A stretch of 64,000 nucleotides of DNA. Source: Shimia sp. Alg240-R146. GTDB taxonomy: Bacteria > Pseudomonadota > Alphaproteobacteria > Rhodobacterales > Rhodobacteraceae. Positions 1 to 64,000 of the stretch are shown here, one piece after another; within the stretch, counting starts at the first letter, position 1, and each line of letters opens with the position of its first letter. The stretch lies in contig NZ_CAMZOK010000001.1 of the NCBI RefSeq assembly GCF_947331465.1, forward strand, positions 744,001 through 808,000. The letters are read 5' to 3'. Below the pieces are notes generated by a model. It worked only from the letters and a program-made list of their open reading frames with translations, searched no databases and was not told the DNA's origin. The translations under genes were made by a program, and so were the position numbers.

Positions 1-2
1 CG

Positions 3-1082
3 TTTCACGTTGTGGAAGGTGTGTCCGAGATACAAGTGCCGGTCCGAATTCTTCAGCCGTTGGATTTCCAGTTGGAAATGTTGCTTGCCTCAGGTGGCGA
101 TCTATCGGCGCGGCGCGGCGGCAACGAGGTTTTGCAAGTGTCCCTAAAAGGCTTTGCGGCGGTGACCGCCTATCTACGGTGGATTTCAGCACGGCAGGAT
201 TATGCGGTTTTGCCAAGAGGCTGGCCAGTGCCAAACGGCGCGACACCTGATATGGGCTCTACCGTCACACAATCGTCAACGTGGGCCTCTCCAATGCCGC
301 AACCTCAGGCTCTTGCTCCTGCGGGTTCGCTGCAACATTTTCCGCAATTCACCCCTTCCTCCGATGAGGCAACTCAGTCCGAAACGGGTGCGTTGCGAGC
401 AGAACTCGAAGAGCTAAAGCGACTGATGATACAAGGAAACCACCCAACTTCCGCGCGACAGACGCCGTCACCTGTCGTGGTACACACCACGACTCCAGCC
501 GCGCCGCCAGCGCGCGATTTAGCCGTGCAAGAACTTCTCGCGACAATATCGGCCTTGCAATCTGATCTTGACGCGCTGAAAGCTCAGAGCCAGCCTGTGC
601 CAATGGCAGATGAAGTGGCGATTGAACCGGTTGGTCAATCTACGGAGGCCGCGGCACCACTGCCGTTGAATGACACGGCAACAAATCTGCAATTCCTCAT
701 GGATAGCCTTGGTTTGGACATGCAAACCGCCGTCGCGGTCATTCAAATGGCACCTCAAATCGCCACGTCCCCACCCACCCCCGAGTCGCCGGCCGCGGGC
801 AATTCAATAGGTGTGCTAAAGTCTTCTGACGTCGGGTTCGGAACGCCTCAAAATGTTGGGTCGCTGCACGGATCCAAACCTCCAACGCAAGTGTTGTACC
901 AGACCGACGTTGTAGACCAGATCTTGGCTGAGATCGAAGAGGAGATCGTCAGACCCAGGCACGACGCAAATGACCCTAACGGCGCGGTCGATCGTCCAAG
1001 CATCGAAGACTATCAACTGCTTTCGCGTTACTTTGTATCCGTCGCCTTGCCAGCTTTGACAGCAATGGCGCAGAACCCTTGA
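3..1082 (+). CDS. Hypothetical coiled-coil protein (5' end probably cut)
   Basis: The reading frame is open to the left edge of the window. The GTG at 12 has no visible ribosome binding site, so the true start probably lies upstream. The visible 350-odd residues show no signal peptide or membrane segment. Two short heptad-like stretches (around residues 127-138 and 172-190, Leu/Glu rich) suggest coiled coils, separated by Pro/Ala/Ser/Thr-rich linkers. The C-terminal 60 residues are acidic and look folded. I do not recognise the family. The gene ends 135 bases before modA and shares its strand, but nothing links it to molybdate uptake. Confidence 0.6.
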   Translation, partial: FHVVEGVSEIQVPVRILQPLDFQLEMLLASGGDLSARRGGNEVLQVSLKGFAAVTAYLRWISARQDYAVLPRGWPVPNGATPDMGSTVTQSSTWASPMPQPQALAPAGSLQHFPQFTPSSDEATQSETGALRAELEELKRLMIQGNHPTSARQTPSPVVVHTTTPAAPPARDLAVQELLATISALQSDLDALKAQSQPVPMADEVAIEPVGQSTEAAAPLPLNDTATNLQFLMDSLGLDMQTAVAVIQMAPQIATSPPTPESPAAGNSIGVLKSSDVGFGTPQNVGSLHGSKPPTQVLYQTDVVDQILAEIEEEIVRPRHDANDPNGAVDRPSIEDYQLLSRYFVSVALPALTAMAQNP

Positions 1083-1217
1083 GGATTGTGGCCAAGTTTG
1101 TCGGTCGGGATTGCTGTGGCGCTTAGGTAGGCCATTGAAACCGGTAAATAAAAAGCCTTGCGCCGGCGGCTAGGGACTGGATACTTCAGGGATCAACGCA
1201 CCTCTTCCAAGGTCCTA

Positions 1218-2003
1218 ATGCAACAGCGACGCTCTTCTATGTGTTCTTTCGTTACAGCTATTGCTGTGACCATTGGAGTCTGGATTGGCGGTGCTGGCCG
1301 CGCGGACGTAAATGTGTTTGCTGCAGCCAGTTTGAAAACCGCATTGGAAGAGATCGCACTCCAATTTGAGCAATCGTATGAAACTGACGTGCGGTTGACC
1401 TTGGCTGGATCATCTGTCCTCGCCCGTCAAATTGCGTTCGGTGCTCCTGCAGATGTATACATCTCGGCCAACGTGGCCTGGATGGACTATCTTGTGGCCA
1501 AGGGGAGGATTGCAGAAGGCTCTGTTCGACCAGTTGCTGGAAATCAATTGGTTTTGGTCCGCCCTGTGCCCTCGTCCGGAGAGGGGCCTCCAACATTGGA
1601 AGGCGTTTTTGCGGGTGAGGCGGAAGGCCGAATTGCAATGGCATTGGTCGACGCTGTTCCAGCAGGGATTTACGGCAAAGCCGCCTTGCAGTCTCTAAAT
1701 TTTTGGGACCAAGCGTCGGACCGCGTCGTTCAAACAGACAATGTGAGAGCCGCCTTGGCGTTAGTGGCGCTTGGCGAAGTGTCATGGGGGATCGTCTATG
1801 CCAGCGATGCTATGGTGGAGAAACGTGCGGAGATTGTGCACTATTTTGCTGCCGAGACGCATCCGGAAATTGTCTATCCTGCGGCGGCAATCGCAACGTC
1901 GAAATCCTCCAAATCAATGAAATTCCTTGAGTTTTTGGGTGGAGATCAGGCCCGCAGAGTCCTTCTCGAAAATGGATTTGTTGTGCGGGACAAAAAGCCA
2001 TGA
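1218..2003 (+). CDS. modA: Molybdate ABC transporter substrate-binding protein ModA
   Basis: Periplasmic binding protein that captures molybdate (or tungstate) for ModBC. I chose the ATG at 1218 because an AAGG lies 5 bases upstream and it gives a normal signal peptide: basic residues, a hydrophobic stretch, then cleavage near GRA|DVNVFAAAS. An in-frame TTG at 1158 would add 20 unlikely residues. The VFAAASLKTALEEI start of the mature protein, the GSSVLARQI segment and the GAPADVYISA segment are typical of ModA. Its stop overlaps the modB start by four bases (ATGA), so the three mod genes form one operon. No ModE-like regulator is seen nearby. Confidence 0.93.
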   Translation: MQQRRSSMCSFVTAIAVTIGVWIGGAGRADVNVFAAASLKTALEEIALQFEQSYETDVRLTLAGSSVLARQIAFGAPADVYISANVAWMDYLVAKGRIAEGSVRPVAGNQLVLVRPVPSSGEGPPTLEGVFAGEAEGRIAMALVDAVPAGIYGKAALQSLNFWDQASDRVVQTDNVRAALALVALGEVSWGIVYASDAMVEKRAEIVHYFAAETHPEIVYPAAAIATSKSSKSMKFLEFLGGDQARRVLLENGFVVRDKKP

Positions 2004-2695
2004 CGGATTGGCTTGGACCTGAGGAATGGCAGGCGGTGGCCTTGTCACTCAAAGTGGCGTTTTGGGCTGTTTTAGGCACTTTGCCACTCGGAGTTTTGAC
2101 CGCTTTTGCAATGGCACGGTGGCGGTTCGTCGGGCGCGATTTTTTGAACGTCATCATTCATCTGCCTCTTGTATTGCCTCCGGTTGTTACAGGGTATCTG
2201 CTGTTGCTGACTTTTGGTACTCAAGGCGCCGTTGGGCAGGCGCTGCAAAAGGTTGGTATCGTTTTTGCCTTTCACTGGACGGGTGCCGCGCTGGCAGCTG
2301 CGATCATGGCGTTCCCGTTGTTCGTGAGGGCCGTTCGCCTTTCGTTGGAAGCGGTCGATCCAAAACTTGAACAGGCGGCCGCGACCTTGGGGGCTTCGAA
2401 GCCGCGAGTTTTTTTTACGGTGACTTTGCCCCTAATTCTTCCGGGTATATTGGCTGGGGCGGTTTTGGCTTTTGCCAAAGCAATGGGCGAGTTTGGGGCG
2501 ACCATCACATTTGTCTCAAACATTCCTGGGCAAACCCGCACTTTGCCCTCGGCCGTTTACGCATTTTTGCAAGTGCCAGATGGAGAAACCTCGGCCATGC
2601 GGTTGGTGGTCGTTTCCGTAATCATAGCATGCGCAGCATTGATTTTGTCTGAGGTTCTGGCGCGCCGAGTGTCGGTGCGGGTTGGGAAGTCATGA
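2000..2695 (+). CDS. modB: Molybdate ABC transporter permease ModB
   Basis: Inner-membrane permease of the molybdate importer, 231 residues, close to the usual length. Several hydrophobic helices are visible. The cytoplasmic EAA-type coupling loop (EQAAATLGASKPRVFFTVTL, around residues 122-141) contacts the ATPase. The segment AFAKAMGEFGATITFV is characteristic of ModB/CysT permeases. It overlaps modA and modC by ATGA at both ends, which implies translational coupling. Substrate assignment rests on the ModA neighbour. Confidence 0.93.
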   Translation: MTDWLGPEEWQAVALSLKVAFWAVLGTLPLGVLTAFAMARWRFVGRDFLNVIIHLPLVLPPVVTGYLLLLTFGTQGAVGQALQKVGIVFAFHWTGAALAAAIMAFPLFVRAVRLSLEAVDPKLEQAAATLGASKPRVFFTVTLPLILPGILAGAVLAFAKAMGEFGATITFVSNIPGQTRTLPSAVYAFLQVPDGETSAMRLVVVSVIIACAALILSEVLARRVSVRVGKS

Positions 2696-3774
2696 CGTTG
2701 TTTGTCAATATTTCGCAATCCTTTGAGAGCTTTACGCTGAATGTCGACTTTGAAGCGCCCGAAGGTTTGACGGTTCTGTTTGGCGCATCGGGGGCGGGAA
2801 AGACCACTGTGGCCAATGCTGTCGCGGGATTGAGCCAACCCGATGAGGCCAAGATATCTGTTGGGGCGCGTGTTTTGTCTGATACGCGCGCCAATGTGTG
2901 GGTGCCGCCGCATCGTCGGGACATCGGGTACATCTTTCAGGAGGGACGCCTGTTTCCGCATATGAACGTGCGGAAAAACTTGTTGTATGGCAGGGCTTTG
3001 GCGCGTGGTCGCACGGATGAGATCACGTTGGAACGTGTGGTTGAGATGCTGGGGTTAGGCGATCTACTTGACCGCCGTCCGGCGCATTTGTCAGGAGGCG
3101 AGAAACAACGAGTTGCCATTGGTCGCGCGCTGCTCGCACGACCCAAAATGATCCTCGCCGATGAGCCTTTGGCCGCGTTGGACGAGCCGAGAAAAGCTGA
3201 AATATTACCTTATTTCGAGTTGCTCAGGGACGAATTTTCCATTCCAATTCTGTATGTTAGCCACTCTATTGCGGAAGTCGCGCGGTTGGCGACCACAGTT
3301 GTGGCTTTGGAAAAGGGACGGGTGTCTCGGGTGGGGCCTGCGGGCGAGGTTTTGAGCGATCCGGAGTTCACGCCTGCGGGGGTGCGGGCTGTTGGGGCTG
3401 TCCTCGAGGCAAAAGTCAGGGAACACCACAGCGATGGCCTGACGGAATTGGAGGCCGGAGGAGCGGCCCTCTTTTTGCCGAAGCTGGCGCATGGTGTCGG
3501 GAAAACTGTCAGGGTTCGGATCGCGGCGCACGATGTGATTTTGTCTCGCGATACCCCTAAGGGATTGTCTGCGTTGAATATTTTATCAGGAAAGATTGCA
3601 ACTGTACGCGCAGGTGACGGCCCTGGCGCAATTGTGTCGATAGACACAAAGGCGGGGCGGGTCTTGGCGCGGGTGACACGGCGGTCGGTTCAGGCGATGG
3701 AATTGGCAGAAGGGCAGGCCATTCACGCGGTGGTCAAATCTGTGGCCGTGGCGCCGGAAGATGTCGGGCGATAA
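2692..3774 (+). CDS. modC: Molybdate ABC transporter ATP-binding protein ModC
   Basis: Energises molybdate import. The N-terminal ABC domain shows Walker A (GASGAGKTT, residues 31-39), the signature LSGGEKQRVAIGRAL and Walker B with DEPLAALD. A C-terminal extension (about residues 290-355, including LSALNILSGKIATV) matches the TOBE/Mop molybdate-binding domain seen in ModC proteins, where it can sense the anion. At 360 residues it has normal ModC length. It is the last gene of the mod operon; about 225 bases without a convincing gene separate it from tex. Confidence 0.93.
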   Translation: MTLFVNISQSFESFTLNVDFEAPEGLTVLFGASGAGKTTVANAVAGLSQPDEAKISVGARVLSDTRANVWVPPHRRDIGYIFQEGRLFPHMNVRKNLLYGRALARGRTDEITLERVVEMLGLGDLLDRRPAHLSGGEKQRVAIGRALLARPKMILADEPLAALDEPRKAEILPYFELLRDEFSIPILYVSHSIAEVARLATTVVALEKGRVSRVGPAGEVLSDPEFTPAGVRAVGAVLEAKVREHHSDGLTELEAGGAALFLPKLAHGVGKTVRVRIAAHDVILSRDTPKGLSALNILSGKIATVRAGDGPGAIVSIDTKAGRVLARVTRRSVQAMELAEGQAIHAVVKSVAVAPEDVGR

Positions 3775-3999
3775 ACACGTCCTACTGGTTAATGCGCTGA
3801 AAGATCACAAAAATCGATGTCTGCACCGCGTCGGTAATGCGTCGGTATCGCGACAGTGTGGGTTTTCGATTTGCCCCTATGAACCCGGCGTGCGGTGTTG
3901 CGTCGAAATTCTGTGGAAATTCCGACCTGCTTCGCCCTTGGCGGCGCTGATGGGGGCGGCTAGAAAGAGCATCCCGATGCCAAGAAGGAGCGCGCCCCA

Positions 4000-6354
4000 G
4001 TGCAGATGAGTGAGCAGGTCACCACCCGGATTTCCCGAACGATTGCCACCGAGATCGGCGCGTCCGCGTCACAGGTCGGCTCGGCCGTTGGATTGCTGGA
4101 CGACGGGGCAACGGTGCCGTTTGTGGCGCGCTACCGCAAGGAAGTCACCGGCGGTCTGGATGACACGCAGCTGCGCACGCTTGCGGATCGTTTGGGATAT
4201 TTGCGTGAACTGGAAGCACGACGGGAAACTGTATCGGCCTCGATCACGGAACAAGGCAAGATGACAGAGGAATTGGCCAAGGCGATCTTTGCCGCGGAGA
4301 CCAAAGCGACGCTGGAAGATATCTATCTGCCATACAAACCCAAGCGGCGCACCAAGGCGATGATCGCGCGCGAAAACGGGCTGGAACCATTGGCGGAGGC
4401 GATTATGGCGGATCGCGCAGCGGAGCCGGAGGCGTTGGCCGCGGGATATGTATCTGAGGCGGTGGCCGATGTGAAAGCCGCGTTGGACGGGGCGCGTGAT
4501 ATCATTGCCGAGGGGCTGACTGAGAATGCGACACTGCTGGGCGAGTTGCGCGCGTTCTTGCAAAAAGAGGCCCGCGTGTCCGGCAAAGTGATCCCGGGGC
4601 AAGAGCAGGCGGGCGCCAAATTCTCCGATTACTTTGAACACACCGAGCTGTGGTCCAAAGTGCCAAGCCATCGGGCTTTGGCGATGATGCGGGCCAGCAA
4701 TGAAGGCGTGATCACGCTGGATATCGGGCCCGATCCAGAAGGTGGCAAAGCGCGTGCCGAGGAGATGGTGGCAAGCCATCTGCACACCCGGACCGAGGGT
4801 GCTGGCGACAAGTGGTTGCGCAAGATTGCAGGCTGGACCTGGCGGGTAAAGTTGAGCCTGACGATGACTGTGGATCTGATGGGCGAGCTGCGGCAGCGGG
4901 CACAGGAGGAGGCCATTCAGGTTTTTGCACGCAACTTGAAAGATTTGCTTCTGGCGGCACCGGCTGGCGCGAAGGCCACGCTGGGACTTGATCCGGGTAT
5001 TCGGACGGGTGTGAAGGCCGCTGTTGTTGATGCCACGGGCAAGGTTTTGGATACAGCGACGTTGTACCCTTTTCAGCCGCGCATGGATGTGCGCGGTTCA
5101 GAAGCAGCCATTCTGGGGTTGATCGCCAAACACAACATCGAGCTGATTGCGATTGGTAACGGCACAGCAAGTCGCGAGACAGAAAAGCTGGTTGGGGACA
5201 CGCTGAAACTCTTGCCCAAAGGTGTGGCCGCACCCACCAAAGTTGTGGTGAGCGAGGCGGGGGCGTCGGTTTATTCCGCGAGTGAACTTGCTGCGCGCGA
5301 GTTTCCGGATCTGGACGTGAGCCTGCGTGGCGCGGTGTCGATTGCGCGGCGCCTGCAAGATCCGTTGGCGGAGTTGGTGAAGATCGAACCCAAGTCGATT
5401 GGGGTTGGCCAATATCAGCACGACGTGGATCAGCACCGACTTGGCAAGTCGCTTGAGGCGGTTGTTGAGGATGCGGTGAACGCGGTGGGCGTGGATTTGA
5501 ACATGGCCTCTGCACCGCTGTTGGCGCATGTGTCCGGCCTTGGGCCTGGGTTGGCGGAGGCCATCGTGGCGCATCGCGATGAAATGGGTGCCTTTGGCGC
5601 GCGCAAGGATTTGTTGAAAGTCGCGCGGCTGGGACCGGTGGCGTTTGAACAGTGCGCAGGGTTTTTGCGCATTACTGGTGGATCAGAACCTTTGGACGCC
5701 AGCGCGGTGCACCCGGAAGCCTATGATGTGGCGCGTAAAATCGTGTCGGCTTGTGGACGGGACGTACGAGCGTTGATGGGCGACGGGGCGGCGCTCAAGC
5801 AAGTGCGAGCAGAGGAATTTGTGTCCGAGAAGTTTGGCCTGCCGACAGTGCGCGACATTTTGGGAGAGTTGGAAAAGCCGGGGCGCGACCCGCGGCCGAC
5901 GTTTAAGACGGCGACGTTCGCTGATGGGGTTGAGCAGATCTCTGACCTTAAACCCGGCATGGTTTTGGAAGGCACGGTGACCAACGTCGCGGCCTTTGGT
6001 GCGTTTGTGGATGTCGGCGTGCATCAGGACGGGTTGGTGCATGTCAGCCAGCTGGCGGATCGGTTCGTGAAGGACCCGCATGAGGTTGTCAAAGCAGGCG
6101 ACGTTGTGAAGGTGACGGTCGTTGAGGTCGACGCGCCGCGCAAACGGATTGGCCTGAGCATGCGCAAGGACGGCGGGGCCTCGGCCAAGCAGGATCGCAA
6201 TGCGCGCGGTGGGGATGAGCGTGGTCGTGGTGGGCCCAAAGGCGGTGGGCCGCGCGGTGGCGGGCGTCCTCAGGGCGGCAGTAAACCTAAGACCGATGGC
6301 GGTGGTAATGGCGCGTTAGGCGCGGCGTTGCTGGATGCGATGAAGAAGCGCTAA
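4000..6354 (+). CDS. tex: Tex-family transcription accessory protein, S1 RNA-binding
   Basis: Cytoplasmic nucleic-acid-binding protein of the Tex/YhgF family, associated with transcription and RNA metabolism. I kept the GTG at 4000 because an AAGGAG ends 9 bases upstream; an ATG at 4006 is the alternative. The order is that of Tex: an N-terminal helical region, a YqgF-like RNase H fold ([18 protein letters not shown], around residue 328), helix-hairpin-helix motifs near residues 500-560, and an S1 domain (about residues 648-718, [20 protein letters not shown]). The last 60 residues form an unusual Gly/Arg/Lys-rich tail with repeated RGG-like triplets. Length 784 fits the family. Confidence 0.93.
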
Positions 6355-6360
6355 AGGGCA

Positions 6361-6384
6361 GGGACGTTAGGCGAGCAACGTCCC
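6361..6384. terminator. Possible bidirectional hairpin between tex and aroQ
   Basis: Perfect 8-base arms GGGACGTT / AACGTCCC with an 8-base loop lie just after the tex stop and overlap the last codons of convergent aroQ. There is no T-run on either side, so terminator function is uncertain. Confidence 0.3.
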
Positions 6385-6804
6385 CATCCGACGCATCGCG
6401 AGCGCGTAGCCTTCGACGCCGAACCCGGCGATCACACCGTCGGCGCGCTGGCTGACGTAAGAATGATGCCGGAAGGCCTCGCGTTTGTGCACGTTGGAAA
6501 TATGCACCTCAAGCACGGGGCCATCAAAGGTGTGTAGCGCATCCAGAATGGCAACGGAGGTGTGCGTGTAAGCCGCCGGATTGATGATGATGCCGGCCGC
6601 GTTTTCGCGTGCGTCATGGACCATCTCGACGATCTCGCCTTCGTGGTTGGACTGCATGAGCTTGACCGACAAGTCGACGTCTTTGCCCACAGCGGCGCAG
6701 GTGGTCTCAACATCGTCAAGCGTGTCGTGGCCGTAAATCTCCGGCTGGCGTTTGCCCAGAAGGTTCAGGTTCGGGCCGTTCAGGATGTAGATCGTCTTGC
6801 TCAT
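6367..6804 (-). CDS. aroQ: 3-dehydroquinate dehydratase, type II
   Basis: Cytoplasmic shikimate-pathway enzyme converting 3-dehydroquinate to 3-dehydroshikimate. The 145-residue length fits the type II (dodecameric) class. It carries the family landmarks: [17 protein letters not shown] near the N-terminus (with the catalytic Arg and Tyr), [13 protein letters not shown], and [19 protein letters not shown] with the active-site His. It is convergent with tex and lies upstream of the Lrp-type regulator on the same strand, with no obvious joint function. Confidence 0.95.
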
Positions 6805-6867
6805 GGTCGGCTCCTGCCGTGTTCAGTTGTTTCGGAGTAGCCGTTGAATGGCCAATAAAGCAAGGGC

Positions 6868-7308
6868 TTAGCTCTTGATGTCACGCAGAATGACGTTGGT
6901 CTGTGCCGAACTTACCGCAGGCAAGTCGAACAAGAAGCCTTCCATAAAGCGGTTGTAGGCCTCGATATCGGTGCAGCGCACGCGCATGTGGTAGTCCGCT
7001 GCGCCGGTGATGGCGAAGCATTCCTGAACCTCCTCTCGGGTGGAAACAGCCTCGATGAACCGCTTGAGATGCGCGGGGTCGTGGCGGGTGAGGTTCACGT
7101 GGACAATGGCGTGGAACGTGAGGCCGAGTTTGGCCGGGGCCAAGCGGGCGCCGTAGCCCTCGATCAGGCCTGCGTCCTCAAATGCGCGAATGCGGCGCCA
7201 GCAGGCGGAGGTGGACATGCCGACTTGTTCTGCGAGGTCAGCGTTGGAGGCGCGGCAGTCGCGTTCCAACAGGGCCAATAATTGGCGGTCTTTGGGGTCA
7301 AGGAGCAT
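6868..7308 (-). CDS. Lrp/AsnC family transcriptional regulator
   Basis: DNA-binding regulator with an N-terminal winged helix-turn-helix (LAEQVGMSTSACWRRIRAFE) and a C-terminal RAM/AsnC ligand-binding domain. I chose the ATG at 7308, giving 146 residues that begin MLLDPKDRQLLALLE, typical of Lrp proteins; an upstream ATG at 7365 would add an untypical tail. It is divergent from the indolepyruvate ferredoxin oxidoreductase gene, and the gap holds a repeated TTGGCACG-containing motif. Inference: it probably controls that gene in response to an aromatic or branched-chain amino acid. Confidence 0.88.
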   Translation of the reverse strand: MLLDPKDRQLLALLERDCRASNADLAEQVGMSTSACWRRIRAFEDAGLIEGYGARLAPAKLGLTFHAIVHVNLTRHDPAHLKRFIEAVSTREEVQECFAITGAADYHMRVRCTDIEAYNRFMEGFLFDLPAVSSAQTNVILRDIKS

Positions 7309-7338
7309 TGGTTTGATCTCTCGGATTTTTGCCCATAT

Positions 7339-7392
7339 TTGGCACGGAAATTCGAATTTGGCCACATGTCAGTAAAAGTTGGCACGAAATTC
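7339..7392. promoter_or_regulatory. Direct repeat in the Lrp / IOR divergent promoter
   Basis: TTGGCACGGAAATTC (7339-7353) recurs as TTGGCACGAAATTC (7379-7392) with a 40-base offset, about four helical turns. Lrp-family proteins bind as multimers to repeated sites, so this is a candidate operator pair. Its function is inferred. Confidence 0.4.
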
Positions 7393-7435
7393 CCACCTAC
7401 GCGTGAGATTATAGAAGGCCAATAGGAGCGCGCAG

Positions 7436-10400
7436 ATGACCAAAGCCAGCCACGAATTCAAAGGGTACGCCCTGTCAGACCGATACGATCACACCGAGGG
7501 GCGCGTGTTTTTGACGGGTACGCAGGCGCTGGCGCGGATCATGTTTGATCAAGCGCGGCGGGATCGCGACGCGGGGCTGAACACGGCGGGCTTTATTTCG
7601 GGGTATCGTGGGTCTCCGCTGGGTGGGTTGGATCTTGAATTCTGGCGCGAACGGCAGCGGGTGACGGACAACAACATCACCTTTATGCCTGCGGTGAATG
7701 AAGACCTTGGGGCGACCGCCGTTTTGGGCGCGCAGCAAGCGGTGCTGGATCCGGACTGCGACGTCGAGGGCGTGTTTTCCATGTGGTACGGCAAGGGGCC
7801 GGGCGTGGACCGGTCTGGCGACGCGTTAAAACACGGGAATGCTTATGGATCGTCGGCCAAGGGCGGCGTGCTGGTGGTGGCGGGGGACGACCATGGCTGT
7901 GTCAGCTCGTCGATGCCGCACCAGTCGGATGTCGCGTTCATGTCGTGGTTCATGCCGACGCTCAACCCGGCGAGCGTGGATGAGTATCAAGCGTTTGGCG
8001 AATTTGGCATCGCGCTCAGCCGGTTCTCGGGCACCTGGGTTGGTTTTAAGGCCGTGTCGGAGACCGTGGAGTCCGGTCGTTCGGTTGAAATCGTGCCGGA
8101 TCGCACCTTTACCACACCTGAGTTTGAGATGCCGGCAGGCGGGCTGCATGTGCGGCCCAGCGACCTGCCAAGCCCCGAGATCGAAACGCGCATCGGGCAT
8201 AAGTTGCGTGCGGTTGAGGCCTTTGTGGAGGCCAACCCGATTGATCAGCGTGTGTATGATCTTCCTGAGGCCAGCTTTGGGTTTGTGACGACGGGCAAAG
8301 GGCATCTGGACCTGATGGAGGCGCTGCGGCTTTTGGGGCTGGATGAGTCGACCTGTCGGCGGTTGGGTATCGATATTTACAAGGTGGGCATGGTCTGGCC
8401 TTTGGCACGGCGCGATGCGTTGGCCTTTGTGCATGGCAAAACCGAAGTGCTGGTGGTTGAGGAAAAGCGCGGCATCATCGAAAGCCAATTCAAGGAATAC
8501 TTCTACGATTGGCCGGGCGATAAGCCTGAGCGCATGGTCGGCAAGCACCGCGCGGTTGGTGATCCGCTGTTGCCTTGGACGGGCGAGTTGAGCCCGCTGC
8601 AACTGGTGCCAGTGGTGGCTGAGCGATTGGATCGGTTGTTTCCCGACGAAGGTCTGGCGGCAAAGGCCCGCGCGTTGACCGAAGAAAAGCCGCCGGTGTT
8701 GAATGTCACAGGCGCGACGCGCACGCCGTATTTCTGTTCGGGGTGTCCGCACAACACGTCGACCAAAGTGCCTGAAGGTTCCAAGGCGTTGTCGGGCATC
8801 GGCTGTCACGTGATGGCCAGCTGGATGGATCGCAACACTGGTGGCTATGCGCAGATGGGCGGTGAAGGCGTGCCAGTGGCCGTGGCGCAGAAATACAACG
8901 GCAAGAAACATGTGTTCCAGAATTTGGGCGAGGGGACGTGGTACCATTCCGGCTCGCTGGCGATCCGGCAAGCGGTGGCAGCTGAGGCCAACATTACATT
9001 CAAGGTGCTGTTCAACGACGCTGTGGCGATGACCGGCGGACAACCGGTGGACGGGCCGGTGTCGGTGCATGGCATCGCGTGGAATGCGCGGGCCGAAGGC
9101 GTGGCGCGGATTGCCTTGGTTAGCGACGATATCGGCAAATTCAAGCGCGGTGATTTCCCGCCGGACACGTCGTTTCACGACCGAAAAGACATGGACCCCG
9201 TGCAGCGTGAGTTGCGCGAGATCGAAGGCGTGACGTTGCTGGTGTATGAGCAGACCTGTGCGACGGAGAAACGTCGTCGCCGAAAGCGCGGGACGATGGA
9301 AGATCCTGACACATTTGCGTTTATCAATGATCTGGTCTGCGAAGGCTGTGGCGATTGTTCGGTTGAGAGCAACTGTTTGAGCGTGGAGCCGGTGGAAACC
9401 GAGTTTGGGCGCAAGCGGAAGATCAACCTGAGCACCTGCAACAAGGATTTTTCCTGTTTGAACGGGTTCTGCCCAAGCTTTGTGACCGTAACGGGCGCGA
9501 AGCGGCGCAAGAAAGACGGCAGCGATGTGGATTTGCCAGCGTTGCTGGCGGATGTGCCCATGCCGACCGTGCCGTCGTTGGACAAGCCGTTTGATTTGTT
9601 GGTGACGGGAGTGGGCGGCACAGGTGTGGTGACTGTCGGCGCGTTGATCACCATGGCGGCACATTTGGAAGGGTTGGGCTCTTCCGTGCTCGACTTCACG
9701 GGTTTCGCGCAAAAATTCGGCACGGTGTTGAGCTATATCCGCCTGGGCACCAGCCCGGCGGCGGTCAATCAGGTGCGGATTGAACAGGGTGCGGCGGATG
9801 CAGTGATCGGCTGTGACGTGGTGGTGAGCTCGGCCCCAAAGGCGAGCGTGCATTATCGCAAGGGTGCGCAGGTTGTTTTGAACACCGCGGCGATGCCCAC
9901 CGGTGATCTGGTGCTGAACCGTGATGCAGACCTGAAGATCGGTATCCGCGAGCAGGTCATACGCCAAGCGGTTGGTGCCGAAAACGTACGGGCGATGGAT
10001 GCCAACAAACTGGCAGAGCGGCTTATGGGGGACAGTGTTTTTGCCAACGTGATGATGCTGGGCTTTGCCTGGCAACGTGGGTTGGTGCCCGTCAGCGAGA
10101 CCGCTTTGAAGCAGGCGGTTTTGCTGAATGGCGTGGCGGTCGAGAAAAACGCACGGGCGTTTGATCTGGGGCGCGTGTTGGCGCATGACGCAGGGGCGAT
10201 TTCGTTTGATGAGGCGCCGGAAATTGAGACATTGGACGAGGTGATCGCGCGCCGTGTGGCGTTTTTGACCGACTATCAGGATGCCAAATATGCGGCGCGG
10301 TTTGAGGCGCGGATCGCAGAGGTTCGGGGTGTGTTGCCTGAGCCGTTGGTGGAGCAGGCGGCGAAGTCGTTGTTCCGGTTGATGTCGTACAAAGACGAAT

Positions 10401-10843
10401 ACGAGGTGGCGCGGTTGCACATGCAGACCGGGTTTGAAGATCGGCTTCGTGAAGAGTTCGAGGGCGATTTCAAAGTGAACTATCATATGTCCCCGCCTGT
10501 GCTGCCGCTGGGCAAGGATGCGCGTGGACGGCCCAACAAGGTTGCGTTGGGGCCATGGATGCGGCCGGTGCTTGGGCGATTGGCCAAGATGAAAGGTCTG
10601 CGGGGTGGCGTGTTTGATCCGTTCCGCTTTAGCGTGGACCGCAAGCTGGATCGTGCTTTGTTGACGTGGTTTGAGGGCGTGTTGGATTTGGTGGTGGATC
10701 GCTATAGCCCGGCCACGCTAGAGGTTTGCGCGGCGCTGGTGTCGGCGCCGTCTGACATTCGCGGTTACGGTCCGGTGCGCGAGAAAGCAGCGGAAAACGT
10801 GCGCGCGGCGATGCGCGTGCATGAAGATGCGTTGCGTGGGTGA
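7436..10843 (+). CDS. Indolepyruvate ferredoxin oxidoreductase family protein (fused)
   Basis: A 1135-residue enzyme that oxidatively decarboxylates aryl (or branched) 2-oxo acids, made from amino acids by transamination, to acyl-CoA with reduction of ferredoxin. The alpha- and beta-type parts (IorA/IorB) are fused. Visible in order: N-terminal pyruvate-oxidoreductase-like domain (YRGSPLGGLDLEFWRER), a TPP-binding core (around residues 450-600, including GEGTWYHSGSLAIRQA), a Cys-rich Fe-S region (CEGCGDCSVESNC, then CNKDFSCLNGFC), a gamma-type domain (VTGVGGTGVVTVGALI) and a C-terminal domain of the DUF6537 type. An AGGAG precedes the ATG. It is divergent from an Lrp regulator. A long antisense reading frame inside it is only a GC-rich shadow. 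Confidence 0.92.
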   Translation: MTKASHEFKGYALSDRYDHTEGRVFLTGTQALARIMFDQARRDRDAGLNTAGFISGYRGSPLGGLDLEFWRERQRVTDNNITFMPAVNEDLGATAVLGAQQAVLDPDCDVEGVFSMWYGKGPGVDRSGDALKHGNAYGSSAKGGVLVVAGDDHGCVSSSMPHQSDVAFMSWFMPTLNPASVDEYQAFGEFGIALSRFSGTWVGFKAVSETVESGRSVEIVPDRTFTTPEFEMPAGGLHVRPSDLPSPEIETRIGHKLRAVEAFVEANPIDQRVYDLPEASFGFVTTGKGHLDLMEALRLLGLDESTCRRLGIDIYKVGMVWPLARRDALAFVHGKTEVLVVEEKRGIIESQFKEYFYDWPGDKPERMVGKHRAVGDPLLPWTGELSPLQLVPVVAERLDRLFPDEGLAAKARALTEEKPPVLNVTGATRTPYFCSGCPHNTSTKVPEGSKALSGIGCHVMASWMDRNTGGYAQMGGEGVPVAVAQKYNGKKHVFQNLGEGTWYHSGSLAIRQAVAAEANITFKVLFNDAVAMTGGQPVDGPVSVHGIAWNARAEGVARIALVSDDIGKFKRGDFPPDTSFHDRKDMDPVQRELREIEGVTLLVYEQTCATEKRRRRKRGTMEDPDTFAFINDLVCEGCGDCSVESNCLSVEPVETEFGRKRKINLSTCNKDFSCLNGFCPSFVTVTGAKRRKKDGSDVDLPALLADVPMPTVPSLDKPFDLLVTGVGGTGVVTVGALITMAAHLEGLGSSVLDFTGFAQKFGTVLSYIRLGTSPAAVNQVRIEQGAADAVIGCDVVVSSAPKASVHYRKGAQVVLNTAAMPTGDLVLNRDADLKIGIREQVIRQAVGAENVRAMDANKLAERLMGDSVFANVMMLGFAWQRGLVPVSETALKQAVLLNGVAVEKNARAFDLGRVLAHDAGAISFDEAPEIETLDEVIARRVAFLTDYQDAKYAARFEARIAEVRGVLPEPLVEQAAKSLFRLMSYKDEYEVARLHMQTGFEDRLREEFEGDFKVNYHMSPPVLPLGKDARGRPNKVALGPWMRPVLGRLAKMKGLRGGVFDPFRFSVDRKLDRALLTWFEGVLDLVVDRYSPATLEVCAALVSAPSDIRGYGPVREKAAENVRAAMRVHEDALRG

Positions 10844-10891
10844 CAGCACAGCTGTGGCTGATAGGGTCGCGGAAAATTTAGGGAGAGAGTT

Positions 10892-11377
10892 ATGTCTGTA
10901 ATCGAAGCGCGTTTGGCGGACCTTGGAATGGTGTTGCCTGCGGCGACCGTGGTTCCGGCCACGGTGCATTTGCCGTTTTCCTTTGTGAACCGGCAGGGCA
11001 GCCGTTTGTTGATCTCGGGTCATCCGAAATCCAATGCGGACGGCAGCATTGGCGGCCCGTTTGGGCAATTGGGTACGGATATGACCACCGAGGAAGGGTA
11101 TCAGGCGTCGCGTGAAATCGCGTTGGCGGTGCTGGCGAATGTGAAGGCCGAGATTGGCGATTTGGACAAGATCGCAGGATGGACGCGGGTTTTCGGCATG
11201 GTCAATTCCGCGCCCGGCTACGCCGAGCAGCATCTGGTGATCAACGGCTTTAGCGATGTGATCCTTGAGGTGTTTGGCCCGGACGTGGGGCGTCACGCGC
11301 GCTCGGCGATTGGCACCCATGGCTTGCCAATGAACTTTGCGATTGAGGTCGAAGGTGAGCTGGAGTTGCGCGCCTAA
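10892..11377 (+). CDS. RidA (YjgF/YER057c) family protein
   Basis: A 161-residue member of the RidA-like family, in which some members hydrolyse reactive enamine/imine intermediates. The segment GMVNSAPGYAEQHLVINGFSD and the following VFGPDVGRHARSAIG fit the longer 'chorismate mutase-like' RidA branch of about 150 residues. A GGGAGAG lies 7 bases before the ATG. It is 48 bases downstream of the oxidoreductase and probably co-transcribed, which would fit disposal of imines formed in amino-acid breakdown; that link is inference. Confidence 0.88.
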   Translation: MSVIEARLADLGMVLPAATVVPATVHLPFSFVNRQGSRLLISGHPKSNADGSIGGPFGQLGTDMTTEEGYQASREIALAVLANVKAEIGDLDKIAGWTRVFGMVNSAPGYAEQHLVINGFSDVILEVFGPDVGRHARSAIGTHGLPMNFAIEVEGELELRA

Positions 11378-11519
11378 GTCACGCGGCGAAAGTGAGCTCA
11401 CCCCCGAAGATCGGACACGGATGAAAGTTGCGATCTACTGGTGGAGAAATGAAACACCCAAACCTGACCAGTTGGCGCAAAGAGTGGCTTAAGTCAGGTT
11501 AGAAACGGTCCAATAAATG

Positions 11520-11780
11520 GGGCGTGGCTCAAAGAGACAGCCCTAAAAAGGCTGGCTCTGGTGATTGCCGCGCAGCCCGTCCAGCACGATCCTGATTTTC
11601 TTTTCGGGCGCGTACTGCTTGCGCGTGGCAGGCTTGATGCCTTTGACGATCTTCTCGCCAGCGCTCTTCGTTGTCTTTCTAATCGTCCACTCCTTGGTGG
11701 CAACGATGAGCAACAAACCCTCTCTCGGCAAAAATGGCTAATTGGACCCAAAGGCGCTGACGTCAGACAGGACTGAGTGG
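11520..11780 (-). mobile_element. Remnant of an IS3-family insertion sequence (5' part of orfA)
   Basis: On the minus strand, 11731 to 11543 encodes IRKTTKSAGEKIVKGIKPA followed by TRKQYAPEKKIRIVLDGLRG, which I recognise as the start of IS3-type OrfA (the helix-turn-helix protein). Homology stops after DLRG-like GLRG, where OrfA normally continues with a second helix. The original start codon is absent or changed, and neither orfB nor a complete inverted repeat is visible. It is therefore a dead fragment. The rest of the 534-base gap between the RidA gene and the IclR gene shows no gene. Confidence 0.6.
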
Positions 11781-11911
11781 GGGCGAGCGGATACTCTCTG
11801 CAAGAAAGAGACAATCAATCCGCGACGTTAGAAGCCGCCTTTAGACGATCTGAAATTGGGTGTACCTCTGCACTGCCGAAAATCGCTCCGAACCCAAAGC
11901 CGTCGTAAAGT

Positions 11912-12679
11912 TTATTCCTGCTGAAACAACACATTGCTTATCTTCGCCGCCGCGCTTAGGAGGACGTCCTTGCCCTCGATGACCTCGGCTAACGACATTC
12001 TCTGCGTTGGCCCGTGGCATGCCAAGCCGGCGACGAAACGGCCACGCGGATCGACTACGGGAACAGCAATGGCAACCATTCCCTCCAGAAATTCTTCCTG
12101 ATCCAGCGAATACCCCTGTCCTCGTATTTTGTTCAGTTCGTCAAGAAGCGCCTGAGGGTCACTATGAGTGTGCCGCGTCATCGACCGAAGGTAGATCGAG
12201 GCGACAAGGGTCTCGCGTTTCTTCCGTGTCAGGCTAGCCAGGAAGACCTTACCACTTGCGGTGCAATGGAACGGGACGCTCGTGCCGATGGGGAGTTGAA
12301 TCCGAAACGGCCAATCGGTTTCAACCCGGTCCAGATAGTTCATCCCCTCGTTTCCCGGCACGGCGTAGTTGACCGTTTCCCCAATGCTATCGGCGACTTC
12401 TTTCAGAATTTGGTGTCGGGCCACATGATCGCGTGAATTGTGCAACAAGCCCGACCCGAGATCACGCAGCCGTCGCCCAACCTGGTACTTCTTGGAGTTG
12501 CCCGGGCGGGTCAGAAAGCCGTTCTCTTCCAGCGTTACGCACAGCCGGTGAACCGTCTGTTTCGGCAGGCCAAGCTGCTCGTTGATCTGAGTGGCGGTCA
12601 TCGGCTGATCGCTTTTGCCCAGGACCTCAAGGATCAAGAGCGTGCGCAGGTTTGTCGGGATGCGGTCAGAATCCGGCAA
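11912..12679 (-). CDS. IclR family transcriptional regulator
   Basis: A 255-residue regulator with an N-terminal winged helix-turn-helix (MTATQINEQLGLPKQTVHRL, about residues 23-42) and the C-terminal IclR effector domain (residues 80-250, including FHCTASGKVFLASL and the VPVVDPRGRFVAGLAC core). It is divergent from the GMC oxidoreductase that starts the catabolic cluster, so it is the likely local regulator. The 104-base gap carries a palindrome suited to a dimeric repressor. The effector is unknown; the pathway substrate or an intermediate is likely. Confidence 0.92.
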   Translation of the reverse strand: MPDSDRIPTNLRTLLILEVLGKSDQPMTATQINEQLGLPKQTVHRLCVTLEENGFLTRPGNSKKYQVGRRLRDLGSGLLHNSRDHVARHQILKEVADSIGETVNYAVPGNEGMNYLDRVETDWPFRIQLPIGTSVPFHCTASGKVFLASLTRKKRETLVASIYLRSMTRHTHSDPQALLDELNKIRGQGYSLDQEEFLEGMVAIAVPVVDPRGRFVAGLACHGPTQRMSLAEVIEGKDVLLSAAAKISNVLFQQE

Positions 12680-12741
12680 AAGAACCCCCAGTAAAAAAGA
12701 TGGTGCATTTCTCGCGAATCATAATACCGTCACTTATCGCC

Positions 12742-12766
12742 AAAAACGAGACAAAAAGTCTCATTT
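12742..12766. promoter_or_regulatory. Palindrome upstream of the GMC gene, candidate IclR operator
   Basis: GAGAC-AAAAA-GTCTC (12748-12762) is a perfect 5+5 inverted repeat, extended by AAAA on the left and TTTT on the right. It lies about 20 bases before the GMC start and some 70 bases from the IclR start. IclR proteins typically bind palindromes of about this size. Function inferred. Confidence 0.4.
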
Positions 12767-12783
12767 TTTGATATGGAGGGGGA

Positions 12784-14385
12784 ATGAAGTTCGACTTTGT
12801 CGTTGTGGGGGCAGGATCAGCCGGTTGCGCACTGGCAAATCGCCTGTCTGCAGATGGGCGGTATTCGGTCGCGCTGGTCGAAGCCGGTCCCGCCGACCGC
12901 AACCCCTGGATCCACGTTCCGGTCGGATACTTCCGGACCATGGGCAATCCCAAGTCGGATTGGATGTATGTCACTGAAAAGGACAAAGGCATCGCGGGCC
13001 GGGCCATTTCCTGGCCCCGGGGCCGTGTTCTTGGCGGGTCAAGCTCGATCAACGGGCTGCTTTATGTGCGGGGCCAACCACAAGACTATGATCACTGGGC
13101 ACAGTTGGGCTGCATCGGCTGGTCCTGGGACAGCGTTTTGCCGCTCTTCAAACGGTCGGAGACCTGGCATGGCGAACATTCCAACGATGTACGCGGCGCC
13201 GACGGGCCGCTTTCCGTGCAGGATTCGCGCCTGACCCGTGAGGTTGTGGATACCTGGCTCGATGCCGCCGAAGCTGCGGGTTACAAACGCACCAAGGATT
13301 ACAACGGTGAAGATCAGGAAGGCGTTGGGTATTTCCAACTGACCATGAAAGGCGGTCGCCGGTGTTCTTCTGCAGTCGCCTATCTGAATCCGATCAAGAA
13401 CCGCAAAAACCTGACGATCATCACCGACGCGCAGACCGAAAAGGTTCTGATCGAAGACAGTCGCGCCACGGGCATTCGCGTGAAGCTGCATGGTGCGATG
13501 GAAACCATTGAGGCGGGCAAAGAGGTGATCCTCAGCGCTGGGGCCATCGGCTCGCCGCAAATCCTGATGCTGTCGGGCATTGGCGATCCGGACGAATTGT
13601 CCCCGCACGGGATCGACGTGCACTCGGCTCTGAGCGGGGTGGGCAAGAACCTGCAGGACCACTTGCAGGCGCGTCCAGTTTACAAAACCAACCTCAGCAC
13701 GATCAACACCGAGGCCAACAACATCTTCAAACAGGGCATGATGGCGATGCAATATGCCCTGACCCAGCGCGGCCCGATGACCATGGCCGCCAGCCTTGGC
13801 ACCGGGTTCCTGAAAACCGAAGACCGGCTTGAAACGCCAGATATCCAATTTCACATCCAGCCCTGGAGCGCCGACAAGCCTGCTGATGGGCCGCACAAGT
13901 TTTCAGCCTTTACCGCGTCGGTGCTGCAGTTGCGCCCGGAAAGCGCGGGGCACCTGTCGCTGCGTTCAGCCCGGATGGAGGATCACCCCGAGATCCATCC
14001 TAATTACCTGGCGTCCGATCTTGACTGCAGAACAATCGTCAAAGGCATTCAGATCGCACGGACAATTTCGCAGACCGATCCGCTCAGGTCTCACATCACC
14101 GAGGAACATGCGCCGGGGGCCGGCGTGGCGTTTGATGACGAAGCGGCCACGCTGGATTGGGCGCGCCGGACCTCGGTAACGATTTATCACCCCACCGGCA
14201 CCTGCAAGATGGGGATCGACGGCAAGGCCGTTGTCGACCCGCGCCTGCGGGTTCGGGGTATCGACGGGCTGCGCGTGGCCGATGCGTCGATCATGCCGCA
14301 GATCGTCAGCGGAAACACCAATGCCCCGTGCATCATGATCGGCGAAAAGGCCGCCGATCTTGTGTTGGAGGACGCAAGATCATGA
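12784..14385 (+). CDS. GMC family FAD-dependent oxidoreductase (choline dehydrogenase-like)
   Basis: Flavoprotein alcohol dehydrogenase of the glucose-methanol-choline family, 533 residues, normal length. The N-terminal FAD-binding motif (VVGAGSAGCALANRL, residues 6-20), the GMC signature (RGRVLGGSSSINGLLYVRG), a second signature (GAIGSPQILMLSGIG) and the C-terminal catalytic His/Asn region (YHPTGTCKMG, then GNTNAPCIMIGEKAAD) are all present. GGAGGGGG lies just before the ATG. As first gene of the TRAP/HpsN-like cluster it probably oxidises an alcohol group of the imported compound. The substrate is not predictable from sequence; similarity to choline dehydrogenase is family-level only. Confidence 0.9.
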   Translation: MKFDFVVVGAGSAGCALANRLSADGRYSVALVEAGPADRNPWIHVPVGYFRTMGNPKSDWMYVTEKDKGIAGRAISWPRGRVLGGSSSINGLLYVRGQPQDYDHWAQLGCIGWSWDSVLPLFKRSETWHGEHSNDVRGADGPLSVQDSRLTREVVDTWLDAAEAAGYKRTKDYNGEDQEGVGYFQLTMKGGRRCSSAVAYLNPIKNRKNLTIITDAQTEKVLIEDSRATGIRVKLHGAMETIEAGKEVILSAGAIGSPQILMLSGIGDPDELSPHGIDVHSALSGVGKNLQDHLQARPVYKTNLSTINTEANNIFKQGMMAMQYALTQRGPMTMAASLGTGFLKTEDRLETPDIQFHIQPWSADKPADGPHKFSAFTASVLQLRPESAGHLSLRSARMEDHPEIHPNYLASDLDCRTIVKGIQIARTISQTDPLRSHITEEHAPGAGVAFDDEAATLDWARRTSVTIYHPTGTCKMGIDGKAVVDPRLRVRGIDGLRVADASIMPQIVSGNTNAPCIMIGEKAADLVLEDARS

Positions 14386-14403
14386 TGTTTGGGACAAATC
14401 ACT

Positions 14404-14444
14404 TGCCGGTTACCGGCATGGACATCGGGTCGATTTTTCGACCC
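14404..14444. promoter_or_regulatory. Two palindromes between the GMC and TRAP-P genes
   Basis: TGCCGGT-T-ACCGGCA (14404-14418) is a perfect 15-base palindrome. GGGTCGA-TTTT-TCGACCC (14427-14444) is a perfect hairpin, followed by CAAAAA. They lie in the 138-base gap before the TRAP binding protein. They may be an operator plus an mRNA processing or stabilising structure; no T-run supports termination. Confidence 0.35.
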
Positions 14445-14523
14445 CAAAAACTCGGGGGCAATGCCTTCAGCCCCACGAAACACAACAAGAAGACTGAGGG
14501 CTTTTTCCTAGGGAGGAATATCA

Positions 14524-15618
14524 ATGTTTAAAGTCAAGTACTTAGCAGCTGGCGCCACGGCGCTCGCCCTGATGGCATCCACAGCGATGGCCGAGAAGGT
14601 TCTGCGCATCCAGTCGGTGCTGCCGAGCACAGCGGACGAAGTCACCATGCTGAACGAATTCGGCAAGGACGTGGCGGCGCTGACCGGCGGGTCGCTGACC
14701 ATCGAAGTGTTGCCTGCGGGTGCCGTTGTCGGTCCGCGTGACATCATGGATGCGGTTGACGCGGGACTGGTGGAGGGCGGCTTCGCCTGGACCCACTATT
14801 GGGGGGGCAAGCACGTTGCCGCCAACCTCTTTGGTGCGCCGGTTGCGGGCGCCGGTGTCGGCCTCGACAACATCGCGTTCCTGAGCTGGTTCCAATATGG
14901 CGGCGGCAAAGAGTTGTATGACCGCCTGTGGGACGAAATGGGCGTGAACGTAAAAGGTTTCATGTTGCAGCCGGTGGGCCCCGAGGCGTTGGGCTGGTTC
15001 CCGAAACCGATCGAGTCGATGGATGACTTCCGCCAGATGCGGTTCCGTGCACCTCCTGGTATGGTTGGCGCAGCCTACGCGGACATCGGCGTTCCTGCGG
15101 TTGCCATGGGCGGTGGGGACATCCTTCCCGCGCTGGAAAAAGGCACGATTGATGCGGCCGAATGGTGCTGCCCCAAGCCTGATAGCGTGTTCGGCTTCCA
15201 GAAGGTGCTGAAGCACTACTATCTGCAAGGTTTGCACCAGGTTGTTGTGAACGCGGACATGTATGTGAACCGCGACTTCTATGACGGGCTGTCGGACCTA
15301 GAGAAAAAAGCTCTCGAAGTGGCCGCGAACGCGTCTTTGTCCAAGTCGCTCTCCTACCGTATCTTTGAAAACGGTAAGGCGCTGAAGGATCTGACCGACA
15401 ATCACGGTGTTATCCTTGAGGACACACCGGCGGATTACTTCACCGAGTACATGGCCGCAGCCAACAACGCGCTGCAAGCCGCAGCAGACGAGAACGCGTT
15501 CTTTGCCGAAGTCTGGCAGTCGCAAAAGGACTTCGCCGACACTGTCGTTCCGTTCTGGGCCGGTGCGCAAGCGTCGAATGCGGGTCTGGGTAAGGCGCAT
15601 GCCGACACGCTGAAATAA
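14524..15618 (+). CDS. TRAP transporter substrate-binding protein, DctP family
   Basis: Periplasmic solute receptor of a tripartite ATP-independent transporter. A signal peptide of about 23 residues ends in STAMA|EKVLRIQSV. The mature part shows the DctP fold: GFMLQPVGPEALGWFPKPI and the FRQMRFRAPPGMVG segment, which contains the conserved Arg that normally pairs with a carboxylate or similar anion. Total 364 residues. A strong AGGGAGGA lies upstream of the ATG. The fused permease follows after a 130-base gap containing two hairpins. The pathway context suggests an anionic substrate; its identity is inferred at best. Confidence 0.92.
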   Translation: MFKVKYLAAGATALALMASTAMAEKVLRIQSVLPSTADEVTMLNEFGKDVAALTGGSLTIEVLPAGAVVGPRDIMDAVDAGLVEGGFAWTHYWGGKHVAANLFGAPVAGAGVGLDNIAFLSWFQYGGGKELYDRLWDEMGVNVKGFMLQPVGPEALGWFPKPIESMDDFRQMRFRAPPGMVGAAYADIGVPAVAMGGGDILPALEKGTIDAAEWCCPKPDSVFGFQKVLKHYYLQGLHQVVVNADMYVNRDFYDGLSDLEKKALEVAANASLSKSLSYRIFENGKALKDLTDNHGVILEDTPADYFTEYMAAANNALQAAADENAFFAEVWQSQKDFADTVVPFWAGAQASNAGLGKAHADTLK

Positions 15619-15632
15619 CCCAAGCTCATTTT

Positions 15633-15654
15633 GCGGGGGCCATTTGGCCCCCGC
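15633..15654 (+). terminator. Hairpin after the TRAP binding-protein gene
   Basis: GCGGGGGCC-ATTT-GGCCCCCGC is a perfect 9-base-pair stem followed by a weak T-rich tract (AGTTCATTTT). It probably acts as a leaky terminator or 3' stabiliser, giving more binding protein than permease. A second stem, CCCCC-GAAA-GGGGG (15713-15726), with a GNRA-type loop, sits just before the permease ribosome binding site. Confidence 0.55.
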
Positions 15655-15749
15655 AGTTCATTTTCGACAAGGACCTTGGGTTTCGCGAGACCGGTCTTTT
15701 TCAAAAATGAACCCCCCGAAAGGGGGCGGACAACCAGGGAGGAATGGGG

Positions 15750-18221
15750 ATGGCCGCAGATGAGGTGAACCCTGATGAGCTCGAAATTGCAGACGAACTG
15801 ATCGCGGAACGACGTGCCGAAGCCCCCGGTGAAACACCCGAAGACATGACTCCGTGGCAGCGCCCGATCACGGCGGCCATCGACGTGCTGAACTATCGCG
15901 CGGGGCAGATCATTTCCCTGCTGTTGGTGCCATTGATCGCGGTTGTGGTGTTCGAGGTGCTCTCGCGCAATTCCTTCTCGATCCTGCAAAATGCGGGGTT
16001 CGAAGACTTGGCGCGGTCGCTTGGTCTTGGTCCAACGCTTTGGGTCTATGACACCAGCCGGATGCTTGCCGGGATGCTGTTCATGGCGGCGGCGGGCTAT
16101 GGGTTGATGCGCGGGGTGCATATCCGCGCCGACTTCCTGTATCGCAACTGGTCGGACAAGACCCAGGCAACTGTGGATGCCTCGCTCTACCTTGTCTTCT
16201 TCATGCCCTCGATGATCTTTTTCACTGTGGTTTCGAGTAAGTTCTGGTGGCTGGCCTATTCCACCGGCGAAACCATGCAGATCGACAGCGCCTGGGGCCC
16301 ATTGCTCTGGCCCGCGCGCACGGCGATGCCGATCGGCGGCTTCCTGTTGATGTTGCAGGGCATCCCCGAGATTTTCCGCGCCTTTCACAAGATGGGCAAG
16401 GCGCGCGAACGCTGGTTCGTGCGGGCCTTGCCCATCTACCTGATCGCGCTGGCGTGGCTTGTGCTGGCGGTGTTCCAGCCTGATTGGGTGCCCGGAGGCG
16501 AGTGGTTCACCGATCTGATGAAGGCCCGCCCCTCCCTGTCCAAGCCGACCATTGGCCTGATCATGCTGGGCGCGATGCTCTTCGTGATTTTCATCGGCTT
16601 CCCGATTTCCTTCACGCTGATCTTCCTTGGATTCGTTTTCGGCATCTGGGGTGCGAACTTCAAGCTGACAACGCTTCTGATGACGCTCAACACCAACTCG
16701 ACCATGCTGAACGATCAACTGATGGCGGTGCCGCTCTTTGTCCTGATGGGCATCGTGATGGAAGCGGCGGGGTTGATGGAACGGCTCTTTACCTCGATCC
16801 AGATGATCATGGCCCGCGTGCGCGGGGCGCTTTTCATCGCTGTGTTGATCGTGTCCACGATATTTGCCGCCGCCACCGGGATCGTAGGGGCCTCCGTGAC
16901 CCTTCTGGGGATTATGGCCGGAGCCACGATGAGCCGGTCGGGCTATAACGTCCAACTCTCCGCCGGAACGATCACCGCCGGGGGCACGCTGGGCATTCTG
17001 ATCCCACCCTCGATCATGCTGATCGTGATGGGGCCGGTGTTGGAAGTCTCGACGCTGGACCTGTTCCGCGGCGCGTTCATTCCGGGTGCACTTCTGGCGT
17101 CCCTTTACCTGATTTACACCCTCGGGCGGTGCTGGCTGAACCCTGATCTTGGCCCCATCCTGTCCGAGGAGGATCAGCCTGACACGTCGAATTTCTATGG
17201 CGCCGAAGTCGCGCTGATTTGCCTGGGCATCCTGACCCTATGCCGCGTCTTTGGCCTCAGTCTGGGCGGCACGTTCAGTTCGATCCCGTTTGGCGGGTTG
17301 ATTGTCATGGCCCTCGCGATGGCCCTGGCCTATGCGGCCTATCGGCGGCTTAACGTGTTGCGGATCGTTCTACCGATTGCCGTCCTGTTTCACCTCTACA
17401 TGATCGTTGCCAATACGGGCGCCGACGGCAGCTGGTCGATCTGGTCGATTGTCTTTGCCGCATTTATCGTCTTGTTGGCCTTCCTTGGGCGGCCAATCTA
17501 CGGCTCTGATGCAGAGGATGGGTTTTATTTCGCACAGCTTTGGGATGAGTTCTTTGCCGGGCTGATGCCGCCGACGATCCTGATCTCCTTTGCCCTTGGT
17601 TCGATCCTGCTGGGTCTTGCGACACCGGCAGAAGCCGCAGCCATGGGCGCCTTCGGTGCAATCCTTCTGTCACTGGCTTATCGCAAGTTCACCCTGCCCA
17701 GCTTCTTTGACAGCCTGATCAAAGCGCTTGAAATCACGGTTCTGATCATGTTCCTGGTCGCCGCCTCGAATTTCTTTGGTGCGCAGTTCAGCGCCCTTGG
17801 AACGCCGCGGATGATGACCGAGATTCTTCTGGGCCTCGATATGTCGCCTTACCTGGTCCTGATCCTGGTGATGTCGCTGATCTTCCTCTTGGGCTGGCCG
17901 CTGGAATGGGTGCCAATCGTGCTGATCGTTGTGCCGATCCTGTTGCCTACTGTCGAGAAACTCGATGTCTTCGGGCTGGAACGCTACGACCTCATGGTCT
18001 GGTTCGGCATCCTTGTGGCGGTGAACCTGCAAACCGCGTGGCTATCCCCACCCGTGGCCCTGTCGGCCTACTTCCTCAAGGGCGTGGTGCCCAATTGGGA
18101 TCTCAAAGACATCTACCTTGGCATGATGCAATTCATGCTGGTCCAGCTTCTTGGCCTGATCCTTCTGTTCATCTTCCCGCAGCTGGTGCTCTGGTTACCA
18201 GCCGCCATGTCAGGAAACTAA
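15750..18221 (+). CDS. TRAP transporter fused permease (DctQ-DctM)
   Basis: Inner-membrane permease in which the small DctQ subunit (about residues 40-215, four membrane segments) and the large DctM subunit (from about residue 250) are fused. I chose the ATG at 15750 because GGGAGG lies 7 bases upstream; the ATG at 15744 is almost in contact with it. A cytoplasmic acidic N-terminus of about 40 residues precedes the first helix. The DctM part is roughly 150 residues longer than the usual 430: an extra hydrophobic block (about residues 485-600) lies before LATPAEAAAMGAFGAIL. DctM landmarks include PLFVLMGIVMEAAGLMERL and GTLGILIPPSIMLIVMG. It is followed after 3 bases by the DUF475 gene. Confidence 0.9.
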   Translation: MAADEVNPDELEIADELIAERRAEAPGETPEDMTPWQRPITAAIDVLNYRAGQIISLLLVPLIAVVVFEVLSRNSFSILQNAGFEDLARSLGLGPTLWVYDTSRMLAGMLFMAAAGYGLMRGVHIRADFLYRNWSDKTQATVDASLYLVFFMPSMIFFTVVSSKFWWLAYSTGETMQIDSAWGPLLWPARTAMPIGGFLLMLQGIPEIFRAFHKMGKARERWFVRALPIYLIALAWLVLAVFQPDWVPGGEWFTDLMKARPSLSKPTIGLIMLGAMLFVIFIGFPISFTLIFLGFVFGIWGANFKLTTLLMTLNTNSTMLNDQLMAVPLFVLMGIVMEAAGLMERLFTSIQMIMARVRGALFIAVLIVSTIFAAATGIVGASVTLLGIMAGATMSRSGYNVQLSAGTITAGGTLGILIPPSIMLIVMGPVLEVSTLDLFRGAFIPGALLASLYLIYTLGRCWLNPDLGPILSEEDQPDTSNFYGAEVALICLGILTLCRVFGLSLGGTFSSIPFGGLIVMALAMALAYAAYRRLNVLRIVLPIAVLFHLYMIVANTGADGSWSIWSIVFAAFIVLLAFLGRPIYGSDAEDGFYFAQLWDEFFAGLMPPTILISFALGSILLGLATPAEAAAMGAFGAILLSLAYRKFTLPSFFDSLIKALEITVLIMFLVAASNFFGAQFSALGTPRMMTEILLGLDMSPYLVLILVMSLIFLLGWPLEWVPIVLIVVPILLPTVEKLDVFGLERYDLMVWFGILVAVNLQTAWLSPPVALSAYFLKGVVPNWDLKDIYLGMMQFMLVQLLGLILLFIFPQLVLWLPAAMSGN

Positions 18222-18224
18222 ATC

Positions 18225-19271
18225 ATGAGTGTTGAACGCAGTTCTCTATCCTATCTGAAATGGCCCCTACTCACGACGGTTATCGGCCTTGGTTTAAGCG
18301 GCTGGCTGGGTTGGGCGACCGAGGGCACGTGGTCCGGGGTTGTCTCGTTCCTGATCGTCGGCACGGTGCTGGCCGCACTTGAAATTGCGCTGTCTTTCGA
18401 CAATGCCATCGTCAATGCCAACAAGCTTGAGGATATGACCCCGATCTGGCGGCAACGGTTCCTGACCTGGGGCATCTTGATCGCCGTATTCGGGATGCGG
18501 ATCGTGTTTCCGCTGGTGATTGTTGCGATTTTTGCATGGATCAACCCCTTCGCTGCCATGCATCTGGCCTTATCGGACCCGGACGAATACTCGCGCATCA
18601 TTGGACACGCACATGGGCCAATATCGGCCTTTGGCGGCACTTTCCTGATGATGGTGGCACTGAAGTTCTTCATCGACGAAGACAAGTCCATCGACTGGAT
18701 CACCATTCTGGAAAAGCGCCTGCGCCTGTGGGGCTCCATTCGCGGGTTCGAGATCGCCTTTGTCCTTGTGATCGTACTGTTGATTTCCCAATCTCTGGCC
18801 GATCACGAGTTGGCCCCTTTCCTGACCTCGGCTGTGATGGGGCTTTTGGTCTTTACCATGGTGGATGGTCTTGGCACCTATCTCGACAACGTCGCCGGAT
18901 CGACGACCGCGATTGGTGCCAAGGGCGGCTTGGGTGCGTTCCTCTATCTTGAAGTTCTGGACGCCAGTTTCTCGTTTGATGGCGTGATTGGTGCCTTTGC
19001 CCTGACCACCAACATCCTGCTGATTGCCATCGGCCTTGGCATTGGTGCGATGTATGTGCGTTCGATGACGATCATGCTGGTCGAACGCGGCACTTTGGCC
19101 GAGTTCCGTTACTTGGAGCATGGTGCGTTCTATTCGATCTTTGCGCTCTCGATCGTAATGTTCCTGCAATCGATAGTGCATGTGCACGAGCTGATCACCG
19201 GCGGCATCGGCATGGCCCTCATCGGATTGGCCTTCTACGCCTCGATCCGCCACAACAAACGCGAAGCCTGA
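18225..19271 (+). CDS. DUF475 (TerC-like) membrane protein
   Basis: A 348-residue integral membrane protein that I place in the DUF475 family, related to TerC. It has about eight to nine hydrophobic segments. The conserved charged motif LEIALSFDNAIVNANKL (about residues 52-68) and a second membrane-embedded acidic motif, LEVLDASFSFDGVIGAFAL (about residues 243-261), are typical of TerC-like proteins and may bind cations. It starts three bases after the TRAP permease stop and 27 bases before the HpsN-like gene, so it belongs to the operon. Its role is unknown; an exporter or metal-homeostasis function for the pathway is a guess. Confidence 0.85.
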   Translation: MSVERSSLSYLKWPLLTTVIGLGLSGWLGWATEGTWSGVVSFLIVGTVLAALEIALSFDNAIVNANKLEDMTPIWRQRFLTWGILIAVFGMRIVFPLVIVAIFAWINPFAAMHLALSDPDEYSRIIGHAHGPISAFGGTFLMMVALKFFIDEDKSIDWITILEKRLRLWGSIRGFEIAFVLVIVLLISQSLADHELAPFLTSAVMGLLVFTMVDGLGTYLDNVAGSTTAIGAKGGLGAFLYLEVLDASFSFDGVIGAFALTTNILLIAIGLGIGAMYVRSMTIMLVERGTLAEFRYLEHGAFYSIFALSIVMFLQSIVHVHELITGGIGMALIGLAFYASIRHNKREA

Positions 19272-19298
19272 GCATTCGCACATAGACAGGACTTTCCC

Positions 19299-20606
19299 AT
19301 GACCCGGATCTATCTGAAAAAGGCTGCGCTCACATCACGCTCGGACGCCGGCGAAACGGCCAAGACGGTAGCAACAATACTGGCCGATATAGAAAACCGC
19401 GGCGAGGCGGCCGCCTTGGAATATGCCGCGAAATTCGACCAATATGATGGCAATGTTCAGCTGACCCCGGACGAGATCGAGGCTGCAAGCGCCCTGGTTC
19501 CGCAAAAGCTGAAAGACGATATCCTGTTCGCCCATGACAACGTCCGCCGCTTTGCCGAAGTGCAAAAAGCAACCGTCGCCGATGTGGAATACGAGATCAA
19601 TCCGGGGCTGATTGCAGGGCAAAAGGCCATTCCGGTCTCTGCTGCCGGGTGCTACGTGCCTGCCGGTCGCTATCGCCATATCGCCAGCGCCATCATGACC
19701 GTGACAACGGCGAGGGTCGCGGGCTGCGAACATATCACGGTCTGTTCCGCGCCGCAGCCGGGTGCTGGCCTCTATCCTGCCATTGTCTATGCGGCGCACG
19801 CCAGCGGCGCCAACAAGATCATGGCGATTGGTGGTGTGCAGGGGATTGCCTCGATGGCGTTCGGTCTGTTTGGTCAGCCCAAGGCCAATATCATCGTCGG
19901 GCCGGGCAATCAGTTCGTGGCCGAGGCCAAGCGCACACTTTATGGCCGGGTTGGAATCGATATGATCGCAGGCCCCACCGACAGTTTGATCCTAGCGGAC
20001 AAAGGCGCCGATCCGCATATCGTGGCGACCGATTTGGTCAGCCAGGCCGAGCATGGCTACAACTCGCCGGTCTGGCTGGTGACCGATCACCAACCCTTGG
20101 CCAAAGACGTGCTGGCCCGGGTCCCCGACCTGATTGCCGATCTGCCCGAATTGAACCGTGAAAACGCCGAAGCCGCCTGGCGCGACTATGCCGAGGTGAT
20201 TGTCTGTTCGGATCGCGAGGAAATGGCGGCAACATCGGACGAATATGCCCCCGAGCACCTGACGGTTCAGGCCGATGAGCTTGATTGGTGGCTGGACCGT
20301 CTGAAATGCTATGGCTCGCTGTTCCTGGGGGAAGAAACCACCGTCTCCTATGGCGACAAGGCGGCGGGCACGAACCACGTGCTGCCAACGTCCGGCGCGG
20401 CCAGCTATACGGGCGGGTTGAGCGTGCACAAATACATGAAGATCGTCACTTGGCAGCGCGCCACCCGCGAAGGGTCCAAGCAGGTGGCCGAAGCCACGGC
20501 AAGGATTTCCCGACTGGAAGGGATGGAAGGGCACGCGCGCGCCGCAGATGTGCGGTTGGCGAAGTATTTCCCCAATGAAATTTTTGATTTGACGGCCAAT
20601 GGATGA
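19299..20606 (+). CDS. hpsN: HpsN-like dehydrogenase of the histidinol dehydrogenase family
   Basis: Zinc- and NAD-dependent four-electron dehydrogenase of the HisD fold, 435 residues. Metal ligands equivalent to HisD Gln/His/Asp/His appear at Q249, H252 (SQAEHGYNSP), D353 (SYGDKAAGTNH) and H412 (GMEGHARAADVR); the catalytic Glu/His pair is E319-H320 (APEHL). The GCYVPAGRYRHIASAIMTV segment and the TRAP/alcohol-dehydrogenase context resemble HpsN, which oxidises (R)-2,3-dihydroxypropane-1-sulfonate to (R)-sulfolactate in roseobacters and Cupriavidus. No other his gene is nearby. The HpsN call is from memory of the family; a HisD homologue acting on another polyol is the alternative. Confidence 0.72.
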   Translation: MTRIYLKKAALTSRSDAGETAKTVATILADIENRGEAAALEYAAKFDQYDGNVQLTPDEIEAASALVPQKLKDDILFAHDNVRRFAEVQKATVADVEYEINPGLIAGQKAIPVSAAGCYVPAGRYRHIASAIMTVTTARVAGCEHITVCSAPQPGAGLYPAIVYAAHASGANKIMAIGGVQGIASMAFGLFGQPKANIIVGPGNQFVAEAKRTLYGRVGIDMIAGPTDSLILADKGADPHIVATDLVSQAEHGYNSPVWLVTDHQPLAKDVLARVPDLIADLPELNRENAEAAWRDYAEVIVCSDREEMAATSDEYAPEHLTVQADELDWWLDRLKCYGSLFLGEETTVSYGDKAAGTNHVLPTSGAASYTGGLSVHKYMKIVTWQRATREGSKQVAEATARISRLEGMEGHARAADVRLAKYFPNEIFDLTANG

Positions 20607-21360
20607 TCCACGCGCTCTTTTCGATCTAAGCGGCCGTGTTGCCGTTGTGACCGGCGCCAGTTCCGGGCTGGGCCGCCGCGCCGCGCAGGTCCTGTGCGCA
20701 GCCGATGCGCGGGTTGTTGCGATTGCAAGACGAGAAGACCAATTGCGAAGTCTGACGACGGAAATCGGTGAGCGCTGCGCTTTTGTTGCTGCCGATATCA
20801 CCGACCGAGACGCTCTGCCGGTCTTGGCTCAGGACCTCGCCCAACCCTTCGGCGCGCCTGACATCATTGTCCATGCGGCAGGCATCAACACACGACAACC
20901 CGCTGATGATGTAACCCGCGAGGGATGGGACCAGACGCTTGAACTCAACCTCTCGGCCCCGTTTTTCCTGACGCAATCCCTTGTCTCTGCTATGAAGCAA
21001 AAGGGCTGGGGCAGGATCGTGAATTTCGCTTCACTGCAAAATACACGGGCGTTTTCCGGCGGGATCGCCTATGGCGCCAGCAAGGCGGCGGTCGGTCAGA
21101 TGACCCGGGCAATGGCCGAAGCCTGGTCGGGACTTGGCATCACCGCAAATGCGATTGGCCCCGGTTTCTTTCCAACGGAACTGACCAAAGCGGTGTTTGA
21201 CGACGCGGACAGGGCCGCGCGCAACGCCGCGCAAACCTGCATGGGCCGAAACGGCAGGCTTGAAGATATCGACGGACCGCTGCTGTTCTTGTGCTCAAAC
21301 GCTTCAAGTTATGTGACAGGACAGGTTCTTATGGTTGATGGGGGGTTCACCGCGAAATGA
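20599..21360 (+). CDS. SDR family NAD(P)-dependent oxidoreductase
   Basis: Short-chain dehydrogenase of 253 residues, a classical length. Cofactor motif TGASSGLG (residues 19-26), NAG-like AAGINTRQP, and catalytic YGASK (Tyr-x3-Lys, about residues 155-159) with an upstream Ser are visible. Its ATG lies inside the end of the preceding dehydrogenase gene (8-base overlap), and its stop overlaps the next gene by ATGA, so the three dehydrogenases are translationally coupled. In known dihydroxypropanesulfonate clusters, extra alcohol dehydrogenases interconvert stereoisomers before HpsN acts; this gene may play such a part (inference). Confidence 0.9.
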   Translation: MDDPRALFDLSGRVAVVTGASSGLGRRAAQVLCAADARVVAIARREDQLRSLTTEIGERCAFVAADITDRDALPVLAQDLAQPFGAPDIIVHAAGINTRQPADDVTREGWDQTLELNLSAPFFLTQSLVSAMKQKGWGRIVNFASLQNTRAFSGGIAYGASKAAVGQMTRAMAEAWSGLGITANAIGPGFFPTELTKAVFDDADRAARNAAQTCMGRNGRLEDIDGPLLFLCSNASSYVTGQVLMVDGGFTAK

Positions 21361-22337
21361 AGGCGCTGGTTTATGAAGGTGTTAAAACGCTCGCTATCCA
21401 CGATGTCGCAATGCCTGTTGCCGCCGCGGGTGAGCATTTAGTGCGTATCCACGGGGTCGGCATCTGCGGTTCGGACATGCACGCCTATCTCGGGCATGAC
21501 GATCGACGACCTGCGCCGCTGATCCTCGGGCACGAAGCCGCCGGGATTGTCGAAGACGGCCCGTGGAAAGGGCGACGTGTCACGATCAACCCGCTGGTGT
21601 CCTGCGGAACCTGCTCCTATTGCCGCGCCGGGCGGGAGAACCTCTGTCCCGACCGACAGATCATCTCGATGCCCCCGCGCGAGGGGGCGTTTGCGCAGTA
21701 TGTCAGTATGCCGAGCGAAAACCTGATCACAGTCCCTGATGATTTTCCCTTGGACAAGGCCGCCCTGTGTGAGCCGCTTGCCGTCAGCTGGCATGCAGTA
21801 AGGCTGGCCATCGACGGCGTGCATCCCGATATGGAGCGCCGCGCCTTGGTCATCGGCGGCGGGGCCATCGGACTGGCCGCCGCGCTGGCACTCAGGGCAA
21901 TGGGCTGGGACGACGTTGAAATCACCGAACCCAATGCCCTGCGCCGTCGGTTTCTTGAGGATCGATGCGGGTTGCGGGCGGTTGAGACGCCGCAAAAAAT
22001 TGCCTCCATCGTCGTCGACGCGGTCGGCTTTGCCGCGACAAGGGCTGTTGCGTCGGAATGGGTCGCGCCCGGCGGGGTCATTGCCCATGTCGGGCTGGGT
22101 GACAATGCGGAAGGCTTGGACGTTCGCCGCATGACCCTGCAGGAAGTCGCCTTTGTCGGCAGCTACACGTATACCGCGCAAGATTTCCACGACACGGCGC
22201 AGGCCATGTTCGATGGTCGCCTTGGCCAACTAGACTGGTTTGAAACAAGATCGTTGGAAGACGGCGCGACCGCGTTTCGTGACATTAGCGCGGGCAACGC
22301 GGCAGCCCCCAAGATCATTCTCGACCCATGGGCATAA
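21357..22337 (+). CDS. Zinc-dependent alcohol dehydrogenase (MDR family)
   Basis: Medium-chain dehydrogenase of 326 residues. The catalytic zinc site is visible as GICGSDMHAYLG (Cys38) and LGHEAAGIV (His-Glu). The structural zinc lobe has four cysteines in CGTCSYCRAGRENLC. The nucleotide-binding motif VIGGGAIGLAAALAL lies near residue 165. This resembles sorbitol/threonine-type polyol dehydrogenases, though slightly short. It overlaps the SDR gene by ATGA. Together with the SDR it probably forms the epimerising or oxidising pair of the pathway; the substrate is unproven. Confidence 0.9.
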   Translation: MKALVYEGVKTLAIHDVAMPVAAAGEHLVRIHGVGICGSDMHAYLGHDDRRPAPLILGHEAAGIVEDGPWKGRRVTINPLVSCGTCSYCRAGRENLCPDRQIISMPPREGAFAQYVSMPSENLITVPDDFPLDKAALCEPLAVSWHAVRLAIDGVHPDMERRALVIGGGAIGLAAALALRAMGWDDVEITEPNALRRRFLEDRCGLRAVETPQKIASIVVDAVGFAATRAVASEWVAPGGVIAHVGLGDNAEGLDVRRMTLQEVAFVGSYTYTAQDFHDTAQAMFDGRLGQLDWFETRSLEDGATAFRDISAGNAAAPKIILDPWA

Positions 22338-22359
22338 AGCCAACACGAAAGGATCCAAC

Positions 22360-22770
22360 ATGTACAAAAACATTCTTGTCCCCCTGGCGTTGAACCATGG
22401 GTTTTCCCACAAGTCACTGGCCCTGGCGGAAGGGCTACGTTCAGACGGCGGGCAGATCACCGCGCTCCATGTCTACGACATCCCACAAGGCACGGCGAGC
22501 ACCTACATGGGAGAGGATCGGATCGACGAAGGACTGAAGGCCGCCGAAAAATTGCTGAAGGAAAAGGTGCAGGGGATGGACGTTGTAAAAGCCGATATCG
22601 TGCGCGGACATGCCTATCGAACGATTGTCGAATACGCTGAGAAGGGCGACTTTGATTGCATCGTGATCGGCTCCCATCAACCCACTGTCAGCGATTTTCT
22701 GATCGGTTCGACTGCGGCACGGGTGGTCCGCCATGCCAAGTGCACGGTTCATGTGCATCGTGGTGCGTAG
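22360..22770 (+). CDS. Universal stress protein, UspA family
   Basis: A 136-residue cytoplasmic protein with the Usp fold: MYKNILVPLAL at the start and the C-terminal ATP-loop-like region GSHQPTVSDFLIGSTAARVVRHAKCTV split across two strands (G-x2-G-type loop less clear than usual). I chose the ATG at 22360 because AAAGGA lies 7 bases upstream; a longer in-frame reading back to 22240 runs inside the preceding gene. It is 22 bases after the alcohol dehydrogenase and is probably the last gene of the operon. Its role here is unknown. Confidence 0.88.
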   Translation: MYKNILVPLALNHGFSHKSLALAEGLRSDGGQITALHVYDIPQGTASTYMGEDRIDEGLKAAEKLLKEKVQGMDVVKADIVRGHAYRTIVEYAEKGDFDCIVIGSHQPTVSDFLIGSTAARVVRHAKCTVHVHRGA

Positions 22771-23456
22771 GATGAAAAATGTCTGGAATGGATTTAGATA
22801 GCGGCGATATGAGGGTCGCGTTGACGTAATTTCGGATCCGTAATTCACTCGGCCGACGATGCAAGGCGCATTGCGAAACGTCGGTGGCCATGGATGGTGT
22901 GCGACTACATTGATGGCGGAGCTGGGAGCGAAGTTGGCAGGCGTCCTCGCAAGCAGCGCAATGGTATCACGATGCCGTTCCGGATCGGGCCGCGCCAATT
23001 TGTTGACTTTGCGCTCCACCCCCGCTGATCTCGACGAGAATCGAGATGAACCAGAAAATCGCGCATCGTGGCTGACGTGATTTTCGCGAGATCAAATTCC
23101 TTCGCATAAGATTCGAAACCACGGTCTTTTTTGACTGCTGTTTTGGATCAGCCGTGCGACGGAACGAATCTGCAAATTCAACAGCGGCTTCAATTTCCTC
23201 TAAGCGACTGGTTTATTTGATAGATCGTCGAACATGCGTCTTCGAAGCGGTATCCCAGAGCCGAAGATGTCAGAACGGACTTTTGCCTGTTTGGTAAACT
23301 GCGAGACCAGATCGGAAGTGCTTCAGCCTAGAAACTTGATTCTGTGTCGACCTCGCCACCTGTTCCCGCCGTGTGTGTGCGTAACAGTGTGGACTTGGAT
23401 TGAACACATCAATTCACGCAGATGAATTTGCTAAGAGATTGATGTGAAGGGGGAAA
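22771..23456. other. Gap without a recognisable gene
   Basis: About 690 bases between the UspA gene and the tRNA. Two short open frames (22859-23080 and 23234-23425) have no ribosome binding site or recognisable sequence. The stretch is less GC-rich near its right end. I see no clear repeats or terminator. It may be decayed coding sequence at the edge of the catabolic island. Confidence 0.5.
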
Positions 23457-23533
23457 TGGTGGCGGTACAGGGACTTGAACCCCGGACACGCGGATTATGA
23501 TTCCGCTGCTCTAACCAACTGAGCTATACCGCC
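23457..23533 (-). tRNA. tRNA-Met (anticodon CAT), elongator type
   Basis: The minus strand folds into a full cloverleaf: acceptor GGCGGTA / TACCGCC (7 perfect pairs), D arm with AGCTCAGTTGGTTAGAGC, anticodon stem GCGGA/TCCGC with loop ATCATAA (anticodon CAT), T arm CCGGGGTTCAAGTCCC, discriminator A and encoded CCA. The G1-C72 pair excludes initiator tRNA. A CAT anticodon could also be tRNA-Ile2 (lysidine-modified), but the body looks like elongator Met. Confidence 0.93.
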
Positions 23534-23730
23534 ACGGTGGAGGCGATTTAGGCTTTCACGCGCGCAGGGTCAAGAGAGAAAACGCCAAGCCTGATGTGGA
23601 TTTATGGGTTTGTGCGCAAGTTTGCGAAATCCGCTGGGGCGGCCTTCAAAAAATCAGGAAAATTCAACGACTTTGATGCCTAAGGCTTTGGCAGACTGTG
23701 GTGCCTGCCATTGGGAACTCGCCGGCGGAC

Positions 23731-23760
23731 GTTACAAAACGGTTATCAAACTGACACGAT
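23731..23760 (+). promoter_or_regulatory. Candidate Pho box upstream of phnC
   Basis: GTTACAA (23731-23737) and GTTATCA (23742-23748) are spaced 11 bases apart, and a weaker unit (GACACGA, 23753) follows at the same period. This is the layout of PhoB tandem half-sites of the CTGTCAT/CTGTCAC type. Phosphonate transport genes are classic Pho regulon members. The match is partial. Confidence 0.35.
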
Positions 23761-23810
23761 TGCTTTGAGGAAGCGGCTTAATCACCGCCCCACACAGTTT
23801 GGGGATAGCC

Positions 23811-24620
23811 GTGCTGAGAATCGAAGATCTGACCAAGTCATTTGGTCCCAATGTAGCGGTAGACGCCGCTAACATCACTGTCGAGAAGCCTGCGATGATT
23901 GGCATCATTGGCCGATCTGGTGCAGGTAAGTCCACTTTGTTGCGCATGTTGAATTGCCTGACAGATGCGACCTCGGGTCGTATCAAGTTTGAAGATCAGG
24001 ACATCACTGCTCTTAAAGGCAAAGACAAGCGTCGCTGGCAGTCCGAATGCGCGATGATTTTCCAGCAGTTCAATCTGGTGCCGCGTCTGGATGTGGTGTC
24101 CAATGTGCTGCACGGAACACTCAATCAGCGCTCAACGATGGCCACGATGTTCAATCTGTTTCCGACATCCGACATTCATCGGGCCATCGACATTCTGGAT
24201 CGTCTTGGCATCGCCGAGCATGGCCCGAAGCGTGCCGAAGCTTTGTCGGGCGGCCAACAGCAGCGCGTCGCCATTGCACGCGCCTTGATGCAGGACCCCA
24301 AGATCATTCTGGCGGATGAGCCCATCGCCTCGCTTGACCCGATGAACGCGCAGGTGGTGATGCAATCGCTGCGCTCCATCCACGAAGAAGACGGGCGTAC
24401 GGTGATTGCCAACTTGCACACGCTCGATACGGCGCGCCGGTTTTGTGACCGCGTGATCGGTATGCGGGACGGGCGCATTGTGTTTGACGGCACGCCTGAG
24501 CAGCTGACCACGGGTGCTGCCCGCGACATCTACGGTGCGGACGACAGCTTTAGCGAAGAAGCCACATCCACCCAAATCGAAACGCTCGACCGCACAGATG
24601 CGGAAGACGTCGTTGCCTAA
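23811..24620 (+). CDS. phnC: Phosphonate ABC transporter ATP-binding protein PhnC
   Basis: ATPase of the phosphonate importer. Walker [10 protein letters not shown], signature [15 protein letters not shown] and Walker [12 protein letters not shown] are present. The spacing and the [21 protein letters not shown]-loop region are PhnC-like. I chose the GTG at 23811 ([12 protein letters not shown]), with GGGG 6 bases upstream; a TTG at 23799 is the alternative. It gives 269 residues. It is first in phnCDE1E2 and lies just downstream of a possible Pho box. Confidence 0.92.
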
Positions 24621-24677
24621 GTTTCATCACGACCCCGCGCACCAATGTGCGGGCAATTTACCAACCGGAGAGAAAAG

Positions 24678-25580
24678 ATGAAAAAACTGATTGCTGCCGC
24701 ACTGGCCACAACTGCTTTGACCGCACCGGTCATGGCTGAAGATATCAAAGAATTCCGCATCGGTGTTTTGGGCGGAGAAAACGCTCAGGATCGCATGAAT
24801 TCGTATGAGTGCTTGCGCACCAAAACCGAAGACCTGCTGGGTGTTGAAACCAAAGTGTTCGCACCTGCCGACTATAACGGTGTGATCCAGGGCCTGTTGG
24901 GCGGCACCATCGACATGGCATGGCTGGGCGCGTCGGGTTACGCAAAAACCTTCTTGTCCGACCCAGAAGCGGTTGAGCCAATCCTCGTTAAAGTGAACGT
25001 TGACGGCGGCTACGGCTACTACTCCGTTGGCTTCGCACGCAAAGACGCGGACATCGAAAGCCTTGACGCGATGAAGGGCAAAGTCTTTGGCTTTGGTGAC
25101 CCGAACTCCACGTCCGGTTTCTTGATCCCATCGATCGAAATTCCTGAAGCAACCGGCGCGACCATGACGTCCGGCGACTACTTCGGCGAAGTAAAATTCA
25201 CCGGTGGCCACGAGCAGACAATCGTAGCGGTTTACAACGGCGACATCGACGCTGGCGTGACTTGGGCCGACGGTCTGGGCGAATGGGAAGACGGTTTCAA
25301 CTCCGGCGCGCTGCGCAAGGCTGTTGATGCGGGTCTCGTAGACATGAACGAACTGGTTCAGATCTGGCAGTCCAAGCCGATCCCAGAAGGCCCAATCGTT
25401 CTGCGCAAAGCTCTGCCAGAAGCCACCAAAGTGAAAATGACCGCTCTGATGGCATCGCTGCCAGCGATGGACTCCGAATGCGCCTATGGCGTGCTGTCGG
25501 GTGAGGCCAAAGGCCTGATGCCAATCGGTCACGACGCCTATGAGGTGATCATCGAAGCACGCAAGCTGAAGTCCAACTAA
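24678..25580 (+). CDS. phnD: Phosphonate ABC transporter substrate-binding protein PhnD
   Basis: Periplasmic receptor for alkylphosphonates such as 2-aminoethylphosphonate. The ATG at 24678 follows a GGAGAGAA and opens a clear signal peptide (MKKLIAAALATTALTAPVMA|ED). The mature protein (about 280 residues) has PhnD features: FRIGVLGGENAQDR, the binding-loop-like DPNSTSGFLIP and the VYNGDIDAGVTWADG segment. It is followed by a strong terminator-like hairpin before phnE, which should raise PhnD levels over the permeases. Confidence 0.94.
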   Translation: MKKLIAAALATTALTAPVMAEDIKEFRIGVLGGENAQDRMNSYECLRTKTEDLLGVETKVFAPADYNGVIQGLLGGTIDMAWLGASGYAKTFLSDPEAVEPILVKVNVDGGYGYYSVGFARKDADIESLDAMKGKVFGFGDPNSTSGFLIPSIEIPEATGATMTSGDYFGEVKFTGGHEQTIVAVYNGDIDAGVTWADGLGEWEDGFNSGALRKAVDAGLVDMNELVQIWQSKPIPEGPIVLRKALPEATKVKMTALMASLPAMDSECAYGVLSGEAKGLMPIGHDAYEVIIEARKLKSN

Positions 25581-25601
25581 AGCTTGCGACGCAAGATTTC
25601 T

Positions 25602-25634
25602 CAGGCCCCGCACCCATCGCGGGGCCTGTTTTTT
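25602..25634 (+). terminator. Strong hairpin between phnD and phnE
   Basis: CAGGCCCCGC / GCGGGGCCTG, 10 perfect pairs with a 7-base loop, followed by six T residues. This is a textbook intrinsic terminator placed inside the phnCDE operon, most likely partial read-through attenuation. Confidence 0.8.
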
Positions 25635-25651
25635 GACTTGAAAGGGCAGTC

Positions 25652-26536
25652 ATGACTGAGCTGACGGGACGCGTCACCGATATTCGCGCCGATTACATGG
25701 CGCAGGTGCGGCGCAAGCGGATGATGGACGGCATCATCCTTGTGATTTTCATCGCGTTGATGGTGTCAGGGTTCATGATCGCAGACGACCGCAATGCAGG
25801 CGGTTTCTGGGACGGGCTGCACCGGTTTTTTGATTTCCCCAAAGAAGTCGTGAGCGAAGCGGTTGGCAAACTCGACGAGATGCCGGCGCATTTTATAACG
25901 TTCTTCCCGTCGTTGATTGAAACGATCAACATCGCGGCGGCGTCGACCTTGCTGGGCGCAATGCTGGCGATGGTTCTGTCGCTGTTGTCGACACGCGGAA
26001 TGGCCAAGTGGCCGCGCCTGATCCCTTTGTTTCGCCGGATCATGGACATTATGCGCGCAGTTCCGGAGATCGTGATTGCGCTGGTTCTGATCTTTGTCAT
26101 GGGCGGTGGACCTGTGCCCGCGATGATCGCAATTGCGTTTCACACGGCTGGGGCGCTGGGCAAATTGTTTTCCGAAGTGAATGAGAACGCGTCGTTGAAA
26201 CCCGTTGAGGGTCTGCAATCGGTTGGGGCCAGCTGGGCGCAACGTATGTGGCTGGGCGTGATCCCGCAGGTAGCGCCGAACTACTTCAGCTATGCGCTGT
26301 TGCGGTTTGAGATCAACATCCGCGCCTCCGCCATCCTTGGCTTTGTGGGTGCCGGCGGCATTGGCTATGAGCTCAAGAACGCTATGAGCTGGGGCAAGGG
26401 CCAGTATGACGAAGCTGCCGCAATTTTCCTTCTGCTGTTTGCCGCCATCGTGGCGGTCGATCAGCTATCCTCTGTGGTGCGCGAGCGCCTGACGCACGGC
26501 AAAACCACCGCACAAGCACAAAAGGTGTCGGCATGA
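25652..26536 (+). CDS. phnE: Phosphonate ABC transporter permease PhnE (first copy)
   Basis: Inner-membrane permease of 294 residues. A cytoplasmic basic N-terminus precedes about six membrane helices. The coupling loop EGLQSVGASWAQRMWLGVIP (about residues 187-206) and the ASAILGFVGAGGIGYEL segment are typical of PhnE. An AAAGGG lies before the ATG. It overlaps the second permease gene by ATGA. Two permeases suggest a heterodimeric channel. Confidence 0.93.
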   Translation: MTELTGRVTDIRADYMAQVRRKRMMDGIILVIFIALMVSGFMIADDRNAGGFWDGLHRFFDFPKEVVSEAVGKLDEMPAHFITFFPSLIETINIAAASTLLGAMLAMVLSLLSTRGMAKWPRLIPLFRRIMDIMRAVPEIVIALVLIFVMGGGPVPAMIAIAFHTAGALGKLFSEVNENASLKPVEGLQSVGASWAQRMWLGVIPQVAPNYFSYALLRFEINIRASAILGFVGAGGIGYELKNAMSWGKGQYDEAAAIFLLLFAAIVAVDQLSSVVRERLTHGKTTAQAQKVSA

Positions 26537-27858
26537 GCATCGCAGCCAATGAAACCGATTTCCTGAAAGTTCAGGCCGATCAGCAATTTAGCCGCAAACG
26601 GTTGTTCAGCTTTGGTCTGCCTGTCGTGGTCTTGCTCTATCTGACCTATATTTTCTTCAACTTTGACGTGCCGGGCCTGGTCAAGCGTTTTGAAGTCGAC
26701 AATGCCCGGGCCCTTGTGGCCGATAGCTATAGCTACAAAACCCATATCACCCGCGACAACCGCACTGGTGATGTCACCGCCGCCATCGAAGGCGAGCGCA
26801 AAGGCTCTTATCCTGAGGGCACCGTCCCTGAATGGGTGACGTTGGGCGCGGCCGACAAGGTGATTGACCTTGGTGGTGGACATGAAATCGTCTTTGGGGC
26901 CGACAACTTTGTCAGCTACGACGTGCCGGGATACGGGTTGATCACGGCGCAGCCGAGCCGTGCGAGCGGTGTGCAAGCCAGCTTGCCAACCTCCGAAACG
27001 CCTGATTGGATCAATGCGTCCAAAAACCGGATGACGATCACCACCGACGCTGGCCGTTTGACGATCACCCGCAACCGCACCGAAGTCTTCCGCTACTTCG
27101 CTGGTTGGGAGCTCTTCTTCTTTACACTCGACAGCCCCTATTCGGGTCTTGGGTTTGGCGAGGTCATGTCGCGAGCGCTGGGCGGCGAATCTGCTGCGAT
27201 TTGGCAGGATTTCTGGAACAACAAGATGTGGCGCCACAAAGATGTGGCCTGGGCGTTGTTTGAAACCATCCTGATGGCGTTTTTGGGCACGATGGGCGCG
27301 GCGATTGTGGCTTTGCCGCTGGCATTTCTGGCGGCCAAGAATTTCACGCCTTTCACCGCCGTGCGCCAAATAACCCGCCGGTTCTTTGACTTCTTCCGTG
27401 GCGTAGACGCGCTGATCTGGACCATCGTGCTTGCCCGCGCTTTTGGGCCCGGTCCTCTGACCGGTGCATTGGCGATCCTGATCACCGACACAGGAAGCTT
27501 TGGTAAAATGTTCTCCGAGGCGCTGGAAAACGTCGACAAGAAACAGATCGAGGGCATTCAATCCACCGGTGCGAAACCGTTGCAGCGATATCGCTTTGGG
27601 GTGATCCCGCAGGTGACACCTGTGTTGCTTAGCCAGATCCTGTATTATCTGGAAAGCAACACCCGCAGCGCGACCATCATTGGCGCGATCACCGGTGGCG
27701 GCATTGGTTTGATGCTGACCCAAGCGATGATCACCCAAAAAGACTGGGAAGAGGTCGCCTATTACATCGTTTTGATCATTCTGATGGTGATGGCGATGGA
27801 TTGGTTCTCGGGCTGGCTGCGCCGCAAATTGATCGCGGGCGACGAAAGCGGGCGCTAA
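26533..27858 (+). CDS. phnE: Phosphonate ABC transporter permease PhnE (second copy, long)
   Basis: A 441-residue permease, about 150 residues longer than the usual PhnE. One N-terminal helix (about residues 27-45) is followed by a hydrophilic, probably periplasmic insert up to about residue 240. The standard permease core then has the coupling loop EGIQSTGAKPLQRYRFGVIP and SATIIGAITGGGIGLMLTQA. This long second PhnE is common in roseobacter phnCDEE operons (family knowledge). Its start overlaps phnE1 and a hairpin terminator follows it. Confidence 0.92.
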   Translation: MSIAANETDFLKVQADQQFSRKRLFSFGLPVVVLLYLTYIFFNFDVPGLVKRFEVDNARALVADSYSYKTHITRDNRTGDVTAAIEGERKGSYPEGTVPEWVTLGAADKVIDLGGGHEIVFGADNFVSYDVPGYGLITAQPSRASGVQASLPTSETPDWINASKNRMTITTDAGRLTITRNRTEVFRYFAGWELFFFTLDSPYSGLGFGEVMSRALGGESAAIWQDFWNNKMWRHKDVAWALFETILMAFLGTMGAAIVALPLAFLAAKNFTPFTAVRQITRRFFDFFRGVDALIWTIVLARAFGPGPLTGALAILITDTGSFGKMFSEALENVDKKQIEGIQSTGAKPLQRYRFGVIPQVTPVLLSQILYYLESNTRSATIIGAITGGGIGLMLTQAMITQKDWEEVAYYIVLIILMVMAMDWFSGWLRRKLIAGDESGR

Positions 27859-27872
27859 GCTTACTCTGAACG

Positions 27873-27907
27873 AAAAGGGGCGGGCGGACTCGTCCGGCCC
27901 TTTTATT
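27873..27907 (+). terminator. Intrinsic terminator after phnE2
   Basis: A GC-rich stem (GGGCGGAC / GTCCGGCCC) with a short loop, flanked by AAAAGG and TTTTATT, lies 15 bases after the phnE2 stop. Confidence 0.65.
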
Positions 27908-27966
27908 TGTTCCCTCAATACCTCCGCCGGAGGATCACATCTCTTCCTCAACCGGAGACACAGACC

Positions 27967-28584
27967 ATGGCCAAACTTTCGGCAGACGCCCCTTTGATCC
28001 ATCCCGATTGTATTCTGCACGAGGTCACCTATGGCCGGTTTGTCGAAATCGGACAGGGCAGCCGGATCATCAATGCGCGGTTTGATGACTACTCATACTG
28101 TGACCGCATGGCCGAGGTGGCCAATGCCGAGATCGGCAAGTTTGCCAACATCGCCGCCTTCAGCCGGATCGGTGCCACGGATCACCCGATGGAAAACGCT
28201 TCCCTTCATCATTTCCTCTATCGCTCTGCAGATTATTTTGACGACGCGGAGCACGATGTCGCGTTCTTTGAGCACCGCGCAAGCCGCGTGGCGCGGATCG
28301 GGCACGACACATGGATTGGGCACGGGGCGATGATCAAGCCGGAGGTCAGTTTGGGTCACGGCAGTATCGTGGCGGCGGGTGCGGTGGTCACCAAAGACGT
28401 GCCGCCTTACATGATTGTGGCAGGAACACCGGCGACGCCGTTGCGGCCAAGGTTTTCGCAAGCGGTCGCGGACCGGCTTTTGGCCTTGGAGTGGTGGGAT
28501 TGGGACCACGACGCGCTGAGGGCGGCGCTGACGGATTTCCGCAGCCTCAAGGCCGAGGCGTTTTTGGAAAAATATGAGCGGTGA
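27967..28584 (+). CDS. Phosphonate-locus hexapeptide-repeat acyltransferase
   Basis: A 205-residue left-handed beta-helix protein: repeated hexapeptide-like turns run from about residue 15 to 150 (for example VEIGQGSRIINARF, IGKFANIAAFSRIG, GHDTWIGHGAMIKP, GHGSIVAAGAVVTKDVPP). This is the transferase type often found in phn operons and annotated as a phosphonate metabolism acetyltransferase. It resembles chloramphenicol/xenobiotic acetyltransferases; the acceptor might be an aminoalkylphosphonate, as for PhnO, but that is inference. The ATG at 27967 follows an ACCGGAGA; an upstream in-frame start at 27907 lies in the terminator region. Confidence 0.88.
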   Translation: MAKLSADAPLIHPDCILHEVTYGRFVEIGQGSRIINARFDDYSYCDRMAEVANAEIGKFANIAAFSRIGATDHPMENASLHHFLYRSADYFDDAEHDVAFFEHRASRVARIGHDTWIGHGAMIKPEVSLGHGSIVAAGAVVTKDVPPYMIVAGTPATPLRPRFSQAVADRLLALEWWDWDHDALRAALTDFRSLKAEAFLEKYER

Positions 28585-28747
28585 TGGCGTGGAAAGGCCG
28601 GCGGGTTCTGCGATAGGGTGTGGTTGGCGTTGCAGAGAATGGCGGGTTAGAGCCCAAAGTACCAGATTCTGCGCGGTCTACGAGCGTCTGCTTCCAAAGG
28701 TTCGCCATGATTGTTAGGATCAGTTTGAACTTTTTTGGAGTAACTTT

Positions 28748-29491
28748 GTGCGCAAACCCAAGGGTCGCCTGACCGATGCATTTAGTATGCCAGACGATGA
28801 AGCTGGGAAGCCTCGCACTGTCCTGATGTTGGATCAGCTCACGCATGTCCCAGAGGCAGGAGACGTCTTGCAAGTCGCTGATCGTAACTTGCCGATTGCT
28901 CAGGTCGATGGTCGGCGGACAAGGAATTGCTTGACGGGCTGGAAGTTGACAGGGCGGGGTTGTGTTGCTGTCTTGATCAACGAACCGACGGACACTCTGC
29001 GACCATTGGTACAGCGACCAGATCGTCTTTTTGTCACGTGGAGGCCTAAAGACGAATTGCCTTGGCACTTCCAAACTGACGATCTGCCGACATTTACGCA
29101 TCTCAATGAAGGTTGGAACGCGGATCCAAATGATGTCGGCCTCAAGATTGAGCAAAGCGGCGAAACGCTGTTGGCTCATATGCGGCCAAATCCATATGTC
29201 TATCGTGAATACGAGTACGCACCTGCGATCACAGTCTGCTTCAAAGGCTGCAAGCGGTATCGTGTGACACCAGTAAATGACCATGGATGGTATGACGGCC
29301 AATGCCGTTTCAGCGGGCTTGCACCGTCATGGGGCGAGTTCTACGAAATCTCAGGCAACACCCGAGACGATATGGACCCCACACCTTGGATCACGATGGC
29401 AGGATCTGGAACGCGGCATTTTCATTTCTACCTGAGAGACGAAGCCCTTGAGGTCAAAGCGCAAGATTGGTCGATGGAAACTAAAAGCTGA
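28748..29491 (+). CDS. Hypothetical protein in the phosphonate locus
   Basis: A 247-residue soluble protein that I do not recognise. The GTG start is well supported by GGAG 7 bases upstream. There is no signal peptide or membrane helix. It is rich in Trp, Arg and Asp, with clusters such as WRPKDELPWHF and YAPAITVCFKGCKRYRV, and reads as a compact beta-rich domain. Codon use is less GC-biased than in flanking phn genes, suggesting separate acquisition. It sits between the hexapeptide transferase and phnM1 with gaps of 160 and 90 bases, so it is probably its own transcription unit. Confidence 0.65.
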   Translation: MRKPKGRLTDAFSMPDDEAGKPRTVLMLDQLTHVPEAGDVLQVADRNLPIAQVDGRRTRNCLTGWKLTGRGCVAVLINEPTDTLRPLVQRPDRLFVTWRPKDELPWHFQTDDLPTFTHLNEGWNADPNDVGLKIEQSGETLLAHMRPNPYVYREYEYAPAITVCFKGCKRYRVTPVNDHGWYDGQCRFSGLAPSWGEFYEISGNTRDDMDPTPWITMAGSGTRHFHFYLRDEALEVKAQDWSMETKS

Positions 29492-29583
29492 CCTTCGTTT
29501 TCGTTTCCCGAAAGGCAACAAAGTCCCGGAAAGCCGCCGCGCCGAATGTCTGCCCCCAGCTAAAGGCCAAACTACATGGTGAT

Positions 29584-30765
29584 CTACTCAGCGGCCATCT
29601 TCATATGCGCGGGCGAGGCAAAGAACCGCTGCGCCGCTATGCCCGTGAGGTGGCTGATGCGACCACCGGAGATTGTGCCTTCGATTGCGTGGGTCTGCTC
29701 GTTCACGATGGCAATGTCGGCGCGTTTTCCATGATCCAATGTGCCACGGTCATGCAGCCCCATGATGTCGGCTGGTGTGCGGGATATCATTGCCCAGGCT
29801 TGGGGCAGCGTGCACAGGCCGTCGTCAACCAGACGGAAAGCCGCTTTGGCGAGGGCGGGGTAGTGATAGTCCGAGACCAACACGTCACACAGCCCTTCGG
29901 CGACCAGATTGGCGGCGCGAATGTTGCCCGCCTGCGATCCGCCTCTGACGACATTCGGGGCGCCCATAATCACACAATCCCCAACGGCTTTGGCCACCGC
30001 AGCCGCGCCACGTGCCGTGGGAAATTCGCAAATCCGTGCACCAATCAGGGAAAACCGCTCGCGCGTGTCGGCATCGGGGTCATCATGGCTGCCGTAGCGA
30101 ATTCCCAGCGTGTCAAACGCATCCGCAAGCGTACAAAGATAGCGCGGCACGCGGGCTTCCTGTTCGATGGCGTCGTTGACGATGGCCATGTGCTGTGCGG
30201 CTGTGCGCCCGCTTTTCGTGGCCCAAAGCATGATCTCGTCGGGCTTTTCACGGGCCAGCTGGCGTGCTTCGTCGAGGTGATTGTTGAAGACAACATAGTC
30301 GATGGCATGGCGGCGAACGGCCGCCAAAAGCCGGTCTGTTGTGTCGACGGTATGGGTTTCGCAGCGCACTTGAATGCGCAGATCGCTGACCGCGTGGGGG
30401 CGGTAATGGTCCAGTGCATCAAACAGGTCTTCGGCAAAATCAGGGCCGCGATGGCCGCCTTCCCAGCTCCAGCTTTGGGCAAGCCATGCGGTGGTCACAC
30501 CATTGGCCGCCATGTCGCGGTCGGTGGCGCGCAGACCCATTTCCAGCGGAAACGGCGCGGAGGGACGTGGTGCGATGTGGCGCTCAAATGCGTCGCCGTG
30601 CATGTCGATAATGCCGGGCAAAAGCAAGTAACCGGACAGGTCTACTTCCGGCAACGGGCCTTTTGAGATGCGTCCTTTGTCAACCACCAGAGAGCGGCTT
30701 TGCAGGGTGCCATCGCGCAGGATTTTGGCGCCTGTAAGGCGCAGGGACAGTGTTGATCTGGACAT
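29584..30765 (-). CDS. phnM: PhnM-like amidohydrolase, divergent paralogue
   Basis: A 393-residue amidohydrolase of the PhnM family (alpha-D-ribose 1-methylphosphonate 5-triphosphate diphosphatase). It keeps the metal-binding start (IIDMHGDAFERHIAPRP), YGSHDDPDADTRER, the GAPNVVRGGSQAGNI segment and VSDYHYPALAKAAF. However, the SLMDHTPGQRQF motif of canonical PhnM (present in the second copy at 37439) is replaced by VVFNNHLDEARQLA. It lies 80 bases downstream of phnF on the same strand and is probably co-transcribed. Its substrate may differ from that of the canonical enzyme. Confidence 0.85.
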   Translation of the reverse strand: MSRSTLSLRLTGAKILRDGTLQSRSLVVDKGRISKGPLPEVDLSGYLLLPGIIDMHGDAFERHIAPRPSAPFPLEMGLRATDRDMAANGVTTAWLAQSWSWEGGHRGPDFAEDLFDALDHYRPHAVSDLRIQVRCETHTVDTTDRLLAAVRRHAIDYVVFNNHLDEARQLAREKPDEIMLWATKSGRTAAQHMAIVNDAIEQEARVPRYLCTLADAFDTLGIRYGSHDDPDADTRERFSLIGARICEFPTARGAAAVAKAVGDCVIMGAPNVVRGGSQAGNIRAANLVAEGLCDVLVSDYHYPALAKAAFRLVDDGLCTLPQAWAMISRTPADIMGLHDRGTLDHGKRADIAIVNEQTHAIEGTISGGRISHLTGIAAQRFFASPAHMKMAAE

Positions 30766-30844
30766 GGGTTATGCTCAATCTCGGTTTTCTCGAACCGTAC
30801 ATGTCCTATGTGTCGCCTGCGTGACGGGTGGCGGGTTTTTGCCC

Positions 30845-31558
30845 CTATTCAGACAGGGTCAATGTCACGCGGTCTCCGGCAAACCACGTGGTGCCAAATT
30901 CGATGGGGCGCTGGTTGGTGTCGACGTTTACCCCGACGGAGCGCAGGATTGGGTCGCCTTCTGAAATGCGCAGATGCAGGGCCTGCGTTGCGGACGCGGG
31001 ACGTGCCGCCAAGCGGGTCTGGGCACGGGTGTAGTCGGTGATGCCATGTTCCTTGAGCGCCGCGGTGACAGAGCGCAGGCGATCAAGTTGGGCGGTGAGA
31101 TCCGGAAAGCGGTCGGCGGGAAAGACAGAGCGGAAGACGGCGATGGGTTGACCATCCGCGAGCGACAGACCGTCGTAGACGTGAACTTGTGCGCCCTCAG
31201 AAAGGCCAAGGGCGTCGGCTTCGGTCGCGTCAGCGAGGCGTGTTTCAAGATGCAGTATTTCTTTGCCCGGTAGACGCCCGGCCTGTTCCAGATTGCGGTG
31301 GTAGCGGACGCGTTTGCCGATCGCATAGTCTGTAGGAACCTGAGCCACAAAGACGCCCGCGCCGCGGCGGGCGTGGATCAACCCATTGTCAGACATGGAT
31401 TTTAGAGCGTGGCGAACCGTATGGCGGTTGACCCCGAAGCGTGCGGAAAGCTCGGCCTCGGTGGGCAACTTGTCGCCCGGTCCATAGCGGCCTTCGGCGA
31501 TGTCTTCGGTCAGAGCGGCGGCAATGGACTGCCAGATAGGTGTGCGTTTGACTGTCAT
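30845..31558 (-). CDS. phnF: GntR family regulator PhnF (HutC-type)
   Basis: A 237-residue regulator: an N-terminal GntR winged helix (LPTEAELSARFGVNRHTVRHAL, residues 30-51 in two parts) and a C-terminal UTRA effector domain of the HutC subfamily. It is divergent from phnG, and the 113-base gap contains a long perfect inverted repeat of TTGTCTA/TAGACAA type, the half-site expected for PhnF. It is therefore the likely repressor of the C-P lyase operon and of its own transcription with phnM1. Confidence 0.92.
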   Translation of the reverse strand: MTVKRTPIWQSIAAALTEDIAEGRYGPGDKLPTEAELSARFGVNRHTVRHALKSMSDNGLIHARRGAGVFVAQVPTDYAIGKRVRYHRNLEQAGRLPGKEILHLETRLADATEADALGLSEGAQVHVYDGLSLADGQPIAVFRSVFPADRFPDLTAQLDRLRSVTAALKEHGITDYTRAQTRLAARPASATQALHLRISEGDPILRSVGVNVDTNQRPIEFGTTWFAGDRVTLTLSE

Positions 31559-31623
31559 CAGAGGTCTTTTGTCATGAAAAGTTCACGGGTCTTGGGATTG
31601 CGCGACTCGCATCGTGCGGCTAG

Positions 31624-31657
31624 GATTTGTCTAGTTGTATAGGAATATAGACAAATC
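31624..31657. promoter_or_regulatory. PhnF operator in the phnF-phnG gap
   Basis: GATTTGTCTA (31624-31633) and TAGACAAATC (31648-31657) are perfect 10-base inverted arms with a 14-base spacer. An additional TTGTATAG half-site (31635-31642) lies inside, and TGTCTAGA overlaps the phnG start region. HutC-type regulators recognise TTGTxTAGACAA-like DNA. Placement between phnF and phnG supports autoregulation. Confidence 0.65.
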
Positions 31658-31671
31658 AGCAAGGTGTCTAG

Positions 31672-32115
31672 ATGACCGCAGAAAATAACAGACGCTCATG
31701 GATGTCGGTGTTGGCCAAGACGCCAGCGGGACGGCTTTTGGCGCTTTGGCATGAGTTGGGCGCAGAGCCTGATTTTCACTGGCTGCGCGCGCCGGAGATT
31801 GGCGCGACGATGGTACGAGGCCGCCTCGGTGGCACCGGTGCTCCGTTCAATTTAGGGGAAATGACGCTGACACGATGTGCGTTGCAGCTGGAGAGTGGCG
31901 CGGTTGGACATGGGTATGTGCAGGGGCGCGACAAGGACAAAGCGCGGGTCGCTGCGTTGGTGGATGCGTTGATGCAGACCGAACAGGCCGAGGCTGTGCG
32001 CGCGGCGATCCTGACGCCGTTGCAGGCAGAAATGACGGCCAGCAAAGGCACGCGTGCGGCAAAGGCTGCGGCGACGAAGGTGGATTTCTTCACCATGGTG
32101 CGGGGGGAAGACTGA
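31672..32115 (+). CDS. phnG: C-P lyase core subunit PhnG
   Basis: A 147-residue subunit of the PhnGHIJ core, which with PhnL/PhnI transfers the phosphonate to ribose triphosphate. Family segments VMVRGRLGGTGAPFNLGEMT-like (here TMVRGRLGGTGAPFNLGEM) and LTRCALQLESGAVGHGYVQG are clear. It is the first gene of the plus-strand operon, immediately after the PhnF operator. Its stop TGA shares a base with the phnH ATG. Confidence 0.94.
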   Translation: MTAENNRRSWMSVLAKTPAGRLLALWHELGAEPDFHWLRAPEIGATMVRGRLGGTGAPFNLGEMTLTRCALQLESGAVGHGYVQGRDKDKARVAALVDALMQTEQAEAVRAAILTPLQAEMTASKGTRAAKAAATKVDFFTMVRGED

Positions 32116-32684
32116 TGGATGCAGATGTCCTAAAGGGCGGTTTTGCAGATGCGCCGATTGAGGCAGCACATGCCTTTCGCGCGGCGATGACTGCGATTGC
32201 GCGCCCCGGAAAGATCGAAACCCTAAAAGGCGCGGTGCCGCCTGCGCCGATGTCGGTGGCGGCGGGAACCTTGGTTCTGACGTTGTGCGACCCTGACACG
32301 CCTGTCTTTCTTGCGGGCGAATGGGATTGCCAGCCGGTGCGCGACTGGATCGCGTTTCATGTGGGTGCCCCGATTGTGAGCGCTGCTGAGGCGATGTTTG
32401 CGATTGGCGATTGGGCGGGTTTGGCGCCGCACACGCAGTTTGCGATTGGCACGCCGGAATACCCGGATCGCTCGGCCACTTTGATTGTCGAGTGCGACGC
32501 TTTGAAAGCAGACGGCGCGGTGCTGCGGGGCCCCGGCATCAAAGACACGGCGTCGATGGGATTGCCTGAAGTAGACGCGTTTCAGATGAATGCGATGCTG
32601 TTTCCCTTGGGCTTGGACTTTTTCTTCACCAGCGGGGACCAAGTGTCCGCGTTGCCACGTACAACGAAAGTGGAGGCGGCCTGA
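32115..32684 (+). CDS. phnH: C-P lyase core subunit PhnH
   Basis: A 189-residue subunit of the C-P lyase core complex. The start at 32115 overlaps the phnG stop (TGATG), which fixes it; a longer in-frame reading begins inside phnG and is not used. Recognisable segments are EAAHAFRAAMTAIARPGKIE and the C-terminal FPLGLDFFFTSGDQVSALPRTT (written here as a 22-residue region, about 160-181). It ends on the first base of phnI. Confidence 0.93.
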   Translation: MDADVLKGGFADAPIEAAHAFRAAMTAIARPGKIETLKGAVPPAPMSVAAGTLVLTLCDPDTPVFLAGEWDCQPVRDWIAFHVGAPIVSAAEAMFAIGDWAGLAPHTQFAIGTPEYPDRSATLIVECDALKADGAVLRGPGIKDTASMGLPEVDAFQMNAMLFPLGLDFFFTSGDQVSALPRTTKVEAA

Positions 32685-33778
32685 TGTATGTTGCAGTTAA
32701 AGGCGGCGAGCGTGCGATTGACAATGCGCACGCGTGGTTGGCCGAAGAACGGCGCGGTGATCTGGATGTGGCTGAGCTGTCGATTGCGCAAATCCGCGAA
32801 CAGCTGTCACTGGCTGTGAACCGTGTAATGGCAGAAGGGTCGCTGTATGACCCCGATCTGGCGGCGCTGGCGATCAAGCAATCCCGCGGCGACATGATCG
32901 AGGCGATTTTCCTGATCCGCGCCTATCGCACCACATTGCCCCGGTTTGGTGCCACGGCCCCTGTGGACACCGAGGCGATGGCTTGTGACCGACGGATTTC
33001 GGCGACCTTTAAAGATGCGCCCGGCGGGCAGGTCTTGGGGCCAACGTTTGACTACACACACCGTTTGCTGGATTTTGCTTTGGCCGCCGAGGGGGACATT
33101 CCTGAAGCGCCCCAAAGTGAGCCGCGCACGGAGGTCACACCGCATATCACCGAGTTCCTCAATCAAGAGGGTTTGATCCAGACCGAAGTGTCATCGGATG
33201 ACGTTCCGGGGGATTTGACGCGCGAACCGTTGGAATTGCCAAGTTCGCGTCCTTTGCGTCTGCAGGCTTTGACGCGGGGCGATGAGGGATTTGTTCTGTC
33301 GATGGCCTATTCGACGCAGCGTGGCTATGGCCGAAACCATGCCTTTGTAGGCGAGTTGCGCATCGGCAAAGTGGCTGTGGAAATGGACATCCCTGAATTG
33401 GGTTTCGCGATCGAAGTTGGTGAGATCGAGTTGACGGAATGTGAGACAGTAAACCAGTTTCAGGGCTCCAAGACCGAGCCGCCGCAGTTCACGCGCGGTT
33501 ACGGACTGGTGTTTGGACAATCCGAGCGTAAGTCGATTTCGATGGCTTTGGTGGACCGTGCGCTGCGCTGGCAAGAGCTGGGCGAAGACAACATGGGCGC
33601 GCCTGCGCAGGACGAAGAGTTCGTGCTGTATCACTCCGACAACATTCAGGCGACGGGCTTTTTGGAGCACATCAAGCTGCCGCATTATGTCGATTTCCAA
33701 TCTGAGTTGGAGCTGATCCGCAAGCTGCGCCGCGAGGCGATGGAAAACATCAATCCCGTGCAGGAGGCGGCGGAATGA
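32684..33778 (+). CDS. phnI: C-P lyase core subunit PhnI
   Basis: A 364-residue subunit. In E. coli, PhnI with PhnG, H and L forms the nucleosidase-like activity that displaces the base from ATP to make alkylphosphonate-ribose triphosphate. Typical segments are MYVAVKGGERAIDNAHAWL, IKQSRGDMIEAIFLIRAYRT, and the MAYSTQRGYGRNHAFVGELR region near residue 205. It overlaps phnJ by ATGA. Confidence 0.95.
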   Translation: MYVAVKGGERAIDNAHAWLAEERRGDLDVAELSIAQIREQLSLAVNRVMAEGSLYDPDLAALAIKQSRGDMIEAIFLIRAYRTTLPRFGATAPVDTEAMACDRRISATFKDAPGGQVLGPTFDYTHRLLDFALAAEGDIPEAPQSEPRTEVTPHITEFLNQEGLIQTEVSSDDVPGDLTREPLELPSSRPLRLQALTRGDEGFVLSMAYSTQRGYGRNHAFVGELRIGKVAVEMDIPELGFAIEVGEIELTECETVNQFQGSKTEPPQFTRGYGLVFGQSERKSISMALVDRALRWQELGEDNMGAPAQDEEFVLYHSDNIQATGFLEHIKLPHYVDFQSELELIRKLRREAMENINPVQEAAE

Positions 33779-34644
33779 GCGATTATAACTTTGCCTATCT
33801 GGACGAGCAGACCAAACGCATGATCCGGCGCGCGATCCTAAAGGGGCTTGCCATTCCCGGATATCAGGTGCCGTTCGCCAGCCGCGAAATGCCAATGCCT
33901 TATGGCTGGGGCACGGGCGGTGTGCAGGTGTCTGCCGCGACCCTCACGCCGGATGACACCTTTAAGGTCATCGATCAGGGGGCAGATGACACCACCAACG
34001 CTGTGTCGATCCGCAAGTTCTTCGAGAAGACCGCAGGCGTGGCCACAACCGAAGAAACCAGCGCGGCAAGCGTCATTCAGACCCGCCACCGCATCCCAGA
34101 GGACGAACTGCGCGAAGATCAGATCCTTGTGTATCAGGTGCCAATTCCCGAGCCTTTGCGGTTTCTGGAGCCGTCTGAGGTGGAAACACGCAAGATGCAC
34201 AGCCTTGAAGAATATGGCCTGATGCATGTCAAACTGTATGAGGACATCGCCAAACACGGCGCGATTGCCACGTCTTACGCCTATCCGGTGAAAGTCGAGG
34301 GGCGCTATGTGATGGACCCAAGCCCAATCCCGAAGTTCGACAACCCGAAGATGGAAATGGCGGGCATTCAATTGTTCGGCGCGGGGCGCGAACAGCGGAT
34401 TTACGCGCTGCCGCCGTATTGTCAGGTGGTCAGCCTCGATTTTGATGACTTCCCGTTTGAGGCCAGCAAAGCAGATCACGCCTGCGACATGTGTGGCGCG
34501 ACCGACAGTTATCTGGACGAAGTTATCATGGATGACGCGGGCAACCGGATGTTTGTGTGTTCGGACACAGATTATTGCGCCAGCCGCCGCAAGGCGGGGC
34601 ATGTGGGTGCGCAAGGCACACCTTTTGAGGAGGACGCGGCATGA
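33775..34644 (+). CDS. phnJ: Carbon-phosphorus lyase PhnJ (radical SAM)
   Basis: The catalytic C-P bond cleaving enzyme, a radical SAM protein with a 4Fe-4S cluster, producing methane (or alkane) and ribose cyclic phosphate. The four essential cysteines are at C237, C240, C262 and C268; the spacing C-x2-C-x21-C-x5-C equals that of the E. coli enzyme. YNFAYLDEQTKRMIRRAILK at the start and GYQVPFASREMPMPYGWGTG are strongly conserved. The length of 289 is normal, so the enzyme looks intact. Confidence 0.96.
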   Translation: MSDYNFAYLDEQTKRMIRRAILKGLAIPGYQVPFASREMPMPYGWGTGGVQVSAATLTPDDTFKVIDQGADDTTNAVSIRKFFEKTAGVATTEETSAASVIQTRHRIPEDELREDQILVYQVPIPEPLRFLEPSEVETRKMHSLEEYGLMHVKLYEDIAKHGAIATSYAYPVKVEGRYVMDPSPIPKFDNPKMEMAGIQLFGAGREQRIYALPPYCQVVSLDFDDFPFEASKADHACDMCGATDSYLDEVIMDDAGNRMFVCSDTDYCASRRKAGHVGAQGTPFEEDAA

Positions 34645-35411
34645 CACCGCTTCTGCAAGTTCAGAACATCAGCAAGTTTTACGGCCACCGGATTGGCTGT
34701 CAGGACGTGAATTTCGATCTCTACCCCGGAGAAGTCATGGGGATTGTTGGGGAAAGCGGTTCGGGCAAATCTACGCTCCTCAACTGCCTCGCCGGTTTTC
34801 TAACTCCAGAGACCGGCGAGGTGCGATTTGAAATGCGCGATGGCGAGATGCGCGACACGGTCACGATGAGTGAGCCGGAGCGTCGTATGCTGAGCCGCAC
34901 CGATTGGGCCTTTGTGCATCAACACGCGCGCGACGGGTTGCGGATGAACGTGTCGGCGGGCGGCAACGTTGGCGAGCGGCTGATGGCTGTGGGTGCGCGG
35001 CATTACGGCAATATCCGTGCTGAGGCCGTCGATTGGCTGGGCCGGGTTGAAATCAGCGAAGAGCGTGTGGACGATCGCCCGACGCAGTTTTCCGGCGGGA
35101 TGCAGCAGCGTTTGCAGATTGCGCGCAACCTGGTGACAGGGCCGCGGTTGGTGTTCATGGACGAACCCACGGGCGGGCTGGATGTGTCGGTGCAGGCGCG
35201 CTTGCTGGATTTGTTACGCGGATTGGTGCGGGAAATGGGACTGAGCGCCATTATCGTGACGCATGATCTGGCCGTGGTGCGTCTGCTGGCGGACCGGTTG
35301 ATGGTGATGAAGGATGGTCATGTGGTGGAAACCGGCCTGACCGATCAGGTGCTGGATGATCCGCAACATGCGTACACGCAGTTGTTGGTGAGTTCGGTTC
35401 TGCAAGTTTAA
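34641..35411 (+). CDS. phnK: C-P lyase ABC-type subunit PhnK
   Basis: A 256-residue ABC ATPase-like subunit that docks on the C-P lyase core. Walker A GESGSGKST (residues 37-45), signature FSGGMQQRLQIARNL and Walker B VFMDEPTGGLDVSVQ are present. It overlaps phnJ by ATGA. It is followed by a 75-base gap holding a hairpin-rich repeat, the only break in the otherwise overlapping phnG-N chain. Confidence 0.94.
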   Translation: MTPLLQVQNISKFYGHRIGCQDVNFDLYPGEVMGIVGESGSGKSTLLNCLAGFLTPETGEVRFEMRDGEMRDTVTMSEPERRMLSRTDWAFVHQHARDGLRMNVSAGGNVGERLMAVGARHYGNIRAEAVDWLGRVEISEERVDDRPTQFSGGMQQRLQIARNLVTGPRLVFMDEPTGGLDVSVQARLLDLLRGLVREMGLSAIIVTHDLAVVRLLADRLMVMKDGHVVETGLTDQVLDDPQHAYTQLLVSSVLQV

Positions 35412-35416
35412 AGGCG

Positions 35417-35482
35417 GGGAGGGGGCTGTCTGCCCCCCGTCGCAAGCGACTCCCCCCGAGGATATTTTGGGCAAAAGGAAGC
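35417..35482 (+). repeat. Hairpin-rich intergenic element with GAGGATATTTT core
   Basis: The element contains GGGGGC-TGTCT-GCCCCC, then GTCGC-AA-GCGAC, then CTCCCCCCGAGGATATTTTGG split as CTCCCCCC and GAGGATATTTTGG; GGGGAG at its left can pair with CTCCCC. I recall near-identical elements in many intergenic regions of Rhodobacteraceae. It sits between phnK and phnL and ends at the phnL ribosome binding site. Confidence 0.55.
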
Positions 35483-35486
35483 TCTG

Positions 35487-36179
35487 ATGATCGAGATCAG
35501 GAACCTCAGCAAGACATTCACCCTGCACAATCAGGGTGGCGCAGTCATTCCGGTGATGCACGGCGCAGAGTTGGTGGTGGCGCCCGGTGAGTGCGTGGCG
35601 TTGACCGGCGCGTCGGGCGCCGGCAAGTCGACGTTGATGCGGATGATATACGGCAACTATCTCGCTGCGGGCGGGTCGATTGTCGTGGACGGCGTCGACG
35701 TCGTACAGGCGGAACCACGCGAGATTTTGGCGTTGCGGCGTGACGTGCTGGGCTATGTGAGCCAGTTTCTGCGCGTGGTGCCGCGCGTGCCAACCGTGGA
35801 TGTGGTGGCGGAGCCGTTGTTGGCGGTGGGGGCCGAAGGTGAAGCAGCGCGCGCCAAAGCGCGGGAGTTGTTGGCGCGGTTGAATATTCCCGAAAGGCTG
35901 TGGTCGTTGTCGCCAACATCCTTTTCAGGCGGCGAGCAGCAGCGCGTGAACATCGCGCGCGGTTTTGCGCACGACTATCCGGCGATGTTGCTGGATGAGC
36001 CTACGGCGAGTTTGGATGCAACCAACCGCGAGACGGTGCTGAGCCTCATAGAAGAGGCAAAGGCGCGTGGTGCTGCCATCGTTGGCATTTTTCACGATGA
36101 AGCGGCGCGGGCGCGGGTTTGCGATCGCGAGATCGACGTGTCGATCTATACTCCAGGTTTGACGGCGGGAGCTGCATGA
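35487..36179 (+). CDS. phnL: C-P lyase ABC-type subunit PhnL
   Basis: A 230-residue ABC ATPase-like subunit of the C-P lyase system. Walker A GASGAGKST, signature FSGGEQQRVNIARGF and Walker B MLLDEPTASLD are intact. An AAGGAAG lies before the ATG. It overlaps phnN by ATGA. It acts together with PhnI/PhnK rather than as a membrane transporter, since phnC already serves the importer. Confidence 0.94.
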   Translation: MIEIRNLSKTFTLHNQGGAVIPVMHGAELVVAPGECVALTGASGAGKSTLMRMIYGNYLAAGGSIVVDGVDVVQAEPREILALRRDVLGYVSQFLRVVPRVPTVDVVAEPLLAVGAEGEAARAKARELLARLNIPERLWSLSPTSFSGGEQQRVNIARGFAHDYPAMLLDEPTASLDATNRETVLSLIEEAKARGAAIVGIFHDEAARARVCDREIDVSIYTPGLTAGAA

Positions 36180-36721
36180 TGGCGGTGCGCGTGATCGGTG
36201 TTGTCGGGCCATCCGGCGTAGGCAAGGATACCGTGATGGAAGCCTTGGCAGCGGCGGACGCACGGGTGCGGCTGGTTCGGCGGGTGATCACGCGGGCGGC
36301 CGGTGCGGGCGGTGAAAACTCGGTTGGTGCAACCGAGGCGGAATTTGATGCATTTGTCGCGCAAGACGCTTTTGCCTTGTGGTGGGCCGCGCATGGGCTG
36401 CTCTATGGCGTGCCGCGTGACGGGCTGGCGGTTGATGACGCGGACGCGGTTGTGTTGGTGAACTTGTCGCGCAGCATTCTCGACAAGGCGCGCGCGGCAT
36501 TTGACGATTTTGCAGTGCTCTCTTTGACAGCCGACATTCCAACTCTGGCGGCGCGATTGGCGGCACGGGGACGGGAGAGCGCGAAAGAGATTGAAGGCCG
36601 TTTGGAGCGGGCCGCCAGTGAGCAACCGCAGGGCGCGGATGTGATTGAGATTTCCAATGACGGCGCGCTTGAGGAGACCGTGGCGCGGGCTTTGGCCGCG
36701 CTTCAGCCGGTGAGGGTATGA
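36176..36721 (+). CDS. phnN: Ribose 1,5-bisphosphate phosphokinase PhnN
   Basis: A 181-residue P-loop kinase that phosphorylates ribose 1,5-bisphosphate to PRPP, the last step of the C-P lyase salvage. Walker A is GPSGVGKDT near the N-terminus, and the guanylate-kinase-like fold is suggested by RRVITRAAGAGGENSVGATE. The start overlaps the phnL stop (ATGA). The 3' end overlaps the convergent DUF1045 gene by 19 bases. Confidence 0.9.
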   Translation: MMAVRVIGVVGPSGVGKDTVMEALAAADARVRLVRRVITRAAGAGGENSVGATEAEFDAFVAQDAFALWWAAHGLLYGVPRDGLAVDDADAVVLVNLSRSILDKARAAFDDFAVLSLTADIPTLAARLAARGRESAKEIEGRLERAASEQPQGADVIEISNDGALEETVARALAALQPVRV

Positions 36722-37386
36722 CGTTGGATTTCGTGAAACATTCCTGCTTCGTCCTCGCCCACGAGGGTCAGGCTGTCGACCACAAACGGGGTTGGCAAAA
36801 ACGGGGTCACGTGCGGCGTCAGCGCAGCAATTGTGGCCTCGGCGTTTTTGCCAAGGCGACCGGACATAGTGATGTGAAAGCGGAACTCGTCCATCACATA
36901 GGGGTAGCCCCATTGCGCCAAGAGCTGCTCTTGGCGGGCGGAAAGGCTGGATTTACGACGACGCTCCAGCTCGTCCGCGCTGGGTGGTGCGCGAAAAGCA
37001 TCGAGATCGCGTACGGCATGACCCGCGAGCGCGGCCAAGGACGCCTGATCACCGATGATGGTCAACGCGATAAAGCTGCCGATGCGCGACAGTTGCAGAC
37101 CGTCCAGCGCCACCGGCGCGAGGTTGGTGCAAAGCGCGCTGAAGGCGCTGCGCAGACCCGCAATTTCGGTGCCCTCTGCGAGAAAAAACGGCGGTTTGAT
37201 TGTGCCGTGCAGGCCGTATTTGCGCGGCGTCGCGGTGATTTCAGCGATTTGCAGGGGCAAATCGTTTACATGGGGATGCGCCACTGCCGTGCCGGTGATC
37301 ACGTCCCAACCCAACCAAGCCGCACCAAAATCAGCCAATGCGCCAGGACGCGGTGTGTAGTAAATGCCGTATCTTCGGAACTGCAT
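36703..37386 (-). CDS. DUF1045 phosphonate-locus protein, 2H phosphoesterase-like
   Basis: A 227-residue protein of the DUF1045 family regularly found in phn loci. I chose the ATG at 37386 (MQFRRYGIYYTPRPG), preceded by GAAAGAG. Two H-x-T motifs, H60-G-T62 (YGLHGTIKPPF) and H171-I-T173 (FRFHITMSGRL), are the signature of the 2H phosphoesterase fold, which acts on cyclic phosphates and 2'-5' bonds. No phnP is seen in the window, so this protein may open the ribose 1,2-cyclic phosphate made by PhnJ (inference). It is encoded against phnN (19-base overlap) and divergent from the second phnM. Confidence 0.85.
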   Translation of the reverse strand: MQFRRYGIYYTPRPGALADFGAAWLGWDVITGTAVAHPHVNDLPLQIAEITATPRKYGLHGTIKPPFFLAEGTEIAGLRSAFSALCTNLAPVALDGLQLSRIGSFIALTIIGDQASLAALAGHAVRDLDAFRAPPSADELERRRKSSLSARQEQLLAQWGYPYVMDEFRFHITMSGRLGKNAEATIAALTPHVTPFLPTPFVVDSLTLVGEDEAGMFHEIQRHTLTG

Positions 37387-37438
37387 GATGACTCTTTCAA
37401 CCTTTTGACAGCGAATGCCAAGAATGCGTGACACCCAC

Positions 37439-38584
37439 ATGACACAAGAGATGATCCTTGCAAATGCCACCCTTGTTTTGCCCAACGAGACCGTAACCGG
37501 GTCTATTGTTGTGCGCGACGGGCTGATTGCTGAGATGGACCAGGGGGCCGCTGTGCCAAGCGGCGCGCAGGACTGCGAGGGGGACTATGTCGCTCCGGGT
37601 CTGGTCGAGTTGCACACCGACAACCTTGAGCGACACATGCGGCCACGGCCCAAAGTGGACTGGCCGCATCAGGCGGCGATTGTGGCGCATGACGCCGAGC
37701 TGGCGAGTGTTGGCATCACGACGGTATTTGATGCGCTGCGCGTCGGGTCGATCTTGAGCGATCCAAACAAGAAATACGGGAAATATGCGCGGTCGGTGGC
37801 GAATGAGATCCTGTCGATGCGCGACAGCGGCGGGTTGCGGATCAGCCACCACATCCATTTGCGTGCCGAAACCTGTTCGGAGACATTGGTGGAGGAGTTG
37901 GAAGAGTTCGGTCCAGAAGACCGTATCGGCATCGTGAGCTTGATGGATCACACGCCGGGGCAGCGCCAGTTCACGGATCTGTCGAAATTTGAGGCCTATG
38001 TTCGCGGCAAGTACGCGATGGATGCGGATGGGTTTGACGAGTACATGGCGTTTCTTGTTGGGCTGCATGACACGTTCGGTCTCAAACATGAGCGTGCCAC
38101 GGTTGACGCTGCGGAGCGGTTCGGTGCGGTATTGGCAAGCCACGATGACACGACGGCGGCTCAGGTGGCCACATCGGCGGGCTATGGTATTCGCTTGGCG
38201 GAGTTTCCAACCACGGTCGAAGCCGCAAAGGCGAACCATACCCACGGCATTGCCAATATCATGGGCGGGCCGAACCTAGTGCGCGGCGGATCACATTCGG
38301 GCAACGTCGCGGCGATGGAGTTGGCGGAGAAAGGCCTGTTGGACATTCTGTCGTCGGATTATGTGCCGTCGTCTTTGTTGTTGGGCGCTGTCATGCTTGG
38401 CAATCAATGGGGTGACATGGCCAAGGGGCTGCGCACGGTCACAGCCGCGCCTGCGGAATACACCAATTTGACGGATCGCGGGCGCTTGGCGGTGGGACTG
38501 CAAGCTGACCTGATCCGATTTAGATTGACCGAAGGTGTGCCTGCGTTGCGGGCCGTGTGGCACAAAGGGGTGCGGGCGGCTTAA
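37439..38584 (+). CDS. phnM: RPnTP hydrolase PhnM (canonical)
   Basis: Releases pyrophosphate from alkylphosphonate-ribose triphosphate before C-P cleavage. It shows the canonical PhnM motifs: ELHTDNLERHMRPRP, the SLMDHTPGQRQF segment, LASHDDTT, GGPNLVRGGSHSGNVAA and LLDILSSDYVPSSLL. I chose the ATG at 37439 (MTQEMILANATLVLP), as in related proteins; the in-frame ATG at 37415 would give eight more residues. About 381 residues. Its end overlaps a minus-strand GNAT gene by four bases. Confidence 0.92.
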   Translation: MTQEMILANATLVLPNETVTGSIVVRDGLIAEMDQGAAVPSGAQDCEGDYVAPGLVELHTDNLERHMRPRPKVDWPHQAAIVAHDAELASVGITTVFDALRVGSILSDPNKKYGKYARSVANEILSMRDSGGLRISHHIHLRAETCSETLVEELEEFGPEDRIGIVSLMDHTPGQRQFTDLSKFEAYVRGKYAMDADGFDEYMAFLVGLHDTFGLKHERATVDAAERFGAVLASHDDTTAAQVATSAGYGIRLAEFPTTVEAAKANHTHGIANIMGGPNLVRGGSHSGNVAAMELAEKGLLDILSSDYVPSSLLLGAVMLGNQWGDMAKGLRTVTAAPAEYTNLTDRGRLAVGLQADLIRFRLTEGVPALRAVWHKGVRAA

Positions 38585-38940
38585 AGTTGGTCAAAGGCCG
38601 CGGCGTAGGACACTGCGAAAGGCGTCTTTAGCGCACCGGGTGTCAGCTCAAGCGCCATGAAGTACGGCCCGGCAAAGACATTGGTGAAGCCTTTGGCGAT
38701 GTCCACCGAATAGCCGAAACGTGTGTAGTAGTCCGGGTTGCCCAAAACAAAGCTGGCTTGCCAGCCGTCCATTTGCGCTTGGGACAAGCCACGGCGGATG
38801 AGCTGCGCGCCTATGCCTTGTTTCTGGTGATCGGGTGCGACGGAGACTGGCGCGAGGCCCAAGGCGCGGACGGGTGCGGCCATGGGCGAGAACATCACAT
38901 GGCCGATGATGTCACCGGGCGTTTCAGGGCGAATATGCAT
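38581..38940 (-). CDS. GNAT acetyltransferase, internally shortened
   Basis: A 119-residue protein beginning MHIRPETPGD and jumping directly to IIGHVMFSP, then LAPVSVAPDHQKQGIGAQLI (the acetyl-CoA binding strand and loop) and GNPDYYTRFGY. Related YhbS-type GNAT proteins are about 165 residues, with some 45 residues (first strand, helices 1-2 and the second strand) between these two segments. The gap is in frame, so an internal deletion is likely and activity is doubtful. It is convergent with phnM, and the following 330 bases hold no gene. Confidence 0.75.
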   Translation of the reverse strand: MHIRPETPGDIIGHVMFSPMAAPVRALGLAPVSVAPDHQKQGIGAQLIRRGLSQAQMDGWQASFVLGNPDYYTRFGYSVDIAKGFTNVFAGPYFMALELTPGALKTPFAVSYAAAFDQL

Positions 38941-39269
38941 AAAGCGAGATTAGGGGCTGTGGCATTTGAAGTCTATTGTCAGGGATAGGGTTGCAGCTCG
39001 TTTGGCGGTGCGAGATCGCCCTAAAAACTGCAGGTAGCAACCGGATTTCGTGCGGAGTCAGACACGCACAGAAGAAGACGTTAGGCCGCTTGCAGAAAAC
39101 GCTCACATTGCGCCGCTCCTGCGTTTACTTTGCAAGGTGGCGGAGGTCTGCTCGGGAGGTTGACGGTTGCGAAACCCGCGTTTACAAAAATGGTTCAGGG
39201 GTCTGCAAGAACCTCGTGAGGCGCCAGCCCAAACTTGCATCCTTCCAACCTGTTCAAGGAGGATGCTTT
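38941..39269. other. Gap without a recognisable gene before chrB
   Basis: About 330 bases, presumably containing the chrBA promoter and the start signals of the GNAT gene. Open frames crossing it lack ribosome binding sites. I see no clear palindrome or repeat. Confidence 0.5.
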
Positions 39270-40088
39270 ATGGCGTCATACAATGAAATCCCCGTTTCGA
39301 CATTGGCCCGCTTGGTGGGCACACCAGACTGCCCCGTGCTTTTAGATGTGCGCATAGATGCAGATTTCGAAGCGGACCCGCACCTGATCCCCGGCGCGGT
39401 CCGTCATCCCTTTCTAGACGTGCTTGAACTAGCCGACGCGCTCGTGGGCCGTTCTGTTGTCATCTATTGTCAGAAGGGCCTGAAGATCAGCCAGGGTGCT
39501 GCTGCGTTGTTGCGATCAGCCGGTGTGAAGGCGGAAGTCCTTGAAGGCGGCCAGTTCGCGTGGAGGGATGCCGGACATCCGATGGTTCTTGCTGAAAAGC
39601 TCCCGCCGCTTGATGCCAGCGGGCGCACGGTCTGGGTCACGCGACACAGGCCAAAGATCGACCGGATCGCCTGTCCCTGGCTTATTCGCCGGTTTATCGA
39701 TCCAAACGCTCAAATACTTTTCGTCGCAGCCTCGCAGGTCTCCAATGTGGCGGAACGTTTTAGTGCGACGCCCTTCGACATCGAAGACGTGTTCTGGAGT
39801 CATCGCGGCGAAAAATGCACATTCGATACGATGGTTGAAGAATTTGGCATTAAACATAAAGCGTTGGAGCGATTGGCCTTAATCGTTCGCGGTGCCGACA
39901 CCAACAGGCATGATCTGGCCCCTGAAACAGCAGGGCTTCTTGCCGCCTCATTGGGCCTGTCGCGAATGTATCGCGACGACCTTGAACAACTCGAAGCTGG
40001 CATGGTTCTTTATGATGCATTCTATCGATGGGCGCGCGATGCGACGGCCGAAGGACACGACTGGCCTGCCGCGTCGGCGAGGGGATAG
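39270..40088 (+). CDS. chrB: Rhodanese-ChrB fusion, chromate resistance protein
   Basis: A 272-residue two-domain protein. Residues 1-105 form a rhodanese-like domain with a loop cysteine C67 (VVIYCQKGLKISQG). Residues 117-265 match the ChrB C-terminal domain (TRHRPKIDRIACPWLIRRFI, then FWSHRGEKCTFDTMVEEF and an EFGIKHKALERLALIVRGAD stretch). The ATG at 39270 has a perfect AAGGAGG 7 bases upstream; a longer reading frame from 38976 is unsupported. It lies 3 bases before chrA. ChrB proteins are linked to chromate sensing; here the usual N-terminal part is replaced by rhodanese. Confidence 0.85.
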   Translation: MASYNEIPVSTLARLVGTPDCPVLLDVRIDADFEADPHLIPGAVRHPFLDVLELADALVGRSVVIYCQKGLKISQGAAALLRSAGVKAEVLEGGQFAWRDAGHPMVLAEKLPPLDASGRTVWVTRHRPKIDRIACPWLIRRFIDPNAQILFVAASQVSNVAERFSATPFDIEDVFWSHRGEKCTFDTMVEEFGIKHKALERLALIVRGADTNRHDLAPETAGLLAASLGLSRMYRDDLEQLEAGMVLYDAFYRWARDATAEGHDWPAASARG

Positions 40089-40091
40089 ATC

Positions 40092-41384
40092 ATGAGTTTA
40101 TCCAGTAACGTGCGGGTTGATGAAACCCCGACGCTTGCGGAAGCGACACAGGTTTGGTGGAAGATCGGTATTCTGTCGTTCGGGGGGCCGGCGGCCCAGA
40201 TCGCGCTTATGCATAAAGAGATCGTCGAGGACCGCAGTTGGCTTTCTGAGCAGCAATTCCTGAATGCGTTGAGCTTTTGTATGCTCTTGCCTGGCCCTGA
40301 GGCGATGCAATTGGCAACCTATGCCGGGTGGCGGTTGCATGGCACGCGAGGGGGTCTGATCGCGGGGCTGTTGTTTGTGCTGCCCGGTGCCGTTGTGATC
40401 ATGATGCTAGCGGCGATTTACAGCATCTATGGCAACGTGCCCCTCGTAGAGGCTTTGTTTTATGGCATCAAGGCAGCCGTTCTGGTGATCGTGGTTGAGG
40501 CGCTGATGCGGGTCGCGAAAAAGGCGCTTTCGCAGCGCGTGCACTGGATCATCGCCGGTATGACGTTTGTTGGGTTGTTCTTTCTGTCCATTCCATACCC
40601 GCTGATCGTGCTTATTGCGGGAGTGTTTGGCTGGTTCATGGGAACTCCGGATGCAGATGGGCAGACCATTGGCACCGCGCATGTGTCGGTCCGCAAGACC
40701 ATTGGCACAATTGTCCTGTGGCTGGCGATCTGGCTTTTGCCGCTGATGGCTCTCGCAGGTTCGGGCGCGCCGGAACTTCTGGTCGAAGTCGGCATGTTCT
40801 TCTCGACGCTTGCCGTTGTGACCTTTGGCGGTGCCTACGCGGTCCTCGCCTATATGGCGCAGGATGTTGTGGGGCACTTCGGCTGGTTGACAGCGGGGGA
40901 GGTTGTCGATGCGCTCGGCTTGGCCGAAACCACGCCCGGGCCGCTTATTCTGGTTACGCAATTCGTCGGGTTTCTTGCAGGGTTCAAAGAGGGCGGGCTT
41001 CTTCTTGGGCTGAGCGCTGCTGTGGTGGCTCTATGGGTCACCTTCGCGCCGTGCTTTCTCTGGATTTTTGCCGGTGCCCCATACATCGAATGGATATCAA
41101 GCCAACCGAGGCTGCGAGGAGCTCTCAAGGCGATCACTGCCGCAGTCGTTGGTGTCATCCTAAATCTCTCGATCTGGTTCGCGATGCATGTGTTGTTCGC
41201 TGACGTCAGTCAGCAGAAGCTTGGGCCTATCACGCTTTGGAGGCCGGACATTGAAACCGTCGAATGGCTCACTGTCGCCCTGTTCCTTATTAGCGGGTTT
41301 TTGGCCTTTCGGTTGCACTGGGGTATCATCAGGGTTCTCTTCGTCGCGGCGCTTCTGGGCGCTGGTTTGCGACTGCTGATCTGA
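40092..41384 (+). CDS. chrA: Chromate efflux transporter ChrA
   Basis: Inner-membrane CHR-family transporter, 430 residues, bidomain (long-chain) type. Each half starts with the CHR motif: FGGPAAQIALMHKEIVEDR with FCMLLPGPEAMQLATYAG in the first, and TFGGAYAVLAYMAQDVV with GLAETTPGPLILVTQFVG in the second. It expels chromate using the proton motive force and is coupled with the chrB gene. A strong terminator shared with pckA follows. Confidence 0.94.
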   Translation: MSLSSNVRVDETPTLAEATQVWWKIGILSFGGPAAQIALMHKEIVEDRSWLSEQQFLNALSFCMLLPGPEAMQLATYAGWRLHGTRGGLIAGLLFVLPGAVVIMMLAAIYSIYGNVPLVEALFYGIKAAVLVIVVEALMRVAKKALSQRVHWIIAGMTFVGLFFLSIPYPLIVLIAGVFGWFMGTPDADGQTIGTAHVSVRKTIGTIVLWLAIWLLPLMALAGSGAPELLVEVGMFFSTLAVVTFGGAYAVLAYMAQDVVGHFGWLTAGEVVDALGLAETTPGPLILVTQFVGFLAGFKEGGLLLGLSAAVVALWVTFAPCFLWIFAGAPYIEWISSQPRLRGALKAITAAVVGVILNLSIWFAMHVLFADVSQQKLGPITLWRPDIETVEWLTVALFLISGFLAFRLHWGIIRVLFVAALLGAGLRLLI

Positions 41385-41422
41385 CGCCAGATATACTTGG
41401 TGCTTGGCGGACGGACCCAACG

Positions 41423-41452
41423 AAAAAGCCCCGGCTTTCGCCGGGGCTTTTT
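41423..41452. terminator. Bidirectional terminator between chrA and pckA
   Basis: AAAAAGCCCCGG / CCGGGGCTTTTT with a six-base loop. A-run and T-run flank both sides, so it can serve both convergent genes. Confidence 0.85.
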
Positions 41453-41472
41453 GAATTCGTCTGTCGTCAAGC

Positions 41473-43071
41473 TTAGCCGATTGCAGCCGCTTTCACGTCT
41501 GCGTCGATGTAGGGCAGGTATTGCTCGAAGTTGTCAGCAAACATGCCCACCAGTTTGGCGGCTTGGGCGTCATAGGCGTCTTTGTCGGCCCATGTGCTGC
41601 GTGGATCGAGCAGGCTGTCATCAACACCTGGTACAGAGACGGGCACTTCGAAGCCGAAGTTGGCGTCTTTGCGGAACTCAACGTGGTTGAGCGAGCCGTC
41701 GAGCGCTGCGGTCAGCAAAGCGCGGGTGGCTTTGATCGGCATACGCGAGCCTGTACCATAAGCGCCACCGGTCCAGCCGGTGTTGACCAGCCAGCAGGTG
41801 GTGCCGTGCTCGGCAATCTTTTGACGCAGCAGGGCGCCGTACGCTTCGGGGCGACGTGGCATGAAAGGCGCGCCAAAGCAGGTCGAGAAGGCAGGTGATG
41901 GTTCGGTCACGCCACGCTCGGTGCCAGCCATTTTGGCGGTGAAGCCCGACAGGAAGTGATATTCTGCTTGCGCGGGTGTCAGGCGGGCCACCGGAGGCAG
42001 CACACCGAATGCGTCGCAGGTCAGCATGATCACGTTCTTGGGGTGGCCGCCTAAGCCGTTGTCCGACGCGTTCGGGATCGACTCCAGAGGATAGGCGCAG
42101 CGCATGTTCTCGGTCAGGCTGCTGTCCTCAAAATCGAGTTCCTTGGTGTCTTCGTCGTAGACCATGTTCTCGATCACAGTGCCGAACATTTGCGTGGTGG
42201 CGTAGATTTCTGGCTCTGCTTCGGGGTTGAGGCCGATAGTCTTGGCGTAGCAGCCGCCTTCGAAGTTGAAGGTGCCGCGATCGGACCAGCCGTGCTCGTC
42301 ATCGCCGATCAGCGTCCGGTTGGGGTCAGCAGAAAGCGTGGTTTTGCCGGTGCCGGAGAGACCAAAGAACACGGCGCTGTCGACCGGGTTGCCTTTGGCA
42401 TGGTTGGCGGAGCAGTGCATCGGCATGATGCCTTTTTCCGGCAAGATGTAGTTCAACAGGCCAAAGACGGATTTCTTGTTTTCGCCGGCGTATTCGGTGT
42501 TGCCGATCAGGATCATCTTTTTGTCGATGTTCACGGCAATCACTGTCTCGGTGCGGCAGCCGTGCTTTTTCGGGTCCGCCTTGAAGGTCGGGCAGTTGAT
42601 GATGGTATAATCAGCCACGAATGTGTCCAGCGCGTCGCGGGTGGGACGGCGCAGCAAGTGGCGGATAAAGAGGTTGTGCCAAGCCAATTCGTTTACCACA
42701 CGCACGTTGATTGCGTGGGTTGGGTCGGCGCCGGCTGTCAGATCCTGCACAAAGTATTCGCCGCCTTTCATATGCTCGAGCATATCGGCGTGCAGGCGAT
42801 CAAAGGCGTCTGCTTCCATCGGGGCGTTGTTTTCCCACCAGATGGTGTCTTCGGTGGTGGGGGTGCGGACGGTGAATTTGTCCTTGGGCGAGCGGCCGGT
42901 GAATTCACCGGTGCTGACAAGGAATGTGCCGCCATTGCCCAGAGTGCCCTCGCCACGCTTAAGCGCGTTTTCGATCAGGGCGGGCTCCATAAAGTTGTAA
43001 TAGACATTTCCCAGACCTTCGATCCCTTGATCTTGCAGGCGGAAGTTCGGGTTTACCCGTCCAAATGTCAT
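41473..43071 (-). CDS. pckA: Phosphoenolpyruvate carboxykinase (ATP)
   Basis: Gluconeogenic enzyme converting oxaloacetate and ATP to PEP and CO2. Its 532 residues fit the ATP-type family. Kinase-1a loop [11 protein letters not shown], metal-site segment [12 protein letters not shown] and the [20 protein letters not shown] region are present. A GGAGT lies before the ATG. The 373-base gap to chvI holds tandem GTTAGCGCAATCAAATG repeats likely to control it. The pckA-chvI-chvG arrangement is conserved in alphaproteobacteria. Confidence 0.96.
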
Positions 43072-43214
43072 TTTTTACACTCCTGTAGCCGCATTTTGTT
43101 GGCGGCGGTCCTTTTAAGCCCTCGGAACGAAATAATCTTGCGCGTTCAAACGCTCCGAAGCGTGACACGGCGGTCATAACATGCGGTTTCCAAGGATGAA
43201 CAGGCGGCTTTGAC

Positions 43215-43293
43215 GCAGTTAGCGCAATCAAATGCAGGTTAGCGCAATCAAATGTTCCTATTGGCGCCTGGGTGCCCGTTTGCGCAACAAAAG
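43215..43293. promoter_or_regulatory. Phased repeat array upstream of pckA and chvI
   Basis: GTTAGCGCAATCAAATG occurs exactly at 43218-43234 and 43238-43254. A variant, GTTTGCGCAACAAAAG, lies at 43278, and TTGGCGCC at about 43261 keeps the roughly 20-base period. GTTAGCGC-AATC resembles half of a LacI-family palindrome (GTTAGCGCTAAC-like). Candidate multi-site operator for pckA and/or chvIG; function inferred. Confidence 0.5.
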
Positions 43294-43444
43294 TGAGACA
43301 AATTAGCCATTCGGAAGTGAATTTGAGGCCAAATGAGGGCGAAATAAGACGCGAATCGCACTTTTACATTGATTGCCGGAGTCCCTAATGCGCATACTGG
43401 CGCAAAAAACAGGCAATAAAACGAGCAACATAAGGATCTGACAG

Positions 43445-44146
43445 ATGTCGAAGATCGCCTTGGTGGACGACGACAGGAATATCCTGACGTCCGTATCTAT
43501 GACCCTTGAGGCAGAGGGATTTGAAGTAGAGACCTACAATGACGGCCAGCAAGCGCTGGACGCATTTAACAAAAAACTCCCGGACATGGCCGTCCTGGAT
43601 ATCAAAATGCCGCGCATGGATGGCATGGACCTGTTGCAGCGTTTGCGACAGAAAACCGCGATGCCGGTGATTTTCCTGACGTCTAAAGATGACGAGATCG
43701 ATGAGGTTCTCGGCCTGCGCATGGGGGCGGACGATTACGTCAAAAAGCCATTCTCGCAGCGTCTTTTGGTTGAACGCATCCGCGCGCTTCTGCGTCGGCA
43801 GGAAGCAGTCGACGGCGAAATCGTCGGCGATACCGAAGATACAAAGATCATGGAGCGCGGCGAGTTGACGATGGATCCGCTGCGCCACTCGGTCAGCTGG
43901 AAGGGTCAGGACGTGACCCTGACGGTGACGGAATTCCTGTTGCTGCAGGCGCTGGCACAGCGTCCCGGTTTTGTGAAAAGCCGCGATCAGCTGATGGATG
44001 TGGCCTATGACGATCAGGTCTATGTCGATGACCGTACAATTGACAGCCATATCAAGCGTTTGCGCAAGAAGATGCGGACTGCTGATTCTGACTTCTCAGC
44101 GATTGAGACGCTCTATGGCATCGGTTATAGGTACAACGAAGAGTAA
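43445..44146 (+). CDS. chvI: Two-component response regulator ChvI
   Basis: OmpR/PhoB-type regulator of 233 residues. Receiver domain (1-120) with acidic pocket D8-D10, phospho-acceptor D52 ([11 protein letters not shown]) and K104-type lysine in DDYVKKPFS; winged-helix output domain (about 135-230, [20 protein letters not shown]). It pairs with the ChvG kinase 24 bases downstream. ChvGI in alphaproteobacteria responds to acidity and envelope state and influences carbon metabolism genes; the exact regulon here is unknown. Confidence 0.93.
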
Positions 44147-44170
44147 CGACGCAAGGCCGGAAGGACCGAC

Positions 44171-45865
44171 GTGCAGGACATGGCCCAAGGGCGGGACGGA
44201 GACGTTGTATTGGGCGATGACTGGGTCGCGCCCGAAGCCAACGTCGAAAGGGAGATGCGCGGACGGCGGGAACGTCGTCGGCTTTTGCCGCTGAGCAAAT
44301 CCCCGCTAACGCGCAAGATCATCACTTTCAACCTGATCGCGTTGTGCGTTCTGGTCGCGGGTATCTTGTATCTCAACAGTGCACGCGACAGTTTTGCGGT
44401 GCAACGTGCTTCGGGCCTGATTGCCGAAGGACGGTTGATCGCGGGTGCCTTTGAAGCGCAGATGCCGTCTGGGGCGCCGGTCAATTTGGCAACTGATGAT
44501 GGTGTCAAAGTGGGCGGTACGCTGGAAAAGCTGCCTTTGCAAAAAGGTACAAGCGTCTTTGTCTTTGACACTTCCAAGAACGCCGTTGGCATGAAGGTCG
44601 GGGAGGCCACGTCAAGCGCAGCGCAGGCTTTGGCGGAACGTCCAGAGGGCACGCCGCTTACATCGACACTGAACAAACTGTGGGAAACCATCGGAGGAGA
44701 TGGTGAAAGCGGGCTGGGAGAAGACGCCGAAAGTGAAGCGCGTCTTAGCCAGATTGCGGAGCTGGCGCTGGCCGAAGGTGAGCATCTGGCGACGTTGGAG
44801 GCCGCTGACGGTGATACAGTGTTCGCCGTGGGTGTGGCTGTACAACAAGCCGGGCGCAACGTTGGTGCGGTGGTGCTGGTCAGCGCTGCCGGAGAGCTGG
44901 ATCAGATGGTCAGTTCTGAGCGTGAGCGCGTTTTGCAGATGTTCTTGATTGCCACTGTGGTGTCGGTGGGTCTGTCGATGGTTCTGGCGTCTACGATTTC
45001 CAACCCATTGTCCGATCTGGCCGCAGCAGCCGAGATCGGGCGCGACAACGACACACGCAAGGTCAACCCGGGCCGCGTGCGTATCCCTGATTTGACGGCC
45101 CGGCCTGATGAGATCGGCCGCTTGTCCGGTGCGTTGCGCGGAATGGTTTCGGCCTTGTATGAACGCATCGACAGCAACGAGCAATTCGCGGCTGACGTGG
45201 CGCATGAGATTAAAAACCCGCTGGCCTCATTGCGTTCCGCCGTTGGGTCGCTTCGGATGGTAAAGAAGGAAGAGCATCGCGAGAAATTGCTTGATGTGAT
45301 TGAGCACGATGTGCGCCGTCTGGACCGTCTGGTCAGTGATATTTCCAATGCGTCCCGTTTGGACAGCGAATTGGTCAAAGAAGAAGAGGAGCAGTTCAAT
45401 CTGCTCGAGATGATTGGCAACCTGACCCAGTATCTGGGGGAGGACGCCAAGGGCAAAGGCATCGAGTTCGTCAGCGACCTGCCGGAAGTGCCAATTGAGA
45501 TCAACGGACTTGAGGCGCGGCTGGCGCAGGTGTTTGTCAATCTGATCACCAACGCGATCAGCTTTTGCGAAGACGGTGACGCCATTCGCGTCTGGGCGCG
45601 CAAACGCGAAAACCGGGTGTTGGTAGTGGTCGAGGACACGGGCCCCGGCATTCCGGAACAGGCGCTTAACAAGATCTTCAACCGCTTTTACTCGCATCGG
45701 CCTGAATCCGACTTTGGCAATAACTCCGGTCTTGGGCTGGCGATCTCCAAACAGATCGTAGAAGCACATGGCGGCGTGATCTGGGCCGAAAATATCCGTC
45801 CCACAGATGCCGACATCACCTCTGAACCTCTGGGCGCCCGTTTCGTGGTCGGCCTTCCGGTGTAA
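44171..45865 (+). CDS. chvG: Sensor histidine kinase ChvG
   Basis: Membrane kinase of 564 residues. The GTG start at 44171 opens a basic cytoplasmic N-terminus; membrane helices lie at about residues 50-69 and 254-274, flanking a periplasmic domain of about 185 residues. A HAMP linker follows, then the phospho-acceptor H345 (FAADVAHEIKNPLASL), and the ATPase domain with VNLITNAISFC (N box), DTGPGIP (G1) and NNSGLGLAISKQI (G2). It forms a pair with ChvI and is followed after 3 bases by hprK. Confidence 0.92.
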   Translation: MQDMAQGRDGDVVLGDDWVAPEANVEREMRGRRERRRLLPLSKSPLTRKIITFNLIALCVLVAGILYLNSARDSFAVQRASGLIAEGRLIAGAFEAQMPSGAPVNLATDDGVKVGGTLEKLPLQKGTSVFVFDTSKNAVGMKVGEATSSAAQALAERPEGTPLTSTLNKLWETIGGDGESGLGEDAESEARLSQIAELALAEGEHLATLEAADGDTVFAVGVAVQQAGRNVGAVVLVSAAGELDQMVSSERERVLQMFLIATVVSVGLSMVLASTISNPLSDLAAAAEIGRDNDTRKVNPGRVRIPDLTARPDEIGRLSGALRGMVSALYERIDSNEQFAADVAHEIKNPLASLRSAVGSLRMVKKEEHREKLLDVIEHDVRRLDRLVSDISNASRLDSELVKEEEEQFNLLEMIGNLTQYLGEDAKGKGIEFVSDLPEVPIEINGLEARLAQVFVNLITNAISFCEDGDAIRVWARKRENRVLVVVEDTGPGIPEQALNKIFNRFYSHRPESDFGNNSGLGLAISKQIVEAHGGVIWAENIRPTDADITSEPLGARFVVGLPV

Positions 45866-45868
45866 GTC

Positions 45869-46339
45869 ATGGCGACCGGCGAGGATGGCGGATCAGGCAC
45901 CCACGCCGGAGCGTCAGACCTCGATGACACCACCCTGCATGCTTCCTGTGTGGCCCTTAACGGGTGCGCGGTTCTGATCACGGGCAAATCCGGCAGCGGT
46001 AAGTCCGCGCTTGCATTAGAATTGATGGCCTATGGCGCAACGTTAGTGGCAGACGACTGTACTGTCCTTCGCCAGAGTGGATCGACCTTGACGGCTCGCG
46101 CGCCAAGCACCATTCGCGGCAAGATCGAAGCGCGCGGAGTTGGCATTTTGCGGGGGCAGACCGCGACAGAAGCCGAGGTGGTGCTTGCCGTGGACATGGA
46201 CAGGGTTGAGGAGGACCGCTTGCCGCATCCGCAACAGGTCGTGCTACTTGGCCATTCTATCCCCTTGTGCCGACGGGTCGAAGCAGCGCATTTTGCAGCA
46301 GCGATTCTGCAATACCTGCGCGAAGGGAGAGATGCGTGA
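45869..46339 (+). CDS. hprK: HPr kinase/phosphatase, short alphaproteobacterial form
   Basis: A 156-residue protein equal to the C-terminal catalytic domain of HprK/P; the N-terminal domain of the Firmicute enzyme is absent, as is normal in alphaproteobacteria. Walker A is TGKSGSGKSALALEL (about residues 37-51), and the YGATLVADDCTVL segment follows. It phosphorylates HPr on its regulatory serine. The last four bases (GTGA) overlap rapZ. The cluster hprK-rapZ-EIIA-HPr suggests a regulatory PTS rather than sugar uptake. Confidence 0.9.
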   Translation: MATGEDGGSGTHAGASDLDDTTLHASCVALNGCAVLITGKSGSGKSALALELMAYGATLVADDCTVLRQSGSTLTARAPSTIRGKIEARGVGILRGQTATEAEVVLAVDMDRVEEDRLPHPQQVVLLGHSIPLCRRVEAAHFAAAILQYLREGRDA

Positions 46340-47268
46340 CCGCAGCGCCGTCGACATCGAAAAAGCACCGTCTTTTGCTGCTAACAGGCCCGTCCGGCGC
46401 GGGCCGTTCAACGGCCATCAATGCGCTCGAAGACAGCGGCTATGAAACCATCGACAATTTGCCGATTGGCCTGTTGGGCCGGCTGCTTTCGGATCAGCCG
46501 CTGACGGGCCCATTGGCGCTGGGTCTTGATGTGCGCAACAGGGATTTTTCCTCGCAGGCATTGCTGGAGGCGCTCGACCTTCTGAAAGGCGTCCACGAGG
46601 CCGACCCCGAGCTTTTGTACCTGGACTGTCGCGCCGATGTTCTTGCCCGACGCTACAGCGAAACGCGCCGCCGCCATCCGATGGCGCCCGACGGGGAGCC
46701 ATCACAGGGCATTCGCCGTGAGTTGGAACTTTTTGCGCCTGTGCGGGCCCGAGCGGATGTGTTGATCGACACCTCAGAGCTGAGCCCACATGAATTGCGC
46801 GCGGCGGTGGAACAGCATTACGCCCCCAAAGACGGTCAATCCCTGGCGCTGACAGTGACGTCTTTCAGCTACAAACGGGGTTTGCCGCAAAGTGCCGATA
46901 TGGTTTTTGATTGCCGCTTCCTGCGCAATCCGCATTGGGAGCCCGATTTGCGTCCGATGGACGGTGGGGATGCACCTGTGGGGGCCTATGTCGCGGATGA
47001 TCCGTCGTTTGATCCGTTTTTCGACTCACTCACGAAAATGCTGACGACTCTGTTGCCTGCTTACATCGGAGAAGGCCGGAGCCACCTGATGATCGCATTT
47101 GGGTGCACGGGGGGGCGGCATAGATCGGTTTTTATGGCTGATTCCGTCGCGGCTGCTCTTGCACAACAGGGCTGGCGGGTGTCAATTAGGCATCGCGAAC
47201 TCAACCGGGTCGCAACGCTTCCGGGACATGGGCCGGACAGCACAGCAGATGGGGAAGACAAAGCGTGA
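46336..47268 (+). CDS. rapZ: RNase adapter protein RapZ
   Basis: A 310-residue P-loop protein of the RapZ/YvcJ family. Walker A is TGPSGAGRSTAINAL (note Arg where Lys is usual, a family trait), and the C-terminal part has GCTGGRHRSVF, a binding pocket for small metabolites. The GTG at 46336 overlaps the hprK stop; a longer frame from 46267 lies within hprK. In E. coli, RapZ controls decay of GlmZ sRNA. In alphaproteobacteria its role is less clear, but its place between hprK and EIIA is conserved. Confidence 0.92.
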   Translation: MTAAPSTSKKHRLLLLTGPSGAGRSTAINALEDSGYETIDNLPIGLLGRLLSDQPLTGPLALGLDVRNRDFSSQALLEALDLLKGVHEADPELLYLDCRADVLARRYSETRRRHPMAPDGEPSQGIRRELELFAPVRARADVLIDTSELSPHELRAAVEQHYAPKDGQSLALTVTSFSYKRGLPQSADMVFDCRFLRNPHWEPDLRPMDGGDAPVGAYVADDPSFDPFFDSLTKMLTTLLPAYIGEGRSHLMIAFGCTGGRHRSVFMADSVAAALAQQGWRVSIRHRELNRVATLPGHGPDSTADGEDKA

Positions 47269-47657
47269 TCGGAATTGTGATCGTGGCACATGGCGGGCTG
47301 GCGGGTGAGTACCTGGCAGCCATGGAGCATGTGGTCGGCGCGCAAAATGGCGTCTCTGCCATCGCGATTGAACCAGACCACGACCGGGCCACAAAGCAAG
47401 GCGAAATTTGCGCAGCAGCAGATGCCGTCGACAGCGGCAATGGCGTGGTCATCGTCACTGACATGTTTGGCGGCTCGCCCTCCAACCTCAGCCTGCGCGC
47501 CTGTGCGCCTGCCAATCGGCGCATCCTCTATGGGGCCAATTTGCCGATGCTGATCAAGCTGGCCAAAAGCCGTCACCTTGAGGTCGGGGATGCGGTGCGT
47601 TTGTCGCTGGATGCCGGTCGCAAATACATCGACAGCCAAAATATCCACACGGGGTGA
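47265..47657 (+). CDS. PTS EIIA component, mannose family (ManX-like)
   Basis: A 130-residue EIIA-Man-type protein with phospho-acceptor H9 (IVIVAHGGLAGEYL) and the MFGGSPSNLSLRAC segment. No EIIB, EIIC or EIID gene is near, so it is likely a regulatory phosphocarrier that takes phosphate from HPr. The GTG start overlaps the rapZ stop (GTGA). HPr follows after 3 bases. Confidence 0.92.
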   Translation: MIGIVIVAHGGLAGEYLAAMEHVVGAQNGVSAIAIEPDHDRATKQGEICAAADAVDSGNGVVIVTDMFGGSPSNLSLRACAPANRRILYGANLPMLIKLAKSRHLEVGDAVRLSLDAGRKYIDSQNIHTG

Positions 47658-47660
47658 GCC

Positions 47661-47939
47661 ATGAGTGAAACCACATTACGCACACTGGCAATCGTCAACG
47701 AAAAAGGGTTGCATGCGCGGGCCTCTGCCAAATTGGTGGAAGTGGTCGAAGGGTTTGACGCATCCGCAGAAGTGTCCAAGGATGGGTTGAGCGCAAGCGG
47801 CGACAGTATTATGGGGTTGCTGATGTTGGCGGCGTCCAAGGGAACGTCTGTGGATGTCGCGACTAGCGGACCGGACGCAGAGGCGCTGGCCGATGCCATC
47901 GAAGCGCTTGTTGCCGACAAGTTCGGCGAAGGCTTTTAA
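47661..47939 (+). CDS. ptsH: Phosphocarrier protein HPr
   Basis: A 92-residue HPr with active-site H18 (NEKGLHARASAKLV) and the regulatory serine S49 in GDSIMGLLML, the target of HprK. Both sites being intact means it can be phosphorylated by an enzyme I and by the neighbouring kinase. Enzyme I is not in the window. It is the last gene of the overlapping hprK-rapZ-EIIA-HPr chain. Confidence 0.94.
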   Translation: MSETTLRTLAIVNEKGLHARASAKLVEVVEGFDASAEVSKDGLSASGDSIMGLLMLAASKGTSVDVATSGPDAEALADAIEALVADKFGEGF

Positions 47940-47991
47940 AGCGAAAGACGGACGGCCAAGTGTTTGGCCGAAGAACGGGAAGAATAAGTTG

Positions 47992-48897
47992 GTGGACACA
48001 GTGCCAGAGCCACATATGGCGAACAAAGGCAAAGGCGGAAGCGAGACCGCCCATGACAGCGAAGGGCAGGTTTATGACCGCCGCACGCTGACCTATGCCA
48101 ACTCGTTTGACGACCGCTGGACGGGCTTTGCCATTCGCGCCATCGAATGGATGACTGGCAAGTTGACCATCTTGGGCATGGTTAACAAGTTCGAGAGAAA
48201 CAACGAGAAATTCCGGGGGCAACGTTTCTGGCGCGGCGCACTGGACGTAATGGGCATCGAGCTCACAACGCCTGCTGAACAGTTGGCAAACATCCCGACG
48301 GATGGCCCGGTTGTGGTTGTGGCCAACCACCCGCACGGCATGGTTGATGGCATGATCTTTGCAGATCTCATCGGCAGGGTCCGGCAGGATTACCGGATTC
48401 TGACGCGGTCTGTGCTAACTGGTCTGGACGAAGCGGCCTCGAGCTTTATGATCCCGGTGCCTTTCCCGCATGATCCGGACGCGCAGCGCAAGATGGTCGA
48501 AATGCGCGGCAAGGCCATGTCCCACCTCAAAGAGGGCGGCGTCGTTGCGCTCTTCCCTTCGGGTGTCGTTATGAGCTCTGAGAGCTGGTTTGGACCGGCA
48601 ATCGAGCAAGAGTGGAATGTCTTTACCGCCCAGATGATCCGCCGTTCTGGTGCGCGGGTTGTGCCGATTTTCTATCCCGGGTCCAACAGCCGCGCATATC
48701 AGATCGCCAACAAAGTGTCGCCGATCTTTCGGCAGGGCCTTTTGCTGCATGAGATCGTCAGATCTTGTAACAAGCCGCAAAAACCCGTGGTCGGCGCGCC
48801 ACTGACCGACGAACAGATGGAAATGCTGCAAAGCGATCCGCGCGGCTTTATGGCTTGGTTGCGTCAGCACACCTTGGATCTGGGCAAGTCCGGCTAA
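47992..48897 (+). CDS. Lysophospholipid acyltransferase family protein
   Basis: A probable membrane-associated acyltransferase of about 301 residues. The GTG at 47992 has GGGAAGA 8 bases upstream; GTG 48001 and ATG 48016 are alternatives. The PlsC-like catalytic region appears as ANHPHGMVDGM; here five residues separate the first His from Asp instead of the usual four, the variant seen in 'NHPxG' acyltransferases. ALFPSGVVMSSESW and VPIFYPGSNSRAYQ form the later blocks. It likely acylates a lysolipid; the acceptor is unknown. It is possibly read together with the PTS genes. Confidence 0.82.
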   Translation: MDTVPEPHMANKGKGGSETAHDSEGQVYDRRTLTYANSFDDRWTGFAIRAIEWMTGKLTILGMVNKFERNNEKFRGQRFWRGALDVMGIELTTPAEQLANIPTDGPVVVVANHPHGMVDGMIFADLIGRVRQDYRILTRSVLTGLDEAASSFMIPVPFPHDPDAQRKMVEMRGKAMSHLKEGGVVALFPSGVVMSSESWFGPAIEQEWNVFTAQMIRRSGARVVPIFYPGSNSRAYQIANKVSPIFRQGLLLHEIVRSCNKPQKPVVGAPLTDEQMEMLQSDPRGFMAWLRQHTLDLGKSG

Positions 48898-48923
48898 AGC
48901 CTTTTCTTCACATCTCTATGGCT

Positions 48924-48957
48924 CGAAATACCCCGGAGCGCGAGGCAGAGCCTCGCC
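48924..48957. repeat. Hairpin intergenic element
   Basis: CGAAATACCCCGGAGC followed by the perfect hairpin GCGAGGC-AGA-GCCTCGC (48940-48956). It resembles, in reverse style, the hairpin elements at 35417 and 58641. It may terminate the acyltransferase transcript. Confidence 0.4.
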
Positions 48958-49027
48958 CACCGTGCAGGCGTAAGCACGCGCAAAACCTGAGCGCGTCAGC
49001 GCACCGATGAATTGCGATCAGGCAGGG

Positions 49028-49903
49028 TCAGCGGGTCGGGACCGGCACGTCTCCACGGTAGTCATAAAACCCACGTTTGGTTTTCCGACCCAGCCAGCCG
49101 GCTTCGACGTATTTGGTCAAAAGCGGGCAGGGGCGGTATTTCGTGTCCGCCAATCCGTCATGCAGCACGTTCATGATCGCTAGGCAGGTGTCCAACCCAA
49201 TGAAATCGGCCAGTTCCAGCGGCCCCATCGGGTGGTTGGCACCGAGTTTCATGGCGTTGTCGATCGACGCCACATTGCCCACACCTTCGTAGAGCGTATA
49301 GCACGCCTCGTTGATCATCGGGATCAGGATGCGGTTCACGATGAAGGCCGGGAAATCCTCGGCGCTGGCAGCGGTTTTGCCCAGCTTGGTGACGATGCCC
49401 AAGCACGCCTGATAAGTAGGTTCATCGGTTGCAATGCCACGGATCAGTTCGACCAGCTGCATCACCGGCACCGGATTCATGAAGTGGAACCCCATGAACC
49501 GCTCAGGGTGGGTGGTACGCGAAGCCAGGCGGGTGATCGAAATCGACGACGTATTGGAAGTCAGGATCGTGTCCGGGCTGAGATGCGGCTTCAGCGTGTC
49601 AAAGATCTGATGCTTGATTTCTTCCCGTTCGGTTGCGGCTTCGATCACCAAATCAGTGCCACCCAAAGCGGGCAGTTCCAAGGTGGTGGCAATGCGCGCC
49701 ATCGCAGCGGCTTTCTCGTCTGCGGAGATCTTTTCTCGGCTCACTTGACGTTCGAGGTTCTTGTCGATTCGCGCGACAGCAGCGTCCAATGCGCTCTGAT
49801 CGATGTCGTTGAGCAGGACTTCATAACCCGCCAGCGCCATAACATGCGCGATGCCATTGCCCATTTGGCCGGCTCCGACCACTCCGATTGACCCGATGTC
49901 CAT
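49028..49903 (-). CDS. 3-hydroxybutyryl-CoA dehydrogenase
   Basis: NAD-dependent dehydrogenase of 291 residues that interconverts 3-hydroxybutyryl-CoA and acetoacetyl-CoA, used in butyrate/PHB metabolism and fatty acid oxidation. It has an N-terminal Rossmann motif GAGQMGNGIAHVMALAGYEV, catalytic His in GFHFMNPVPVMQLVE, and the C-terminal helical domain with FIVNRILIPMINEA. ETF genes on the same strand nearby fit acyl-CoA oxidation. An intervening plus-strand DUF6473 gene separates them. Confidence 0.93.
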   Translation of the reverse strand: MDIGSIGVVGAGQMGNGIAHVMALAGYEVLLNDIDQSALDAAVARIDKNLERQVSREKISADEKAAAMARIATTLELPALGGTDLVIEAATEREEIKHQIFDTLKPHLSPDTILTSNTSSISITRLASRTTHPERFMGFHFMNPVPVMQLVELIRGIATDEPTYQACLGIVTKLGKTAASAEDFPAFIVNRILIPMINEACYTLYEGVGNVASIDNAMKLGANHPMGPLELADFIGLDTCLAIMNVLHDGLADTKYRPCPLLTKYVEAGWLGRKTKRGFYDYRGDVPVPTR

Positions 49904-50063
49904 GATCCGACCCCATTATTTGGCTTTGTCGAACCTTATGCCTGCGTTTCACCCCACCGCAAGGGGGCGGGGTGGCTAAAATTTACTGTAACTTAGCACT
50001 TTAGGCATTTGGCAAACAGTTTGCGCGAATCTGGGCGCGGGTGAGGATAGTTGTGGTGAAAAT

Positions 50064-50891
50064 ATGTCGTTTGCTAAAATGGACGCTGGTGAAATTGATT
50101 ACGCTCCGTGTCGGTATGGAAAATCTCGGATCACATTTCGTGGTCCGAAAAAGACGCTTGAAGATGCCTATGTGGCTTTCATCGGTGGAACGGAGACCTA
50201 TGGAAAATTTGTACCGACCCCGTTTGTGTCGCTGGTCGAAGACGAATTGGATATGGAATGCGTCAATCTGGGTTGTGTGAACGCTGGCATTGATGCCTTT
50301 CTCGCGGAGCCACCGGCGTTGGATGTGGCGCAACATGCTGATGTCACGGTGATTCAGGTGATGGGCGCGCAGAATATGTCGAACCGGTATTACAAGGTGC
50401 ATCCGCGCCGCAATGACCGGTTCATCGGCGCATCGCAAATGATGCAACTGGTGTTTCCTGAGGTCGACTTCAGCGAATTTCATTTTAACCGGCATATGCT
50501 GCAAACGCTGCAGTCACGGGCGCCAGAGCGATATGCGATGGTGCGCGAAGAGCTGAAGATGGCGTGGAACGCCCGGATGAAGCTGTTGCTCAATACCATC
50601 AGCGGCAAAGTCATCCTTTTGTGGGTGTCGGCACATTCCCCGGATGACGAGGTTGCGACCTTAGAGCTTGGTCGCGATCCGTTGTTTGTTGATCGAGGGA
50701 TGCTGGATGGGCTGGACCCGTTGGTCGACGGTCTTGTCGAAGTGGTTGTAACGGCTGAAGACGCGGTGCAGTCCACCGACGGCATGGTGTGCTCTGAAAT
50801 GGAAAAGGTGGCGGCGAAGGTTATGCTTGGCCCGAAAGTACACGAGCTTACGGCTCGGAAGGTCGCCGAGAAGGTCAAAGACCTGATCTGA
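50064..50891 (+). CDS. DUF6473 family protein
   Basis: A 275-residue soluble protein that I place in DUF6473, a family seen mainly in Rhodobacteraceae. Conserved-looking stretches are FIGGTETYGKFVPTPFVSLV and NLGCVNAGIDAFL, and SNRYYKVHPRRNDRFIGAS. The fold may be related to SGNH-like or polysaccharide-handling proteins, but that is a guess. The ATG at 50064 lacks a clear ribosome binding site; ATG 50079 is an alternative. A terminator follows. It interrupts a block of minus-strand fatty-acid-type genes. Confidence 0.75.
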   Translation: MSFAKMDAGEIDYAPCRYGKSRITFRGPKKTLEDAYVAFIGGTETYGKFVPTPFVSLVEDELDMECVNLGCVNAGIDAFLAEPPALDVAQHADVTVIQVMGAQNMSNRYYKVHPRRNDRFIGASQMMQLVFPEVDFSEFHFNRHMLQTLQSRAPERYAMVREELKMAWNARMKLLLNTISGKVILLWVSAHSPDDEVATLELGRDPLFVDRGMLDGLDPLVDGLVEVVVTAEDAVQSTDGMVCSEMEKVAAKVMLGPKVHELTARKVAEKVKDLI

Positions 50892-50923
50892 CCAACTTCG
50901 CCCCGGTTGGATTATCGCAAAAG

Positions 50924-50952
50924 AAAAGGCCCGCCAATGAGCGGGCCTTTTT
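50924..50952. terminator. Terminator between DUF6473 and etfA
   Basis: AAAAGGCCCGC / GCGGGCCTTTTT with a six-base loop (CAATGA), A- and T-flanked, placed between two convergent genes. Confidence 0.85.
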
Positions 50953-50991
50953 GTGTGTCTAGGGCAGGCGGCCTAGGCCGCCTGATGGGCG

Positions 50992-51921
50992 TTAGCCAAG
51001 CTTGTCGGTCAAGGCCGGAACGGCCTCAAACAGATCGGCAACCAGACCAAAGTCGGCAACCTGGAAAATAGGTGCTTCTTCGTCTTTGTTGATTGCAACG
51101 ATGATCTTGGAGTCTTTCATACCAGCAAGGTGCTGAATGGCGCCCGAGATACCTGCGGCGATGTACAGATCCGGTGCAACGACTTTACCAGTCTGACCAA
51201 CCTGCCAGTCGTTGGGGGCATAGCCCGAGTCAACGGCTGCGCGGGATGCGCCAACGGCGGCCCCCAGTTTGTCGGCGAGAGCTTCGATGATTTTGAAGTC
51301 CTCTTCCGAGCCAACACCACGACCACCGGAGACAACGATGCCGGCCGAGGTCAACTCGGGGCGATCGCTTTCGGCAACCTTGTCTTCAACCCATTCGGAC
51401 AAGCCGGGATTGTCAGTAGCACCGATTGTTTCGACTGCGGCCGAGCCACCTTCGCCAGCTGCGTCAAAGGTCGATGTGCGGAAGGTGATAACCTTCTTGG
51501 CATCGGACGATTTCACAGTCTGGATGGCGTTACCGGCATAGATCGGACGCTCGAATGTGTCGGCGTCGATCACTGCGGTCACTTCGGAAAGCACCATCAC
51601 GTCCAAAAGTGCTGCCACGCGGGGCATCACGTTTTTCGCGTCAGTGGTGGCAGGCGCCACGATGTGGCTGTAGTCACCTGCGAGGGACACGATCAGGGCT
51701 GCCGTCGGCTCTGCAAGGCGGTGGCCCAGAGAAGCGTCTTCAGCGACCAGAACCTTGGCCACGCCGTCGATTTTGGCAGCGGCTTCGCCAGCGGCTGCGG
51801 CAGATGCGCCAGCGGCCAGAATGGTCACGTCACCCAAAGCTTTGGATGCGGTGACAGCCTTGGCGGTGGCGTCCATCGCCAGTTCGCCATTGTTGACTTC
51901 TGCGAGAAGAAGAACAGCCAT
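50992..51921 (-). CDS. etfA: Electron transfer flavoprotein alpha subunit
   Basis: A 309-residue FAD-binding subunit of ETF, which passes electrons from acyl-CoA dehydrogenases to ETF:ubiquinone oxidoreductase. The C-terminal FAD domain is clear: [20 protein letters not shown], then [20 protein letters not shown] and [15 protein letters not shown]. The start codon shares one base with the etfB stop (TAATG), so the pair is coupled. Confidence 0.95.
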
Positions 51922-52679
51922 TACACAGCCCCCGCTTCTTTGAGTTTCTCGACCAGCTCGTCTACGGAGCCAACCATGATGCCTGCGGCACGCTCGGACG
52001 GCTCGGAAGTTTTAACAACTTCAAGACGCGGTGTGACGTCGACGCCGTAATCAGCAGCTGTTTTCTCGTCCAGCGGCTTTTTCTTGGCTTTCATAATGTT
52101 TGGCAGCGACGCATAGCGTGGCTCGTTCAAACGCAGATCAACCGAGATGATGGTTGGGGTCGAAACCTTGATGGTTTGCAGACCGCCGTCCACTTCGCGG
52201 GTCACAACGGCTTTGTCGCCGTCGATGTCGACCTCGGAGGCAAAAGTCGCTTGCGACCAACCCAGAAGGGCGGACAGCATTTGACCAGTGGCGTTCATGT
52301 CGTTGTCGATCGCCTGCTTGCCGCAGAGAACCAGACCGGGCTGCTCTTCCTCGACCACTTTGGCGAGGATTTTGGCAACGGCCAGCGGCTCGATGTCCTG
52401 ATGTACATCGTCAGCAGCAACCACGAGAATAGCGCGGTCGGCGCCCATGGCGAGGGCAGTGCGCAGGGTTTCCTGAGCTTGCTTGACGCCAATCGACACT
52501 GCGATCACTTCGTCAGCCTTGCCGGCTTCTTTCAGGCGGATGGCCTCTTCGACGGCGATTTCGTCGAATGGGTTCATCGACATTTTTACGTTGGCGAGAT
52601 CGACACCGGTCCCGTCCGCTTTCACACGGACCTTCACGTTGTAGTCAATCACGCGCTTGACAGGCACAAGTACCTTCAT
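51921..52679 (-). CDS. etfB: Electron transfer flavoprotein beta subunit
   Basis: A 252-residue AMP/FAD-binding partner of EtfA. Landmarks: [19 protein letters not shown] at the start, [20 protein letters not shown] and the [20 protein letters not shown] segment. The loop [20 protein letters not shown] is the recognition loop for partner dehydrogenases. It is first in the etfBA operon; a GGAGT lies before its ATG. Confidence 0.95.
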
Positions 52680-52922
52680 GGGCGTAGGACTCCTTACAAA
52701 ATGTCAGAGCCGGGGTCCGGCTCAAGCAATGCTCTCTGGGCTTTGATATATTCTTGCGCGGCCGTGAAACAGAGCAAAATCGTCACGATCGCGCCTATCG
52801 ACGTCACGTTGAGCGGTTTCACGTTACGTTTCTTGCAAGAATATTGCGGCGGCGCAGAAAAGTTACGTAAGGACAAATTGCGTAAGGCGTGATGTTAGCG
52901 CCACCGTGCGGAAAGCGCAGAC

Positions 52923-53495
52923 TTAGCGATTCGCGCCGGGGACCCAGAGCACATCAGCGCGGCCATCGTCGTTGGCGATGCGTGCAGCCACAAAGAACCA
53001 GTCCGACAGCCGGTTGAGGTACGTCACGACATGCGGGTTGACCTCTTCGGACTGCGCCAGTTCCACTGCGAGGCGTTCGGCACGGCGGGCGACGGTCCGG
53101 CAAATGTGCAAATGTGCTGACAAGGCGGAGCCGCCGGGCAGAATAAAGCTGCGAAGCGGTTCGAGCCGGTCATTCATGGCGTCGATTTCCGCTTCAAGTC
53201 GCAGGACCTGACTTTCGGCCATGCGCAACGGCGGGTATTCGGCGGTGGCGTCCTTGGCCATGTCAGGGCGGCAGAGATCCGCGCCGAGATCAAAGAGATC
53301 GTTCTGAATGTAGGACAGCTGAGTGTCCATGGCGCCTGTGGCATGCAGGCGGGCGACGCCCAGCGTGGCGTTGAGTTCATCCGACGTGCCGTAGGCCGTG
53401 ACGCGCGCATCGTATTTGGCGACGCGGTTGCCATTACCAAGCGCGGTGGTGCCTTTGTCGCCGGTGCGGGTGTAGATCTTGTTTAGAACAACCAT
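52923..53495 (-). CDS. Cob(I)alamin adenosyltransferase, PduO type
   Basis: Makes adenosylcobalamin from cob(I)alamin and ATP. The ATG at 53495 opens MVVLNKIYTRTGDKGTTALG, the standard ATP-binding start of PduO-type enzymes; an upstream frame from 53666 covers the neighbouring gene. C-terminal RRAERLAVELAQ, then NPHVVTYLNRLSDWFFVAAR, are conserved. 190 residues is normal. In roseobacters this gene commonly sits near etf and hydroxybutyryl-CoA genes, fitting B12-dependent methylmalonyl/ethylmalonyl-CoA mutases. Confidence 0.92.
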   Translation of the reverse strand: MVVLNKIYTRTGDKGTTALGNGNRVAKYDARVTAYGTSDELNATLGVARLHATGAMDTQLSYIQNDLFDLGADLCRPDMAKDATAEYPPLRMAESQVLRLEAEIDAMNDRLEPLRSFILPGGSALSAHLHICRTVARRAERLAVELAQSEEVNPHVVTYLNRLSDWFFVAARIANDDGRADVLWVPGANR

Positions 53496-53500
53496 GTTGA

Positions 53501-53704
53501 TCAGCCTCCCGTGCGGAACCAGACAAATATCAGGATCATCACCACCGCAATGAATTGTGCGGCGATGCGCAGGCGCATGAGCTTGTTGGCATATTTGCGA
53601 TTGAAATCGCCGCCCTTGGCAAAGGCTCCGACGCCGATCACCAGAATGACCAGCACACTCAGACATGCGATTGCGGCAACCCAGAAAAGGGGATCGTTGG
53701 CCAT
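53501..53704 (-). CDS. Twin-transmembrane small protein (HIG1-like)
   Basis: A 67-residue protein with two hydrophobic helices (about residues 5-27 and 43-62) joined by a polar loop, GAFAKGGDFNRKYANKLMRL, which matches the HIG1/'twin transmembrane' family linked to respiratory complexes. I chose the ATG at 53704 (MANDPLFWVAAIA) with GGAGCAGA upstream. It ends 5 bases before the adenosyltransferase start and is likely co-transcribed. Confidence 0.8.
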   Translation of the reverse strand: MANDPLFWVAAIACLSVLVILVIGVGAFAKGGDFNRKYANKLMRLRIAAQFIAVVMILIFVWFRTGG

Positions 53705-53790
53705 GATTCTGCTCCTGCTTCTTTGACGGGGTTCAGACATAGCCGCAGTTTGGGCAAAACTGAACTCCCTTGCTGGGCAACTACGGCGTT

Positions 53791-54624
53791 TCAGCCCTTG
53801 GAGATCACCCAGTCGAGCGTTTTTGTCGGCAGAAGCCGGCGCAGGATGGACATTATGTGGGCGGGCTTGGTGACACGATAGCGGGCGCGGGGGCGGGGAC
53901 TTTCGAGCGCGTGGATGAGTTTGGCGACAACCGCCTCCGCGGGCAACTCAAACGGATCAAGGCTCTGTTTATCCTCGGCAAAGCGCGCAACGAGGCCTGT
54001 GCGGTAGCTGTCGGAGTGGGGTGAGCTTTCCCAGTTGATCCAGCGGTGAAATTGCTTCGCATTGTTGCGGCGCAAGGCAGAGGTGATCGGCCCGGGCTCT
54101 ATCAAGCTGACGTTGATCGGGCTGTCGCGCAATTCGATCCTGAGGCAGTCGGCCCAGCCTTCGAGGGCGAATTTTGTGGCCACATAGGCCCCGCGATAGC
54201 GCATGGGCACGTAGCCCAGCACCGATGAATTCAAGACAATTCGTCCGTGCCCTTGCGTGCGCATGATTGGCATGAGCTGTCGTGTCAGCTCGTGCCAGCC
54301 CAACAGGTTGCTTTCCATCAGATCGCGAAATCCGTCGGTGGGGAGGTCTTCGACCGCGCCGGGCAGGCCGCGCGCCCCGTTGTGAAAGACCGCATCCAAA
54401 GTGCCACCGGTTTCGGCAATGACCTCTGCCACCGCGGCGGTGATGCTGTCGGTGTCACGGTAGTCCAGTCGAGGGCTCAGGAAGCCTTCGGCGCGCAGGC
54501 GGTCGCAGTCGCGTTGCTTGCGGCAGCTGGCAATCACGTGCCAGCCGCGTTGACGCAGGTCGCGGGCAGCGACAAGGCCAATGCCTGTCGAGCAGCCGGT
54601 AATGAGAATGGTCTTCTTGGTCAT
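53791..54624 (-). CDS. SDR family oxidoreductase
   Basis: A 277-residue short-chain dehydrogenase with cofactor motif TGCSTGIG (residues 9-16), the NSSVLG active-site strand, and catalytic YVATK (Tyr-x3-Lys, near residue 147). It resembles the retinol/17-beta-hydroxysteroid dehydrogenase-like group. Its neighbours give no substrate clue. It is followed by the bacterioferritin gene upstream on the same strand with a 30-base gap. Confidence 0.9.
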   Translation of the reverse strand: MTKKTILITGCSTGIGLVAARDLRQRGWHVIASCRKQRDCDRLRAEGFLSPRLDYRDTDSITAAVAEVIAETGGTLDAVFHNGARGLPGAVEDLPTDGFRDLMESNLLGWHELTRQLMPIMRTQGHGRIVLNSSVLGYVPMRYRGAYVATKFALEGWADCLRIELRDSPINVSLIEPGPITSALRRNNAKQFHRWINWESSPHSDSYRTGLVARFAEDKQSLDPFELPAEAVVAKLIHALESPRPRARYRVTKPAHIMSILRRLLPTKTLDWVISKG

Positions 54625-54654
54625 TGTGTGTCCGGCTGCCCCATTGGGCGTGTT

Positions 54655-55143
54655 TCAGTCGTCTGCTTCGTCGGCGCTTTCGGCGTTGAGTTGGCCGTAG
54701 TTCTGAGCGCCAATCGTGTCGTGCAGATCGAGCTGTGTTTCAAGGAAGTCGATATGACCCTGCTCGTCGTTGATCAAGCTTTCAAACAGCCCCATCGACG
54801 CATAATCGCCCACGTCGGCGCAATACTTCCGAGCTTCGGAGTAAAGGGCGACGGCTTCCATTTCCGCTTCGAGGTCGCACGCAAGGGTCTCGCGCACGTT
54901 TTCGCCGATGCGCAGCGCGTCCAACGTTTGTAGGTTTGGATGGCCTTCGAGGAAGATGATGCGGTCGATCAGGCTGTCGGCATGCTCCATCTCTTCGATG
55001 CTTTCTTCACGCATCTTCTTGGCAAGCTTGCCGTAGCCCCAGTCTTTCTGCAGACGATAGTGCAGCCAGAATTGACTGACGGCGGTCAGTTCAACCCGCA
55101 GCGCCTTGTTCAGATACTCGATAACCTTGGGATCGCCCTTCAT
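54655..55143 (-). CDS. bfr: Bacterioferritin
   Basis: Iron-storage haemoprotein, 162 residues. The ATG at 55143 follows AAGGAGTGAACGTG. Ferroxidase and haem features are visible: [19 protein letters not shown], the [20 protein letters not shown] segment with paired Glu/His ligands, and [14 protein letters not shown]; Met52-type haem ligand position is plausible. The gene overlaps the 3' end of bfd by 53 bases in another frame. Together they store and release iron. Confidence 0.94.
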
Positions 55144-55387
55144 CACGTTCACTCCTTCTGGATGGTGCGCTGCGCAGACCGCGTAATTCGGCTGGCACTT
55201 CCAGATTAGGGTTTGCGCGCATTGAGGCAACAAAAAGCTTCATGCAGCCGCCGCAATTGGGCGATTTCCCGAGGGCGTGATAGATTTTTCCAGGTGTAAT
55301 AATTGCGTTGGTGTCTGACGCGCGCATCCAATTAATGGCTGAGTGAATATCGGTGTCCGAGATTCGTTCACAACTGCAGACAATCAT
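55091..55387 (-). CDS. bfd: Bacterioferritin-associated ferredoxin (2Fe-2S)
   Basis: A 98-residue ferredoxin-like protein. Four cluster cysteines are seen: C4, C6 ([10 protein letters not shown]) and the pair in NCGGCMKLF. It reduces bacterioferritin iron for release. The last 25 or so residues (from [12 protein letters not shown]) are hydrophilic and run out of frame across the bfr ribosome binding site and first codons, so a short frameshifted tail is possible. A palindromic candidate iron box lies 50 bases upstream. Confidence 0.88.
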
Positions 55388-55436
55388 ACTTCGGGCCTTG
55401 AGCTTTGTATTTGGCCGAGAAGTACGATAAAAACGG

Positions 55437-55470
55437 TCAGGTAGTCAATCCTGACAAAATTAGTCTGAAG
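55437..55470 (-). promoter_or_regulatory. Candidate iron-responsive operator upstream of bfd
   Basis: TCAGG-TAGTCAAT-CCTGA (55437-55454) overlaps GAC-AAAATTA-GTC (55453-55465). Such TGAC/GTCA-rich palindromes resemble the Iron-Rhodo-box recognised by IscR-like regulators in Rhodobacterales. The match is from memory and imperfect. Confidence 0.35.
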
Positions 55471-55491
55471 AAAAGTTTATCTACGTTTGGA

Positions 55492-56121
55492 TCAATTGGT
55501 GATTTGGGCAAGCATTTTGCCTGCCATCCAGCCGACGCGGCCGGTTTCTTGATCGCGCAATTTCACCCAACCCTTGCCCTCGTCGCGCAGCACTTCAACT
55601 TCTTGCCCACGGGTTAGAACGCCCAAAACTGCAAACGACGTGCCCGGTCCGCCGCGCAAATTCACGCGAGAGCCACGTACCGCGCGCAAATCTTTCTGAG
55701 GTGCGTCGAGAATCACGTCGGTCGAATTCAGAGCGGCGAGTGTCGGCTGAGTCTCGATTTTTGTGTCTGGCGCAGCAAAAGAATCTGTTTGAGAGAGGGA
55801 TGCAACCTTTGGCGTTTGAAAGCTTTCAGCTGATGCAGCGCTGACGTTGAGAAATGATGCGTGAGATGCAGGCGTTGCGGTAACGGTTTCGATCTTGGCT
55901 TCGGACGTGCGATGCACCGTCGGCACCACCGCTGCGGCCTGTGTAACAACAGGTTCAATGGGTGTTGGGGTGATGCGTGCGGGCTCAGGAGAAACAAGGG
56001 GATTCTGGGTTTGAGCCTGGACGACATCGCGACGGTATTTTGGTTCAAAGTCGGACCCGCCGCTGAGCTCATAAAACGCCCAAGCCATGACCGCTAAACT
56101 GACAACAACAAACTTGTTCAC
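55492..56121 (-). CDS. SH3 domain-containing membrane/periplasmic protein
   Basis: A 209-residue protein with an N-terminal hydrophobic segment (MNKFVVVSLAVMAWAFYEL, uncleaved anchor or signal), a Thr/Ala/Pro-rich linker of about 115 residues, and a C-terminal bacterial SH3 domain (residues 146-208; SRVNLRGGPGTSFAVLGVL, then GWVKLRDQETGRVGWMAGKM). SH3 domains of this type bind cell-wall peptides. The function is otherwise unknown. It is divergent from parC and upstream of bfd on the same strand. Confidence 0.82.
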   Translation of the reverse strand: MNKFVVVSLAVMAWAFYELSGGSDFEPKYRRDVVQAQTQNPLVSPEPARITPTPIEPVVTQAAAVVPTVHRTSEAKIETVTATPASHASFLNVSAASAESFQTPKVASLSQTDSFAAPDTKIETQPTLAALNSTDVILDAPQKDLRAVRGSRVNLRGGPGTSFAVLGVLTRGQEVEVLRDEGKGWVKLRDQETGRVGWMAGKMLAQITN

Positions 56122-56277
56122 GAGAAAATCTCCGAAATACTGGGCACGTCACAATAAATAGGCACGCATCACGATAACAGATTATCGATGGGAGGAGTCC
56201 ATCCTCAGGGGAAAAAATCCTGAATTGTCCCCATCGATCTGCTTTACCGGGGCCGCGGCCTTGGGTATCACCGCAGT

Positions 56278-58614
56278 ATGACCGACCAGATCGACGACGA
56301 CTTCTCCGCCCAGAATGTGACTGAACCGCTGCGCCGCGCCATTGGCGAGCGCTATCTGACCTATGCGCTGAGCACGATCATGCACCGCGCCTTGCCGGAT
56401 GCCCGTGACGGTTTGAAGCCAGTGCACCGCCGGATTCTTTATGCGATGCGCGAGTTGAAGCTCAACTCTTCGGGTGGCTATCGTAAATCGGCCAAGATTT
56501 CCGGCGACGTGATGGGCAACTATCACCCGCACGGCGATATGGCGATTTATGATGCGATGGCCCGTCTGGCGCAGGATTTCAACGTCCGATATCCGCTGGT
56601 CGACGGTCAGGGAAACTTTGGCAACATTGACGGTGATAACCCCGCTGCCAGCCGATACACGGAAGCGCGGATGACCTCGGTGGCTGAGGCCATGTTGGAA
56701 GGTCTCAATGAGAACGCCGTCGATTTCCGCGAGAACTACGACGGCACGCTGACAGAACCTGTGGTTTTGCCGGCAACCTTCCCGAACCTTCTGGCGAATG
56801 GATCCAGCGGCATTGCGGTCGGCATGGCGACGAACATTCCGCCGCATAACATTGCCGAGCTGTGCGACGCCTGTCTGCATATGATCAAGACACCGGATGT
56901 GCGCGAAGACACGTTGCTGAACTATGTCCCGGGACCGGATTTTCCCACCGGCGGCGTGATTGTTGAACCCAAAGAAAACATTGCGCAGGCCTATCGCACT
57001 GGACGCGGATCGTTCCGGTTGCGGGCCAAATGGGAAAAAGAAGACTTGGGCCGGGGACAGTGGCAGATCGTGGTCACCGAGATCCCCTATCAGGTGCAGA
57101 AATCACGCCTGATCGAGAAATTGGCCGAGGTGATCCAAACCAAGAAAGTGCCGATCCTTGGCGATGTGCGCGACGAAAGCGCCGACGATATCCGGCTGGT
57201 GCTGGAGCCAAAATCCAAGAATGTGGACCCAGACGTCCTGATGAACATGCTTTACCGCAACTCCGATCTTGAGGTGCGGTTCTCCTTGAACATGAATGTG
57301 CTGATCGACGGGGTCACGCCCAAGGTCTGTTCGATGAAAGAAGTGCTGCGGGCGTTCTTGGACTTCCGCCGCGAGGTGTTGATCCGCCGTTCCAAGCACC
57401 GCATGGAAAAGATCGACCACCGGCTTGAGGTGCTTGAAGGCTTTATCATTGCCTTCCTCAATCTGGATCGTGTGATTGATATCATCCGCTATGATGATGC
57501 GCCCAAACAAGCGCTTATGGCCGAGGATTGGGGGATGGATCACGCGCGGGCCACCTCCGAAAGCGACTATACGTCGCCGCTGCCGACGACCGGTGAGGGC
57601 GAACTGACAGAAGTTCAGGCCGAAGCGATTTTGAACATGCGCCTGCGCAGTTTGCGTCGTCTGGAAGAGCTGGAACTGGTGCGGGAACGCGACGCCTTGA
57701 TGCTGGAACGCGCCGGGCTCGAAGACCTGCTAGACAGTGATAGCCTGCAGTGGGAGCGCATTTCGGATCAGCTGAAAGAGGCCAAAAAGCTCTTTGGCAA
57801 GGACCACGAAGGTGGCGCGCGCCGTACTCAGTTTGCCGAGGCGGGCGAAGTCGAAGATGTGCCGATCGAGGCGATGATTGACCGCGAACCGATCACGGTT
57901 GTCTGCTCTCAGATGGGGTGGATCCGCGCCATGTCGGGTCACATTGACCTGACGCGTGAACTGAAATTCAAAGACGGCGACGGCCCGAGGTTTGTTTTCC
58001 ACGCAGAGACGACCGACCGCCTTCTGGTGTTCGCCACCAATGGGCGGTTCTACACGCTGAGTGCCGCCAATTTGCCGGGTGGCCGCGGCATGGGTGAGCC
58101 TCTTCGATTGATGGTGGATCTCCCGAATGAAGCTGAAATTGTTGATATTTTTGTGCATGATAAAGAGCGCAAGCTGTTGGTCGCCTCAAGCGCTGGAGAC
58201 GGGTTTGTGGTGCCTGAGAAAGACGTGATTGCGCAGACGCGGACAGGCAAGCAGGTGCTGAATGTCAAGGATGACGCACGCGCACAGATTTGCATTCCTG
58301 CATCCGGAGATCACGTTGCTGTGGTATCCAAAAATGGCCGTTTCCTTGTGTTCCCACTGGAAGAGTTGCCGGAACTGGGCCGCGGCAAGGGCGTGCGCAT
58401 TCAGAAATACAACATGGCACGCGGACGTCAGGGCACATTGGAGTTGGATGGCGGACTGTCTGACATCACAACCTTTGACTGGGCTGAAGGTCTGAGCTGG
58501 TCGATGGGTGGTAAGACCCGTCATGAAGCAGACCTCAGCGAATGGCTGGGCAAACGCGCAGGCGTTGGCAAAAAGGCGCCCTACGGATTCCCTAAAACCT
58601 ACACGTTCGGCTAA
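56278..58614 (+). CDS. parC: DNA topoisomerase IV subunit A
   Basis: A 778-residue type II topoisomerase subunit that decatenates chromosomes with ParE. The catalytic tyrosine is Y127 (NPAASRYTEARMT). The DNA-gate helix reads NYHPHGDMAIYDAMARLAQD; the residue equivalent to E. coli ParC Ser80 is Met here. The C-terminal domain is about 280 residues with beta-pinwheel-like repeats, shorter than in GyrA and without a clear GyrA box (QRRGGKG absent), which supports ParC over GyrA. Confidence 0.93.
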   Translation: MTDQIDDDFSAQNVTEPLRRAIGERYLTYALSTIMHRALPDARDGLKPVHRRILYAMRELKLNSSGGYRKSAKISGDVMGNYHPHGDMAIYDAMARLAQDFNVRYPLVDGQGNFGNIDGDNPAASRYTEARMTSVAEAMLEGLNENAVDFRENYDGTLTEPVVLPATFPNLLANGSSGIAVGMATNIPPHNIAELCDACLHMIKTPDVREDTLLNYVPGPDFPTGGVIVEPKENIAQAYRTGRGSFRLRAKWEKEDLGRGQWQIVVTEIPYQVQKSRLIEKLAEVIQTKKVPILGDVRDESADDIRLVLEPKSKNVDPDVLMNMLYRNSDLEVRFSLNMNVLIDGVTPKVCSMKEVLRAFLDFRREVLIRRSKHRMEKIDHRLEVLEGFIIAFLNLDRVIDIIRYDDAPKQALMAEDWGMDHARATSESDYTSPLPTTGEGELTEVQAEAILNMRLRSLRRLEELELVRERDALMLERAGLEDLLDSDSLQWERISDQLKEAKKLFGKDHEGGARRTQFAEAGEVEDVPIEAMIDREPITVVCSQMGWIRAMSGHIDLTRELKFKDGDGPRFVFHAETTDRLLVFATNGRFYTLSAANLPGGRGMGEPLRLMVDLPNEAEIVDIFVHDKERKLLVASSAGDGFVVPEKDVIAQTRTGKQVLNVKDDARAQICIPASGDHVAVVSKNGRFLVFPLEELPELGRGKGVRIQKYNMARGRQGTLELDGGLSDITTFDWAEGLSWSMGGKTRHEADLSEWLGKRAGVGKKAPYGFPKTYTFG

Positions 58615-58640
58615 AGTCTGCGCTTCTTTCTGGTCACATA

Positions 58641-58740
58641 CACCCCGGGGGAGACGCGGCTTGCCGCGTCGGGGGCTGGCCCCAAAGCCGCGGCATCGCC
58701 GCTGCCACGCCCAACCCCTCAAGGGGGCGGGCGCTCGCCC
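58641..58740. repeat. Hairpin-rich intergenic element after parC
   Basis: CCCCGGGGGA followed by a perfect GACGCGGC-TT-GCCGCGTC hairpin (58653-58670), then GGGGGCTGGCCCC and further GC-rich inverted segments (GCCGCGGCATCGCCGC; CCCTCAAGGGGGCGGG). It belongs in style with the elements at 35417 and 48924 and probably terminates parC and the convergent P450 gene. Confidence 0.45.
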
Positions 58741-60113
58741 TAAACCGGACGCGCCGTCAGCCAGACGCCATTTTCAGGCCGCAACGTCAGGATCATCACG
58801 GGATCCGGGTCACGTCCCGCCACTGGATCAAAGCGGAAACGGGTGAGTAAAGTGGCGAGGATCATCACGGCTTCCTGTATGGCAAAGCTCGCGCCGATGC
58901 AGATACGCGGCCCGTCCCCAAAAGGCAGGTAGGCATAGCGATCCACAGTCTTGCGATCTGCGAAACGGCCGGGATCAAACGCGTTTGGATCCTCCCAGAG
59001 CGCATGATTGCGATGCAGCGCATAGATCGGGATCATAACTGTGTCGCCCGGGCGGATGTCGCGGGCACAGAGCACGTCTGCCTCTTGCGCGGTCCGCGAA
59101 ATGATCCCTGCCGGAGGGTAAAGCCGCAGCGCCTCGTCCACGATCTGACGGATCAGGGGCATGCGCGCGGCTTCTTCGCCGGTGGCGGCCTCTCCTTTAA
59201 TGACAGAGGAAGCCTCTGCCCGCGCCTGATCCTGAATGTCTTGGTCGTAGGCACACAGATACAACGACCAAGCCAGCGTCAGCGCGGTGGTTTCGTGGCC
59301 TGCCACAATGAAGGTCAATAAGTTGTCGCGCAGTTCGGATGTGTTCATGGATTTGGCAGTTTCGGGATCGACGCCGGCCATCAACAAATCCAGAAGGTCC
59401 GGCACCTCGCCTGCGCCGCGTGTGCGGCGGGCCTCGATCGCTTCATCCGCCACAGCTTTCATCTTGCCCACGGCTTTGCCGGAAAACATCCGCCCCGGGC
59501 GGGGAACCCAGTCGGGAATGCCAAGCATGTCGAGCAAAGAGACCTTGCCGGCCTCGGCGATATAAAGGTCGATGGCGCGGTGCACAGCGTCTGCATCAAA
59601 ACTGCCGTCGCCGGAGAACGTCACCTCGGAAATCACATCAAAGGTGGTGCGCACCATCTCGTCCTGAAAATCCACGGCGCGGTTACCAGCGGCGGACACA
59701 CGCGCGACAGATCGCAAAGCGGCGGCGCTCATGAACGGGGCCAGCGCCAGCATGTTGCGCTGACTGAACACCGGTGCGGCAGCCCGGCGTTGCCAGCGCC
59801 AATGGGCGCCCTCGGCGACAAAAAGACTGTCGCCAATAGCGGGGCGCAAGATGTTTTTGGTGGCTTTGGATTTGGGGTAGTTGTCGACGTTTTCCAGCAG
59901 CACCCGTCGAATCGCGCCAGGGTCCATGACCATGTGCCAGCGGATCCCGGTTTGTCCCGAAACCATCGGTTGACGCACCGCGATTTCTGGCAGAATTGAC
60001 AAGAGATTGCTGCGCGCCGCCTTGAGTGACCCCATGAGCCCGAGTGGCTCGGTTGCCAATGGCACAAAAACCGGGGGTTTGCGGTCGGAAGACTTGGCCA
60101 GTGGAACAGTCAC
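58740..60113 (-). CDS. Cytochrome P450
   Basis: A 457-residue haem monooxygenase. The haem-binding loop FGDGPRICIG (Cys ligand), the I-helix oxygen-activation motif AGHETTA and the K-helix ExxR in DEALRLYPP are intact. I chose the GTG at 60113 with AGGAG 7 bases upstream (minus strand). There is no N-terminal membrane anchor, so it is soluble and needs separate redox partners, none of which is adjacent. The sequence style resembles the CYP4/CYP102-like fatty-acid hydroxylase side of the family; the substrate is unknown. Confidence 0.9.
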   Translation of the reverse strand: MTVPLAKSSDRKPPVFVPLATEPLGLMGSLKAARSNLLSILPEIAVRQPMVSGQTGIRWHMVMDPGAIRRVLLENVDNYPKSKATKNILRPAIGDSLFVAEGAHWRWQRRAAAPVFSQRNMLALAPFMSAAALRSVARVSAAGNRAVDFQDEMVRTTFDVISEVTFSGDGSFDADAVHRAIDLYIAEAGKVSLLDMLGIPDWVPRPGRMFSGKAVGKMKAVADEAIEARRTRGAGEVPDLLDLLMAGVDPETAKSMNTSELRDNLLTFIVAGHETTALTLAWSLYLCAYDQDIQDQARAEASSVIKGEAATGEEAARMPLIRQIVDEALRLYPPAGIISRTAQEADVLCARDIRPGDTVMIPIYALHRNHALWEDPNAFDPGRFADRKTVDRYAYLPFGDGPRICIGASFAIQEAVMILATLLTRFRFDPVAGRDPDPVMILTLRPENGVWLTARPV

Positions 60114-60253
60114 AGCGGTACTCCTGAAGTGTTTCAAGTCCGATACGTAGCGCAAGACTACGGCGATCACATCGTTGCACATAGCCTACGATTGCGCCAA
60201 CCGCATGGTTCGGGTATGCCACCAGACAAAGAGAGCAAGAGGGACCGTCGAGC

Positions 60254-60871
60254 ATGATCCGATTGGCAATTTGTGTCGCAGCACTCGCGGCGCTGGTATC
60301 CTGCACGGCCCCGAGTGGCCCCGTGACTGATGAGAAGCGTGACCTGGGCGATTTTGTGCTGGGTCACAATATTGTGGTGGCGCCACAATTCCAAAAAGGC
60401 CCGCTGTCGCGTGAGGCCTCCAAGGACGTTTTCATCGCGTCGATGAAAAACGCCATAGATGCGCGATTTGGCCGGTATGACGGCGACCGGGTTGTTCACT
60501 TTGGGATCAACATTTCGGGCTATGTGTTGGCGCAGAACGGTGTGCCGCTGGTGCTGTCGCCAAAATCCGCGCTTATCATCACCGTCACCGCATGGGATGA
60601 CCGCGCCGGTGGCAAATTTAATGACGAGGCGCGCGAATTCGTTGTGCTTGAGAGCTTTACCTCAATTGGTGTGAGTTCGGGCCTCACGATGACCGCCGAA
60701 GAGCAGATGGAAAACCTGACGTTCAATGCCGCCAAGCAGATCGAATCCTGGATGTATGACAACCGCGCCTGCCTGGTGGATGACGTGCCGGCAGATGTGT
60801 TGGCACAGTGTTGGAAAGACAGTGCTCAGGAGCGGGCGGAGCGTAAGAAGCAACTGGATGAGCTGCGCTGA
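60254..60871 (+). CDS. Putative outer-membrane or periplasmic lipoprotein
   Basis: A 205-residue protein with a lipoprotein signal peptide: MIRLAICVAALAALVSC, with lipobox LVSC and Cys17 as the lipidated residue. The mature part has alternating beta strands (VVHFGINISGYVLA, ALIITVTAWDD) and a C-terminal charged helix, and contains two more cysteines (about C175 and C186). I do not recognise a named family. It is preceded by the P450 gene in opposite orientation and followed by tuf. Confidence 0.75.
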   Translation: MIRLAICVAALAALVSCTAPSGPVTDEKRDLGDFVLGHNIVVAPQFQKGPLSREASKDVFIASMKNAIDARFGRYDGDRVVHFGINISGYVLAQNGVPLVLSPKSALIITVTAWDDRAGGKFNDEAREFVVLESFTSIGVSSGLTMTAEEQMENLTFNAAKQIESWMYDNRACLVDDVPADVLAQCWKDSAQERAERKKQLDELR

Positions 60872-60969
60872 TTGAAAGCCTGCTTGATTTTTGTCGCGCA
60901 ACCAAATATGTCGCGCGCGGTAGAGGTAATCGGGTCCGAGTGACCCCCCAAACGTAGAAAGCGCCCGAG

Positions 60970-62145
60970 ATGGCTAAGGAAAAGTTTGAGCGCAGTAAAC
61001 CGCACTGCAACATCGGCACCATTGGTCACGTTGACCACGGTAAAACCACGCTGACCGCAGCGATCACCAAACAATTTGGTGACTTCAAAGCGTACGACGA
61101 AATCGACGGCGCGCCGGAAGAAAAAGCACGTGGCATCACCATTTCGACTGCCCACGTTGAATATGAAACCGACGCGCGTCACTACGCCCACGTCGACTGC
61201 CCCGGCCACGCTGACTATGTGAAAAACATGATCACCGGTGCGGCGCAGATGGATGGCGCGATCCTGGTTGTGAACGCAGCTGATGGCCCGATGCCACAGA
61301 CCCGCGAGCACATCCTGTTGGGCCGCCAGGTTGGCATCCCGGCCATGGTCGTGTTCATGAACAAAGTGGACCAGGTTGACGACGAAGAGCTGCTTGAGCT
61401 CGTCGAAATGGAAATCCGCGAACTGTTGAACGAATACGACTACCCAGGTGATGATATTCCTATCATCGCGGGTTCGGCTCTGGCCGCTCTGGAAGATCGT
61501 GACGACAACATCGGTAAAGAGAAAATCTCCGAGCTGATGGCGGCTGTTGACAGCTACATCCCACAGCCACCACGTGCCGTGGATGAGCCGTTCCTGATGC
61601 CAATCGAAGACGTGTTCTCGATCTCTGGTCGCGGTACTGTTGTAACTGGCCGTGTTGAGCGTGGCGTGATCAATGTTGGCGACAGCATCGAAATCGTTGG
61701 CATCAAAGACACCCAGACAACAACCTGTACTGGCGTTGAAATGTTCCGCAAGCTGCTGGATCGCGGTGAAGCAGGCGACAACGTTGGCGCATTGCTGCGT
61801 GGTATCGACCGTGAAGCGGTTGAGCGTGGTCAGGTTCTTTGTGCACCTGGTTCGGTTAACCCACACACCAAGTTCGAAGCAGAAGCCTACATCCTGACCA
61901 AGGATGAAGGTGGCCGTCACACGCCATTCTTCGCGAACTACCGTCCACAGTTCTACTTCCGTACAACTGACGTGACCGGCACTGTTGAGCTGCCAGCAGG
62001 CACCGAAATGGTGATGCCCGGTGACAACCTGAAGTTCAACGTTGAGCTGATCGCACCGATCGCAATGGAGCAGGGCCTGCGCTTTGCGATCCGCGAAGGT
62101 GGCCGCACAGTTGGTTCCGGTGTTGTATCCAAAATCGTTGAGTAA
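60970..62145 (+). CDS. tuf: Elongation factor Tu
   Basis: GTPase that delivers aminoacyl-tRNA to the ribosome, 391 residues. G1 GHVDHGKT, G3 [10 protein letters not shown]4 NKVD and G5 SAL are intact; the switch [15 protein letters not shown] segment is standard. It lies about 1.5 kb upstream of rpsJ, the normal position for a tuf copy at the str-S10 boundary. Codon use is more restricted than in neighbours, as expected for a very highly expressed gene. A strong terminator follows. A second tuf copy elsewhere is usual in this group. Confidence 0.97.
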
Positions 62146-62170
62146 TTAGCTCACGCTAATTGTTGACTAG

Positions 62171-62199
62171 AAAAGGGCGTCCTTCGGGGCGCCCTTTTT
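62171..62199 (+). terminator. Intrinsic terminator after tuf
   Basis: AAAAGGGCG(T)CC-TTCG-GG(G)CGCCCTTTTT: a stable stem with a UUCG tetraloop and a T5 tail, 25 bases after the tuf stop. Confidence 0.9.
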
Positions 62200-62329
62200 G
62201 CGTTTGGGGAAAAGGCGACTTTTTGCTGCGGGGAGCAGGGGTAAAATAAAATGGATTCGCTCTGGTTTTCGACTTTACTGTTTTAAAATTACTAATAGCT
62301 TTGGGCCTCAGTAACTATCGAGGTCCAAT

Positions 62330-63451
62330 TTGAAACAGCTTTTCACGTGGATTTTTATTTCACTGTTTATCCCCGCCGGAGCTTCTTTTGCGCAACCCGT
62401 ACGCGGCGTGGAATGCTTGCAGCGTCAGTTGCTTCGGTCTGGCTATAAGCCGGTGCCGATCGATGGACTTTTGGGCGCGCGCACCGTGGGTTCCTTTTCT
62501 GAGTATAATGAACGCAACGCACTTGGGATTAAAAGGATATTCACGCCGCATATGGGAGATGCCTAGTGCCGGCTGTTGGGGGAACGAAACAGCGTACTAA
62601 AAGCTGACTGGCCATCCAACGATCGGCCCTATGAGATCGCGTTTGGTGAAGGGGTTGAACAACGGTTCCAGATCAAATTCGCTGTTGCTATCCTTAAAGC
62701 GAAAAGTCGCGTTTTGCCAATTCTTGGGATTGAGTTGGCTGGATGGGATGTAATTGCGGTTGCAACGACCCCACAAGAGCTTGTTCGGCTGGCTCTTAAA
62801 GACACGCCGTATTCAGAAAGTGCGTTAAAACGATTGGCAACCGAGACCTGTTCGCGAGTGAATACTGGAAATTCAATCTACGCCTTGGCTGTTCACGGTT
62901 TGATACTGGTTTGCAAATCGCCTGGCGCCTCGGTCGGAAGGGAAATTACTCAATCAAAACTAGAAGATCTTGCAGCCCATGAGTTCATGCATCTTGTTCA
63001 GTTTCAACTGGCGGGATCTGCCTCGTCAAACGACAGGCCAGATCAGGCGTCGGCAGAGAGGGGGCCAATTTGGTTGCTCGAAGGGTCCGCGCAGGCATTT
63101 GCAAATGCGGTGGCCTTTGATAGGCCCGCATGGACGGGACGGCTGGCGGCTATGAGAAAATTTCCAGACGGACTTCCCGATTTGAACGAGCTTGAGCATC
63201 GCGAAATGCGCAGTAGGGCGCCAATTCCGGTGTATTTCGGTGGTATGATCGGAGCCGTCGATCCGGTCGATAAAAGTGGCTTCCCGGCAATAGCCAAGTT
63301 TTACGAGATTCTCGGACGGCGCGGCGGCTGGCAACGCGCGTTTGAGGAGGCTTTTGGGATTTCAGTGGATACGTACTATACGCTTTTTGCCGAAATGGAG
63401 AGGGTAAATACGCAGGGTGCGCCCTTAAGCGGCTGGTTGCTGAGAGATTAA
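62330..63451 (+). pseudogene. Secreted HExxH metallopeptidase-like gene split by an in-frame TAG
   Basis: One reading frame runs from ATG 62330 to 63451 except for a TAG at 62564-62566. The N-terminal part has a signal peptide (MKQLFTWIFISLFIPAGASFA|QP) and a peptidoglycan-binding-like segment (CLQRQLLRSGYKPVPIDGLL). After TAG the same frame continues CRLLGERNSV; a TGG-to-TAG change would restore a Trp-Cys pair. The downstream part has HEFMH (62978-62992) and, 30 residues later, WLLEGSAQAFA, a gluzincin-like zinc peptidase pattern. The only start after the stop is TTG 62576 with no ribosome binding site, so the gene is probably inactivated. Confidence 0.7.
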
Positions 63452-63491
63452 CCCCTTGCCACCACCTTAGATCCCCTCTATATCGCGCGGG

Positions 63492-63529
63492 TTCTCATTG
63501 AGAATTTGGAGGCGGGGTGATTCCCGCCT
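63492..63529 (+). promoter_or_regulatory. Structured leader of the S10 operon
   Basis: TTCTCA-T-TGAGAA (63492-63504) is a perfect 13-base palindrome, and AGGCGGG-GTGATT-CCCGCCT (63510-63529) is a hairpin followed by TTTT. They lie 75-110 bases before rpsJ. It may be a terminator of upstream transcription or an attenuator controlled by a ribosomal protein (L4 does this in E. coli); inference. Confidence 0.45.
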
Positions 63530-63602
63530 TTTGGGTTCGATGAGGGTTTGCGGTGGTCGCAGGTCCTCCTCTCAACTCCCACGCCTATAAAAGGCTGACG
63601 TA

Positions 63603-63911
63603 ATGCAAAGTCAAAACATTCGCATTCGGCTGAAGGCTTTTGATTACCGTGTCCTGGATGCCAGCACACAGGAAATCGTAGCAACCGCAAAGCGCACTGG
63701 CGCAACGGTTCGCGGCCCGATCCCGCTTCCGAACAAAATCGAGAAGTTCACCGTTCTGCGTGGTCCCCACGTTGACAAAAAATCCCGCGATCAGTTCGAG
63801 ATCCGTACGCACAAGCGTCTTCTCGACATCGTAGATCCGACCCCCCAGACCGTAGACGCGCTGATGAAGCTCGACCTCGCGGCTGGTGTGGACGTCCAGA
63901 TCTCGGTTTAA
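63603..63911 (+). CDS. rpsJ: 30S ribosomal protein S10
   Basis: A 102-residue S10 (NusE), first gene of the S10 ribosomal operon. Clear family segments: [20 protein letters not shown], the [20 protein letters not shown] loop and the [18 protein letters not shown] block. It is also a component of transcription antitermination complexes. The next gene (L3) follows 9 bases later. Confidence 0.97.
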
Positions 63912-63920
63912 GGAGAGTAT

Positions 63921-64000
63921 ATGATGCGCTCCGGTATTATCGCGAAAAAAGTGGGCATGACCCGCTTGTTCATGGAAGACGGCAAACAGATTCCTGTCAC
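63921..64000 (+). CDS. rplC: 50S ribosomal protein L3, cut by the right edge
   Basis: The first 26 codons are visible (MRSGIIAKKVGMTRLFMEDG in the second to twenty-first positions), the typical L3 start. Two ATG codons (63921, 63924) follow AAGGAG; the second has the better spacing. Gene order rpsJ-rplC is universal in the S10 operon. Confidence 0.93.
   Translation, partial: MMRSGIIAKKVGMTRLFMEDGKQIPV

Follow-up and report, generated by a model that had tools for sequence, protein, structure and literature searches.

Gene organisation of the island

Does the catabolic island of Shimia sp. Alg240-R146 encode a variant of the known DHPS pathway, or a related route for a sulfonated or anionic polyol that is still undescribed? 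Both options had been put forward in an earlier note on this DNA. Two reports (PMC9870897, PMC10130141) describe DHPS and isethionate as currencies in which phytoplankton and bacteria exchange carbon and sulfur, and transporter expression, for example of hpsKLM and iseKLM, serves to infer the compounds that bacteria consume. The window, that is the whole 64-kb stretch of DNA analysed, was examined for the genes of both compounds. The gene set and the family labels of the earlier note proved real, as every ORF lies where it had been placed and each family was confirmed by Pfam. The features are listed below.

11912 to 12679, minus strand: IclR-family regulator, divergent from the operon (Pfam)
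12784 to 14385, plus strand: GMC flavoprotein, IseJ-like (Pfam, identity to ise-type GMCs, tree)
14524 to 15618, plus strand: TRAP receptor of the DctP family (Pfam, nearest solved chains)
15744 to 18221, plus strand: TRAP permease, DctQ and DctM fused in a single 825-aa frame (Pfam)
18225 to 19271, plus strand: DUF475 (TerC superfamily) membrane protein (Pfam, further profile search)
19299 to 20606, plus strand: HpsN, predicted R-DHPS dehydrogenase of the HisD fold, Histidinol_dh (Pfam, PDB match, tree)
20599 to 21360, plus strand: HpsO, predicted R-DHPS dehydrogenase, SDR (PDB match, residues)
21357 to 22337, plus strand: HpsP, predicted S-DHPS dehydrogenase, zinc MDR (Zn-ADH) (PDB match, residues)
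22360 to 22770, plus strand: HpsQ-like universal stress protein (Usp), 136 aa (Pfam; position as in SPO0597 hpsQ)
22843 to 23022, plus strand: decayed slcD (a single frame with residues 7-38 and 164-194, ended by a stop)

The description of the genes as a tightly packed operon holds from the permease onward, where the gaps up to Usp are 3, 27, -8, -4 and 22 bp in order, but not for the GMC-receptor gap of 138 bp and the receptor-permease gap of 125 bp. The Usp start formerly set at TTG 22240 was replaced by ATG 22360, the most likely start, which lies 22 bp past hpsP. The genes ahead of hpsN are called the module here. The GMC, receptor and permease genes precede hpsN in 9 of the best 80 hpsN loci from at least 581 relatives, so the gene order is not due to chance; these 9 loci and the 46 other module loci discussed below are not independent samples, as L171/L008, L175/L037, L176/L035 and L180/L075 are the same contigs.

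DHPS dehydrogenases

Judged by sequence, the HisD-fold protein is HpsN, the SDR is HpsO and the zinc-ADH is HpsP, three enzymes established as DHPS dehydrogenases of roseobacters. The comparison with the solved DHPS dehydrogenases gave 717 bits for HpsN (8wwe), 373 bits for HpsO (8wwf) and 447 bits for HpsP (8wwd). The phylogeny proposed earlier for the 19299-20606 product places it with R. pomeroyi HpsN (PDB 8WWE, 78.4% identity) and away from the copy in its own genome that is most like true HisD (36.8%), and its score against any solved HisD is at most 247.5 bits. The identity of this product as a true HisD was rejected, because the genome holds four HisD-fold genes and the tree sets the window copy outside HisD; it is thus not the sole copy. 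The HpsN of Cupriavidus pinatubonensis JMP134 (8v35), also a HisD-fold DHPS 3-dehydrogenase, is more distant from the window HpsN (55.5% identity) than the roseobacter enzymes are.

The catalytic and chirality-reading residues are kept at all 10 of 10 positions, namely H320, D353 and H360 in HpsN, S145, Q147, Y158 and K162 in HpsO, and H59, E60 and E139 in HpsP; the three HpsN residues are also found in the genome's own HisD and are therefore non-discriminating. The cluster hpsR-hpsKLM-hpsNOPQ-slcD of R. pomeroyi (SPO0590-0598) has the same N-O-P-Q order, the same tight packing and slcD next, while its LacI regulator HpsR and HpsKLM TRAP are replaced in Shimia by the IclR, the GMC, a different TRAP and DUF475. 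Given HpsN, HpsO, HpsP and HpsQ (Usp), the island is a DHPS operon, and it looks like a variant of the established pathway, not like a new pathway.

A pathway for some undescribed anionic polyol, or for a hydroxycarboxylate, is very improbable. Two points speak for such a substrate: in the PDB the SDR scores highest with 6le3, a protein named gluconate 5-dehydrogenase (382 bits, compared with 373 for HpsO), and the receptor is nearest to receptors named for ketoacids, lactate or sorbitol/mannitol. Against it, three unrelated dehydrogenases match characterised DHPS enzymes with the reported residues kept, Q147, said to separate HpsO from gluconate dehydrogenase, is present, and sister operons continue into sulfolactate genes. 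Of the two original options, the DHPS variant is supported by the HpsN/O/P orthology, hpsQ and the slcD relic; the polyol has no positive support apart from the room that the ligand of the TRAP receptor leaves.

Processing of sulfolactate

The slcD relic directly follows hpsQ, at the place where R. pomeroyi has an intact slcD, and its segments match slcD with E values of 5e-10 and 7e-12. The claim that the window carries no sulfolactate-processing gene is correct for intact genes, as slcD, comD, comE, suyB and comC were not found in the 64 kb, and has to be amended for this decayed copy. Sister operons with the same front continue into comDE-slcD (L170, L177), suyB-comC (L180) or suyB (L176, L182). 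Elsewhere in the Shimia genome, three slcD homologues of 33-41% were detected, and on contig C3 a 2-hydroxyacid dehydrogenase gene adjoins a sulfopyruvate decarboxylase (comDE). The C3 slcD homologue comes out as a relative of lactate dehydrogenase, with a score under the cut-offs. The slcD of R. pomeroyi does likewise, so the homologues stay candidates and may be functional stand-ins for slcD. A single ComC homologue (41%) in the genome also lies on C3, and the CuyA search gave nothing above the cut-off. The two PF04295 matches in the genome, a 504-aa frame and a gene on contig C2, were considered as SuyB and rejected; the latter is merely 33% like suyB of relatives and has sugar-type gene surroundings.

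TRAP importer

By sequence comparison the TRAP system of the island is neither HpsKLM nor IseKLM. In the window, hpsR and hpsK gave no match and hpsM gave local matches to the permease only; no hpsK was found in the genome at E 1e-100 among the top 3-5 candidates scored. The receptor did not match two IseK proteins, and the permease showed local matches only to IseM. The 42 matches of the receptor include neither 24gc, which is a receptor for DHPS, nor 8t9t, which is one for isethionate. The nearest solved chains of the Shimia receptor are 2hzk and relatives (2hzk, 4pet and 7ug8, at 111-118 bits), presumably TakP-like, with which it shares a receptor subfamily by sequence; these three are named for ketoacids or sorbitol/mannitol and were not found in a sulfonate setting in this analysis.

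Distribution of the receptor

The distribution was surveyed in 394 genomes of the family, with the top 3-5 candidates scored per genome. The receptor accompanies hpsN, which was present in 37 of 47 receptor genomes and 85 of 347 others (p 7e-13). The hpsN tally covers 140 of 142 genomes sorted by score, and its lowest listed entry has 615 bits (65%), so the 71% threshold is unaffected. Within the 122 hpsN genomes the receptor tends to exclude hpsK: 33 have the receptor alone, 62 hpsK alone, 4 both (G001, G082, G180, G372) and 23 neither (p 1e-10). When kinship is taken into account, the exclusion still points the same way but becomes weaker, with median p values on well-supported branches of 0.016, 0.063 and 0.125. 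The tree of 126 rows comprised the 122 genomes, G064, G185, G314 and a partial G335; G064, G185 and G314 were left out of later trees. Relics were seen in both directions: a fragment of hpsM remains in the module-bearing G326, and L047, where hpsK and hpsM are present, has a reduced module TRAP. If DHPS enters through this different TRAP in 33 of the 122 hpsN genomes sampled, surveys based on hpsK undercount the users of DHPS.

GMC flavoprotein and its possible link to isethionate

The GMC shares 59-61% identity with flavoproteins of isethionate-type clusters, two of which stand beside xsc (IseJ type), and the IclR regulator shares 48% with the IclR of Ruegeria/Leisingera ise-type clusters. 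The earlier note was right to list an "added GMC oxidase", but the likeness of this protein is to the IseJ-type dehydrogenase found in isethionate clusters. The ise clusters (R. pomeroyi iseR-M-L-K-J; Paracoccus IclR/TRAP or MFS/GMC/xsc) have in common with the island a divergent or neighbouring IclR, a TRAP and the GMC; the island differs from them in its TRAP, which is not IseKLM-like, in the lack of an adjoining xsc and in the hps genes that follow. The window was searched for xsc, pta and sulfite oxidase genes, and none was found. In the GMC tree, the majority of module GMCs group in a separate clade, which stands beside the IseJ group in a trichotomy and is not placed within it. The locus of Burkholderia arboris (L210) is without annotation and gave no gene context. 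The annotation of the Shimia GMC as choline dehydrogenase was rejected, since it reaches 583 bits for PRK02106, where the NCBIfam cut-off is 605, and 477 bits for betA, where it is 732. Among solved structures the GMC matches a chloramphenicol-inactivating oxidoreductase best (8b7s, 415 bits), which says little on the substrate. The R. pomeroyi-type ise clusters examined on plasmids are also without xsc beside iseJ.

The island's GMC raises the question whether two sulfonates are served by one island. It could instead have become a dehydrogenase for DHPS that is linked to the respiratory chain, adding a fourth gateway enzyme to HpsN/O/P and having no role in isethionate use. This is unlikely, even though G177 has IclR-GMC directly before hpsNOP with no TRAP in between, L047 retains GMC and TerC beside hpsKLM, and most module GMCs keep to their own clade; the nearest relatives outside that clade adjoin xsc or belong to ise-type gene orders, hps genes are missing from the vicinity of 19 of the 46 other module loci, and no hpsN was found among the top 3-5 candidates scored in G014, G059 and G171. 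The opposite proposal, that the module serves isethionate only and merely adjoins the hps genes while DHPS enters by another transporter, is quite unlikely. The likeness of IclR and GMC to ise-cluster proteins, the same 19 loci and the four genomes that retain hpsK argue for it, but it leaves unexplained why the receptor follows hpsN and excludes hpsK, and why the relics are reciprocal.

Proposed function

The reading preferred on balance, which is somewhat probable, pairs a substitute importer for DHPS with an IseJ-like dehydrogenase; hydroxysulfonates of both the C2 and the C3 type may then be handled by a single island. A TRAP of another subfamily, with a TakP-like receptor and a fused QM permease, would import DHPS and probably isethionate too. 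As published for the orthologues, HpsN would convert R-DHPS to sulfolactate, HpsO R-DHPS to sulfolactaldehyde and HpsP S-DHPS to sulfolactaldehyde. The GMC, a close relative of the IseJ group, would oxidise a hydroxysulfonate, most likely isethionate to sulfoacetaldehyde. Because the local slcD is decayed, sulfolactate would be processed elsewhere; the 2-hydroxyacid dehydrogenase on C3 together with comDE could yield sulfoacetaldehyde, where both branches would meet.

This reading is supported by the matches of HpsN/O/P to 8wwe/8wwf/8wwd, the HpsN tree, the N-O-P-Q order and the slcD relic, by the sister operons that run into sulfolactate genes, by the association of the receptor with hpsN and its exclusion of hpsK, by the reciprocal relics in G326 and L047, and by the identity of the GMC to xsc-linked and ise-type GMCs. 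The points against it are the names of the receptor's solved relatives with 24gc and 8t9t unmatched, the weaker exclusion after adjustment for kinship, the hpsN genomes with neither TRAP, the module loci away from hps genes, the window's lack of xsc, pta and sulfite oxidase genes, and the trichotomy, which does not put the module GMC clade within the IseJ group.

A broader proposal is tentative and somewhat doubtful: the distant second TRAP type might import hydroxysulfonates in general in marine Rhodobacterales and have repeatedly replaced HpsKLM, its companion GMC being a respiratory-chain-linked hydroxysulfonate dehydrogenase acting on DHPS and isethionate, with one IclR regulon handling C2 and C3 sulfonates. 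In Shimia the IclR probably controls the gene set. DUF475 would have an accessory role; in other module loci its position is taken by a YjbE-type TerC protein.

Identity and organization of the island

The island (11912-22770) is a real operon for the use of 2,3-dihydroxypropane-1-sulfonate (DHPS). The nine genes described in the earlier note, namely IclR (minus strand), GMC flavoprotein, TRAP receptor, fused permease, DUF475 protein, HisD-fold dehydrogenase, SDR, zinc alcohol dehydrogenase and Usp, were all borne out by ORF coordinates and Pfam; the last four are here named hpsN, hpsO, hpsP and hpsQ. The HisD-fold protein scored 717 bits against the solved '(R)-DHPS dehydrogenase' 8WWE, to which the product of the R. 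pomeroyi locus is 98.5% identical, and 529 bits against the C. pinatubonensis enzyme 8V35, compared to at most 247.5 bits for any solved histidinol dehydrogenase. The HpsN-like reading of the 19299-20606 product also held in a 23-row tree, which placed it on the R. pomeroyi HpsN side. It grouped with six module-linked relatives (100/100), these seven nested in a 16-row group (96/96) containing R. pomeroyi HpsN, and C. pinatubonensis HpsN and the genome's own HisD-fold paralogues fell outside on long branches. Nor is it the sole HisD-like copy in the genome (4.19 Mb, six contigs, window at 744001-808000 of C1), as three more HisD-fold genes were found. Identity to the window HpsN is 36.8% for the one on C3, which has the highest Pfam score, 45.9% for that on C2 and 60.5% for that on C1. 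The SDR showed 373 bits with solved HpsO and the zinc alcohol dehydrogenase 447 bits with solved HpsP.

The catalytic or chirality-reading residues reported for the three enzymes in PMC11131964 are all kept in the window: H320, D353 and H360 in HpsN, S145, Q147, Y158 and K162 in HpsO, and H59, E60 and E139 in HpsP. The three HpsN residues are also found in the own HisD and both own paralogues, therefore the HpsN case rests on identity and the tree.

According to PMC4334477, the R. pomeroyi cluster comprises SPO0590 hpsR (LacI), 0591-0593 hpsKLM, 0594 hpsN, 0595 hpsO, 0596 hpsP, 0597 hpsQ (UspA) and 0598 slcD. Compared with SPO0594-0598 as given there, the window keeps the N-O-P-Q order, followed by an slcD remnant only, which stands in front of a tRNA gene:

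22843-23022, after hpsQ: decayed slcD, of which residues 7-38 and 164-194 share a frame that then runs into a stop
23457-23533, minus strand: tRNA-Met

Some side observations were made on the neighbouring and related genes. The SDR scored slightly higher (382 bits) against 6le3, deposited as gluconate 5-dehydrogenase, than against solved HpsO; 6le3 is as near to the window HpsO as solved HpsO is and has Q at the place aligned to HpsO Q147, and its deposited name may be wrong. The C1 paralogue (60.5% to HpsN; 9417-10694 of locus L137, C1 about 1760425) adjoins a DAO/GCV_T-domain oxidoreductase and an acyl-CoA dehydrogenase, and the C2 paralogue (45.9%), within the locus C2:58500-78000, has SnoaL-like and Amidohydro_2 proteins, an SDR and an ABC transporter nearby. 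Upstream of the island, 7436-10843 encodes a protein of 1135 aa in which Pfam recognizes POR and DUF6537 domains and which we take to be probably an indolepyruvate-oxidoreductase-type fusion.

The front module in relatives

The front module (IclR, GMC, TRAP receptor and permease, DUF475/TerC) was compared at 46 other loci (e.g. L150, L152, L155), with GMC close by in 44 and IclR in 45. YjbE-type TerC occurred in 22 loci, DUF475 in 19 and both in none; five loci had neither, two of them on short contigs. This swap of two TerC-superfamily members beside the TRAP suggests a shared accessory role. hpsN lay within 6 kb in 23 of the 46 and any hps gene in 27. In genome G177, IclR-GMC is followed immediately by hpsNOP, without an intervening TRAP.

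The named relatives nearest to the window's hpsN were from Shimia and Aliiroseovarius (90-93% identity), which suggests a roseobacter-type alphaproteobacterium as the host. Among 80 named hpsN loci, the best 80 of 581, hpsK was present in 48, the window-type receptor in nine, neither in 23 and both in none. One of the 23, on a short contig, has DUF475 and a permease end before hpsN. The regulator hpsR was found in 65 of these 80 loci and in 0 of the nine with the window-type receptor, four of which had an slcD match (62-67%). The window-type front also leads into sulfolactate-side genes: comDE-slcD in operons L170 and L177, suyB-comC in L180, and suyB in L176 and L182. Among the listings returned by searches of the open-licence PMC literature, none described the front module or a combined isethionate (ise)/hps operon; Weinitschke et al. 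2010 (isethionate gene clusters), outside that scope, could contain related orders.

TRAP transporter and probable DHPS import

R. pomeroyi HpsK matched the solved chain 24gc, named DHPS TRAP transporter, with 746 bits. Neither 24gc nor the isethionate receptor 8t9t was among the 42 solved-chain matches of the window receptor at E 1e-3. Its nearest chains were 2hzk (named SmoM sorbitol/mannitol), presumably TakP, and 7ug8 (named ketoacid-binding), with lactate-binding TTHA0766 further down. The receptor gave no match with two IseK proteins, and the permease gave local matches only with IseM and HpsM. These absent and merely local matches place the window TRAP, at sequence level, as a third type beside HpsKLM and IseKLM, both of which were verified by mutant work in R. 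pomeroyi with DHPS and isethionate (PMC10130141).

Co-occurrence was analysed in 394 family genomes of 393 genera using cut-offs of E 1e-100 for hpsK and the receptor and E 1e-180 for hpsN, which gave matches in 73, 47 (one receptor cut) and 142 genomes, respectively. In the joint tally, the 122 genomes with hpsN of at least 71% had hpsK only in 62, receptor only in 33, both in 4 and neither in 23 (Fisher p 1e-10). Such hpsN was present in 37/47 receptor genomes against 85/347 others (p 7e-13). Of the ten receptor genomes outside this count, three (G056, G160, G335) have an hpsN next to the module that is truncated where the contig stops, and three (G054, G314, G364) have a 65% copy.

Kinship was controlled for by independent pairs on hpsN trees, the hpsN tree not being the species tree. 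On strongly supported branches of three trees, hpsK went opposite to the receptor in 7.0/11, 5.6/8 and 4.6/8 pairs and with it in 0.1, 0.3 and 0.3 (median p 0.016, 0.063 and 0.125). When every branch of the best tree was used regardless of support, a custom-made pairing procedure gave 22 pairs, 14.3 opposite and 1.0 same (median p 0.001). The direction of the receptor-hpsK exclusion is stable, with low power on supported branches. Relics point in that direction too: in G326 a 66-residue hpsM stretch lies between hpsR and hpsN with the module elsewhere, and locus L047, which keeps hpsK and hpsM, has at 14324-17088 an intact GMC and TerC with a collapsed module TRAP, matched only at receptor residues 9-90 and permease residues 770-825. 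The window TRAP is a putative alternative DHPS importer, well supported but unproven.

The GMC flavoprotein

The window GMC showed 59-61% identity to GMCs of two cluster kinds. The xsc-bearing kind was IclR, TRAP, GMC, xsc in Paracoccus seriniphilus and IclR, MFS, GMC, xsc, exporter, pta, sulfite oxidase in Paracoccus sp. MA; the Ruegeria and Leisingera plasmid clusters (IclR, TRAP large, small, receptor, GMC) share the R. pomeroyi iseR-M-L-K-J order. The GMC of a Caballeronia xsc-pta-IclR-GMC-MFS cluster was 55% identical, and five at 48-51% (four records) had other contexts, with an aliphatic-sulfonate ABC receptor some genes off in Paracoccus yeei. In a 64-row tree the window gene belonged to a 48-row clade (support 99), which joined L150 and a 9-row group (82), the latter including the Paracoccus, Ruegeria and Leisingera genes, at an unresolved fork. 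The gene from Caballeronia was placed with the outgroup. The 9-row group also held module GMCs of G059 and G014, genomes in which the 394-genome search (E 1e-180) found no hpsN. A 120-genome search (E 1e-180) gave exactly one GMC match in each of 13 module genomes, hence no sign there of another IseJ-type gene in addition to the module GMC, and at least one in each of 13 non-module genomes. On this evidence 'IseJ-like' is well supported, and the GMC is a putative isethionate dehydrogenase.

Possible downstream chemistry elsewhere in the genome

In the own genome, no CuyA match above cut-off and no close SuyB was found; comDE on C3 (locus L166, C3:77000-96900) passed both NCBIfam cut-offs. Its neighbours are two dehydrogenases (one for 2-hydroxyacids, one a succinate-semialdehyde-type aldehyde dehydrogenase), an aldose epimerase, a LacD-type aldolase, a PfkB kinase and a protein distantly related to the sulfoquinovose isomerase SftI (241 of 700 bits). 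The set resembles a sulfosugar cluster with sulfoacetaldehyde as its end product and could also take the island's sulfolactate. The same locus carries a peptide-type ABC transporter, recognized by receptor match and ORFs only.
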